Shown in pieces: positions 1-41,692 of a stretch of DNA of 41,692 nt (positions are counted from its first letter, which is position 1; every line of letters starts with the position of its first letter). Origin of the DNA: Pseudobdellovibrionaceae bacterium (lineage in GTDB: Bacteria; Bdellovibrionota; Bdellovibrionia; Bdellovibrionales; JAMPXM01); the NCBI GenBank assembly GCA_947462815.1, contig CANHQR010000030.1, positions 1 through 41,692 of the forward strand. Direction: 5' to 3'. The position numbers and the translations under genes are program-made. The notes beneath the pieces are model-generated. The model had not been told where the DNA came from, searched no databases, and was given only the letters and a program-made list of their open reading frames with translations.

Positions 1-1040
1 AACGCCACGCCACGACCGATATACTCTTTCTCTCCAGGCACGCCGAGCTCGCGCCACTTTGCACCCGTCGTGACAATGACGCTCCCGGCTCGCAAGTGTT
101 CACCTGATTCGAGAAGAATATTTGTTTCGACACCTTCTTTTCGCATCTCTTTGACTCGACGGTGTTCGAGTAGCTGAACCGGGTAATGACCGAGATGTTG
201 AGCGAGCTGACCAGCCAACTGGGGTCCTTCGGTATACGGCACCGAGATGAGATTTTCGATTCCTCGAGTTTCCTGAACTTGGCCACCGATCCGCTCTGCG
301 ATCAGTGCCGTCTTCAGGCCTTTTCGAACCGAGTAAATAGCCGCGGATGCCCCCGCAGGACCTCCGCCGATCACGACGACGTCATAGGCACCCAGATCGC
401 GAGGCTTGGCCTCGATGGGCGCATCGGACTTCCCGAACTCAGCTTCAAGTTTCGCAATCAGATCGAGCAAGTTGATGCGACCGGAGTGAATCAAACGGCC
501 CTGAGTCACAACGCTGGGAACACCTTGAATCTTAAGTTGCTCGATTTCGTCCTGGGCATAACCACCGTCGATCATCTCGTGCTGAAAATCGGGATGAAGC
601 AGCGCCATTTGGTTCAGCGCCTGAACCACATCGGGACAGTTTTCGCAGGTTAGTGAAATGAAAGTTCGCAAGCGGATCGGGCCCTTAAGTCGACGAATGC
701 GTTCCTGCATAACCTCATCCGGCATTTTGCCTCGGCCGCCGGCATTCAAAATGGCGAGGATGAGCGAACTGAACTCATGCCCCCCAGGGATGCCACTGAA
801 GGTGATGCCCGTGGCGCGGCCACCGCGATGAACATGAAAGCGCGGCATCGGCGAGCCCATTCCAGGTGAAGAAACCTCTTTGCGCACCTGGATGTGAGGA
901 CTCGTCTCAGCCACGCCTTCTAGAAGATCGAGCAATTCAACTTGGTCGCTGTGCTGACTCAGCTCGACCACCAATTCGATGTTTTCACTCAACGGAGCAA
1001 AAACTTCTCGCAACTGATTCTTCAGATCTGAGTCCAACAC
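1..1040 (-). CDS. ahpF: Alkyl hydroperoxide reductase subunit F (partial, C-terminus outside window)
   Basis: Flavoprotein that passes electrons from NAD(P)H to AhpC. The GTG start at 1040 follows AAGGAGG at 5-nt spacing. The 346 visible residues include the N-terminal tandem thioredoxin-like fold with a CxxC pair (TCENCPD, C132/C135) and then the FAD-binding GGGPAG motif near residues 225-230. The family is about 520 residues long, so the second redox-active CxxC and the NADH-binding part lie beyond base 1. The gene lies 34 nt downstream of ahpC on the same strand, the standard ahpCF operon order. The identification is firm; only the C-terminus is missing. Confidence 0.95.
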   Translation of the reverse strand, partial: MLDSDLKNQLREVFAPLSENIELVVELSQHSDQVELLDLLEGVAETSPHIQVRKEVSSPGMGSPMPRFHVHRGGRATGITFSGIPGGHEFSSLILAILNAGGRGKMPDEVMQERIRRLKGPIRLRTFISLTCENCPDVVQALNQMALLHPDFQHEMIDGGYAQDEIEQLKIQGVPSVVTQGRLIHSGRINLLDLIAKLEAEFGKSDAPIEAKPRDLGAYDVVVIGGGPAGASAAIYSVRKGLKTALIAERIGGQVQETRGIENLISVPYTEGPQLAGQLAQHLGHYPVQLLEHRRVKEMRKEGVETNILLESGEHLRAGSVIVTTGAKWRELGVPGEKEYIGRGVA

Positions 1041-1074
1041 AGTGACCTCCTTGAGAAACTGAACTGAGAAACGC

Positions 1075-1641
1075 TTAGATCTTGCCCACCAGGTTCAAGC
1101 CCGGCTTCAGAGTCTTATCGCCCGGACGCCATTTTGCGGGGCAAACCTCGCCGGGGTGCGAAGCTACGAATTGAGCGGCTTGTACTTTGCGGACGAGTTC
1201 GTCAGCGTTGCGACCGATGCCGTTGTCATGGACCTCAGAGATTTTGATTTTGCCTTCCGGATCGACGAGGAAAGTTCCGCGATAAGCGAGACCTTCTTCT
1301 TCAATGTAAACACCGAACGCACGCGACAGGTGACCTGTCGGGTCTGCGAGCATCGGATACTTGATCTTCTTGATGGTCTCCGAAGCGTCATGCCATGCCT
1401 TGTGCGTGAAGTGCGTGTCGGTGCTCACGCCGTAAACTTCAACGCCCATTTTCTGAAGCTCTGCATATTTGTCAGCGAGATCGCCGAGCTCCGTCGGGCA
1501 CACAAAGGTGAAGTCCGCCGGATAGAAGAAGAACACCGACCACTTGCCGCGCAAATCGTCTTGCGTGACGGTTTTGAAGGCGTCGTTATGGTAGGCTTGC
1601 ACTTTAAAATCGGGAACGCGGCTGTTGATGAGAGTCGCCAT
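1075..1641 (-). CDS. ahpC: Alkyl hydroperoxide reductase subunit C (typical 2-Cys peroxiredoxin)
   Basis: Cytosolic peroxiredoxin that reduces H2O2, organic peroxides and peroxynitrite and is recycled by AhpF. The 188 residues match the family length. The peroxidatic cysteine is in FTFVCPT (C48) and the resolving cysteine in GEVCPAKW (about C167). The ATG at 1641 is preceded by an AAGGAG-type site. It heads the ahpCF operon. About 170 nt of non-coding, AT-rich DNA upstream holds an inverted repeat (listed separately) that could bind a peroxide regulator, but no clear OxyR or PerR consensus is visible. Confidence 0.97.
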   Translation of the reverse strand: MATLINSRVPDFKVQAYHNDAFKTVTQDDLRGKWSVFFFYPADFTFVCPTELGDLADKYAELQKMGVEVYGVSTDTHFTHKAWHDASETIKKIKYPMLADPTGHLSRAFGVYIEEEGLAYRGTFLVDPEGKIKISEVHDNGIGRNADELVRKVQAAQFVASHPGEVCPAKWRPGDKTLKPGLNLVGKI

Positions 1642-1770
1642 GCAACTGTCTCCTTAGGAAGGGGTTTAACTTTGCCGGATTCAGCGTGGCTCCCTCTCGG
1701 GAACCGGCCAAATCCGCGTTCATTACCTTCAGCTAAGATAGATGAAGCTGCGTAGTTGATAAAATCGATA

Positions 1771-1784
1771 TTAACTGTTGTTAA
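1771..1784. promoter_or_regulatory. Inverted repeat upstream of ahpC
   Basis: A perfect inverted repeat TTAAC-TGTT-GTTAA lies about 130 nt upstream of the ahpC start in AT-rich DNA. Such dyads are typical of dimeric regulator operators. It does not fit the spaced ATAG/CTAT OxyR pattern or the PerR box well, so the factor is unknown. Confidence 0.35.
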
Positions 1785-1810
1785 ATTGAGAAAATCTATC
1801 GAGAGGACCA

Positions 1811-1841
1811 AAAAAAAGGGGAGCGCGAACGCTCCCTTTTT
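1811..1841 (-). terminator. Rho-independent terminator after the RRM gene (bidirectional appearance)
   Basis: Stem GGGAGCG / CGCTCCC with CGAA loop at 1819-1836, flanked by A7 on one side and T5 on the other. On the minus strand it lies about 35 nt beyond the RRM protein stop and ends in U7, so it most likely terminates that gene and insulates ahpC from it. Confidence 0.85.
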
Positions 1842-1872
1842 GATCCTTCAGTTGGCCCTTAGGCCAGGTGGA

Positions 1873-2205
1873 TCACCAGCCGCCGCGGCCTCCGCCACGA
1901 CCGCCACCACCGAAACCACCGCGTCCGCCGCCGCCACCACCGCGGTTTTCGCGGGGAGCCATCGGCTTAGCTTCGTTCACAGTCAAAGGACGGCCGCCCC
2001 AATCGCTGCCGTTGAACTGAGAGATCGCGTTTTGAGCTTCTTCGTCTGTCGACATTTCGACAAAGCCGAAGCCCTTAGAGCGACCTGATTCACGGTCAGT
2101 GATGATGCGAGCCGACTCAACAGTACCGCACTTTGCAAATGCGTCTGCGAGAGCTTCATCTGTTGCAGAAAAAGGAAGGTTACCGACGTAGAGCTTCTTA
2201 CCCAT
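1873..2205 (-). CDS. Glycine-rich RNA-binding protein (RRM plus RGG tail)
   Basis: Single RNA-recognition-motif protein of 110 residues. RNP2 is LYVGNL (residues 5-10) and RNP1 is KGFGFVEM (about 44-51). From about residue 88 the tail is almost only G and R, with several RGG/GGR repeats. The bacterial family resembles cyanobacterial Rbp and plant glycine-rich proteins and is often linked to cold or RNA-folding stress. RGG tails are known to bind structured and G-quadruplex RNA. The gene has a long upstream region (to 2688) with a hairpin, a G4 motif and a terminator in the sense direction. This suggests, but does not prove, leader-based autoregulation. Confidence 0.93.
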   Translation of the reverse strand: MGKKLYVGNLPFSATDEALADAFAKCGTVESARIITDRESGRSKGFGFVEMSTDEEAQNAISQFNGSDWGGRPLTVNEAKPMAPRENRGGGGGGRGGFGGGGRGGGRGGW

Positions 2206-2372
2206 AAATGCCTCCGAGGCTAGGGTGCCACTTCAGAGGACCAGGGCCGAATGCCGACAAGACTCAAGAAGGAGCGTTAAACTGGAAACAGTATAGCAGA
2301 CTTTGATCATCAATGTCTAAAAAGCTCGCACTTCGTTAAGTTAGCGTATAGAATAAGGAATATTGGAGTGGC

Positions 2373-2395
2373 AAAAAAAGCTCGAGTCGCGAGCT
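2373..2395 (-). terminator. Intrinsic terminator in the upstream region of the RRM gene
   Basis: On the minus strand, AGCTCG-CGACT-CGAGCT is followed by seven T. No convincing gene ends here. It lies about 170 nt upstream of the RRM start and in its sense direction, so it is either a leader attenuator or the end of a separate short transcript. Confidence 0.7.
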
Positions 2396-2404
2396 GTTCC
2401 CGGA

Positions 2405-2425
2405 CCCCGTCCCGCACCCGGCCCC
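2405..2425 (-). promoter_or_regulatory. Canonical G-quadruplex motif (minus strand)
   Basis: Four G tracts on the minus strand with loops of 2, 3 and 2 nt (G4-CC-G3-TGC-G3-AC-G4). This is a compact, strong G4 consensus. It sits 10 nt before the terminator at 2373-2395 and just after a perfect 8-bp hairpin at 2434-2453 (CCTCTCGA, loop of 4, TCGAGAGG). Confidence 0.6.
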
Positions 2426-2688
2426 AGGGTTCCCCTCTCGAACCCTCGAGAGGCTCCAAAATGAGCCCATGAGTTTTGGTCCCAAAATGAAGTTTCGGTT
2501 CGCAGTTTCGTTTTGAGATTTTGTTTCCTCGGTCTGCGATGTCTTGTCCGAAGCCTTTTCGTCCGATGAGTCTCATGAGTCCGTCGGTTTCCTGGTTCAG
2601 TTCGAATCCGTTCTGCTTCTTGATTCTGGAGGTTTACGTCTCAGGCTCTGTGGCCGTTTTATCTATTCATTCACACGAGGAGGATCAT

Positions 2689-3177
2689 ATGAAGGTTCAA
2701 GTGCTGACGTTCCGATGCCTCGTTCGCGACCGCCAAGGTCGAGTCCTCAGTTCCAGCCTCAATCAGGATGTCATGTCCTGTCCCGAGCAGCCGCGCGGCC
2801 CTTTAGCGGCTCTCGATCGCAATCTCCAAGATGTAAAGCCAGGCGAGTGCCGGCGCATCCCGCTCAAAGCTGAAGAAGCCTTTGGTCTCTATGATGCCAA
2901 GAAGGTATTCCCCGTCGATCGCGGCGAGTTTCATCACATCCCTCGCGTCGGCGAGTACGTCGAGTGGCGAGGTGTGCGACCTCGCGTCGATCACCTAACG
3001 GCTGACGAAGTGTGGCTGGATGCGAATCATCCTTTTGCAGGCCAAGATTTGGTCTTCGAGATCGAAGTCACCAGTGCGCGCGAGGCCACCCGTGACGAAA
3101 TCGCTGACGCGATCAGCGAATCGGAAGAGGGCGGCGCGCCAGGCGTCGGCTCGAGAGTCCCGACAAGTCTGCATTAA
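2689..3177 (+). CDS. SlyD-like FKBP-type peptidyl-prolyl cis-trans isomerase
   Basis: Cytoplasmic proline isomerase/chaperone of the FKBP family, SlyD-like branch. The 162-residue protein starts at the ATG after GAGGAGG (6-nt spacing). It has the FKBP entry PGECRRIPLKAEEAFG and, near residues 112-130, the family hallmark NHPFAGQDLVFEIEV followed by REAT. It lacks the His/Cys-rich metal-binding tail of E. coli SlyD. The N-terminus (MKVQVLTFRC) is atypical, lacking the usual short lead into the fold. A strong hairpin follows the stop, then infA. Confidence 0.85.
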   Translation: MKVQVLTFRCLVRDRQGRVLSSSLNQDVMSCPEQPRGPLAALDRNLQDVKPGECRRIPLKAEEAFGLYDAKKVFPVDRGEFHHIPRVGEYVEWRGVRPRVDHLTADEVWLDANHPFAGQDLVFEIEVTSAREATRDEIADAISESEEGGAPGVGSRVPTSLH

Positions 3178-3190
3178 ATCCTCTCGCACA

Positions 3191-3223
3191 CCGAGGAACT
3201 GTGATAGCCTCACAGTTCCTCGG
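3191..3223 (+). terminator. Strong hairpin between slyD-like gene and infA
   Basis: Perfect 14-bp stem CCGAGGAACTGTGA / TCACAGTTCCTCGG with a TAGCC loop, starting 14 nt after the slyD-like stop. There is no real T-run, so it may be a Rho-assisted 3' end, an mRNA-stabilising structure or a processing site. Confidence 0.55.
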
Positions 3224-3355
3224 AGACTTTGCGTTCTCTCTTTGCGCTTTGCTTGCGCCCTGGGCGGATGTATCGCGGTCGACTCGACCGATGCTTTTAG
3301 GACCACCGCATCCGCGCCCAAAAATTCGCGCAACAAGTTCGCGTAAGGAGGCCAC

Positions 3356-3577
3356 ATGGCAAAAGACGATCTCGCTTCACTCGAAGGCAAAGTCACCAAC
3401 CTCACAGGGGGCGGCGTTTATATCATTGCGCTCGAGAACGGCCACGAAGTGAACGCCAAGCTTTGCGGTAAAATGAAGAAATTCAAAATCAAAGTCGTCG
3501 TCGGTGATCGCGTCACGGTCGGTGTATCACCCTATGATGTACAGCACGGATTGATTTTGCATCGGCACAAAGGCTGA
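3356..3577 (+). CDS. infA: Translation initiation factor IF-1
   Basis: S1/OB-fold protein that binds the ribosomal A site during initiation. The 73 residues match the family length (71-73). Diagnostic stretches are ALENGHEVNAKLCGKM, GDRVTVGVSPYD and the short basic C-terminus. The start is fixed by TAAGGAGG, 5 nt before ATG. A GNAT gene begins 17 nt downstream, probably in the same transcript. Sequence around residues 15-20 (TGGGVYI) differs from the enterobacterial protein but the fold is clear. Confidence 0.95.
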   Translation: MAKDDLASLEGKVTNLTGGGVYIIALENGHEVNAKLCGKMKKFKIKVVVGDRVTVGVSPYDVQHGLILHRHKG

Positions 3578-3594
3578 ACCAGCACGGCTCGAGA

Positions 3595-4401
3595 ATGGAT
3601 CTTGTTTCACCTGGTTATCGCTCACTATTGATCTTCACGGATTTCGACGGTAGGGCCTCGGACCGCGGCGATTGCTGGGCGATTCACTCACTCGCAAATC
3701 CCAATTTCTTCTGGGGAAACCTCTTGATCTTCGATCGTCCACCGCGCTTCGGTGATGCCGACGACTGGATTCGTCGCTTTGAACTCGAGTTCACCGATCC
3801 CCGCATCTACCATGTCACGTTGGCCTGGCAATCACGGACGGGCGAGATCGGCGACGTTCGTGAGTTCGAGGAGCGCGGCTATCTCCTTGAGAGCACGGCC
3901 GTGCTCACCGCACGAGACGTGCGAAAGTCCCCACAGCACAACGACGCGCTGATGGTGCGCCCGCTGGAGGGCGACCATGAGTGGGGCGAAATGCTAAAGA
4001 TCCAAATGGCTTTGGCCCACTCGCACATTTCTACCGCGAATTGGGAAAACTTCTATCGTACACAGGCCCTGCGATACCAAGCCATGGAACGAGCCGGACT
4101 CGGCTGTTGGTACGGGGGATTCTTGGACGGCCGACTGGTTGCGGGACTCGGGATCTATCATCGCCAAGGCCTCGGTCGCTTTCAAACCGTGAGCACGCAT
4201 CCAGATTATCAACGACGAGGTTTTTGCCAAACTCTGGTTTACGAGGCTTCGCGCTGGGCATTGGCGTCAGGTCAAGTGCGCGAGCTCGTGATGTGTGCGG
4301 ATCCCGATTACCACGCCATTCGGCTTTATGAGGCGGTCGGCTTTCAGCGTTGCGCGCTCGAGCACGGCGTGTATTGGTGGGACAAATCCCGAGAGCCTTG
4401 A
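3595..4401 (+). CDS. GNAT family N-acetyltransferase
   Basis: Acetyl-CoA-dependent acetyltransferase of unknown substrate, 268 residues. The C-terminal GNAT domain shows the acyl-CoA pyrophosphate loop in HPDYQRRGFCQTLV (about 203-216) and motif B in DPDYHAIRLYEAVGF. The first ~120 residues are a poorly conserved extension, which could be a second, degenerate GNAT half. No signal peptide, so it is cytosolic. It follows infA by 17 nt. It is convergent with the barrel gene at 4417, and no terminator is evident between them. Confidence 0.85.
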   Translation: MDLVSPGYRSLLIFTDFDGRASDRGDCWAIHSLANPNFFWGNLLIFDRPPRFGDADDWIRRFELEFTDPRIYHVTLAWQSRTGEIGDVREFEERGYLLESTAVLTARDVRKSPQHNDALMVRPLEGDHEWGEMLKIQMALAHSHISTANWENFYRTQALRYQAMERAGLGCWYGGFLDGRLVAGLGIYHRQGLGRFQTVSTHPDYQRRGFCQTLVYEASRWALASGQVRELVMCADPDYHAIRLYEAVGFQRCALEHGVYWWDKSREP

Positions 4402-4416
4402 TTCAAGAGGCGGTGG

Positions 4417-5355
4417 TCACCTTGGCCAGCGCCGCTCAGCCACCAGCGTGAGTGTTTTTCCCAGACTCGTGTTCAGAGGGCTACCAAACCATGTCTGATC
4501 CGCGTAACTCAGAGTCGCCGTCCAATCCTCCTGAGATCGATGAGTCAGAGCCAGTGTGGCCGTGGCATAACGCTCGAGGCTGCCTGAAATATTGGTGGGG
4601 CCGCGAATACCAATCGGATCCTCGTAGGTCCACGTCAGCAGACCACCGAACCTCCAATCTCCTCGATTGTAACCACCTCCGAAGCCCGCCGAACCTCCCC
4701 AGCCCGGCTCTAACCTTCCCCGTAACGGTCCACCTGATTTTAGTTCCCGACTGAAGGACCTCACAGCGGCACATTGAGCCACTGCATCCCACTTTCCCCA
4801 GGCCTTGAAAGCGACGACTCCCGCACCGGCAGCCCAGAGCCCATTCCCTCGACTATCGAGACCGCCCACCTGAGACTCGAAACGCGAACGACCCGTTGGT
4901 AAAACCATCTGACCATATATAAACACGCGAGGCCGATAAACGTTGTAGTCCCAATCGGGCACGGCCTCATAACCGCCCATGATGGTGAGATCACCAAGAC
5001 CGGAGTAGGTTTGGTCTAAATACGAACGCTGCATGAGTTGCGTCGTAAATCCGGTTTGCCACCGATCCGAAAGAAGCCAAGAGCCACTCAACTGCAAGGA
5101 CTGAACGCTTTGTTGAGCTTCCCAAGTTCTCCAGAAACCGCTCGTGTCGACGTGATCAACGACGATCTCCGTCGACGACACGGAAGCTCGGACTTGTGCT
5201 CGATCATCTCCGGTCATCAAAGAGACACCGTTAAAGCCTCCTCCACAGCAGGCCGCCGCCTCACTCTTCTCTGGTGTAGTGAGCGCGAGCGTCGCGATGC
5301 TCATCAGTATCAAGGAAAAGTAAAGGCTAAATTCGAACTTGTGCAGTCGCTTCAT
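4417..5355 (-). CDS. Putative outer-membrane beta-barrel protein with N-terminal CCGGG motif
   Basis: 312 residues with a signal peptide (hydrophobic run to ALTTPEKSEAAA). Mature sequence starts with CCGGGFNGVS, then alternating polar/aromatic strands, repeated Gly and Trp, and phrases such as GDLTIMGGYE and WTATLSYADQTWFG typical of transmembrane beta strands. Function unknown. It is the last gene of a three-gene unit; its start overlaps the lipoprotein gene by 29 nt. The Cys pair and the YtkA-like and thioredoxin-like neighbours suggest metal or redox handling, which is inference. Confidence 0.75.
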   Translation of the reverse strand: MKRLHKFEFSLYFSLILMSIATLALTTPEKSEAAACCGGGFNGVSLMTGDDRAQVRASVSSTEIVVDHVDTSGFWRTWEAQQSVQSLQLSGSWLLSDRWQTGFTTQLMQRSYLDQTYSGLGDLTIMGGYEAVPDWDYNVYRPRVFIYGQMVLPTGRSRFESQVGGLDSRGNGLWAAGAGVVAFKAWGKWDAVAQCAAVRSFSRELKSGGPLRGRLEPGWGGSAGFGGGYNRGDWRFGGLLTWTYEDPIGIRGPTNISGSLERYATATLALTHRSQEDWTATLSYADQTWFGSPLNTSLGKTLTLVAERRWPR

Positions 5356-5830
5356 CCGCCACCTGATCGGCTTCTTTAAACTGGAAGCGAAGCTCCCAAT
5401 CTCCCGGCATTATGAAAAACACGTTTGAAGCGCGGTATGTGCCGACATCCAAACGTTGAACTTGGGTCGGCGTCGACCCGTGCCCCATAGAGGGCATCCA
5501 AAGTAACAGATCTGCAGTCCTGCTCGAATCCACAAGGACAGGAGTATCATCCAGAACATTACCTCGGTAGACCTTAAAGACTATGGAGCCCGACTGTGAG
5601 CTTGAAGGCCGCTGCTCCCAATGCCACGAAACACATAATCGAGTATTGGTAAGTTTCAGAGGACAATCCGTGGCCCGTTCACTCTGCGCCGCTGGCATCC
5701 CCAGCTCGCCTCGATCAGGATTGGTTTCGTAGCGAGGTTGAGCACAGCCCTGCAAGAGACCACCACCCACGAAACTCGAGATCAAGGTGAGTGTCGTCAA
5801 CTGCGTCAACGGCCACATTTTACCATTCAT
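5327..5830 (-). CDS. YtkA-like domain lipoprotein
   Basis: 167-residue secreted lipoprotein. I chose the ATG at 5830 because GGAGAG lies 5 nt upstream; an in-frame start 8 codons earlier lacks this. The lipobox is LLQGC (C29). The C-terminal half carries the YtkA/FixH-like signature: WMPSMGHGSTPTQ, then a GTYRASNVFFIMPGDWELRF strand pair. Such small beta-sandwich domains occur in copper and cytochrome-oxidase-related proteins. It overlaps both neighbours, so translation is probably coupled. A related protein is encoded on the other strand at 6631-7170. Confidence 0.75.
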   Translation of the reverse strand: MNGKMWPLTQLTTLTLISSFVGGGLLQGCAQPRYETNPDRGELGMPAAQSERATDCPLKLTNTRLCVSWHWEQRPSSSQSGSIVFKVYRGNVLDDTPVLVDSSRTADLLLWMPSMGHGSTPTQVQRLDVGTYRASNVFFIMPGDWELRFQFKEADQVADEATAQVRI

Positions 5831-6455
5831 TTTTCTCTCCACGCGAAATCGCACATCCCAATGTGCGTCCCTCGGCGACCCTGACCGGACGAGCTGCTTT
5901 CAGATCTTCGAGGGCTTCCCGCAAAAACTTTCGTTCGACTTTATCGTGAAATCTCGAACTGCTGGAGACGCCGCCGCGATAGAGAATCTGCCCGGTCGCA
6001 CTGATGACGAAAGCATGGGGCGTCTTCGATGCCTTAAACAGGTCAGCAATCTGTGCCTCTCGGTCTCGAATCACAGAAAAAGGCAGTTTGAGGTTTTGAA
6101 AGTAGGTCTGCGTCGGTAGCTTCTTCTCGTTTGAGTTCGAGTGGATGCCAACGAAATCAAACTCGGGAAAATCTTGGTGCAAGGCCTTGATCTCGACGAT
6201 GTGACTATCCGAACAGGGACAAGTCGCCGACAGGAACACCACAACCGTTGAACGAGTCTTTGGAAATTCCAACTTCAGTTCAGCACCGCTGAAAAGATCA
6301 ACCCCTCGCACCGATGAAATCGAAGGGCCAGCTGACGCGGCCGCCGGCTCGCTACCAAACCCGCAAAAGCTAACCAAAATCAAAAAGAGAAAAGATGCGC
6401 GGATACTCGGGCAATTGTACAGGTCCATCTTGATAAGCTTCGAATAACACGACAT
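5820..6455 (-). CDS. Secreted thioredoxin-fold (redoxin) protein with CPC active site
   Basis: 211 residues with an N-terminal hydrophobic signal (residues ~20-42) and a thioredoxin/AhpC-TSA-like domain. The presumed active site is SATCPCSDS (C79-P-C81) rather than CxxC, followed by PFSVIRDREAQIADLF and TPHAFVISATGQILYRG, the cis-Pro and beta-hairpin of the fold. Likely a periplasmic thiol reductant or metallochaperone; the exact substrate is unknown. It is first in the operon (GGAG 6 nt before the ATG at 6455) and overlaps the next gene. Confidence 0.75.
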   Translation of the reverse strand: MSCYSKLIKMDLYNCPSIRASFLFLILVSFCGFGSEPAAASAGPSISSVRGVDLFSGAELKLEFPKTRSTVVVFLSATCPCSDSHIVEIKALHQDFPEFDFVGIHSNSNEKKLPTQTYFQNLKLPFSVIRDREAQIADLFKASKTPHAFVISATGQILYRGGVSSSSRFHDKVERKFLREALEDLKAARPVRVAEGRTLGCAISRGEKNEW

Positions 6456-6630
6456 ATCTGACTCCTACCATTATTTCAGATCTCTGACTCGAGTTCTTGA
6501 ACGCAACAAATTGCTGCGGGTCAATTTTTCCAAACTCAATGCTCGATCTCAACAAGCCCAATTTCACTTTGGCAGATCCAAAACTTAGGCTTAGCGTCTA
6601 GGTCCAACGTTCGCATGCGGGAGATTCCAA

Positions 6631-7170
6631 ATGAAATGCCATCATTGGCTCGGTTCAATCTTGATCTCAATGCTCAGCCTTGGTTCGTTCCCGACCCATG
6701 CCCTTAGCCTGCAAACTGTCTCGCCTCAGTTCGCCCGATCGGCCCCCACTTCCTTACCGCTAAGCACACCCATTCCAGTTGCTTTTCCTAACTTTGGGCT
6801 TCAAGCCGGACTCTCTTGGGACTCCCAACCCCAGGTTGGCGTCGATTCGCCTTTCACTTTAAGTTGGACTGAAGTCGCCAGCGGACAGGCGATCGCGCTC
6901 GAACCTCTTGCTCTTCAACTCAAGGTCGAACTCTGGATGCCGTCAATGGGACATGGGTCCGCGCCGGTGGTGATTGAGCCGGTCTTGGACCCTCAAGGAA
7001 AGGCCGTTGTCGGCCAATATCGAGTGACAAACGTTCAGTTCATCATGGGCGGGGACTGGGAAATTCGCATGGCGCTTCAAGATGCTCAGGGCAAGTTAGA
7101 ACTTGCAACCCTCGCGCTGAAACTGCCCGGTAGGGCCTCTCGCGGTGGCGGCCGACATCACCATCATTGA
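6631..7170 (+). CDS. YtkA-like secreted protein with His-rich C-terminus
   Basis: 179 residues, signal peptide (cleavage near THALS), divergent from the thioredoxin-like operon. The centre carries LWMPSMGHGSAPVVIEP and GQYRVTNVQFIMGGDWEIRM, clearly paralogous to the lipoprotein at 5327-5830. It ends in RGGGRHHHH, a natural poly-His tail that could bind copper, nickel or zinc. There is no lipobox, so it is periplasmic or secreted. The divergent arrangement with its paralogue suggests one shared regulatory region (6456-6630). Confidence 0.75.
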   Translation: MKCHHWLGSILISMLSLGSFPTHALSLQTVSPQFARSAPTSLPLSTPIPVAFPNFGLQAGLSWDSQPQVGVDSPFTLSWTEVASGQAIALEPLALQLKVELWMPSMGHGSAPVVIEPVLDPQGKAVVGQYRVTNVQFIMGGDWEIRMALQDAQGKLELATLALKLPGRASRGGGRHHHH

Positions 7171-7786
7171 TTTCATAAAATGCCAGGGGTGAGTCCGCTG
7201 CTTTTTCCATCCTCGGGGCCAGCCGAAGCTTGCGGACTCTTGAAGCCCCTAACCGCTCTTAAAACCCCCCGGCCTTAAAAAATCACCGATCATTAATGTT
7301 AATATTCAAAGTCTCACCAACCCCGGGCTAAGGCTACATCGAGATCGTGCCTGTACCAGGCAACGAGCCCTCCCGATAAGCCAAGTCCGCACGTTGATCA
7401 TTCATGATACTGACTTGATTGGATCCGAGCGGCGTGGAACATACAGAGTCCGCCCAGAACATCACGGCAACGCCAGTCTGACATAGAGTTACCACGGTCA
7501 TCGCCGGCGAGAGGCGCGTTGAACCGCGCGATATGGACACAACACCAAAAGGGAAACAGGGCTCTGATTCTAGAGATTCTCATAGAGTGGGAAAGCGCCA
7601 ATCGAAGGCTGAACCGTCGGAGTAGTAGCCGTCGCGGGAGAGAATCGTGGCGGATTCGCCCATATTCAAATTCCTTGAATCTGCATATTCTCCGTCTCGC
7701 GCTGGAAGTTGCTAGCAGCAACCACCAAGGTCATTTGTGTGGCAGGGTCAGGGATGAAGAATTCAACGTCAACACAAATACTAGTT
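7171..7786. other. Intergenic region with no supported gene
   Basis: Convergent gap between the His-tailed YtkA-like gene and the large lipoprotein gene. Short open frames on both strands lack ribosome-binding sites and family features. In a different minus-strand frame just past the lipoprotein stop, codons read TQMTLVVAASNFQ. This echoes VVAASNLQ near the start of the lipoprotein and may be a relic of a duplicated copy. Confidence 0.5.
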
Positions 7787-10081
7787 CTAATTGCCCTTCC
7801 AGAAATCAAAGGTGATCGGCGAACCAATCTTGTTGTCAAAGTCGTCACCTGTAGAAATCGCAACTGCGTTCAAGCTCACGCTCTGATTGGAGAGATCCGT
7901 CGAGTTCTGCATCCTCATGTAAATGCGACGGTGTGTTTTGCCGTACGTTGTGCCAGCATAAAACAACGTATTGTTTCCAAGAGGAGTGCCATCACAAAAT
8001 GGGCCTTCGAAGTAGCTGATCGGAACGTTGTCGGGATAAGTGTTCACAGGGAGCGTGAAGTTGAAAGCAACGGTCAGTCGCGGAATGGGGGCGTCGACCA
8101 TCGAGTTCCAATAACTGATGTCGATCGGATAGCATTTATCGGCGAAGACGTTCGTGGGCCAGCCCAAAATCCGGTAAGCGTCCGGGGTTGCGGTCGACTG
8201 ACCTTTAACGTGATAGGTGAATGGAGCGGCGCCGGGCATCGAGGCGACGAGTTCCGCGTTCGCAGACGAAACCGACAGGCCCACATAAATCCTCTTAGAA
8301 GTTTGCCCTTGTGCATTGATTGATAGGTTGGCGAGGCCAGTTCCAGAACAATCCTTGTCTGGGAAAAGAAGGAAGTTTGATTGGCTCGAGTTCACAGTCA
8401 GCACATCTTTAAAATATGCCGGGTCGCCGTTGTGTAAACCTGTGATGTCGATCGGATAGCAACTACTCACCATGATCCTGTGACGACCCGCTGTGGTATT
8501 ATCGGTCGTCGAGTTGCCATCGATTCGCGAGATCTGAATCGCCGTTGCGGCGGGCGGACAATTCATGCACCCTTGGTCGCCATGGATCATGTGAGTGCCG
8601 ATGACTCCCGGAAGTTCGTTGGCTCCTTGATAGGGGCACAGAGCAAAGTCCAAATCGCCGCTCCAAAACGCGATCAATTCAGCCGCACTGAGGGTCAGAG
8701 TATACTCCGACACGGGGTTGACCGCGTCTTGAAAGGGTACGGAAACTCTTTCGACATAACCGTGTTGTCGCAACTGCCCGCAAGATGCTGATCGCGACGC
8801 CTCTTGCGAATTTGCGTCTCGCAGTCGAGTGAGTAATCGAACTCCTGTTATCCCCCCCAGAACGTTTCCGGTATCCAGAACACCGGGCAGATACTGCCAT
8901 TCGAAGCGCATTTGGTCATCCGACACATCCACATCGATAAGTCCGGATCCCGTGTCGACGAAGGGCCCATAAAATCCCGCACCATCGCGGATTTGATCGG
9001 GGCCGATGCGTATCGCTTCGGTGTAGTCATCCGCAACCGTGCAGTTAACATCACTCTCGCCGAGGCCCCCTCGGAGGATTCGCGCTTCGGATGGGTCCGT
9101 CGAAATCGCATACCAGGTCATCTCTGTGGTGAGATCCGCATCGGAATAAAGGTCTTCTACGACAGATTCGTCGTCTTCGTAGCAAGCGAATTGATTCGCG
9201 CTATTTGCCCCGGGACCAAAGAATCCCGCAATCCCGTGAGCTTCTATCGAGGGCTTGCTGACACCCGATTCCGAACGGAAACCGCTTGGGATCAAACCGT
9301 ACGTGACGAGAGTTGAGCCGACTTGCGACAGCGCTGCCGAGTCCGCCTTGACTCCGTTAAAGAGCATGAGGCCCTTGTCGGGACCCTTCGTGATCCGATA
9401 ATTAAATAGCACAGAGTTGGAAATGAAGGCGGAGAAGAAACCATTGTAGACCGGGGTCTCATCCAAGACCATCGGGGGCTTGCCGCCCGGAGGAGAGAAC
9501 TCAATTCCCAAAGTACCAAACGGCGCTGTACCATTCTGTTTGATGAATCGGCCAAAAATTATGCCTTCCGTATTGAGGCCCACGTCCAGTGGATTCACGA
9601 CCATGTCGATCGTCTCAGCCGAGGTGTTCAGACTTCGCTCTTGATCTCCATAAAACACAAAACTCGCACCATCGCCGGCTTCGGAAGCGAGCAGGAGAAC
9701 TTGAATGAGGCGATTTGAGCCTCGCGGTACCGAGAGCTCGAGGCTTTCAGGAGGTTGTGCGCTGGAGCCCTGATCGTTTTTCTCCCAGATTCGCACGACG
9801 GGACTCATTCCGTCTCCTGAGACGTTTATCATGATCCGCTGATACTGCAGGTTGCTTGCGGCAACTACGGCGCCCGAGCGGCTCGGCTGATTTTTTGAGG
9901 TGAGGGCTTTCGTCTTCTGCTGAAGTTCCGAAGCCGAGGGAAGCTGCAGCTCGATTTTGGTCAAATCGGACTTGTTGGCACAAGAGATCGACATCGATGC
10001 AGCGAAAACAAAAACTGCCATTAAAACCGCTTTTCCGAGCTGCAAAACATCCGACAATCTTGTCTCTCGACTCTGACTCAT
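7787..10081 (-). CDS. Large secreted lipoprotein with C-terminal CYPIDI repeats
   Basis: 764 residues. The signal peptide ends in ASMSISC (C34), a near-consensus lipobox. The family is not recognised. Around residue 70 it reads AVVAASNLQYQRIMINVSG. The last ~230 residues contain two related modules: each starts with CYPIDI, contains a second Cys in DKDCSGT or GPFCDGT, and ends in a (K/R)RIY(V/M) strand. This suggests paired disulfide-bonded beta domains of about 115 residues. Asn/Gly-rich linkers and few charged helices fit an exposed surface protein. It is monocistronic on the minus strand. Confidence 0.7.
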   Translation of the reverse strand: MSQSRETRLSDVLQLGKAVLMAVFVFAASMSISCANKSDLTKIELQLPSASELQQKTKALTSKNQPSRSGAVVAASNLQYQRIMINVSGDGMSPVVRIWEKNDQGSSAQPPESLELSVPRGSNRLIQVLLLASEAGDGASFVFYGDQERSLNTSAETIDMVVNPLDVGLNTEGIIFGRFIKQNGTAPFGTLGIEFSPPGGKPPMVLDETPVYNGFFSAFISNSVLFNYRITKGPDKGLMLFNGVKADSAALSQVGSTLVTYGLIPSGFRSESGVSKPSIEAHGIAGFFGPGANSANQFACYEDDESVVEDLYSDADLTTEMTWYAISTDPSEARILRGGLGESDVNCTVADDYTEAIRIGPDQIRDGAGFYGPFVDTGSGLIDVDVSDDQMRFEWQYLPGVLDTGNVLGGITGVRLLTRLRDANSQEASRSASCGQLRQHGYVERVSVPFQDAVNPVSEYTLTLSAAELIAFWSGDLDFALCPYQGANELPGVIGTHMIHGDQGCMNCPPAATAIQISRIDGNSTTDNTTAGRHRIMVSSCYPIDITGLHNGDPAYFKDVLTVNSSQSNFLLFPDKDCSGTGLANLSINAQGQTSKRIYVGLSVSSANAELVASMPGAAPFTYHVKGQSTATPDAYRILGWPTNVFADKCYPIDISYWNSMVDAPIPRLTVAFNFTLPVNTYPDNVPISYFEGPFCDGTPLGNNTLFYAGTTYGKTHRRIYMRMQNSTDLSNQSVSLNAVAISTGDDFDNKIGSPITFDFWKGN

Positions 10082-10415
10082 CGCTTGCTCTTTTCCGATT
10101 CGAGTTAAAATTTGCTCACTTCCTCATTTTCGAGGAACAGTCACAGCGGTCTCCAAGACACTCCCTTCTCCTTTCGGGAGATGGGAGCCACAGTTTGAGG
10201 ATGTGCGTAAAAATGAGACGTAAATCGACCCAGCTCGAAAGAGGATCGAGCGCCGTCGTCTCATTTGGAATCAGATTTGGGAATGTAGTTGGGGGTCGAA
10301 CCCACTCAGGATCATGGCAAGCGCCTAGGCCGACATGGCTAAATGCCATGTCGGACGCGTCCCGACAACACGACCTGAGGTGATGAATCCAAATGTGAGA
10401 TTAGAATTCGAACGT
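10082..10415. other. Intergenic region upstream of the large lipoprotein
   Basis: No supported gene. It must contain the lipoprotein promoter. Short frames on both strands lack support. It holds a long hairpin at 10330-10354. Confidence 0.5.
10330..10354. repeat. Perfect 10-bp hairpin
   Basis: CCGACATGGC-TAAAT-GCCATGTCGG. There is no T-run on either side, so it is not a standard terminator. It lies between the displaced tRNA-Asn 3' end and the lipoprotein promoter region. Confidence 0.5.
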
Positions 10416-10442
10416 AAAAAATGGCTCGGGTGGAGGGACTCG
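10416..10442 (-). repeat. Displaced copy of the tRNA-Asn 3' end
   Basis: Bases 10422-10442 match the 3' terminal 21 nt (with CCA) of the tRNA-Asn gene at 10650-10670 in 20 of 21 positions, and both are flanked by an A-run. The offset is 228 bp. No other tRNA features are present, so it is a partial copy, as left by unequal exchange or by a lost element. Confidence 0.75.
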
Positions 10443-10607
10443 GTCTTACACTCGCTCGCGTCACGCTCGCTCGTTGCAGAGCCGCCCCGCTTCCTCGTCA
10501 GCACAGCCTGTGCTGCCGCCCGACGCCGAAGGCTCCGCTTGGGTCGCCTTCGACCTCGGTACGAAGGCTCCCTTCTCGTCCCTCACTTTGAACACTCTTA
10601 AAAAACA

Positions 10608-10636
10608 AAAACCCAATCCGTGTGGGATTGGGTTTT
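10608..10636 (-). terminator. Terminator of tRNA-Asn
   Basis: Stem AAAACCCAATCC / GGATTGGGTTTT around GTGTG, 14 nt past the tRNA-Asn CCA on the minus strand, followed by a T-rich stretch. A second small dyad (AGCACAG-CC-TGTGCT-like) lies further on in the spacer. Confidence 0.85.
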
Positions 10637-10649
10637 CGTTTTTGAAAAA

Positions 10650-10725
10650 TGGCTCAGGTGGAGGGACTCGAACCCCCGACCCAGCGGTTAACAGCCGCTT
10701 GCTCTACCGGCTGAGCTACACCTGA
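10650..10725 (-). tRNA. tRNA-Asn (anticodon GTT)
   Basis: 76 nt with encoded CCA. Acceptor TCAGGTG pairs with CACCTGA, the D-arm is GTAGCTCAGCCGGTAGAGC, the anticodon loop CTGTTAA gives GTT, and the T-arm is GGGGGTTCGAGTCCC. Confidence 0.96.
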
Positions 10726-10795
10726 ACACAAAGAAACACCGGAAGAGTCAAAATAGGTGAGGCCTGAGGTGCTGTCAACTTACGGCTTCATCGAC

Positions 10796-11461
10796 TCAGC
10801 GGGGCGCCTCAGGACGTTCTGCGGCGGCCGATGGGGTCGCCGTGGGGCGCATCCATTGAGCGAGGACTTTGAGCTCATCGAGAGCGGACATAAGGTCAGG
10901 CGACTTAAAGCGCCCGCCCTTAAACGCGCCCTGCTCCATCTCGCCAATCCACTCCCCCGCGCGGCCAAAGATCAATTCGCTTCGATCCACAAAGACCACT
11001 CGCACCAAAGGCGCGATCGCCAGGCCCGAGGCCTCGGCCGGATCGGCAGGCCGCACAACGTACTGGCAATGACGGCTGAGCCATTTCTCCATTTCGATAT
11101 AGCTCATCTCACTCCGGAGCAGGGTTTCCTCGCCCCGAGCGTCCCTCTGGCGCTCCTCGGCAAGCCATTCGAACCGAGGGCCATGCTTTTCTTCAACGAT
11201 GCTTCGGCCGTCCGGGAAATGGAAACTCGCAATACGAGTTCGGCATAGTGTGCGGCGCTCTTCGCCCGGTTGAAGCGGCTGCCCTCCGGGCTGAAGCCCC
11301 GGCGAGCCCGCAGCTCCGGGCTCGATCCCAAGGGCATGAAAAGCCGCATTGATTTTGTCGACAGTGATGCCGCTGGACGACCAGACGATGAGGATCAAAC
11401 CAAGCGTCAGCACGGCCGCACGCAGAAAAATTGTGGGGGTCGAATGAGAAGTTCGGCGCAT
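10796..11461 (-). CDS. Membrane-anchored hypothetical protein
   Basis: 221 residues of unknown function. A single N-terminal hydrophobic segment (about residues 12-30, FLRAAVLTLGLILIVW) looks like an uncleaved anchor or signal. A Pro/Gly/Gln-rich linker (about 45-68) precedes a soluble domain with two cysteines (TLCRTR and SRHCQYVV) and a Pro/Ala-rich tail. It lies between tRNA-Arg and tRNA-Asn on the same strand. No family recognised. Confidence 0.65.
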   Translation of the reverse strand: MRRTSHSTPTIFLRAAVLTLGLILIVWSSSGITVDKINAAFHALGIEPGAAGSPGLQPGGQPLQPGEERRTLCRTRIASFHFPDGRSIVEEKHGPRFEWLAEERQRDARGEETLLRSEMSYIEMEKWLSRHCQYVVRPADPAEASGLAIAPLVRVVFVDRSELIFGRAGEWIGEMEQGAFKGGRFKSPDLMSALDELKVLAQWMRPTATPSAAAERPEAPR

Positions 11462-11581
11462 GCCGCAGATTTATCTGAGTCCGCCTCACCCGTCCACGAG
11501 GCACGTCGAATTTCAACGAAAGTTGCCGCCGAACTTGGGCTTACGAATCCACAACGAACAACGTCAAAGAGAGGGAGAAAA

Positions 11582-11658
11582 TGGCGCGCCGGGAAGGAGT
11601 CGAACCTCCGACCACTAGATTCGTAGTCTAGTACTCTATCCAGCTGAGCTACCGGCGC
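11582..11658 (-). tRNA. tRNA-Arg (anticodon ACG)
   Basis: 77 nt with encoded CCA. Acceptor GCGCCGG / CCGGCGC, D-arm GTAGCTCAGCTGGATAGAG, anticodon loop CTACGAA (ACG, read as ICG after A34 deamination), T-loop TTCGACT. Confidence 0.96.
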
Positions 11659-11828
11659 GTCGAGGTTGAGGAGCCAGAGATACGGCCAATTGAGTCGTAA
11701 ATCAACCTTTTCCCCTCGAATTCGAGGCACAGGGGGCCGGGATTTGGCGGGCAAATGGGCTGTGCTTCATTGCCAAAGCTCAGCTCGCATGGCAACGTGG
11801 CCGAATTCAGCGCGTTTTTTCTGACTCC

Positions 11829-11921
11829 GGAGTGGTGGGTGAGAGGCTGAAACCAACAGTTTGCTAAACTGTCCTACGGGGTAAACCCGTAGCGCGGGTT
11901 CAAATCCCGCCCACTCCGCCA
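11829..11921 (+). tRNA. tRNA-Ser (anticodon GCT)
   Basis: 93 nt with encoded CCA and the long variable arm of serine tRNAs. Acceptor GGAGTGG / CCACTCC, anticodon loop TTGCTAA, T-arm GCGGGTTCAAATCCCGC. Confidence 0.96.
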
Positions 11922-12126
11922 ATTTTTAATTCACACAACCTAAATCATTTTATCCTACTACCTCCCGCTTCGACATCACCGAGGCCATTAGGTAGCCTGA
12001 GCCACCTGCCCCTCAGAAAAGGGACACAGCTTACTAAACTTAAGGTGGCATCGATTCGTTTGGTCATCAGCACGATGAGTTTACGATGGCTCCTGCAAAT
12101 CGGGCTGGATACAAGCTTAAGTCAAT

Positions 12127-12625
12127 TTACTCACGGCGGGTTGAACAACCTGCGCGAGTTTTTTCAAGAGGGATCTGACCACGCCCTAGAGGATTGCTCG
12201 CTTTGTAAATTCGCAAATCTTCCCAAGGAAACGCGGGATAACTGTCCGGAAATTGCGCGTCGATTCGTTCGATACCCAAAAAAACCTTCTGGGGGCCCGC
12301 GAGCGATCTCGACGGGGCGACCTGCGCAGCAAGTTCGGTGATATCTCGAGCTTTATGGCCGGATGCTTTGCCAATTTCGATCAAGCTCATGCTCGCGCGC
12401 CGGAGACTCTCATTTGTGACGGCGAACAGGTTTTCAAGAGCGTTTGGCTGATCGCGCCCGATCACGACTGGGCCCAGAATCCATCTCGGGCGGAGAGGCA
12501 ATCTTTCTTGTTGGGTGTGATGCTTGAATTCGATCGCGAAGTTCGCGCCCTGGTCCGCAACCGAAGTTACGACCAGATGGTATTTCAAAAAATGGCTCAG
12601 TCTGGGCAGGTCGATCCGCAGACAT
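12127..12625 (-). pseudogene. Possible frame-broken hypothetical gene
   Basis: A 153-codon minus-strand frame (12127-12588) has gene-like composition (for example FLGIERIDAQFPDSYPAF) but its only start is a TTG with no ribosome-binding site. An ATG in another frame at 12625 leads into AQTEPFF and would join it across a T6 run near 12588-12594. So this may be one gene with a homopolymer frameshift. No family is recognised, and a competing plus-strand frame covers part of it. Low certainty. Confidence 0.3.
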
Positions 12626-12744
12626 TCTGAGCCTCACGGCACGCACCAACTCCCCTGTCCAATGTTCAGCGACGATTGACGAATGCCTGTCGACAGGAAA
12701 CTAATGAGTTGCTACGAAGGCGACTCGTGGGGAGGGGACAAGCT

Positions 12745-14097
12745 ATGAAAAGGTCAGTCCGGAAATCGAAATCTGTGGGACGAACTTCCCGCCAATCATC
12801 AACATCCAAAAAAAGCGCACAAGGTGGTCGTGGCCAGGAGATGGAGCGGGCGCATTTGCGTTCGCAAATGGTTCACGGTCAGCCTCTCACGACGGCTTGG
12901 GAGTTCTCCCGACACCTCATTCCACCGATCACTTCCAACACGACCTTTCGGTTGGAATCCCTGGAGCGGGGCGCCCGCGGCTTCATGCAGTTCGGCAATG
13001 ACGCAAATGACGAACCGATTTTGATTTACGACCGTCTGGACGAGCCCAACGCCTTGATGTTGGAGGAGCAACTCGCGGCGATGGAAGGCTCCGATTCGGC
13101 CGTGACCTTTGGCTCCGGAATGGGCGCCATCTCCTCGGCTTTGCTTTCATGTTTGCGTGCCGGTCAAAAGGTCGTCGCGCATCGCAATCTCTACGGCTGC
13201 ACCTACTCGCTGTTGACGGATTGGCTCCCGCGTTTTGGCGTACAAACTACGTTTATTGACATCAATCGCAAAGAGCATCGGCAGCTGATGGCGGACCCTC
13301 AGGTGCGCGTGCTCTATTTCGAAGCGATCTCGAACCCCTCGCTCGACCTGGCCGACCTTCCAGGCATTATGGCGGACGTCGCGCGAGCGAATCGCAGTCG
13401 CAGCGAAGCCGAACGCATCATTGTGATTGTCGACAACACCTTCGCGACACCTTGGGCGCTTCGACCTCTCGAGTGGGGCGTCGATCTCGTCGTTCACTCT
13501 CTCACCAAGAACATCGGTGGTTTCGGCACAGAAATGGGCGGCGCTGTGATGGGCGCTCGAAGCTTTGAACGCGGCTTGAAGCTGGCACGAAAGGACTTTG
13601 GTGCGACTCTGACGCCCAAGTCGGCGTGGAATGTTTTGGTGCACGGAATTCCTACGCTGGCGATTCGCTTTGAGCGCCAGCAGCAAAACGCTATGGCGGT
13701 CGCGCGGTACCTCGAACAACACCCAAAGGTTGAACGCGTGATCTACCCGGGACTGAAATCTCACCCGCAGTTTACTCTCGCGAAAAAACTTTTGCGCAAT
13801 CCCGATGGCGAATTCGCGCCCGGCACGATGATTTCGTTCACCGTGAAGGGCGACGGGCGCCGCTGCCGACGTTTTGTGGACTCGGTCGCGCGGAATTCGT
13901 ACTCCATCACGTTGGCCGTCAGCTTAGGATTGACGAAGACCTTGATTGAGGTACCCGGCTTCATGACTCACGCGGCAATTCCCAAGGATAAACTGGTCTC
14001 ATCGGGAATCGATCCGCGCCTGATCCGCCTCAGCCTCGGCATCGAAGATGCCGCAGACATCATCGCCGATCTCGACGCCGCGTTCCGCTCGCTTTGA
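12745..14097 (+). CDS. Cys/Met metabolism PLP-dependent enzyme (cystathionine gamma-synthase / methionine gamma-lyase family)
   Basis: 450-residue fold-type I PLP enzyme acting on sulfur amino acids. I chose ATG 12745 because GGGGAGGGG ends 7 nt before it; an upstream in-frame start lacks a site. The PLP lysine is in HSLTKNIGGFG (about K255), with DNTFATPW and the ALEEQLAAMEGSDSAVTFGSGMG-type cofactor region before it. The first ~35 residues are a basic, Ser/Lys-rich extension absent from usual members. Whether it is a synthase or a lyase cannot be settled by eye. The very G-rich ribosome site is exactly complementary to the C-rich loops of the RNA proposed at 40081-40197. Confidence 0.88.
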   Translation: MKRSVRKSKSVGRTSRQSSTSKKSAQGGRGQEMERAHLRSQMVHGQPLTTAWEFSRHLIPPITSNTTFRLESLERGARGFMQFGNDANDEPILIYDRLDEPNALMLEEQLAAMEGSDSAVTFGSGMGAISSALLSCLRAGQKVVAHRNLYGCTYSLLTDWLPRFGVQTTFIDINRKEHRQLMADPQVRVLYFEAISNPSLDLADLPGIMADVARANRSRSEAERIIVIVDNTFATPWALRPLEWGVDLVVHSLTKNIGGFGTEMGGAVMGARSFERGLKLARKDFGATLTPKSAWNVLVHGIPTLAIRFERQQQNAMAVARYLEQHPKVERVIYPGLKSHPQFTLAKKLLRNPDGEFAPGTMISFTVKGDGRRCRRFVDSVARNSYSITLAVSLGLTKTLIEVPGFMTHAAIPKDKLVSSGIDPRLIRLSLGIEDAADIIADLDAAFRSL

Positions 14098-14140
14098 ATT
14101 TGATTTGCGCCTGTGAGCGGATACTTGCTGAAGTGGTGGC

Positions 14141-15223
14141 ATGTCATCGCTACCGCTTCGTAAAGCCAGCGCCGTGTTCGGTCTCGCGGATGGGCTCACT
14201 CCCGAGACTCTGTCGACACTCTTCCCTCAGCAGAAATTGAAGTCGTTGGATCTTCAACAACTCGTCGAGGTCGGTCGACAATTCGGATTTTTACAGAAGC
14301 CTTCCGAACCGATTGCCGCGTCCGTTTTTGTGACGAAAGGTGGGGTGCTCAAGACGACGCTCACCTTGAACCTCGCAAGACTCTGCGCTCTGCACGGTTT
14401 ACGGGTCGCTGTCGTTGGTCTGGATATGCAAGGCGACATCACGCAAGCATTGGGTGGTCCGACGGCGGATGAGGATCAGTCGTTAGCGGAAGCCTTGGCG
14501 TCACTCAATGAGCTTCGGGGATTGCCCGAATTATTCTCGGGCCAGGCCAAGATCGACGAGATTTTGTTGCCGACCGAAATTACAACGCTGTTTTATATCC
14601 CGGAAACACCTGAGCTTGTGGCGATGGATCAAAGTCTGCTCTCTCGCCATCGTCGCGAATACTGGTTGAAGGAAAATGTGGTCGAGCCGCTCAAAGAGCG
14701 GGGCTTTGACTTGATCTTGATGGACTGCTCGCCGAACTGGAATCGACTTATCAACAACGCTCTGGTGGCCAGCGATCTTCTGATTTCGCCGATCGAAAGT
14801 AAGATCAATAACTTTCGAAACTTACGGATTTTCCGAGCGCTCGTCAGCGAATTCAAAAGCGATATGCGCATCAACTTCAAACAGATCTTTGTGCCAACGC
14901 GCTTGGTGCCGGCCAGAAGACTGTCTCGCGAAATTTCGGAATGGTATCAGCGCGAGCTACCGAGCTGTTTGCGCTCCAGCATTCGCGAGTCAGTTCACGG
15001 CGAAGAAGCGACTGCGCTTCGTCTCTCGATTCCTGAACATGCGCCCACATCGCCTGCAGCCGAGGAAATCCGTTCTGTGGCCGCCGAGATCGCCGAGCAA
15101 ATGAACTTCCTTCGGCAAGATACACGAGGCGCCAGCTGGACTCTGGCGGCTCGCGAGGCCGCTGCAATTGAGCCCGTCACGTGGTCGAGCACCTCGGGTG
15201 TGGCCGTCTTGGAGGAGGTCTAA
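14141..15223 (+). CDS. ParA-family ATPase with altered Walker A
   Basis: 360-residue ParA/MinD-type protein. After ~60 residues it has the deviant P-loop, here TKGGVLKTTLT (residues 65-75): Leu70 replaces the invariant Gly of KGGvGKT. VVGLDMQGDIT (switch I) and DLILMDCSPNW (Walker B) follow. The K of KGG, the signature lysine for ParA dimers, is kept. The N-terminal region (to ~60) could be a DNA-binding or partner domain. It is 43 nt after the PLP gene and its stop overlaps the start of the next gene, so the pair is co-translated. No parB or parS is seen, so the cargo may not be the chromosome. Confidence 0.85.
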   Translation: MSSLPLRKASAVFGLADGLTPETLSTLFPQQKLKSLDLQQLVEVGRQFGFLQKPSEPIAASVFVTKGGVLKTTLTLNLARLCALHGLRVAVVGLDMQGDITQALGGPTADEDQSLAEALASLNELRGLPELFSGQAKIDEILLPTEITTLFYIPETPELVAMDQSLLSRHRREYWLKENVVEPLKERGFDLILMDCSPNWNRLINNALVASDLLISPIESKINNFRNLRIFRALVSEFKSDMRINFKQIFVPTRLVPARRLSREISEWYQRELPSCLRSSIRESVHGEEATALRLSIPEHAPTSPAAEEIRSVAAEIAEQMNFLRQDTRGASWTLAAREAAAIEPVTWSSTSGVAVLEEV

Positions 15224-15603
15224 TGGCGATCGGACTTGAAGATGCCGAGCGAAATTCAAAACGCAAAACCTTGCCCATCGATCGGTCCGTGACTCTTGAG
15301 TCGCCTGAGGCCCCACAGCCCTTGACTTCGCACGGCATCGCCAAACGAGGTCGATCCTTGGCCCACGAGCGACGGCCAGAGGGCGATGCAGATCCAAGCT
15401 GGTGGCTGGATGCGAATTGGATGAGCGTGCAGCAGCCCATGTTGGTTGAGCGCCTCATCAAGCCGATCTTGGATTTTGAGTCCGAGATGTTGAGTTCGCC
15501 GTGGCTGAACAAAATGAAAAAGCCCACGAACTGGGTTCGTAGGCTTTCACAGCGCGTTTCGAAACGTCCCGCTTTCCCATCAGTTTTCTTGAATCAAAAG
15601 TAA
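15223..15603 (+). CDS. Small protein coupled to the ParA-like ATPase
   Basis: 126 residues. The ATG at 15223 overlaps the ParA stop (TAATG) and has GGAGGAGG just upstream, within the ParA codons. Charged, with no signal peptide or membrane segment. It contains WWLDANWM and the C-terminal SPWLNKMKKPTNWVRRL, rich in Trp and basic residues. Not recognisably ParB. By position it is a likely cargo adaptor or ATPase stimulator for the ParA-like protein. Its last 10 nt overlap the convergent gene at 15594. Confidence 0.75.
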   Translation: MAIGLEDAERNSKRKTLPIDRSVTLESPEAPQPLTSHGIAKRGRSLAHERRPEGDADPSWWLDANWMSVQQPMLVERLIKPILDFESEMLSSPWLNKMKKPTNWVRRLSQRVSKRPAFPSVFLNQK

Positions 15604-16292
15604 ACGTACAAACCGCCGCGAACAACGAAACCCGATTGGGTTGTACTCGAGCCCGACGCGGGAGTGTTCTGTATGTAGGAGTAAACACCATCACCTCGGA
15701 TGGCGACAGAGTTGCCGAGGGCAAACCATTTCACTTGCCCGCCGACCTCTAATTTCATCGAACTTGAGTTGGTCTCAAGTGAACCCACCGTGGTCGCGGT
15801 CGTTACGTAAGAGCCGAGGGCACCCAGACCATAAACCATGTCGTTTCCGACTTTGTTGGGAACCAGGTTGTAGTCAAAAAATCCACCGATGCCGATTGAT
15901 CGGGAGCTACTGCCGGTGCTCGACTGATAAGTGAATTCGCCGAGCAAGCCATATTCCATATCAACGGCGTTCCAGCCATATCGAGGCGAAAGGCTTAAGC
16001 GCGTCGTCGAAGCTCCGCCTGGGGTCGTCGAGAGGCTGCTGAAGTCCCCAGACCCACCAATGATGGTATCTCGGCCGCCGCTGCTCGCTCCGCTACCACC
16101 GCCCGATTCTTCACCGCCACCGCCGAGAATCTCGCCGACTTTAGGTTTGTAGCCATCATCGAATTGGACGATGGCTTTTTTGCCCTGAACCTTAATGACC
16201 CGAGCCTCTTGAGCCTCAGCTCCGGTCTGGACAATGCCAACTCCAACGATCAATACCAGTGCCGCGATCAGGCGGATCAGGAAGTTCATCAT
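15594..16292 (-). CDS. Putative outer-membrane protein
   Basis: 232 residues: signal peptide (cleavage near GAEAQE), a short beta element (ARVIKVQGKKAIVQFDDG), a Gly/Ser-rich linker (about 57-85), then a barrel-like region of alternating residues that ends in RGGLYVYF. The terminal Phe is the classic Bam recognition signal. The start follows GGGAG at 16297-16303. Function unknown. It overlaps the convergent ParA-partner gene by 10 nt, with no terminator between them. Confidence 0.78.
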   Translation of the reverse strand: MMNFLIRLIAALVLIVGVGIVQTGAEAQEARVIKVQGKKAIVQFDDGYKPKVGEILGGGGEESGGGSGASSGGRDTIIGGSGDFSSLSTTPGGASTTRLSLSPRYGWNAVDMEYGLLGEFTYQSSTGSSSRSIGIGGFFDYNLVPNKVGNDMVYGLGALGSYVTTATTVGSLETNSSSMKLEVGGQVKWFALGNSVAIRGDGVYSYIQNTPASGSSTTQSGFVVRGGLYVYF

Positions 16293-16620
16293 GCTGTCTC
16301 CCTCAGACGTTGTGATCTAAAGCTGCGAGCTCTTTGATTCAAGATTCCCAATGTTAGGTTAAAGCCGGCCCGGGTAATTTCCAAATAGGCCGAGGTCGAG
16401 TCGAGGTTGGCGGATCGCTTGACGGAAAAGTCATCTGATCTGAGAGAAAATTCCCGGAGATGAAATCTTAAAAAGCCGGTCACGGCCGCGAGACTGACTC
16501 TTTTACCGCTCCATCAGGCGATGAAGACTCGAAGACCCCAGCTCGGATAGTCATCGTCAAGCCATATTCATCGTCAGCCCGTTGAGTGACGTCTTTCCCT
16601 TTCTAGAATGAGGTTCACAC
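16293..16620. other. Divergent intergenic region
   Basis: No gene seen. It should contain divergent promoters for the outer-membrane protein and the L,D-transpeptidase. No clear operator or RNA structure was found. Confidence 0.5.
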
Positions 16621-17247
16621 ATGTCTTTCCGGATCCTGGCAGTAGCCGCAGTCTTCACAGCCCATTTTGCGCTTCCCGCACTTGCGAACGAAGCCGCCCC
16701 CGTCACCACTGAAGTCGAGTACTTCGCGGACGGCGACGCCAACCTCGAAGATTTGATGAGCCCAGAAGAGATCGAGGTCGAGCTCCAGCGACAAGAGCTG
16801 GAGGCCCTGCTCTCGGGCGAAATGCTCTTCCCCCGCTCGATCCCCTCCATTGAAGGCGAACTCTTTGTCTTGGTCGACAAGAGTGAGCAGCGCCTGTGGG
16901 TCTATCAAAATGGCCAGATGACCGATACCTGGCTGGTGTCGACAGGCACGAATGCCCGCAAGTGCCCCCCCACACGTTCTACTTGCTACATTGCACGCAC
17001 TCCCGTTGGCACCTTCAAGCCCCAGCGCATGCACGCTCATTACAGGTCTCAGCTCTGGCGTGCCCGCATGGACTGGGCGATCTTCATCTACGGCGGCATC
17101 GCCCTTCACATGACCGAAGACGTGGGCCGCCTCGGAACTCCAGCTTCGGGTGGCTGCATCCGCCAGCACAATAACGATGCGGAAAAGCTGTTCCGCTTGG
17201 TTCAAGCTTACGGCATGGCCAACACGACTGTGCAGATCCGCGAGTAA
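16621..17247 (+). CDS. L,D-transpeptidase (YkuD domain)
   Basis: Periplasmic enzyme that forms 3-3 cross-links in peptidoglycan or attaches proteins to it. 208 residues with a signal peptide (cleavage near PALANEA). The YkuD domain begins at GELFVLVDKSEQRLWVYQNG. The catalytic motif has His in ALHMTED (H163), then SGGCIRQHN with nucleophile C179 and Arg181. An acidic linker (about 30-75) separates signal and catalytic domain. In predatory Bdellovibrio such enzymes remodel prey wall, a role that is possible here. A terminator follows. Confidence 0.93.
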   Translation: MSFRILAVAAVFTAHFALPALANEAAPVTTEVEYFADGDANLEDLMSPEEIEVELQRQELEALLSGEMLFPRSIPSIEGELFVLVDKSEQRLWVYQNGQMTDTWLVSTGTNARKCPPTRSTCYIARTPVGTFKPQRMHAHYRSQLWRARMDWAIFIYGGIALHMTEDVGRLGTPASGGCIRQHNNDAEKLFRLVQAYGMANTTVQIRE

Positions 17248-17285
17248 GTTTGCCCCTCAAAGGGATTTCATCGAATGGTCACAGA

Positions 17286-17314
17286 GGGTCGAGTTGTGAA
17301 CTCGGCCCTTTTTT
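17286..17314 (+). terminator. Rho-independent terminator of the L,D-transpeptidase gene
   Basis: Stem GGGTCGAGTT / AACTCGGCCC with a GTG loop (one G-T pair), followed by six T, 38 nt past the stop. Confidence 0.9.
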
Positions 17315-17351
17315 ATTTTCTCCAGGTCTAGATTGATGCATAGTCCGCGGC

Positions 17352-18860
17352 ATGTTGCACACTTCGACCGATACCGCCGCCTATCAGCGCCTCGAAAAAC
17401 GCTTCTCCCGTATCGCCCGACTCGGGGACGCCCAGTCTATTCTAGGGTGGGATGAGGCGGTGATGATGCCCGCGGGCTCAAGTGCCGCGCGAAATGAATC
17501 TCTGGCCGAATTGTCGCAGATTCTTCAGGATCTGCTGCGATCTCCCGAGCTTGCTGATGATTTGGCCGCCACCGAGGCTGAAACACTCAACGATTGGCAG
17601 AGGGCGAACGTCCGCGAAATGCGACGCCGCTATAAGAGGGCGACGCTGATCCCTGCCGATCTGCATCGCCAGCTCATGATGGCGTGCATGGAGTGCGAAC
17701 AAGCATGGCGTCGGCTGCGAGGCGAGAATAACTGGACGGACTTCGCGCCCTTGCTGCAAAGAGTGCTCGAACTCAGCCGTGAGGAGCTCAAGATCTTGGC
17801 GGCCGACCAGAAGTTGTCGCTCTACGACGCAGCCCTCGAACGATTCTCACCAGGTTTGCGCACCGAGGTGGTGGAACGAATCTTCGGAGAACTTCGGGGA
17901 TTTTTGCCAGATCTCACGCGCGAAATTTTGCAGCGGCAGCAGCCTCACGAGAAAATCGAAGGCGAGTTCCCCGCCGATGTGCAAAAGGCACTCGCCAAAC
18001 AATTGATGCAAAAGCTGGGATTTTCGTTTGAGAACGGCCGGCTCGATGAAAGCCATCATCCCTTCTGCGGCGGCACGCAGCGCGATGTACGGATCACCAC
18101 CCGTTACAATTCGAACGAGTTTCTTTCTTCGCTCATGGGGGTTTTACATGAGACAGGCCACGCCCTCTATGAAATGAACTTACCCCTCGATTGGTATGGT
18201 CAGCCGGTCGGGCAATCTTGCGGCATGGCCATCCATGAGAGCCAGAGTCTGTTCATGGAGATGCAAGTGTGCCGCTCCCGCGAATTTGTGGAATACATTG
18301 CTGCCGATGTGCAGCGCAGCTTCGCAGCCCAAGTCCGCCAACCCGATACCTTAAGCGCTGAGAATCTCACGCGCGTGGTTCAGCATGTGGAACGCGGCTA
18401 CATCCGCGTCGATGCTGACGAAGTCACCTATCCGAGTCACATCATCCTGCGCTACGAACTGGAGCGTGGCTTGGTCGAAGGTACGATTCAAGTGAAGGAG
18501 CTTCCCTCGCTTTGGGATGAAAAGATGCAGGCCCTCTTGGGTCTTTCAACCCTGGGGCGCGACAAAGAGGGATGTATGCAAGACGTTCACTGGCCGGGTG
18601 GGGCCTTTGGCTACTTCCCCGCCTACACTTTTGGAGCCCTCATTGCCGCACAACTGTTCTCAGCCCTGCGAGCCGATGTGCCGCAGGTTCGTGAGCAGAT
18701 TCGTCAAGGCGAGTTCAGCGCTCTGCAGGCTTGGTTGCGGTCAAAAATTTGGTCTCAGGGCTCACACCTCGATACGCTGGCGTTGGTCCAACAAGCGACA
18801 GGTCCTCTTTCGGTTGCACCCTTTCGACGACACCTGGAGGAGCGTTACTTGAAGTCGTAA
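17352..18860 (+). CDS. Carboxypeptidase Taq (M32 family metallocarboxypeptidase)
   Basis: Cytosolic zinc carboxypeptidase that removes C-terminal residues from peptides. 502 residues, the family's usual size. Family motifs in order: ESHHPFCGG, DVRITTRYN, the zinc motif HETGH (about 266-270), HESQSLFME with the third ligand Glu, and GYIRVDADEVTYP-type sequence. No signal peptide. The start at 17352 comes 38 nt after the upstream terminator, so it is transcribed alone. A bidirectional terminator follows directly. Confidence 0.95.
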   Translation: MLHTSTDTAAYQRLEKRFSRIARLGDAQSILGWDEAVMMPAGSSAARNESLAELSQILQDLLRSPELADDLAATEAETLNDWQRANVREMRRRYKRATLIPADLHRQLMMACMECEQAWRRLRGENNWTDFAPLLQRVLELSREELKILAADQKLSLYDAALERFSPGLRTEVVERIFGELRGFLPDLTREILQRQQPHEKIEGEFPADVQKALAKQLMQKLGFSFENGRLDESHHPFCGGTQRDVRITTRYNSNEFLSSLMGVLHETGHALYEMNLPLDWYGQPVGQSCGMAIHESQSLFMEMQVCRSREFVEYIAADVQRSFAAQVRQPDTLSAENLTRVVQHVERGYIRVDADEVTYPSHIILRYELERGLVEGTIQVKELPSLWDEKMQALLGLSTLGRDKEGCMQDVHWPGGAFGYFPAYTFGALIAAQLFSALRADVPQVREQIRQGEFSALQAWLRSKIWSQGSHLDTLALVQQATGPLSVAPFRRHLEERYLKS

Positions 18861-18889
18861 AAAAAAGAGGCCGAAGGGCCTCTTTCTTT
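18861..18889 (+). terminator. Bidirectional terminator between convergent genes
   Basis: AAAGAGGCC-GAAG-GGCCTCTTT with A-run before and T-rich tail after, immediately past the M32 stop. Confidence 0.9.
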
Positions 18890-18919
18890 AACAGGATTGC
18901 CTTCTCGTACGTCTTGCGA

Positions 18920-19391
18920 TCAGAGCGCGTTCTTCAAAAAGTCTGGAACCTTTTCGCTCACATTCGCCGAGTCTTTGTTATAGGTGTGGATCAATTCCGA
19001 GCCTTTGAGTTCCACACTGATAGCGTACCTATCAGTCGACTTGGTTTTCATTTTGGGGTTGTACGAACAGGTGATCTTTTTAGCCTCTTTCACGAGCTGG
19101 GCCTCGTAGTCCGCGTCGAAACAGAGTGAGGCGACACCACTGGCCACAGATCAGCCACAGCAGTGCCCAGGGTCGTTCGATCTCCTCAACCGATTTGAAT
19201 GATTGTTCGTTAAAGCCGACGGAGATGTCAGCGCCACAGGCTCTTTTGATTTTTTCTTGGCCTGATATTGCGGATTCTTTTGTCGAGTACCATGATTTCT
19301 TCCGCTTTAGCTTCAGCGATTGGGCCAAAACCGTCGGACCCACCATCAGTCCTCCCAAACCTAAGAACGTAGCCATCGCCAACTTCTTCAT
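18920..19391 (-). pseudogene. Frameshifted gene for a small secreted protein
   Basis: The reading frame starts at ATG 19391 (GGGAAG 4 nt upstream) with a signal peptide (MKKLAMATFLGLGG to VLAQ) and continues to WALLWLIC. Near 19145-19150 a single extra G in a TGTGG context shifts the frame. The remainder (ASGVASLCFDADYEAQL to FLKNAL) is open in the next frame to 18920. Rejoined it gives a ~156-residue periplasmic protein of unknown family with several cysteines. It may be a real frameshift or a sequencing error. Confidence 0.65.
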
Positions 19392-19494
19392 CTGACTTCC
19401 CACTCAAAACAACGCTCGCGCCTAATATTCTTTAAAACTTTGCTTCATGGACAATGCCTCACGAGTCTGTTCAATATAATTCTTGGGAGAAATC

Positions 19495-20137
19495 ATGCGA
19501 AAACCTTTGATTCTGACGCTTATGTTTTCAGTTCTAGGATGTGCGTCGCTGAAGTCAATCGGCGCGGATGATAGATCTCTATCCTCAGCATCTTCGAAAG
19601 CTACTCCTCGTTTATTTATCCAGCCAGCACCAGTTTTCGATATGGTCTGCGCGCAAAAAACTGGATTCAAAATTGATTCGACGAGGCTGGCACAGTATCA
19701 ACAAGAGCTACATCAGAAGATGCCGCAATTCCAATCTGCATGGGATAGTCGGGCCGCGCATCTCATTTCAGAGTCCGAAAGAGCCGCGGGGCGTGCGTTT
19801 AAGCGTAAAGAATATTCAGTAGCGATGATTCTTTGCGACTGGATACCCATGGGTGATCCGGCGTTCATCGTTTCGGCCTTCCCATATTTAGGTCCACCCC
19901 GAAAAATGAACGGATTCGATATGCCGGCGGGCATGTCGGCATTCGTCAGCATGACTCATCACGAACTTCTGCATAGATTTCCGGAGCATCGTGGCAAAAA
20001 TCATCTCACTTACGATCCTCATCGTCGGTTCGACCAACGAAGCACTTCGAAAATATTGGAACATTTCGGATCTCGAGGAAATTCTGTCCGTCGTAGAGAC
20101 AACCGAGCGCGCGCTCACGGCTTTTCTCGAACGTTAA
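19495..20137 (+). pseudogene. Lipoprotein with HExxH motif, probable C-terminal frameshift
   Basis: Starts at ATG 19495 after GGGAGAA. The lipobox is SVLGC near residue 17. A gluzincin/zincin-type HHELLH occurs near residue 155, suggesting a metal-dependent hydrolase. Downstream of HLTYDPHRRFD the frame becomes unnaturally Arg/Ser-rich. A neighbouring frame reads NEALRKYWNISDLEEIL and then ALTAFLER before a stop at 20135-20137. A 1-2 nt shift near 20030-20050 would restore a natural helix-rich end. As printed, the original frame continues to 20181. Confidence 0.6.
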
Positions 20138-20205
20138 CGGGCCTCTTCTCTTTTCGATCCGGTAACCTTAGGTCCGGCTAAGGGGTCAAGCCTATCTCGA
20201 TCACG

Positions 20206-20841
20206 CTAAGGATATCCCAGCGTCGGATAACCGCGAACCCAGGCCTTCTCCTCGATTTCCCGCACCACGAAGTCGGCGACGTCCACGCGATGAATTTTGA
20301 AACTTCCTCCTCCCATCCGACGATCTTTGACGAGGTAGCGTCTGGGCGGACCGTCAAGCAAGTAGGTCGGACGAACGACCGTCCACTCCAAGTCCCGTGA
20401 CTCCTCGAGGATCGTCTCCATCTTAATCATGTCGAGGTAGTTGTTGATGAGATAAGGCCGCAGGAGAGCCCGATAGAACCATGGCGATTTCTCGTCGAAA
20501 TCCGTTCCGCCCGAAGACAAGACGAGTAGCCTCTTGATTTGCAGCTGCTTCATCGCTTGGATGAGGGCGCGCACCGAATCGCTGTAGAGAGTCGTCGGTT
20601 GCGCCGAGGCACTAAGGCCTCCCTGGCCTAAGGCCGACACAACGACATCGGCCCCTCGGAGGGCCTTCTCGACAGACCCGGGATCCGAGAAGTCGATCTT
20701 GCGCTTTTCACATCGTGGATCCTCGATCTCGATGGCCTCAGGTCGTCTTGCCACGGCAATCGCAGTCCATCCCCGACGGATCACCTGATCAGCAATGGCC
20801 TTCCCTGAGGCTCCCGTAGTTCCAATCACCGCAATCTTCAT
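20206..20841 (-). CDS. NAD(P)H-binding oxidoreductase (atypical short-chain dehydrogenase)
   Basis: 211 residues with an N-terminal Rossmann motif VIGTTGASGKAIA (TGxxGxxG type), then DFSDPGSVEKALRGADVVVSALG, as in the biliverdin-reductase-B/NmrA-like group. These enzymes bind NAD(P)H and either reduce small molecules or act as redox sensors. It begins 16 nt after the related gene at 20858 ends, so both are one transcript under the divergent TetR gene. Substrate unknown. Confidence 0.82.
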   Translation of the reverse strand: MKIAVIGTTGASGKAIADQVIRRGWTAIAVARRPEAIEIEDPRCEKRKIDFSDPGSVEKALRGADVVVSALGQGGLSASAQPTTLYSDSVRALIQAMKQLQIKRLLVLSSGGTDFDEKSPWFYRALLRPYLINNYLDMIKMETILEESRDLEWTVVRPTYLLDGPPRRYLVKDRRMGGGSFKIHRVDVADFVVREIEEKAWVRGYPTLGYP

Positions 20842-20857
20842 ATTCTCTCTCTCCTCC

Positions 20858-21772
20858 TCAGGATTGCCGCGGCGGACTTCTCAGAAAATCCGAAAGGAGA
20901 TTTCGGGCCTGGGTCCACTTCATCGGGTAGCGATCGTTGTCCAAGCTGAGGAATTTTGGCTTCCCGCTGTACATGTTGTGCATGTACTGCATTCCCTGCC
21001 AAGGTGGGTATATCTCGCCTTTGTCGGGAGTAAAGGTTTTGGTCATCTTAATGAGAACCTTGAAGACACCCAGACCTCCGGGCCGTAGCAGTCCGTAGGG
21101 TGTTCCCGTGAGTTCCGTCATGAGATTCTGAAGACGTCGAGCGCTGAGTTCCTCGCCTGCGATCCGAAGGAAGCGGGGAGTGTCCGAGTCCAGCGCTGCC
21201 TGGGCCGTATACTTGGCTGTGTCCGCGATCGTAGTCCAGTCCATGAGTTGGTCGGGATCGCCCCAACACAGAATTCGGCGAAGTCTGAACAGAATGAACG
21301 GCGCCGTGCCGGTCAACATGTCCATAAAGGCACCATTAAGAATCGAGGTCGCCCGAATTGGAGCCTTTTCGAGACGCTCGCGAAACTCTTCTCGAAGGTT
21401 CAAGTTGCGGTTTGATCCGGGAGGTAGCTTGGTAAAGTCGATTGCAAAATCGGAAGGAATGAAGCGAGGCACTCCCGCGCGCACGACCGCATCAAGCAAG
21501 GCGCTCTGGGTGGTGACGATCACCTCGCGTAGGCCAGCCAAGGCTGAAACCACGACGCCCACATCCTGCAAGGCTGAAACTAGGGACGCGGAGTTTGCGA
21601 AGTCCACTGACACAATCTCGGCCCCCTGAACTCTGAGGGACTCTAGCTTAGGTGAGGCACTTCCCGCCCGCACCAGGGCACGGACGTGCGCACCCTTGAG
21701 CAAAAGTTCTCGTGCAACCCTGCCACCGAGATCTCCCGTAGCTCCCGCAATGACAATGACTTTTTTGGACAC
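20858..21772 (-). CDS. NmrA/HSCARG-like NAD(P)-binding protein
   Basis: 304 residues counting from GTG 21772, chosen because AGGAGG lies 9 nt upstream; an in-frame TTG further out would contain that site. Rossmann motif VIAGATGDLGGRVA (about 6-19), then VVVSALAGL and FIPSDFAIDF as in NmrA-type proteins. These resemble short-chain dehydrogenases but often lack the catalytic Tyr-Lys pair. First gene of a two-gene operon divergent from a TetR regulator, which probably controls it. Confidence 0.82.
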   Translation of the reverse strand: MSKKVIVIAGATGDLGGRVARELLLKGAHVRALVRAGSASPKLESLRVQGAEIVSVDFANSASLVSALQDVGVVVSALAGLREVIVTTQSALLDAVVRAGVPRFIPSDFAIDFTKLPPGSNRNLNLREEFRERLEKAPIRATSILNGAFMDMLTGTAPFILFRLRRILCWGDPDQLMDWTTIADTAKYTAQAALDSDTPRFLRIAGEELSARRLQNLMTELTGTPYGLLRPGGLGVFKVLIKMTKTFTPDKGEIYPPWQGMQYMHNMYSGKPKFLSLDNDRYPMKWTQARNLLSDFLRSPPRQS

Positions 21773-21827
21773 GGATTTGATCCTCCTCAAAACAACTAAA
21801 CCGCGAATTCAGGTTACAAGATTACCC

Positions 21828-21843
21828 TGGACCATACGGTCCA
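21828..21843. promoter_or_regulatory. Palindromic operator between TetR and oxidoreductase genes
   Basis: TGGACC-ATAC-GGTCCA, a near-perfect 16-bp palindrome in the 92-nt divergent gap, 22 nt before the TetR start. Size, symmetry and position fit a TetR-family operator controlling both directions. Confidence 0.7.
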
Positions 21844-21864
21844 CACAAGTTATTGTAGTATCAC

Positions 21865-22491
21865 ATGAAATCAATGAACAAATCCAGCTGGCTTGAAGAT
21901 AGAGAAATGCCCTTTCCGAGCGGCTACAGGGCACCCAATACGAAAGAACGAATTCTCGTAGCTGCTCTGCGCCTCATTTCGGAACGTGGATCCGAGGGTT
22001 TCTCCTTAAACGAAGTTCTGCGCAGGGCCCGAGTTTCGAAGAGCTCATTTTTTCACCATTTCCGTGACACCGATGCCCTATGCCTGGAATGCTTCGAAAG
22101 GTGTAAACCCCTAGTTGAGCCCGATCTTCAAGCCACGAATTATTCGTCAGTTGAAGAGTTGCTGCTCGACTTCGGAAACGAAACCGAGTCGCGCACGACC
22201 TCCCGCCGCTTCTTTCGGCTGATCATGTTTTTCGGCCAACGCGCCATGGACGACGTGCGTTTTCGCCGGATCCAGATCGAGCTCACCGAACTCTACCAGC
22301 AATCGCTTACCAGTTTGATCCTCGAGATCGAGCCTCGTTACAAGAAGGCGTCGGTGACTGAGGCCGTTGGGTTTCTTTTGATCATTAGTCAAGGCGTTGC
22401 CAGCCACCGTGTTCTCTTTGAAGATCGCGAACGTATGTCGCGCATCTGGCCTCATGCCGTGAAAGCCGCCTTGGGAATCATGCGCAGTTGA
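21865..22491 (+). CDS. TetR-family transcriptional regulator
   Basis: 208 residues. The N-terminal helix-turn-helix runs from TKERILVAALRLISERG through FSLNEVLRRARVSKSSFFHHF (about 26-72), the standard TetR_N pattern. The C-terminal ligand domain is typical in size but not assignable. It is divergent from the two oxidoreductase genes with a palindrome in between, so it likely represses them and itself, with release by an unknown ligand. An alternative start lies 4 codons in. Confidence 0.9.
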   Translation: MKSMNKSSWLEDREMPFPSGYRAPNTKERILVAALRLISERGSEGFSLNEVLRRARVSKSSFFHHFRDTDALCLECFERCKPLVEPDLQATNYSSVEELLLDFGNETESRTTSRRFFRLIMFFGQRAMDDVRFRRIQIELTELYQQSLTSLILEIEPRYKKASVTEAVGFLLIISQGVASHRVLFEDRERMSRIWPHAVKAALGIMRS

Positions 22492-22645
22492 CTGAGGCAC
22501 TCAGGAGGTTTTGCGAAGTTCGGTTCAAGATGGCCCAAGAGACTGACCCGCTCTCCACGATTGCGCGCAACGCGCACATCTTCAGCACGGCGCGGCCAGC
22601 GACAAACGGGCGCGTTCACCTTTCAAGTTATGTCGCCATACGTTT

Positions 22646-22714
22646 GAGGCATTTTCTTTGCCTCTGCTCCTGACCTAAACAGGGGCAGTCTGCACTTGGG
22701 CCGATCACCGGCCC
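22646..22714 (+). promoter_or_regulatory. Three consecutive hairpins in the isochorismatase-family gene leader
   Basis: GAGGCA/TGCCTC (22646-22664), CTGCTCCTG/CAGGGGCAG (22664-22688, one G-T pair) and GGGCCG/CGGCCC (22698-22714) end 24 nt before the next start. This may be the 3' end of the TetR transcript or a structured leader of the downstream gene. It fits no riboswitch class I can recognise. Confidence 0.45.
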
Positions 22715-22738
22715 GGCAGTTTTCTTCGGGAGGTCAAT

Positions 22739-23371
22739 ATGATTCCGTTTCACGAGAAGCTGACGGCCGACAACTGCGCCATGCTTCTGATCGATCATCA
22801 GACGGGCACGATGCTCGGAGTCCAGGACATCCGGCTCGATCAGTTCCGATCGAATGTGTTGGCATTGGCGCGCACGGCGAAGGCTCACAACCTTCCGACG
22901 GTTCTGACGGCCTCTTACGCCGAAGGTCCTAACGGACCTCTGATGCCCGAGCTCTTGGAGATGTTTCCTGAATCACCCGTCGTCTACCGACCGGGGCCCA
23001 TTGATGCCTTCGATGATCCGGAGTTCGACAAAGCCGTACAACGACTCGGTCGAAAAAAGCTCATTATGGCGGGAGTTACTACGGACGTTTGCTTGTACTT
23101 CCCCGTGCTTTCCGCACTCGCGAAGGGCTACGAAGTGTGGGCAGTCTACGACGCCTCTAGCTGCTGGGATACGATGTCTGAGCTCACTTCCTGCATGCGG
23201 ATGTCCCAGGCAGGGGCGGTGGTGTGCAACTGGGCCGTTGTCTGTGCCATGCTTCAAGGTGACTGGCGCAAATCAAGCACGGCCCCAAAAACACTCGACA
23301 TATTCCATGACCACCTTCCCTTTTACGGGATGCTTTCCAACAACTTGAACGCGCGCAACCAGAAAAAATAA
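22739..23371 (+). CDS. Isochorismatase-family cysteine hydrolase
   Basis: 210 residues, YcaC-like branch of the isochorismatase superfamily. Catalytic Asp is in MLLIDHQTG (D19) and the nucleophile Cys in GVTTDVCLYF (C118), with a Lys in RKKLIMAG between them. Substrates in this family are small amides or esters; this one is unknown. GGGAGG at 6-nt spacing fixes the start. The disrupted gene at 23407 lies 35 nt downstream, likely the same operon. Confidence 0.9.
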   Translation: MIPFHEKLTADNCAMLLIDHQTGTMLGVQDIRLDQFRSNVLALARTAKAHNLPTVLTASYAEGPNGPLMPELLEMFPESPVVYRPGPIDAFDDPEFDKAVQRLGRKKLIMAGVTTDVCLYFPVLSALAKGYEVWAVYDASSCWDTMSELTSCMRMSQAGAVVCNWAVVCAMLQGDWRKSSTAPKTLDIFHDHLPFYGMLSNNLNARNQKK

Positions 23372-23406
23372 ATCGGTATCAAAAACAAACGCCTTGAGGT
23401 GAGTTC

Positions 23407-23938
23407 ATGTTTCGCATTGCACACGTTGCTGCCGCCGCCGTCATCGCCATATCTCCGCTCGTCCACGCCCTAGAGATCAAATCAATCTCCGCACTGGAAG
23501 CCGGACCAGGGCGCACAGTCTTTGTCGCCGACTGGAAAACCGGAGGGGTGTGGTCTGTTGACCTTGGGCCAAGCTCGGTTCAAAAACAGTTCGAGCGGCT
23601 CGATGTACGCAATCTTGGCTCGCAGATCGCAAAAAAAGCTCGCCACCCCAGCTGAGAAACTTCGCTTTGAAGATGCCATTCGACTGTCGGATGGCACCGG
23701 CGTGGTCGTCGCCATGACCCGTCTTGGTGCAAAACGAGAACTTCCAAAACTTCTTTTGATCGACGCAGCGGGAAACCTTCAGGAGCTAAGCTTGCCAAAG
23801 CTCCGAGGCAGCTTCGCCGGCGTGGGTGACTTGCCGGCTGATGAAGACACGATCTGGCGAAGCATTCCGGCACGATCGCTCGTCGTTACCGACATGAAGT
23901 TCCACAACGGCGCCCTGTACCTTGCCGGGTTGTCGAGC
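23407..23938 (+). pseudogene. Secreted protein gene, frameshifted and truncated by an IS3-type element
   Basis: Begins with a signal peptide (FRIAHVAAAAVIAISPLVHA) and continues VFVADWKTGGVWSVDLG, suggesting a beta-propeller-like secreted protein. At A7 (23630-23636) the frame breaks; with six A it would read on as KKLATPAEKLRFEDAIRLSDG. The restored frame continues to MKFHNGALYLAGLS near 23938, where transposase sequence starts. So it is disrupted twice and almost surely non-functional. Confidence 0.75.
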
Positions 23939-24243
23939 GTGAGATCGGCGACCACGCGCTTGAGCTTGCGATTCTCTTCCTCGAGCGCGCGAAGTTTCTT
24001 CACATCGCTTTGTCCGAGGCCACCGAGTTTCTTCTTCCAGTAGTAGATCGTGCCCTCACTGACCCCGTGCTTACGCGAGAGCTCTTTCAAGGGCGCGCCT
24101 CGATCGAGCTCCGAGAGCACCTGTACCTTTTGTTCGTCCGTAAATTTCTTTGCTTTCATCGTGTCCTCCCGGCCCAACATTGGACCCGTTTTGACACGAA
24201 GCTTCTTCAAAGCCAACTGGGCGCGTTTGCGGGGAGCAGGTCA
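23936..24243 (-). mobile_element. Truncated IS3-family (IS407-like) element: orfA fragment
   Basis: ATG 24159 opens KAKKFTDEQKVQVLSELD, then SRKHGVSEGTIYYWKKKLGG and LRALEEENRKLKRVVADL. This is the IS3 OrfA helix-turn-helix and leucine-zipper region. It stops at VADLTLD, where the disrupted gene begins, so orfB and the far end are lost. Upstream, TGACCTGCTCCCC (minus strand, ending at 24243) looks like the IS left end. Confidence 0.82.
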
Positions 24244-24323
24244 ACGCAAATGACCGGGTTAGATGCAGCCAGGATTCGGGCACCGATTGCAAGCACCTGG
24301 GTTCTCATTTAAATTTCGACCCT

Positions 24324-24746
24324 ATGAGCGACAAAAAAAATCGTTGGCTAATGTTTTTGAGGTTAGGTGCCGTAGTCGCCTTCGCCATGGGCCTTCTCCC
24401 ATTGTTGGCTGTCCTTCAAGCCACTCAAGAACCGTGGCGGCTTTTCTTCGACTTCCTCAGTTGGCCGCTCGACAATGTGCCATCAGATTTTTCAGCTACC
24501 GAACGTCAACTGAGTGCAGTACTCGGCGGAGTGCTTTGTGGTTGGTCCTGGATTCTGTACAAATTAGCCGATCCCAAGATCTTTAGTCCAAGAATCCGAA
24601 GCCTGATGAGTCAATCAGTTTGGGTTTGGTTTCTTCTGGATGGTACGGGATCTGTGATTGCAGGACTTCCGCTGAATGCGATTGTCAACATTGGCTTTCT
24701 CCTGGCCTTGATCATCCCTCTCCATGCATTGAAAACACACCAATGA
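24324..24746 (+). CDS. Small integral membrane protein
   Basis: 140 residues, about four hydrophobic segments (LGAVVAFAMGLLPLLAVL, LSAVLGGVLCGWSWILYKL, VWVWFLLDGTGSVIAGL, IVNIGFLLALIIPLHAL). Family not recognised. It sits alone between IS fragments. The start lacks a strong ribosome site. Confidence 0.6.
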   Translation: MSDKKNRWLMFLRLGAVVAFAMGLLPLLAVLQATQEPWRLFFDFLSWPLDNVPSDFSATERQLSAVLGGVLCGWSWILYKLADPKIFSPRIRSLMSQSVWVWFLLDGTGSVIAGLPLNAIVNIGFLLALIIPLHALKTHQ

Positions 24747-24758
24747 TTTAACGTCTAA

Positions 24759-24926
24759 TCTACCGCCCGCCTCAAGTGCGGAATCCTCGCGCACGGATCC
24801 TTAAGGCTAAAGTGCGGCGATTGCAAAGCTGAACGTCTCGTAGCATTCAGCTGCCGAGGCCGGGGATTCTGTCCGTCATGCCTTGGCAAACGCCGCATCG
24901 AAACGAAGCGCTATTTAGCCAAAGAG
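24759..24926 (+). mobile_element. IS91-type transposase fragment (zinc-binding domain)
   Basis: The frame reads CGILAHGSLRLKCGDC, then AERLVAFSCRGRGFCPSC and GKRRIETKRYLAK. This is the N-terminal zinc-binding domain of IS91-family transposases, with the paired Cys motifs intact. No start, no Y-type catalytic domain and no ends are present, so it is a relic of about 55 codons. Confidence 0.8.
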
Positions 24927-25274
24927 AATCAAAGCGCCGATACCGAGCTCAATCACCAATCCGACCATGTTCTCCTTGGTGTGAGTTCTTTTGTATAAAA
25001 ACATGATGAGCCTGGTCACCCCGGCCGAGAGCCATGAGCATCCGACAATCAAAAAAACGTCATCGGTCCTAAGGTATATGCCCAGCAAGCCAAGCATCAA
25101 AAAGAAACCGCCATACGTTGCTCGAAATTCGATTTCGCCTAGAGGACTCATTTGCTTTTCATAGCCAAGTAGTGAGGCCAATCGTGCGCCACCCATCAGG
25201 CTAGATCCGCCAAGTAAGGCCGTTATGGCTAGGCCGACAATTTTGAGATCCATCAAGTTATTGTGACCTGTCAT
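24915..25274 (-). CDS. DUF4345-like membrane protein
   Basis: 119 residues, about four hydrophobic helices: KIVGLAITALLGGSSLMGG, EFRATYGGFFLMLGLLGIYL, VFLIVGCSWLSAGVTRL and MVGLVIELGIGALILFG. The ATYGGFFLMLG and E/R pattern matches DUF4345 proteins, whose function is unknown. The start may be 25274 or 25253; neither has a clear ribosome site. Its last codons overlap the IS91 relic. Confidence 0.65.
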   Translation of the reverse strand: MTGHNNLMDLKIVGLAITALLGGSSLMGGARLASLLGYEKQMSPLGEIEFRATYGGFFLMLGLLGIYLRTDDVFLIVGCSWLSAGVTRLIMFLYKRTHTKENMVGLVIELGIGALILFG

Positions 25275-25421
25275 TAGGTTTGGTCAACAACCCAAACCTA
25301 AACTGTCTTGGGCTACCCGGGATCGCGGTGATAGACGAAAGCAGGGCCAGTTTGGACCTTTAGGGGCATCGCCGCCGCTCCTGAAGTCTAAATTCGCCGT
25401 TGCCAAGGTGAATATAGTCTC

Positions 25422-25739
25422 GTGGACAACATCATCAACCCGGAATTTTCCAGTACTTCAGCCGTTCTAGAAAAGTATAAGAGCGAAGCGTTCAACGTTT
25501 TAGTTCACCTGCATTTAATGGCCATACAAAAGGGGACATACCTTAAGCTTAAAGAACATGAACTCCTGAAGGCCACAGATGAGTTATACGCCTTCATAGG
25601 GGCAGAGTATAAACGAGCGTGGCAAATCATCGAGATCGAAGGGACCGAACAGTTTCTGGCAGAGCTTCAATCCTTTAACTCCAAGCATCAGTCGTCCAAA
25701 AACACTTCAATTCCGTTCGATGCCATCTCTAAGCAATGA
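25422..25739 (+). CDS. Small hypothetical protein
   Basis: 105 residues from a GTG, mostly helical and charged (EKYKSEAFNVLVHLHLM, EHELLKATDELYAFIGAEYK). No signal, no family. Composition is gene-like, but there is no good ribosome site and it lies between transposon relics. Confidence 0.45.
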   Translation: MDNIINPEFSSTSAVLEKYKSEAFNVLVHLHLMAIQKGTYLKLKEHELLKATDELYAFIGAEYKRAWQIIEIEGTEQFLAELQSFNSKHQSSKNTSIPFDAISKQ

Positions 25740-25934
25740 AAGCCTCGGTTTTTTTCGAGCATGATCCCTCGGCTCGCAGAGACACACGCTCTTGATTTCC
25801 AGCAAGAAAGTGCCCGCTCGGACCCTCAGAGTGAAAAAAATCGAACCGTGATTACTGACTCGCCATTTTTTCTCCAGCCAGATTGAGTTATCAGGGTTCT
25901 CGATTACCGGAAAAATCGTGGCTTTCTGTAGTGC

Positions 25935-26456
25935 ACCCCGTTTGAACCAGACCTAACTCTCGTGCTTCTCGGCGAACTCTCATGTTGTTAATCGACCGAT
26001 TGGCTTTGTGGGCCGCTCGTGGTTGTACTCTTATCGCTACTCTTCGATCTTTCGTCTCACATCTTCAGTCCTTCTCATAAGGGCCACGTCATGCACGGAC
26101 GACCAGCAGTTAGCTTGCACGCGGATGCGATGCTCAGGCGTTCATGCGTTGCACGCGCTAGCTTCAAGGCTTCGCGCTTGCGCCTAGGGCCTAACACTCT
26201 CCAGCGATGGTATCTTTTGCAGCTAAGAGTTCGACAGCCTTTTTAGCTACGATGCGCTCAAGTTTTCCGATCAGCTAATAGAGATCTTTTGTGCGGCGAA
26301 CTGCTGAGGCCGACATGTCGCCGAACTTTGCCTCCAAGAGTAGAAAGTCTTTTGACTGATCCCATGCTTACGACTCAATTCAGCGGAGCTCACACCGACT
26401 CGATACTCGGTCATAACTCCAGCGATCTATTCGTCTGAAAAACGTGCCTTGCGCAT
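25935..26456 (-). mobile_element. Decayed, internally deleted IS3-family element
   Basis: ATG 26456 opens RKARFSDE, an in-frame TAG, then IAGVMTEYR and ELSRKHGISQKTFYSWR (OrfA). In a shifted frame it continues KFGDMSASAVRR and LERIVAKKAVELLAAKD. Near 26030 the OrfB C-terminus appears: EYNHERPTKPIGRLT, a stop, EFAEKHES. The integrase core is missing. It has multiple stops and shifts, so it is long dead. This copy differs from the IS fragment at 23936. Confidence 0.75.
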
Positions 26457-26547
26457 ATTCGGGCTTCCTTCGGCCGTATCCTCTTGCGCGGCTTATTGGG
26501 AAGCTTCAAGCACTCCGAAATACGTGGCCAGGATCATCGCACGAAAA

Positions 26548-26740
26548 ATGGTGGAGAGGGAGAGATTGTCTCGGGCTAGTCCCCTCGACCCTGCGCTAGC
26601 GCTCAGGGCTCAAGCGCAAAAATAGCATCCTGCTATTTTTGTCGAACTCGAGCTCCCTCTGCTCGCAGAGTACGAACTTTCGTCGCGCCTTCCACAAATT
26701 AAAAAACCAACCCTTTGGGTTGGCTTTTTAATTTGGCGGA
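26548..26740 (-). repeat. tRNA-Ser-linked 185-bp unit, copy A
   Basis: Starts with a 3'-end copy of tRNA-Ser(CGA) (19 of 20 bases, 26548-26567) and ends at TTTGGCGGA, the last bases of a tRNA gene. The CCA-to-CCA offset is 185 bp. It contains a near-perfect AT-rich hairpin (AAAAATAGCA-TCC-TGCTATTTTT) and a terminator palindrome. The spacer differs from copy B (35762-35950) at about 9 positions. The tRNA that should follow is now at 28369, displaced by 26741-28368. Confidence 0.8.
26696..26734 (-). terminator. Terminator palindrome of the tRNA-Ser unit, copy A
   Basis: CCAACCC-TTT-GGGTTGG flanked by A-rich and T-rich arms that extend the dyad. Identical to the terminator after tRNA-Ser(TGA) at 35911-35949. 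Confidence 0.8.
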
Positions 26741-26813
26741 TTCTTCGCATCCGCCATCATTTCACAAGTTTGGGTGACTTTGTAGCCAACGTGTAGCCAT
26801 TGCGGGCAACGCC

Positions 26814-27116
26814 CTAGCTCACCTTCAGCTTCGCACGCGGATTAAGCCGCTCGTACAAAGTGATAAGCCGGTCAGTTGAGAACTCTTCGAGACGATTGTG
26901 CAAGATCTTGCTCATCTTGCCTTTATCAATCCCGATGATTTCAGCCATCTCCTGCTGGGAGATCTTTTTGTTCAGTTTGTAACTGACAAATTTTTGCTGA
27001 ATATCCCAACGAAACTTCTCCAAGGCGGTCGGATTCGCGGGTTTCGCCAGCGTTCCCTCCAATTTTTCCAGTTTCTTCAGCGCCCGTTTGACTTCGGCCT
27101 TGCTTGGAAAGCCCAT
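26814..27116 (-). CDS. XRE-type helix-turn-helix antitoxin
   Basis: 100 residues. ATG 27116 follows GGAGG that overlaps the upstream gene's stop (GGAGGTAAT), so translation is coupled. The HTH is ISQQEMAEIIGIDKGKMSKIL (about 53-73). A helical N-terminus precedes it. Toxin-first order and the HTH domain fit HigBA-like type II systems. It probably represses the operon through the dyad at 27430-27447. Confidence 0.82.
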   Translation of the reverse strand: MGFPSKAEVKRALKKLEKLEGTLAKPANPTALEKFRWDIQQKFVSYKLNKKISQQEMAEIIGIDKGKMSKILHNRLEEFSTDRLITLYERLNPRAKLKVS

Positions 27117-27117
27117 A

Positions 27118-27408
27118 TTACCTCCGATAAGCATTCACGACCCCGATATAAATATGGTCGTCTTCCAACAACCAGATCAGCCTGTAGCGCCTACCGTTCA
27201 GTTCGATTCGGTCGGTTTTGAAATACGAATACGGCGGCATGACATCGTCCGGATCGACAACCTGACCATCGAGAGTCTTCACTAATTTCAGGATAAGTTC
27301 GTCGGAGATACTGGCCGCATGTTTTGCCTCATAATGTGGATCAATAATAACCTTCGTGATCCGTATCTGATTCACCACAATGCTGACGCTGTACTCACGA
27401 CGTTTCAT
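27118..27408 (-). CDS. Putative type II toxin (RelE/HigB or DUF4258-like)
   Basis: 96 residues, small and basic. C-terminal strands [24 protein letters not shown]-type sequence (about 73-96) and the [10 protein letters not shown] segment resemble small RNase-like toxins paired with XRE antitoxins. The exact family is uncertain. The stop is 1 nt before the antitoxin start. Located in the block inserted next to tRNA-Ser(CGA), consistent with horizontal gain. Confidence 0.7.
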
Positions 27409-27429
27409 CCAGAAGCCAATCTATCAAAA

Positions 27430-27447
27430 GTTACCATTTTTGGCAAC
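27430..27447. promoter_or_regulatory. Candidate operator of the toxin-antitoxin operon
   Basis: GTTACC-ATTTTT-GGCAAC, an imperfect dyad (5 of 6 pairs) 22 nt upstream of the toxin start, where an XRE antitoxin would bind. Confidence 0.5.
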
Positions 27448-27696
27448 ATTTATCTTGGTTCCCTTAGGGGTTAATCAAATCTCCGCATATTCGTGACCCC
27501 CCATGAAGTTCGAAGATCGAATTTCCGTAATTTCCGTCCTTTATCTTGTTTCTGGATGTGCCGGGCGTTACGGGCAAGTTACAGCCTCTTGTACCGTGCG
27601 GTGCGCCCGTCAAAAGAACCCCACTCCAGGTTCTTGAAGCAAGGTCTTGGCCCGAGAGTTTGATGACCACGATTGCCCGATGGGAAGCACGGCTGT

Positions 27697-28188
27697 ATGT
27701 TGACACGATTGAATTACGACGCTCGAATTGCAAAATCGGATGAACTCGAACACATCTACATGATGGGTTTTGATGTTTGGTCAGATGGCACTTCCCAAGT
27801 TGAATATCTTGCCAACTGCAGAACCTCGTCAAAATATGCGAGAGGCATCTGGTACGTCCTGACATCTGATGACCAACCGATCAGCTCGCTCATTACTTAT
27901 AAATTGGAACCCAACCAAGTCGGCATTGGCTCGATAGCAACGCCCATCAGTTACCGAAAACGCGGTTACGCATCGGAACTTATTAAAAGAGTCATGGATG
28001 AATTCGATGCCACATTGGACGTTCCAACGTATTTTTTGTACACCGACATTTCGCCGACGTTTTATGAGCGCTTTGGTTTTAAAGCTTTGCCTCTCGAATT
28101 TCAAAAGTATGAGAGTTCTACCTGCATGATAAAGCCTGGAAGAAAACAAGTTCCGCTGACCGATTCGACATTGCCAAAATATTTCTGA
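27697..28188 (+). CDS. GNAT family N-acetyltransferase
   Basis: 163 residues from ATG 27697 (GGGAAG 9 nt upstream). The CoA-binding motif is in ATPISYRKRGYASELIKRVM (R-x-x-G-Y-A) and the C-terminal motif in DISPTFYERFGFKAL. Substrate unknown. It shares the inserted block with the toxin-antitoxin pair but is transcribed the other way. The 240 nt upstream hold no gene I can support. Confidence 0.85.
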   Translation: MLTRLNYDARIAKSDELEHIYMMGFDVWSDGTSQVEYLANCRTSSKYARGIWYVLTSDDQPISSLITYKLEPNQVGIGSIATPISYRKRGYASELIKRVMDEFDATLDVPTYFLYTDISPTFYERFGFKALPLEFQKYESSTCMIKPGRKQVPLTDSTLPKYF

Positions 28189-28368
28189 AAATGATCCGGC
28201 CTTGTCGGTCAGCCTGTGAAGCCAACTTAAAGCCAGAATGTAGCCAACTTCCGTGATTGCGCGTGATGAAGTGTGATGTCCTTAATCCGTGAGATCTCTG
28301 GTGATTGAAACCTTTTGTCTGTGATTTTCAGTTCTTACGGTTTCTGGTTCCCAAACTTGGTAGAATAA

Positions 28369-28459
28369 TGGCGGAGAGGGAGAGATTCGAACTCTCGTTA
28401 CAGTATTAGTGTAAACACGATTTCGAGTCGTGCGCCTTCAGCCACTCGGCCACCTCTCC
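28369..28459 (-). tRNA. tRNA-Ser (anticodon CGA)
   Basis: 91 nt with CCA and long variable arm. Acceptor GGAGAGG / CCTCTCC, anticodon loop CTCGAAA, T-loop TTCGAAT. No terminator follows its 3' end, unlike the other tRNA-Ser on this strand, which fits displacement by an insertion. Confidence 0.96.
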
Positions 28460-28627
28460 GCACGCGAAGCGAAACGCTCTTTTGCCCGAAAACATTCAAG
28501 GATTCAAGAGGGTTTCAGCTCCCTCAACCCACTAAAGACTTCAAGAACCTCAGATGCCAGCGATTTGGGCGAGTTGCTGTTAAAAGGTGGCATCCTAGCC
28601 TCTAGGGCCATCCTATTTGGAGAATCC

Positions 28628-29338
28628 ATGCGAAACGCTCTTTGGTTGGCCTCTTCGGCTCTTACTTTCTTTTTCTTGGAGTGGCCTCGGCCCAACAGGC
28701 TACGACCAGCACGATCTTCTGCCAGGAACCCGGCAAGGTCTGGAACGCTCTTTCTGAGGAGGGGCATTTCGAATGTGCGGGCGCTCTCTTGCAAGGTGAC
28801 GCCTGCTTTATCGGTCGATGGTCCGAACGAACTCCGCGAAGATCGTCTCACTTAGCGTTGTACGGCTGAGTTTTTTCAGTACGCCCGTTATTTGAGGGAT
28901 CCCAACATGCAAGATGCGGCCTTGACCATGCTTCTCGGCACAAGTCTACTTGAGACCTCCCTGGTACATGCTTCACTGATTCAAGGATTGGCGGCCGAAT
29001 TCGTCAATATGCCAGAGACCGCCCTTGATCACCCCGAATGGAATCAGAATTTCAGCTCCATCGACATCGAACTGGTGCCCGCAGAGGTCATCGTGGGGCT
29101 ATTGGAGAACCACGCGATCCCTTCCTTTGACGAAGAAGTGATGCTTCGTCTCATCGGAGACTTGAAACGCATTGAAGGTTTCACTGTTGTGGTGAGAGCA
29201 GCCCTCTTCATCAAATACGAAGGCGGTCGCGTTGCCGGCTACGCCTTCGCGATCGACGAGTGGACCTCCCAGGAATGCTATGGCTTTTATGCTCTTTACT
29301 TCTTCGGCATCGGTGATCTCGCTAACGAGACGCTTTAA
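28628..29338 (+). pseudogene. Probable broken gene for a secreted protein
   Basis: ATG 28628 with GGAG upstream opens a signal peptide (RNALWLASSALTFFFL). Within the T-rich run near 28660-28675 the frame shifts to GVASAQQATTSTIFCQEPG. Near 28810 it returns to the first frame (VDGPNELREDRL), meets a TAG at 28853-28855, then reads on as TAEFFQYARYLRDPNM to ANETL. Rejoined it is a ~235-residue exported protein of unknown family. The 3' segment could still be translated from 28892. Confidence 0.5.
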
Positions 29339-29355
29339 GTCTTCGCGGTACAAGC

Positions 29356-30183
29356 TTATCGGCGCCTCGGAGTTGGTATCGGCTCGCCGATCACGAGTCG
29401 ACGGGCCGCACTCAATCCCTCTACATCGTCAGGTCCCAAGTTCAGGTGACCCCCGGCGCCCATAATACCAGCGATGCGCGGAAGTGGCCCCATGTTGTGT
29501 TGATGCTCCGGATGAGCCTGCTGCTCGAAGATCTCCGCCGAATAAGTATCACACAAAGCGAAGGCGTGTCCTAATTCGTGCAGGAGCAAGGGCCAGGTCG
29601 ATGCCTGAACTTGGCCGAGGCTCACTCGAAGCCGAATTGCGAAAGCTGAGGGATCTGAACTGATCAGATCACCGACTCTTCCCAAAGACTGCCGAAAGCG
29701 CTCAAAGCGAAATCCAAATATCTCCAAAGTGTCCGTCAGGCCGCCTGCGAACGACGACGAACGCGGCGACGGATTCAGGGTAATCTGATAGTAGCGGCGC
29801 CCCCCGCGACGCTCGACCACCGGCAGAGCCTCGCCGAGGTTCGTCGCAGTTTCAGTATCAGCGATGCGAACCTTCAGTTCGAGCTGGGCTGATGCGCAGT
29901 CAACCCATTCGAAGTTCGAATTCGGGACCTGCACGCCCTGGGTCAACACGCGCTGATAGATACCGAGTGCATGCCGAACTTGCTGATCGAGCGAGCTGGG
30001 CCGCACGCGATTCTCGTCGCTGACCTCAAGGCAATACCGGATCTTGCGACCTTCGAGCATCGGCTGCACCAAGTAGATATCACGGTACGTGGGTTCGACG
30101 AACGCCTTGTGAAGTCCCCAGGCCGAGGCCTCGGCCGAAACCCAGGCGGCCCCAGCCAGCAAGATTTTCGCGTAGATGTTCAT
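29356..30183 (-). CDS. Secreted metzincin-like metalloprotease
   Basis: 275 residues with a signal peptide (to SAEASAWG). The zinc motif LLHELGHAFALCD (about 201-213) has His, Glu, His and an Asp at the third-ligand position, with Ala replacing the usual Gly of HExxHxxGxxD. IMGAGGHLNLGPDDVEGL about 40 residues on looks like the Met-turn. Likely periplasmic or exported protease. Its ATG overlaps the stop of the upstream caspase-like gene (ATGA, 4 nt), so the two are made together. Confidence 0.82.
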   Translation of the reverse strand: MNIYAKILLAGAAWVSAEASAWGLHKAFVEPTYRDIYLVQPMLEGRKIRYCLEVSDENRVRPSSLDQQVRHALGIYQRVLTQGVQVPNSNFEWVDCASAQLELKVRIADTETATNLGEALPVVERRGGRRYYQITLNPSPRSSSFAGGLTDTLEIFGFRFERFRQSLGRVGDLISSDPSAFAIRLRVSLGQVQASTWPLLLHELGHAFALCDTYSAEIFEQQAHPEHQHNMGPLPRIAGIMGAGGHLNLGPDDVEGLSAARRLVIGEPIPTPRRR

Positions 30184-31226
30184 GGTCCCACCTGAGCTGG
30201 AAAGTTGCGGAGCAGAACTTCACGTTGAGCAAAAGGCGTCAACTGCAGGTTGCGACGGAACTCATCACCACAGCTTCCACGAACTAAGGCCTCGATATTG
30301 CCGAGAGCCGCATTGAGAATTTCATCATAGTAAATCAAATCACCTGTGGTGATGAGCGCCGTATCCGGTGAGGCTCGGCGCACCGAGGCCGTGAAATGTC
30401 GATCACTCGAGCAAGCGAGAAGTGTGATCATCGCAGGGCGCTGCTGACTCGCGCGAAGTTCTTGGAGCATACGCGTAAGTCCTGGTCGTCGCGCTTGGTA
30501 GTGGCCGCCGTAGTTTGGTTTTCGCAGCTTGCCTGGAGCCGCAGGCGCAAGAACAACGGGTGTGAAGTCGGGTCCACCGCCGTTTCGAGCATGTCCGAGG
30601 TAAAGAAGTGCATCGGCCTGATGAAGTCCGCCAAAAAAGCTTTCATTCGACTGAGCGGTCAACTGTTCTTGGAACTGACGAAGTGAGCCGAGGTTGTCAT
30701 CGTGGGAAATGCTCGCGGAAGCGTGGGTGACACGTAAGCGAACGAGGACCTGGTGACCGCTTCGTCTTTGTACGTATTTTTCCAAGACACTGGGGTCATC
30801 CGCTCGAGCCGTAAAGCCACAAGCCTCGGTGCGCGACCAAGCGCAGCTGGTCGTGAGGAGCTCGCGCATCGCCAAAGCCGCTGGACGATCAATTGCGGGG
30901 CTTTGTCCCAGATCTCGCCCGTTGTACTCGTAGGGTTCACCCATGGAGACATCCATATAACCAAAGGCAACGCGAACATCGAGCACGCCATCGCGCTCCA
31001 TCCGCTGATAGTAGGACTCGCACGTCTGTGAAACGCTGCCGTCGCACTGCTCATGAAGACACGCTTGCTTGGAGATCCGGCCCAAAGTGCTTCGTGTCGA
31101 TCGGAGTTGGTGGATATAGCCACTCTCCATCATGTCCGCAATACCCGCTGAGGCGAAGCTCGCCTCGAGTGCGGCAGAAGTCATGATGAGAAAAGCCAGA
31201 AATGTCGGAATTCTTAACGGCCGCAT
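30180..31226 (-). CDS. Secreted caspase-fold (CHAT/gingipain-like) protein
   Basis: 348 residues from ATG 31226; in-frame starts exist up to 31292, but this one begins directly at the signal peptide (MRPLRIPTFLAFLIM to ASFASAG). The C-terminal half reads HQADALLYLGHARNGGGPDF and then PAMITLLACSSDRHF. These are the His strand and Cys strand of clan CD proteases (CHAT, caspase, C25). The His is followed by Ala, not Gly. Cys-rich N-terminal segments (KQACLHEQC) suggest disulfides. Coupled to the metzincin-like protease downstream; one may activate the other. Confidence 0.65.
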   Translation of the reverse strand: MRPLRIPTFLAFLIMTSAALEASFASAGIADMMESGYIHQLRSTRSTLGRISKQACLHEQCDGSVSQTCESYYQRMERDGVLDVRVAFGYMDVSMGEPYEYNGRDLGQSPAIDRPAALAMRELLTTSCAWSRTEACGFTARADDPSVLEKYVQRRSGHQVLVRLRVTHASASISHDDNLGSLRQFQEQLTAQSNESFFGGLHQADALLYLGHARNGGGPDFTPVVLAPAAPGKLRKPNYGGHYQARRPGLTRMLQELRASQQRPAMITLLACSSDRHFTASVRRASPDTALITTGDLIYYDEILNAALGNIEALVRGSCGDEFRRNLQLTPFAQREVLLRNFPAQVGP

Positions 31227-31328
31227 ACGTGAGTCCATCCCCTTCGAAAACGCCAATGAGCTTTCGGCGAACGGGCGGCGAACTTCACTCACAGGGCTGT
31301 GAGACTCGAAGCTGCTGACAAAGCATCG

Positions 31329-31469
31329 TCATGGACCGGAATCGCTCGCGTTCAAGATGGAGGCCAGCGCAATTCCTCCTGACTTCAAGGCCTTAGAACT
31401 GCCAGAGCATGTAAAACCAGCGTAGATTTGAAGAAACATCTTCACACCCGCCGTCTTTTGAGGCGTCAT
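31329..31469 (-). CDS. Possible 46-residue peptide
   Basis: ATG 31469 has a good GGGGAG site 6 nt upstream. The peptide MTPQKTAGVKMFLQIYAGFT is followed by a Ser/Gly-rich end and contains one Cys. No family. It could be a gene relic. Confidence 0.25.
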   Translation of the reverse strand: MTPQKTAGVKMFLQIYAGFTCSGSSKALKSGGIALASILNASDSGP

Positions 31470-31505
31470 GATGATCTCCCCATATACCCAATAGAGTGGT
31501 GGCCG

Positions 31506-32351
31506 ATGCAATTCGAATTCAAAGGTGCTCGACTTTCGAAGGCCTTTTACAGAGAAATCTTCACCGGCTGGATAATTCTAGGACCGATCCTCATTGCCCT
31601 GGTCGGCTTGGGAGGATCACGCTTAGGGGAATTCGTCTCTGTTCTTGCCGAGGATGACGTTCGCTCCCAGGGTATTCGAGCTACAGAAGTTAAAGTTTCA
31701 GGCGACGTTCGCGCGTCGTTCCCGATCGTCTCGCTCGGACTGATCAAGTTCTATGAACATGATTTGCGATTTGAATATCGAGATATTCATGGATCTCTTC
31801 AAAACGCGTCGCTGAAGTTTCAGAGCTTTCACTCTTCTGACCTAAGTTCTTCTCCGATGATTTGGTACATGCCCGATCGCTCCGCACCGATTGCTGTCTC
31901 ATGGGCTCTTGAAGCACGCACGGCACGTCTTATAAACTCGGGTTTCTATGTTTTAGTCGGCCTCGCTGTATTGATACTTGTATTCAGGGGTTTGTTCACC
32001 AGCCTCAAGAAGATCCAACGCTATCGAAATTGTCTCTCGAGAGGTCAACTCCAGACCTACGAGGCCAAGATCGAACCACTCATTGATCAGCAAACGGGAA
32101 AAGAGTCCGAGATCAAGTCCTACTTCTACTTAGTTAAGAGACCGAGCGGCGAATTCTCTCTCGAGCACTTCATGGGTCGCCCTCTTCTGCTCGACCGGGG
32201 CCGCACAAGTTTCGTCTTGGGCCTTGTCGATCCCATGGACCTAACTCAAAAAATTATTTTTTCGGAGTCGCTCTATGAATTCGACTTGAGCGAAGAGGAT
32301 AAAGCGAAACTCATACAGAAGGGCCGCGAGCTCTTGCTAACGCCTCACTGA
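31506..32351 (+). CDS. Membrane protein of unknown function (DUF3592-like layout)
   Basis: 281 residues from ATG 31506. Two transmembrane segments (FTGWIILGPILIALVGLGG and FYVLVGLAVLILVFRGLF) flank an extracytoplasmic domain. A cytoplasmic tail with YEAKIEPLIDQQTGKESEIKS-type sequence follows. The order of helix, beta-rich domain, helix, tail resembles DUF3592 proteins, but this is weak. It ends 6 nt before the stop of the convergent GH26 gene. Confidence 0.65.
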   Translation: MQFEFKGARLSKAFYREIFTGWIILGPILIALVGLGGSRLGEFVSVLAEDDVRSQGIRATEVKVSGDVRASFPIVSLGLIKFYEHDLRFEYRDIHGSLQNASLKFQSFHSSDLSSSPMIWYMPDRSAPIAVSWALEARTARLINSGFYVLVGLAVLILVFRGLFTSLKKIQRYRNCLSRGQLQTYEAKIEPLIDQQTGKESEIKSYFYLVKRPSGEFSLEHFMGRPLLLDRGRTSFVLGLVDPMDLTQKIIFSESLYEFDLSEEDKAKLIQKGRELLLTPH

Positions 32352-32357
32352 ATATGA

Positions 32358-34586
32358 TCATCGACATTCGCCGCCGATTCGTTGGGCGCAGATGAACTGC
32401 AGATCAGCTGTGACCTGAGCACGAGTTTTCCGTACCGCTCGCAACTCTTCGACGTAATAGGCCACACCGCCCACATCGGCCTTTCTGCGGAGGTGAGTGA
32501 CGTAGGCCTGACGCACAAGATACTCGTCAGAGGCTCTGAGCTCAGCTGAGAGTCCCGCAGCTGTCAGACCAGCTTGGACTCGCGAAACCCAATAGGCGAT
32601 ACCAGCGGAGTCTTGGGCCATCTCGGCCGGAGTTCTTTCGAGCACCGCAATCATCGTACTCTCCACGAGCATCTGGGCGGACGGTGGCTTTGTCCCCGAG
32701 CTCCCCCCGCATTCGCCATGACTCCGCTGAGCGCAGATCAACTGCATTTCGGAAACAATCTGCCCGCGAGTTCGACGTCCCGCTTTAACTTCACCCATAT
32801 AGAACGCAAGACCCGCTGCATCCGCCTTGCGTCCCAGGTGCGTCTCGTAAGCTCGACGCAGAAAGTATTCATCAGATCCTTTGAGCTGAGCGATCAAAGC
32901 GTCAACGGTGAGACCGGACTGCATGCGACTCGTCCAATAGGCAATTCCCGAAACATCTTGCGCCATTTCGGCTTCTGTACGTTCCAGAATTGAAAGCATC
33001 GTACGACGGACGATTCTTCGCGCGGTTTCCAATTCTAAGGGCGCCGAACTGCAGCTTGAAAACTCATAGCTCGAGTCGCCGCCCAAGATCCCTTGATTGC
33101 AACCTCGAATGTACTGCTCTGCTAAACAGTTGTTTGAAGATGGAGATCGGTAGAAGTTCGCCACGGCCGCATGAGGAAGGGCGGTTCCATCTTGTCGACA
33201 AGCGGCTGATGCGTCGGGTGTGCCCCCGCCCGTGCCAGCCAAGTAGCCACGATTTGCGATGGCCGCCTTGAAGCCTGCGATCGTCAGAGGATCCGAGCGA
33301 AGCCAAAGACCATTGATTCGGCTGTCTTGCCAATACATGAAGCCAACTAATCGCGGATAGTGTTTGAACATGGAATTTGGGTGATTCAGATCAAGAGCCT
33401 CTGAAACCCATCTGGCCTTATGGGGGCTGGCCACCATACCCATTTCGACGTTGAGGATGGGAAGAGTCGGCGAAAGCGCGGCCGCCTCGCTGTACGCACC
33501 CTTCATGATCTCGGAGCAACTTTCTGTCTCCGTAGCGACGAAGTTATAGCATTCGATCCCGATCATATCGACGTAGGCATCGCCTGGGTAAATGCTCTTC
33601 ATCGAAACGGAGTTGTTCCCACCGAAGTTTACGGATGGCCACGATAGCACCGACCACATCCACTTCACATTTGTCACGCCCTCTGCGCGGAAGAGGTTCA
33701 CCACATGTCTCCAGGCCGCGATCAGGTCCTCGGGGGAGTTCAACCTCTCCCCGTTAATGACGAGATCGGCCGTCCAAGGTGTAGCGAACGCATCACAAGG
33801 ATCCTTCAGGTGATTGCGACTATTCAGCTCATGGAAGGGTCTTAAGTAGAAGGGCTTACCAAAGGCTTTCGCCTCTCGAGCCCACTGCCGAATGTAGGCG
33901 TCGTGAGTTCCCGATGCGATGCTGCGCGCACTGAATCTTCTGTAGTAATCCATGAAGTCCGCGTCGCCGCATCTAAGGCCGGTGTTTGGGTCCATCGGAA
34001 GCCAGAGCACAACGGGTGTCGCTCCATTGGATACCGCTTCGTTCATCCAACCTCGCAACGAGGAATTGAAGGAGCCCCACGAAACACTCTGATGCCACCA
34101 ACTATTAAATCCGACGAGGCTCGCGGGCTTTCCGACCCACTGGTTAAACTGATTTAAGTTCTCGAGCTCAACATTTCGCTCCGATGGAATTCCCCCGATC
34201 CACGGACCCCACAACAAAGATCGATTCGTCGAGGCCTGTGACACAGCCTTGGCCTCTGCGCTCGTCGAGATCTCTCGGATCATCGCCTGGATCATCGAAC
34301 TGACGGGTCGTTGCCCGGCCTTGATTCGTGCGTCCCAATGGATGACTTCGTCGAGACCCGGCGAGCGGCGAAGGTGGGTTTGATAGGCTGAAGCAATCGT
34401 TTTGCAATGAGTGTGCTCCGCCGCCTGCTCACATACATCTTTGGTGAGATGGCTCGTTGGCGAGGCTGTTGAGGACATTGCAGCAGTCGTCGACGGCGCG
34501 GCTTGGAAATTGGAGCAATTCTGAAAGCTCAAGACGCCGATCGAGAGTGTGAAGAATCCCAAGATGACCAAACTGTTGCGATGCAT
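32358..34586 (-). CDS. GH26-like glycoside hydrolase lipoprotein with DUF4214 repeats
   Basis: 742 residues from ATG 34586 (AGAGGTGG upstream). Lipobox LSFQNC near residue 24. After a partial DUF4214-like segment (about 60-110) comes a GH26-type TIM barrel: acid/base Glu in YLRPFHELNS (about 250), VKWMWSVLSW, YPGDAYVDMIGIECYN, and nucleophile Glu in ILNVEMGM (about 380). A Cys-rich linker domain follows, then two ~100-residue DUF4214 repeats with shared ERTxAEMAQDxxGIAYW and ICAQR. Probably a surface-bound mannan/glycan hydrolase with adhesive tail. Confidence 0.8.
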   Translation of the reverse strand: MHRNSLVILGFFTLSIGVLSFQNCSNFQAAPSTTAAMSSTASPTSHLTKDVCEQAAEHTHCKTIASAYQTHLRRSPGLDEVIHWDARIKAGQRPVSSMIQAMIREISTSAEAKAVSQASTNRSLLWGPWIGGIPSERNVELENLNQFNQWVGKPASLVGFNSWWHQSVSWGSFNSSLRGWMNEAVSNGATPVVLWLPMDPNTGLRCGDADFMDYYRRFSARSIASGTHDAYIRQWAREAKAFGKPFYLRPFHELNSRNHLKDPCDAFATPWTADLVINGERLNSPEDLIAAWRHVVNLFRAEGVTNVKWMWSVLSWPSVNFGGNNSVSMKSIYPGDAYVDMIGIECYNFVATETESCSEIMKGAYSEAAALSPTLPILNVEMGMVASPHKARWVSEALDLNHPNSMFKHYPRLVGFMYWQDSRINGLWLRSDPLTIAGFKAAIANRGYLAGTGGGTPDASAACRQDGTALPHAAVANFYRSPSSNNCLAEQYIRGCNQGILGGDSSYEFSSCSSAPLELETARRIVRRTMLSILERTEAEMAQDVSGIAYWTSRMQSGLTVDALIAQLKGSDEYFLRRAYETHLGRKADAAGLAFYMGEVKAGRRTRGQIVSEMQLICAQRSHGECGGSSGTKPPSAQMLVESTMIAVLERTPAEMAQDSAGIAYWVSRVQAGLTAAGLSAELRASDEYLVRQAYVTHLRRKADVGGVAYYVEELRAVRKTRAQVTADLQFICAQRIGGECR

Positions 34587-35193
34587 TTCTACCACCTCTT
34601 AAGTCAAATCGCTCTTCGATCTGCAGCGTTCGGCGTCTCAAATCGGTACATGTTCAGGTTTCATCTCGAAATTCGCTGTCGCGAAGTGCCTTCCAGAGTT
34701 GCAATCAGGGGGCCGACTGACATCAAATTGGATGGTTCGCTAGAACGAAAGTCTGACGAACTTGATGAATGTGTTCAAACGATCTGCGTCGCAATTTGAA
34801 ACATCTCGAATTGACCACGTTGAGCCGCGGCATTGCTTGAATGATCTATGAACATTTTAAACCCGATGGACTCGATCCTGCGGATTTCGAGAGAACGACC
34901 TTTCCAAACTGAATGGTACCTCCAAGAGTCTGATATCCGAAAGTTGAGCATAAAGCGGCTCGCACGATGGTGCTGAAAATGAGCGGATCGAACGAAACTT
35001 CTTCGCCGAGATCAGCACCTCTAACGAACCATTTCTTTCTCACCGGCATAAACTCATGATGGCGAGTTCAGAATTGCTCGACGGTCATTTTGAGGTGCGG
35101 CACAGCTCATGCTGACCCCTTCGTCGTGTAGGCTACGATCAGGAAATGGACTCGGAAGCAAAGCCGCGAAGAACTACCGGCGGAGAAAGATTT
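34587..35193. other. Intergenic region with no confident gene
   Basis: Contains a 67-codon minus-strand frame (34846-35049, starting MPVRKKWFVRG) of fairly natural composition but no ribosome site, and plus-strand frames broken by stops. It should include promoters for the GH26 gene and the secreted protein gene at 35194. Confidence 0.4.
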
Positions 35194-35667
35194 ATGAATT
35201 CTATGAAGGTGTATTTTTCAGTTTTTCTCGTTGTGATCAGCGCGTACGCTTCGGCTGCCTACGCTAACATCGGTCGAGATGTGAAGGCCCGCGCAACCTG
35301 CGACGTCTTCAATTCCGATCACACAGACCATGTTAAAGTGGGCGATTTCGGCCTTGAGTTTCGTGGCGATGAAAGTGAGGCGGCGGGTGCGTTCGCCTGG
35401 GATACGAAGACTCTAAAACTCAATGATCTTATGTCGATTTCGACCGGGCTCAGCTACGTTAGTGCGAGACGGGGTCAGTTTTCGGCTCATGCTCAACTGA
35501 CGATAAAGTTTGGCGAACGCCAAACCGTCGTTGAGACCTTCGTGCCGGCTAGGTCACTACCCTTATCAATCGAATTCGCAGTAAGTGATACGGACGTCGA
35601 TTCTAACGTACCGTGGGAAAAAAACCTGAGTCGGATCACCATCAAATGCAAACGGACAAAACTTTGA
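35194..35667 (+). CDS. Small secreted protein of unknown function
   Basis: 157 residues. ATG 35194 follows GGAGAAAG; the signal peptide (MKVYFSVFLVVISAYASAAYA) comes right after. Mature protein is beta-rich (LEFRGDESEAAGAFAW, AQLTIKFGERQTVVETF) with a pair of Cys (TCDVF and IKCKR) that could form one disulfide. Likely periplasmic or exported; family not recognised. Confidence 0.65.
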   Translation: MNSMKVYFSVFLVVISAYASAAYANIGRDVKARATCDVFNSDHTDHVKVGDFGLEFRGDESEAAGAFAWDTKTLKLNDLMSISTGLSYVSARRGQFSAHAQLTIKFGERQTVVETFVPARSLPLSIEFAVSDTDVDSNVPWEKNLSRITIKCKRTKL

Positions 35668-35735
35668 TCCGAAAGGTAAGCCTCAAAGAATCTCAAGATC
35701 GCTGACGATTGCTCTCATCGCCGACTAATTGAAAA

Positions 35736-35754
35736 GGCTCGCACAAAGCGAGCC
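35736..35754 (-). terminator. Terminator beyond the displaced tRNA-Ser 3' end
   Basis: GGCTCGC-ACAAA-GCGAGCC followed on the minus strand by TTTTC. It lies 10 nt past the displaced 3' end at 35764, about the same spacing as the terminator past the real tRNA, so the arrangement is repeated. Confidence 0.7.
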
Positions 35755-35761
35755 TTGTGAG

Positions 35762-35950
35762 TTTGGCGGAGAGGGTGAGATTGTCTCGGGCTAGTGCCCT
35801 CGACCCTTCGCTAACGCTCAGGGCTCACGCGCAAAAATACCATCCTGCTATTTTTGTCGAACTCGAGCTCGCTCTGCTCGCCGAGTACGAACTATCGTCG
35901 CGCCTTCCACAAATTAAAAAACCAACCCTTTGGGTTGGCTTTTTAATTTG
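35762..35950 (-). repeat. tRNA-Ser-linked 185-bp unit, copy B
   Basis: Bases 35762-35782 repeat the 3' end of tRNA-Ser(TGA) (35947-35967) in 21 of 21 positions, 185 bp apart. The spacer has the same imperfect AT hairpin and the terminator CCAACCC-TTT-GGGTTGG (35922-35938). It is nearly identical to copy A at 26548-26740. Confidence 0.85.
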
Positions 35951-36038
35951 GCGGAGAGGGTGAGATTCGAACTCACGGAGGGATTTCTCCCTCGCCGGTT
36001 TTCAAGACCGGTGCCTTAAACCACTCGGCCACCTCTCC
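35949..36038 (-). tRNA. tRNA-Ser (anticodon TGA)
   Basis: 90 nt with CCA. Acceptor GGAGAGG / CCTCTCC, anticodon loop CTTGAAA, long variable arm (CGAGGGAGAAATCCCTC region), T-loop TTCGAAT. A terminator starts 11 nt past its 3' end. Confidence 0.96.
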
Positions 36039-36108
36039 CCGCTTTGTTCAATTCTGCCTTAAGCTGAACTCTGTGGTTCTGCCAGCTTAAATGCAAAAGC
36101 CTCAAGCC

Positions 36109-36438
36109 TCAAGCATTCGGTGCCGCCATAATGTAAAGGCGCAGCACAAGTCCGGTCAGAATCATGATGAGGTCAAAGACCAACAAGGTCGAAATCGCCC
36201 AACTTCGCGTCAAACGCCAGGTCAGCAGCAAGCAGGTCATAAACGCGAAGGTAAAAGCCAGCGTGACGCCGCTCGGCTGACCGAGGATCTCCTGCACGAC
36301 CAAGCCAACAGTTAAACCCAGGACCGAGCCCGTCGCAAAGCGCAGCAAATGCCGAAGTAGATCGCGCGATGTCTTTCGAATTCCGTCTTGGACCTGGTGC
36401 GAAAGACCCCGGTCCATACTTCCCAAAATTTCCGCCAT
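36109..36438 (-). CDS. Small membrane protein
   Basis: 109 residues. A basic/amphipathic N-terminus (VQDGIRKTSRDLLRHLLRF) precedes about three hydrophobic segments (GSVLGLTVGLVVQEILG, VTLAFTFAFMTCLLLTW, AISTLLVFDLIMILTGLVL). No family recognised. It begins 58 nt after the large GYF-like/TPR gene on the same strand and is probably co-transcribed, so a shared role at the membrane is possible. Confidence 0.65.
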   Translation of the reverse strand: MAEILGSMDRGLSHQVQDGIRKTSRDLLRHLLRFATGSVLGLTVGLVVQEILGQPSGVTLAFTFAFMTCLLLTWRLTRSWAISTLLVFDLIMILTGLVLRLYIMAAPNA

Positions 36439-36496
36439 GTCTTCTCCCCTCCCACGGATGGATTTGAGTATCGAGTCCGACCCTTTTGCCCAGCTC

Positions 36497-39439
36497 TCAA
36501 GGCGTCATATCCCCGGCTTGGATGCGCTTGATGAGTTTCTCCACTTCAGCTTTGTCGGCGGCGTTTGGCAACAGTCGCAGGTACTTGTCGTAGGCCTCTA
36601 TCGCCTCGTCAGCCATGCCGCGTGTATGAAAGATCGCTCCCTGTTCCTTGTAAACGTCGGGGTTCCCCGATTCTAAGGCCTGAGCCTGACGAAGCAAGGA
36701 TTGGGCGGCATCGACATCTCCTGACAGTCGGTAACAGCGCGCCAGCCGCACAAGAATGCTGGCATCGGCCGCCGATTTGACCGCAGTTTGTTTGCGCACT
36801 GAGGTCTGATATTCGGAAGCACAATTCCCGTACTGACGGAGCTCGTAGAAAACCTCAGCCGCCAAGGTGTAGGAGTCCGCGAGATCCGGGTTCGTCTGAC
36901 GTTCTTGCATGGCCTCTTTCAAGGCCTGATCACGCATGCCGAGAGCTAAGTAAGCACGACCCAATGATACATGCGCGAGCGGATAACGCGGATTAATCTG
37001 AATCACGCGTTCAAACTGGGCCACCGCGTCTTTGTACTTTTGCACTTCCGTGTACACACGACCTGCCCAGAAAACCGGTTCCGCGTCCGAAGGATCCAAG
37101 ACAGCTGCCTTCAAAAAATACTCAAGAGCCAATCGTGGCTGAGCATTCCCTTGTAGGATCTTGCCAAGAATCATCAAGGCGGGCTTGTGAGTTTCGTCGA
37201 GACTGATCGCCTGTCGAGCCGCCTCTTCAGCAAGCTTATAGCGCTCATCCTGTAAGAAAATCTCCGCCAGCGTCACGCGATACACGATCGCCGCCAATGG
37301 CACGCCCCGCCCCTGCGTGATGACAAAGCCGTTGATTAAACCGCGCAGATACACGGCCGCCTCGTCCACACCGTGGAGACCAGCTTTGACTTTGGCCATC
37401 AGCGAGTTCGCTTCGATGTGCGTCGGATCGACTTCGAGCGAGCGCTCGGCGTAAGAGCGCGCTTCGACAAACTTTCGTTGGCCCAGCAAAGCCTTGGTCA
37501 TGATGAGGTAGGTATCGAGATCTGTCGAATACAGCTCCAGCGCTCGCTGCGCAAACTTCTCAGCTCCGGCAAAGTTGTTACGACGAAGCTCGACCTGCGC
37601 GAAGCCGCGAAAAACTTCATAGTTCTTCGGCTGGCGTTGCTGAATTCGGGCGAGCAATCGGAATGCGCTTTGGTAGTCGTGACGTTGAGCATAGTAGTCG
37701 GCGAGCTCGACGTAGCCGAGCGTGAGAGTGGGCTCGACATCGATAGCTTTTTTCATCCATTCAATCGCATCTTGCGTTTGGTTGAGCTGCCAAAGGCAGC
37801 GACCTGCTTTGAGTGCCGCCATTCCATTCTTGGGATCGACATCAAAGGCGGCTCGATACTGCGCTTGGGCCGCGAAGCAATCACCCGACTTCACGAACTG
37901 ATCTCCAGCGAAGACCAGCTCGCGACTATTGCCGCGCGTCGATTTGCTCGCATCGCCTCCAAGCTCAACGACCATTTGCTTCGCTTGGGGGTTTGCGGGA
38001 TTGATCTCGAGTGATTTGTTCGCAAAACGCAACGCCTCTTCGCGATTGTTTCTTCGCAAGGCAATCTCGCCGCGAGCCAACCAAGCTTCCGACTCGGTGG
38101 GCGCCGGTGGTCGATCATCTTTCTCAAGGGCGGTGACAAGTAACTGCTGAGCAACATCGACATGGTTGAACTCGCGAAGTTCGATCAGTGCGAGTTCAAT
38201 CTTCGCAACCGAGTGCCGCGGAACTTTGGCCAACACGGATCGATAGGATTTGACGGCTTCACCAAAGGCTCTCTGTCGAGTTTTCGCGCGCGCATAGCCA
38301 ATGTGAATCTTCTGCCAGTCGGGCCAGAGCTGGGCGGCTCGCTCAAAGAACACACCTGCGCTGGAGTAGTCTCGCGTTGAGAGGTAAGCGTCGGCGCGCA
38401 TCTCAAACAGAATCGGTGCACTCGATTCGATTTCTAAACGACTCGATGCCGCTTGCTCGGCTTGCGTGAACTTCGCGGCCAACAGGAGCTGTACGATCTC
38501 ACAGATCGAGCCATTGAGACCACCCGGATCCAAGCCCTTGGCGATTTGCACGGCCTCACGAACCACTTTGATATCTTGAGCGTCTTGATAGGCGTAGGGC
38601 CACAACTCGCGATAAGTGAGACAAAGCATTGAGGCCACCTCAGCGAGTGGAGCCGCTTTCTCAGGGTCGGCAGATCTCCCCTCCAAAACTTCAACGAATT
38701 CACTCTGTGCGGTTTGATATCCACTGTATAGATCTTGCTGGAAGCCGATAACGCCGCGCTGGTACTTCTCGCGGATACGCGCTAATGGCATTTCGGTTTG
38801 CCCCTTGCGAGGCGCGAGAAGGCGAATGCGCTGCCCTTTGCCAACCAAAGGCTCATCCGAAGAACTTAAGAAGTAGCCGATGATGAGGGCAAACAAGACA
38901 ATGATCAGCAAACGGATCTGCTTTCGCCGCGTGGCCTCGGACTGAGCCTCCAGCTCCTCGATTTTCTTGAGGTCCGTCAGTTCAATCACACCCGAGCCAA
39001 AGCCCGTACCGCTCGCTCGACTGCGATCCATCGGCATCAACTCACCCTGCCGCGAGTTCGTTCCGAGCGAAGCCGGAAGCTGTGGATTGGTTTGCGGGAG
39101 AGACTTCGTCGGCGCTTCCGAGGGATCCACAGGCTGTGTCGGTGCCGGAGGATTCACCTGGCGAGTGGTCGATGCCTTTTCAAGCATGACGGATTTTTCG
39201 GGCGTCGCTTTGGACTCATCGCGCTGCTCGAGGGCGTCGAGTAGACGGTCATAGAATTCAGGAGCCTTTGAAATCGCAATCCACCGACCACCTGGATACA
39301 GAGCCACTTGTTCGCCCCCGACGAAGTAGCCTCGATCAATCTGCACAAGAACCTGTTCCGTTGAAAACGGTCCAAAGATATTCCCGTTCGCATCGCGCAC
39401 GATCCAGGTTTTGGCCTTATTTCCGCCGCGATTGCCCAT
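36497..39439 (-). CDS. GYF_2-like / TPR-repeat membrane protein
   Basis: 980 residues. The N-terminal ~70 residues (WIVRDANGNIFGPFSTEQVL to FYDRLLDAL) match the GYF_2-type peptide-binding domain seen in deltaproteobacteria. A Pro/Thr/Ser-rich linker (about 75-150) leads to one transmembrane helix (IRLLIIVLFALIIGYFL, about 175-192). The rest is about fifteen TPR-like repeats, for example ALRFANKSLEINPANPQAKQ and ALEYFLKAAVLDPSDAEPVF. It is a large scaffold, with the GYF domain on the cytosolic side and the TPR array outside, if the helix is a signal anchor. Confidence 0.85.
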   Translation of the reverse strand: MGNRGGNKAKTWIVRDANGNIFGPFSTEQVLVQIDRGYFVGGEQVALYPGGRWIAISKAPEFYDRLLDALEQRDESKATPEKSVMLEKASTTRQVNPPAPTQPVDPSEAPTKSLPQTNPQLPASLGTNSRQGELMPMDRSRASGTGFGSGVIELTDLKKIEELEAQSEATRRKQIRLLIIVLFALIIGYFLSSSDEPLVGKGQRIRLLAPRKGQTEMPLARIREKYQRGVIGFQQDLYSGYQTAQSEFVEVLEGRSADPEKAAPLAEVASMLCLTYRELWPYAYQDAQDIKVVREAVQIAKGLDPGGLNGSICEIVQLLLAAKFTQAEQAASSRLEIESSAPILFEMRADAYLSTRDYSSAGVFFERAAQLWPDWQKIHIGYARAKTRQRAFGEAVKSYRSVLAKVPRHSVAKIELALIELREFNHVDVAQQLLVTALEKDDRPPAPTESEAWLARGEIALRRNNREEALRFANKSLEINPANPQAKQMVVELGGDASKSTRGNSRELVFAGDQFVKSGDCFAAQAQYRAAFDVDPKNGMAALKAGRCLWQLNQTQDAIEWMKKAIDVEPTLTLGYVELADYYAQRHDYQSAFRLLARIQQRQPKNYEVFRGFAQVELRRNNFAGAEKFAQRALELYSTDLDTYLIMTKALLGQRKFVEARSYAERSLEVDPTHIEANSLMAKVKAGLHGVDEAAVYLRGLINGFVITQGRGVPLAAIVYRVTLAEIFLQDERYKLAEEAARQAISLDETHKPALMILGKILQGNAQPRLALEYFLKAAVLDPSDAEPVFWAGRVYTEVQKYKDAVAQFERVIQINPRYPLAHVSLGRAYLALGMRDQALKEAMQERQTNPDLADSYTLAAEVFYELRQYGNCASEYQTSVRKQTAVKSAADASILVRLARCYRLSGDVDAAQSLLRQAQALESGNPDVYKEQGAIFHTRGMADEAIEAYDKYLRLLPNAADKAEVEKLIKRIQAGDMTP

Positions 39440-39606
39440 GACGAGTGGTTCCAGGTTAGGTCCAGTTACCCACGGCGGTTCTAGAACGGAACCGGTGGTG
39501 AGCTCCCATTTTAGGTGGTTATTGAGGCTTTAGCATCACGACTGGCGTCCAGGTTTGATCTGAGTCCTCGTGGATCTCCATCATCGGAAGTCCAGCGCTT
39601 GGCATC

Positions 39607-39951
39607 ATGATTGCTACCCACCATGTGGTGTCCGAAATTCGGATGCCGACGGGTGGTGCTCGTTGGACGGCTTGGGCCTCGAAGAATCCCGCAACGGACA
39701 AATCGAAGCCCCAACCCACAATGCGAAAGCTTCGAAGCGCGACGGAAATAACGACGACAGATGTAGAGGTTACGAAGTTGTTGAAGCTGTTGAAGTTACC
39801 GAAGCCGAAGCTGGAAAAGTTGAAATGGGTGGCGCCGATCCTCATCGTGTCCTACATCCTCGTGATCTTGCTGATCTCGGGCCTGTCTCAGGCTCATATG
39901 AGTGAAGTGAGAGCGAGTCACCCGGCGGTTCCCGTCGACTCTGGCGAGTGA
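39607..39951 (+). CDS. Uncertain short gene with one membrane helix
   Basis: Plus-strand frame of up to 114 codons. The second half is Lys/Leu-rich (KLLKLLKLPKPKLEKLKW) and is followed by a clear membrane helix (VAPILIVSYILVILLISGL). No ribosome site at 39607 or 39721. A minus-strand frame over the same DNA (39519-39845) also looks partly natural (ISDTTWWVAIMMPSAG) and would precede the GYF-like/TPR gene. I cannot decide which is real. Confidence 0.35.
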   Translation: MIATHHVVSEIRMPTGGARWTAWASKNPATDKSKPQPTMRKLRSATEITTTDVEVTKLLKLLKLPKPKLEKLKWVAPILIVSYILVILLISGLSQAHMSEVRASHPAVPVDSGE

Positions 39952-39984
39952 GGAGCTCACACCGGACATAGGAAGCCTGACTCT

Positions 39985-40006
39985 GATTTCTAAGTGATTT
40001 CTAAGT
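39985..40006. repeat. Tandem 11-bp direct repeat
   Basis: GATTTCTAAGT occurs twice head-to-tail, 75 nt before the first hairpin of the RNA proposed at 40081. The 11-bp period (one helical turn) is typical of activator sites. Confidence 0.5.
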
Positions 40007-40080
40007 TGGGCATCGCGAGAGTCGTTGATTTAGGTTGAGAAAGCATTCGATGGAGCGGAGACGCAATCTCGAAGGCACAA

Positions 40081-40197
40081 GGGAACTGATCCCCCCCTCA
40101 AAAAGATCAGTTCTCAAACTCGGCGTCGATTCAGGACCCCTCCCGAATCGACTTCATAGCCCCGACTCTGGCCCCTCCCGAGTCGGGGTTATTTTTT
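40081..40197 (+). ncRNA. Candidate sRNA with three C-rich-loop hairpins
   Basis: Hairpin 1 (40081-40115): 11-bp stem with one G-T pair, loop CCCCCCTCAAAAA. Hairpin 2 (40125-40152): stem GTCGATTC/GAATCGAC, loop AGGACCCCTCCC. Hairpin 3 (40160-40188): stem CCCCGACTC/GAGTCGGGG, loop TGGCCCCTCCC, then TTATTTTTT. Stems differ in sequence, but every loop holds an anti-Shine-Dalgarno-like C-rich run. The T-run fixes the plus strand. The 5' end is not known. The alternative, that it is only a 3' end for the gene at 39607 or a barrier for convergent murA, does not explain the shared loops. Confidence 0.65.
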
Positions 40198-40206
40198 CCA
40201 CCGAAC

Positions 40207-41463
40207 TCAGAATCGTTCGACGGCTGCGCCAAGTGACGAAAGCTTGTTCTCAAGTTTCTCGTAGCCGCGATCGAGGTGATAAATACGATTCACGATGGTT
40301 TCGCCTCGAGCGGCCAAGCCAGCCAACACCAGACAAGCGGAGGCGCGAAGATCCGTTGCCATGACCGGCGCGCCTTCCAAGCCGCCTGGCTTTCCTCGCA
40401 CAACTGCCACACGCGTCTTCGGCGTGATATCGGCGCCCAGTCGCAACAGCTCCGTGACGTGCATGAAGCGATTCTCGAAGACAGTTTCCGAGATGACCGA
40501 CACGCCTTCACTGACACACATGAGTGACATGAACTGAGCCTGCAAGTCGGTCGGAAACCCCGGGTGAGGCGCGGTGGTAATATCCACGCAGCAAGCTCCT
40601 CCTGAGGATTTGATGCGCACCTGGTTCGGCCCTGCATTAATCTCGTGACCAGCCTCGCGAAGTTTCACCAGCAGGGCATCCAAATCATCGGGCACACAGT
40701 CCGTCACCGTGACATCGCCACCGGCAATCGCTCCCGCTAATAACAGGGTGCCCGCTTCGATCCGATCGGGAATCACACGATGCTGAGACGCTGACAGCGA
40801 CTTTACACCATCGATACGAATGATACTGGTACCAGCACCCGAGATCTTAGCCCCCATCTTGTTGAGATAATTCGCGAGATCAACGATCTCCGGCTCTTTG
40901 GCGGCGTTCTCAATGTAGGTCGTACCCTCGGCAAGTGTGGCCGCCATCATAACATTCTCAGTGCCGCCCACGGTTGCAAACTCAAACAAGATTTGTCCGC
41001 CCTGCAGACGGCCTCCTGGCACCGAGGCGTGTACATATCCGTTCTTCAATTCAATCTCGGCACCCAAGGCTTTCATACCCTCGAGATGCAAATTGATAGG
41101 ACGGCTACCGATCGCGCAACCGCCTGGCAAACTCACCTGCGCCTGGCCGTACTTGGCAAGAAGTGGCCCCAGGCAAAGTATCGAGGCCCGCATTTTTCGA
41201 ACCAAGTCGTAGTGAGCCTCAAAGTTTCCCGGTGCCGCAACCTCGATGATCACACGGTCGCCCTCTCGTCGGGCCTTGCAATTGAGACTTTCAAGCAGAG
41301 CGAAAGAAGAATCGACGTCCTTGAGATCTGGAACATTGCTGAATTCGTGGCGCCCCTCTGCGAGCAGGCTCGCAAAAAGCATTTTGAGCGCGCTGTTTTT
41401 CGCACCGCTGGCCCGAACCTCACCGCGCAAAATTTTTCCGCCGACGACACGCATCCGATCCAT
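40207..41463 (-). CDS. murA: UDP-N-acetylglucosamine 1-carboxyvinyltransferase
   Basis: First committed step of peptidoglycan synthesis: transfers enolpyruvate from PEP to UDP-GlcNAc in the cytosol. 418 residues, the family length, from ATG 41463, chosen because AAGGAG lies 7 nt upstream; a longer frame exists but overlaps prmC. The phosphonate/fosfomycin-reactive Cys is in LPGGCAIGSRP (C116). KNSALKML near the start and ATDLRASACLVLAGL near the end are family motifs. It starts 1 nt after the prmC stop, so the two genes are coupled. Convergent with the sRNA candidate. Confidence 0.97.
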   Translation of the reverse strand: MDRMRVVGGKILRGEVRASGAKNSALKMLFASLLAEGRHEFSNVPDLKDVDSSFALLESLNCKARREGDRVIIEVAAPGNFEAHYDLVRKMRASILCLGPLLAKYGQAQVSLPGGCAIGSRPINLHLEGMKALGAEIELKNGYVHASVPGGRLQGGQILFEFATVGGTENVMMAATLAEGTTYIENAAKEPEIVDLANYLNKMGAKISGAGTSIIRIDGVKSLSASQHRVIPDRIEAGTLLLAGAIAGGDVTVTDCVPDDLDALLVKLREAGHEINAGPNQVRIKSSGGACCVDITTAPHPGFPTDLQAQFMSLMCVSEGVSVISETVFENRFMHVTELLRLGADITPKTRVAVVRGKPGGLEGAPVMATDLRASACLVLAGLAARGETIVNRIYHLDRGYEKLENKLSSLGAAVERF

Positions 41464-41464
41464 G

Positions 41465-41692
41465 TCAATACTCCTTGGAGTCGTAGGGCTTGCGACCCGA
41501 GACGACACGCTCAAGACCAGCCAGGTCGCGGTGGACTTGGACCTCGGCTAAACCCAACTTCTCAAAGTGTGCCTTGATCGGACCGCCTTGACCATCTCCG
41601 ATCTCAAAGAACAGGGAGCCGCCAACCATCAGTCGCGGTACAGCTAGGGCGGACCAGCGACGCAAACAACCCAGACCATTTTCATCGGCGTA
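41465..41692 (-). CDS. prmC: Release factor glutamine methyltransferase (partial, N-terminus outside window)
   Basis: C-terminal 75 residues. PrmC methylates the GGQ glutamine of release factors RF1/RF2. GGSLFFEIGDGQG, then VHRDLAGLERVVSGRK is the family's conserved end. The NPPY active site lies beyond the window edge. Neighbourhood with murA fits the prfA-prmC-murA order seen in several proteobacteria. Confidence 0.9.
   Translation of the reverse strand, partial: YADENGLGCLRRWSALAVPRLMVGGSLFFEIGDGQGGPIKAHFEKLGLAEVQVHRDLAGLERVVSGRKPYDSKEY

Follow-up and report, generated by a model that had tools for sequence, protein, structure and literature searches.

The locus analyzed here raises the question whether three tandem hairpins with C-rich loops, found near one end of a 41,692-nucleotide stretch of DNA (the window), form a regulatory RNA, and if so, how this RNA would be expressed and what it could act on. 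The window is part of contig C30, and the genome it comes from (3.43 Mb) belongs to a family of the Bdellovibrionales. The array looks like an undescribed regulatory RNA, and we consider it fairly probable that the locus is a conserved Bdellovibrionales regulatory RNA gene, which is controlled by sigma-54, encodes a small transmembrane (TM) protein and carries at its 3' end an array of anti-Shine-Dalgarno (anti-SD) loops acting in trans without Hfq.

Anatomy of the array and conservation of its loops

All three hairpins are located on the plus strand. Hairpin 1 (40081..40115) consists of an 11-bp stem with the 13-nt loop CCCCCCTCAAAAA and has equivalents with different stems in relatives, hairpin 2 (40125..40152) of an 8-bp stem with the loop AGGACCCCTCCC, and hairpin 3 (40160..40188) of a 9-bp stem, extendable to 40156-40192, with the loop TGGCCCCTCCC. 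The last of these is the stem of an intrinsic terminator, whose T run (40192..40197, plus strand) marks the predicted 3' end of the RNA. Sequence and RNA folding agree with the sequence-only reading, which had described three plus-strand hairpins with CCCCTC(C) loops on unrelated stems of 11, 8 and 9 bp, the third one acting as terminator. The predicted folding energy of the array is -55.1 kcal/mol compared to -29.9 +/- 3.5 in shuffled sequences (z = -7.3), and none of 200 shuffles was as low. In the minimum-energy fold, weak pairing of GGA in loop 2 and of GG in loop 3 with the UCC/CC end of the motif leaves these two loops not fully open, and they may be partly self-paired. A pattern of three spaced CCCCTC motifs occurs only once in this genome and its reversed control not at all, and a CCCTC loop was present in none of 175 terminator-like hairpins within 400 kb of one relative. 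Searches at the array revealed neither a sigma-70 promoter nor an Rfam family at its cutoff. The named records with the closest relatives of hairpin 3 are metagenome-assembled genomes of Bdellovibrionales, Bdellovibrionaceae or Bdellovibrionota.

Within the family, two to three tandem CCCCTC(C)-loop hairpins with differing stems are found beside murA in all 11 genomes with a readable region, and the triple-CCCCTC pattern is present exactly once, at the murA locus, in 10 of 13 genomes. One further member (G011) has just two hairpins at this position, and G006 and G009, which have no assembled murA, are not among the 11. The convergent neighbour murA itself (40207..41463, minus strand, Pfam EPSP_synthase) is a conserved synteny marker, whose end adjoins the array at most of the loci for which murA sequence is available; in one family genome it is more than 1 kb away. 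Outside the family, matches of the triple pattern were inspected at eight loci, and none of these eight had such hairpins. The same pattern brought up three-copy GAGGGGAAAACGC-like repeats within about 130 bp at three loci (L054, L069, L073) of the unrelated families f9 and f4, which are not hairpins and possibly protein-binding sites.

A comparison of 13 terminal hairpins, 11 from family members and two from another family, revealed an average arm identity of 65% and a CCCCTCC core that is 100% identical. In most stem pairs both sides have changed (C-G to A-T or T-A, G-C to C-G), and only 3 of 117 cells are non-standard. Compensatory stem changes with unchanged loops had been proposed as a check in relatives, and these 13 hairpins pass it. 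Among 122 hairpins from 62 genomes across the class, which were gathered by a search for CCCTC alone and thus have unanchored flanking positions, C occupies the two flanking positions in 99% and 92% of cases, again giving CCCCTCC. The number of hairpins per locus ranges from one to three across the order. All these counts are inflated by the relatedness among the genomes.

A sigma-54 promoter, a small membrane protein and a probable shared message

Upstream of the array we found a sigma-54 (RpoN) promoter (TTGGCATCATGATTGCT, 39599..39615, plus strand), which has the GG-N10-GC arrangement and agrees with 11 of 13 consensus positions; judged from this promoter, the transcription start is expected near 39626. 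Only one other site of equal quality exists in the whole 41.7 kb window, and the background at that score is about 0.02 sites per kb and strand. A canonical TTGGCAY-N5-TTGCT site precedes the small ORF in 10 of 10 family genomes. Furthermore, a sigma-54 site is located 23-221 nt upstream of the TM core at all 68 homologous loci with upstream sequence, 67 of which reach at least 11 of 13 consensus positions, and these 68 loci came from a protein profile alone and not from the promoter or the hairpins. RpoN is encoded in 127 of 141 genomes of the order including that of the window (G000), so that both features of a sigma-54-dependent gene, the GG-N10-GC promoter and RpoN in the same genome, are present.

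Further upstream, a GGTTCCA element (39447..39453), which recurs in homologous loci, is a putative upstream activator site and has a degenerate inverted second site (GGTTCTAGAACGGAACC, 39477-39493) nearby. In 59 of 68 genomes GGTTCCA precedes the promoter by 10-240 nt, whereas the best shuffled 7-mer reaches 17, and this placement suggests the layout of an activator-binding site. As a separate observation, the palindrome GTTCCANNNTGGAAC is present in one to four copies in 11 of 12 genomes searched, compared to one occurrence in total for the reversed control (L320-L338), often near the starts of secreted protease-like or short DksA-like reading frames. It is possible that these copies constitute a sparse regulon with the type of site seen upstream of the RNA. 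The idea that this exact palindrome marks other sigma-54 promoters was rejected, because elsewhere in the genomes searched it did not stand beside convincing sigma-54 sites.

The small ORF between promoter and array (39721..39951, plus strand; its start is a candidate, and ATG 39643 is possible as well) contains one transmembrane or signal-anchor segment with a core at about 39817-39909 (...VAPILIVSYILVILLISGLSQA). The family core of this hydrophobic segment reads LI..YIVAVLLISGL[SA]RA, the third codon positions of the ORF are the most variable ones, and no Pfam family matched it above cutoff. A small ORF with a single hydrophobic segment lies upstream of the array in every family genome with sequence there. 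Of 369 genomes of the phylum, the TM-core profile detected a single locus each in 76, namely in 73 of the order and in three of another family of the class, and had no match in the searched phylum genomes beyond the class. For Bdellovibrio-like genomes, structure prediction places an OB-like barrel after the TM helix at moderate confidence (pLDDT 67). Downstream of the core, 62 of the 68 loci have one or more CCCTC-loop hairpins; five of the remaining six keep C-rich loops and one has none. On the other side, divergent from the RNA gene, lies a gene (36497-39439, minus strand) whose large product combines many TPR repeats with a GYF-like N-terminus, and this N-terminus keeps its synteny in almost all genomes of the family.

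In two genomes the first hairpin is entered by the reading frame of the small ORF, which implies that ORF and array share a transcript there. The sequence-only reading had expected a plus-strand transcript of about 120-200 nt: the strand was right, but the array lies at what would be the 3' end of the sigma-54 small-ORF message and is probably not an independent transcript. Therefore, any small RNA from this locus would be a 3'-end or dual-function RNA. We also considered cis-autoregulation and rejected it, because there is no G-rich site before the small ORF of the window.

Additional evidence comes from 20 mostly Bdellovibrio-like genomes, in which the ORF itself holds the motif: an Asp-Pro-Leu stretch is encoded by GAY-CCC-CTC and thus contains CCCCTC, and in several of these genomes a hairpin was found around it. 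Pro-Leu is written CCC-CTC in 20 of 20 cases, whereas in the same ORFs overall the share of CCC among Pro codons is 36% and that of CTC among Leu codons 14%; the genomes span several genera but are related and do not represent 20 independent events. The third position of the preceding Asp codon varies (12:8), and the residue after Asp-Pro-Leu is changeable (P, H, S or L). CCC-CTC is kept in the ORF against codon bias, and we take these codons as the strongest evidence that the RNA loop sequence itself is under selection.

Genome G039, which we take to be B. bacteriovorus HD100, has the full arrangement of promoter, ORF and hairpins on one contig of 3,782,950 bp, and both hairpins after its ORF are followed by T runs. 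On the minus strand of this Bdellovibrio-like genome, at about 67.65-68.21 kb, the sigma-54 site occupies 68206-68190, the ORF ends near 67752 and the two hairpins lie at 67740-67707 and 67693-67658. The locus is thus present in the apparent model strain of this predator. RNA-seq of B. bacteriovorus has led to a list of eight attack-phase sRNAs (PMC3627812), and none of them maps to this locus; that screen comprised attack-phase-enriched intergenic RNAs only, and growth-phase ncRNAs could not be defined in the same study. If our assignment is true, a deeply conserved B. bacteriovorus sRNA with a defined promoter class would stand beside these eight.

Candidate targets and proposed mode of action

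The analysis establishes the anatomy, the conservation, the promoter of sigma-54 type and selection on the loops at the RNA level, and from these we infer transcription, processing, action in trans and the identity of targets. An activator, probably bound at the GGTTCCA sites, would switch on the sigma-54 promoter, and the resulting transcript would encode the small single-TM protein followed by the array of CCCCUC(C)-loop hairpins. The 3' part could then act in trans, either as part of the whole message or freed by RNases, by analogy with alpha-r14/NfeR1, sX13 and CcsR. Each loop would pair with G-rich ribosome-binding sites (GGAGGGG, at least GAGGGG), and this pairing would block translation of the target without a need for Hfq. 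Hfq was sought in 40 genomes of the order and was not found, while the positive controls were detected.

A PLP-enzyme gene in the window had been suggested as target. The site complementary to the loop, GGGAGGGG at 12730-12737 upstream of ATG 12745, is real, but none of the five orthologues detected in the family has it in front of the gene, and this target is not supported. Our genome-wide target statistics are based on counts of patterns and on a 400 kb stretch from one relative: GGAGGGG is located 3-10 nt before an ATG 28 times in this genome versus 5 times for the reversed pattern. An over-use specific to GGAGGGG is not apparent, since GGAGGAG start sites are similarly enriched over their reversed control (54 versus 15 in this genome). 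The genes behind GGAGGGG sites include those for the flagellar hook protein (flgE), flagellin, Flp pilin, a histone-like protein and lipoproteins. An excess of exported proteins, judged by N-terminal hydrophobic segments, was not significant among them (24/53 versus 69/165, p = 0.39). The ribosome site of flgE (CCTAGGAGGGGTT / AACCTAGGAGGGGTT) hardly differs, or does not differ at all, among 12 family genomes and two of family f6, with diverging flanks, and family f9 carries ATGGAGGTC instead; at least one GGAGGAG site, GGAGGAGCGAGACATG in three genomes, looks equally conserved. As GGAGGAG behaves alike, the exported proteins show no significant excess and the PLP site is not conserved, the targets named here are candidates. 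A trans-acting control of translation is plausible by analogy with the described RNAs.

Some observations on single sites are reported here in their own right. The flgE site (L157/L238-L250) ends in the complementary sequences AACC/GGTT and may have a regulation of its own. In G039 (L146), a sigma-54-like site, a copy of TTGGAACC upstream and a GGAGGGG ribosome site all lie within about 90 nt of the start of a flgF-like flagellar rod/hook gene. Furthermore, a small histone-fold-like protein, which resembles the Bdellovibrio histone, has the ribosome site CCTAGGAGGGG in two genomes (L201, L206).

Other explanations have to be weighed against such a trans-acting loop array. The hairpins might be merely the 3' UTR of the small-membrane-protein message, functioning as tandem terminators or stability hairpins with no role in trans, and both the position of the array directly 3' of the ORF with a terminator at its end and the T runs behind the two hairpins of G039 are in line with this. 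However, terminators need no fixed loop, the survey of terminator-like hairpins in a relative yielded no CCCTC loop among 175, the loops are fixed while the stems are free, and the motif is held in the ORF against codon bias, which makes this explanation unlikely. It also seems improbable that the CCCCUCC loops are sites for an RNA-binding protein, whether for its titration or as a signal in processing or localisation, and not antisense seeds. Multiple copies of a short loop motif on different stems are generally typical of protein-titrating RNAs and our tests gave no conserved target, but the motif is anti-SD-like and the closest described RNAs of the same layout act by base-pairing. GGA loops of the CsrA type would require transcription of the opposite strand, and a CsrA sponge there was rejected, as the minus strand has no promoter and no T run and GGA is not constant.

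The convergent murA kept at most loci could also point to an RNA that regulates this gene as cis-antisense or by convergent transcription. We regard this as very improbable, because the terminator of the window ends before the murA stop, the two are more than 1 kb apart in one family genome, and the stems vary freely, whereas an antisense RNA would not fix the loops alone. Finally, three similar loops within about 120 nt might arise by chance or by local repeat duplication; with unrelated stems and the same layout in distant genomes this is refuted by conservation and has practically no probability left, and the earlier proposal of selection on the loops instead of repeat duplication holds.

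A more far-reaching version of the trans-acting loop array is possible but rather doubtful: a dual-function RNA under sigma-54 control, spread over a whole order without recognisable Hfq and written partly inside the ORF in Bdellovibrio-like genomes, would combine a small membrane protein with several anti-SD loops that compete with ribosomes at G-rich starts, for instance those of the genes for flagellar hook, flagellin, Flp pilin and histone, and might serve as a switch in the predatory life cycle.

Comparison with known C-rich-loop RNAs

The Rfam models nearest to stretches of the array are all C-rich-loop sRNAs and all stay below their cutoffs; together with the literature, this supports the suggestion that sRNAs with anti-SD loops are the best described parallels. 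The actinobacterial 6C RNA and staphylococcal sRNAs with UCCC loops likewise direct C-rich hairpin loops at G-rich sites, but they belong to other phyla and differ in the details of the motif, and the Rfam 6C model has no match at the array. A close parallel in layout is alpha-r14 (RF02344; NfeR1 of Sinorhizobium meliloti), in which one anti-SD motif is likewise shared by the loops of all three tandem hairpins, although their stems differ greatly in sequence (PMC10746234). Its covariance model spans the whole array of the window with the last hairpin on the terminator (35.4 bits, E 7e-5, cutoff 58.8) and reaches 36.8 bits at L108, again below 58.8. Three hairpins with identical loop motif and variable stems are found in the window as well, but the alpha-r14 loop motif CCUCCUCCC is replaced by CCCCUC(C), and the sigma-54 promoter, the upstream small ORF and the different phylum are further distinctions. 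The sX13 RNA of Xanthomonas (RF02232) resembles the array in its three C-rich-loop stem-loops but has no ORF; it is Hfq-independent and represses mRNAs with G-rich motifs (PMC3771888). Its model scores 37.1 bits at one homologous locus (cutoff 50) and has no match in the window. These sub-threshold matches to alpha-r14 and sX13 are a resemblance in layout and not family membership.

The CIN1 locus of Rhodobacter sphaeroides is similar in its gene order, with a small-protein gene, tandem C-rich-loop hairpins and a terminator under an alternative sigma factor, and CcsR1-4 are encoded together with CcaF1 on one such transcript (PMC10253847). CcaF1, however, is a DUF1127 RNA-binding protein under RpoHI/HII, whereas the locus described here lacks DUF1127 and has an unrelated TM protein, with its small ORF and hairpins behind a sigma-54 instead of an RpoH promoter. 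At CIN1 the sRNAs are separated by RNase E processing. The class-wide RNA gene described here looks new, and its proposed functional kind is already known; new is also the combination of a sigma-54 promoter, a small membrane protein and a CCCCUCC loop array, with a loop in the coding sequence of some genomes. If this holds true, the Bdellovibrionota join the lineages that use C-rich-loop sRNAs, with a loop array that would be expressed from a sigma-54 promoter together with a small membrane protein, in genomes where Hfq was not found, which suggests that one loop-array design has been invented repeatedly.
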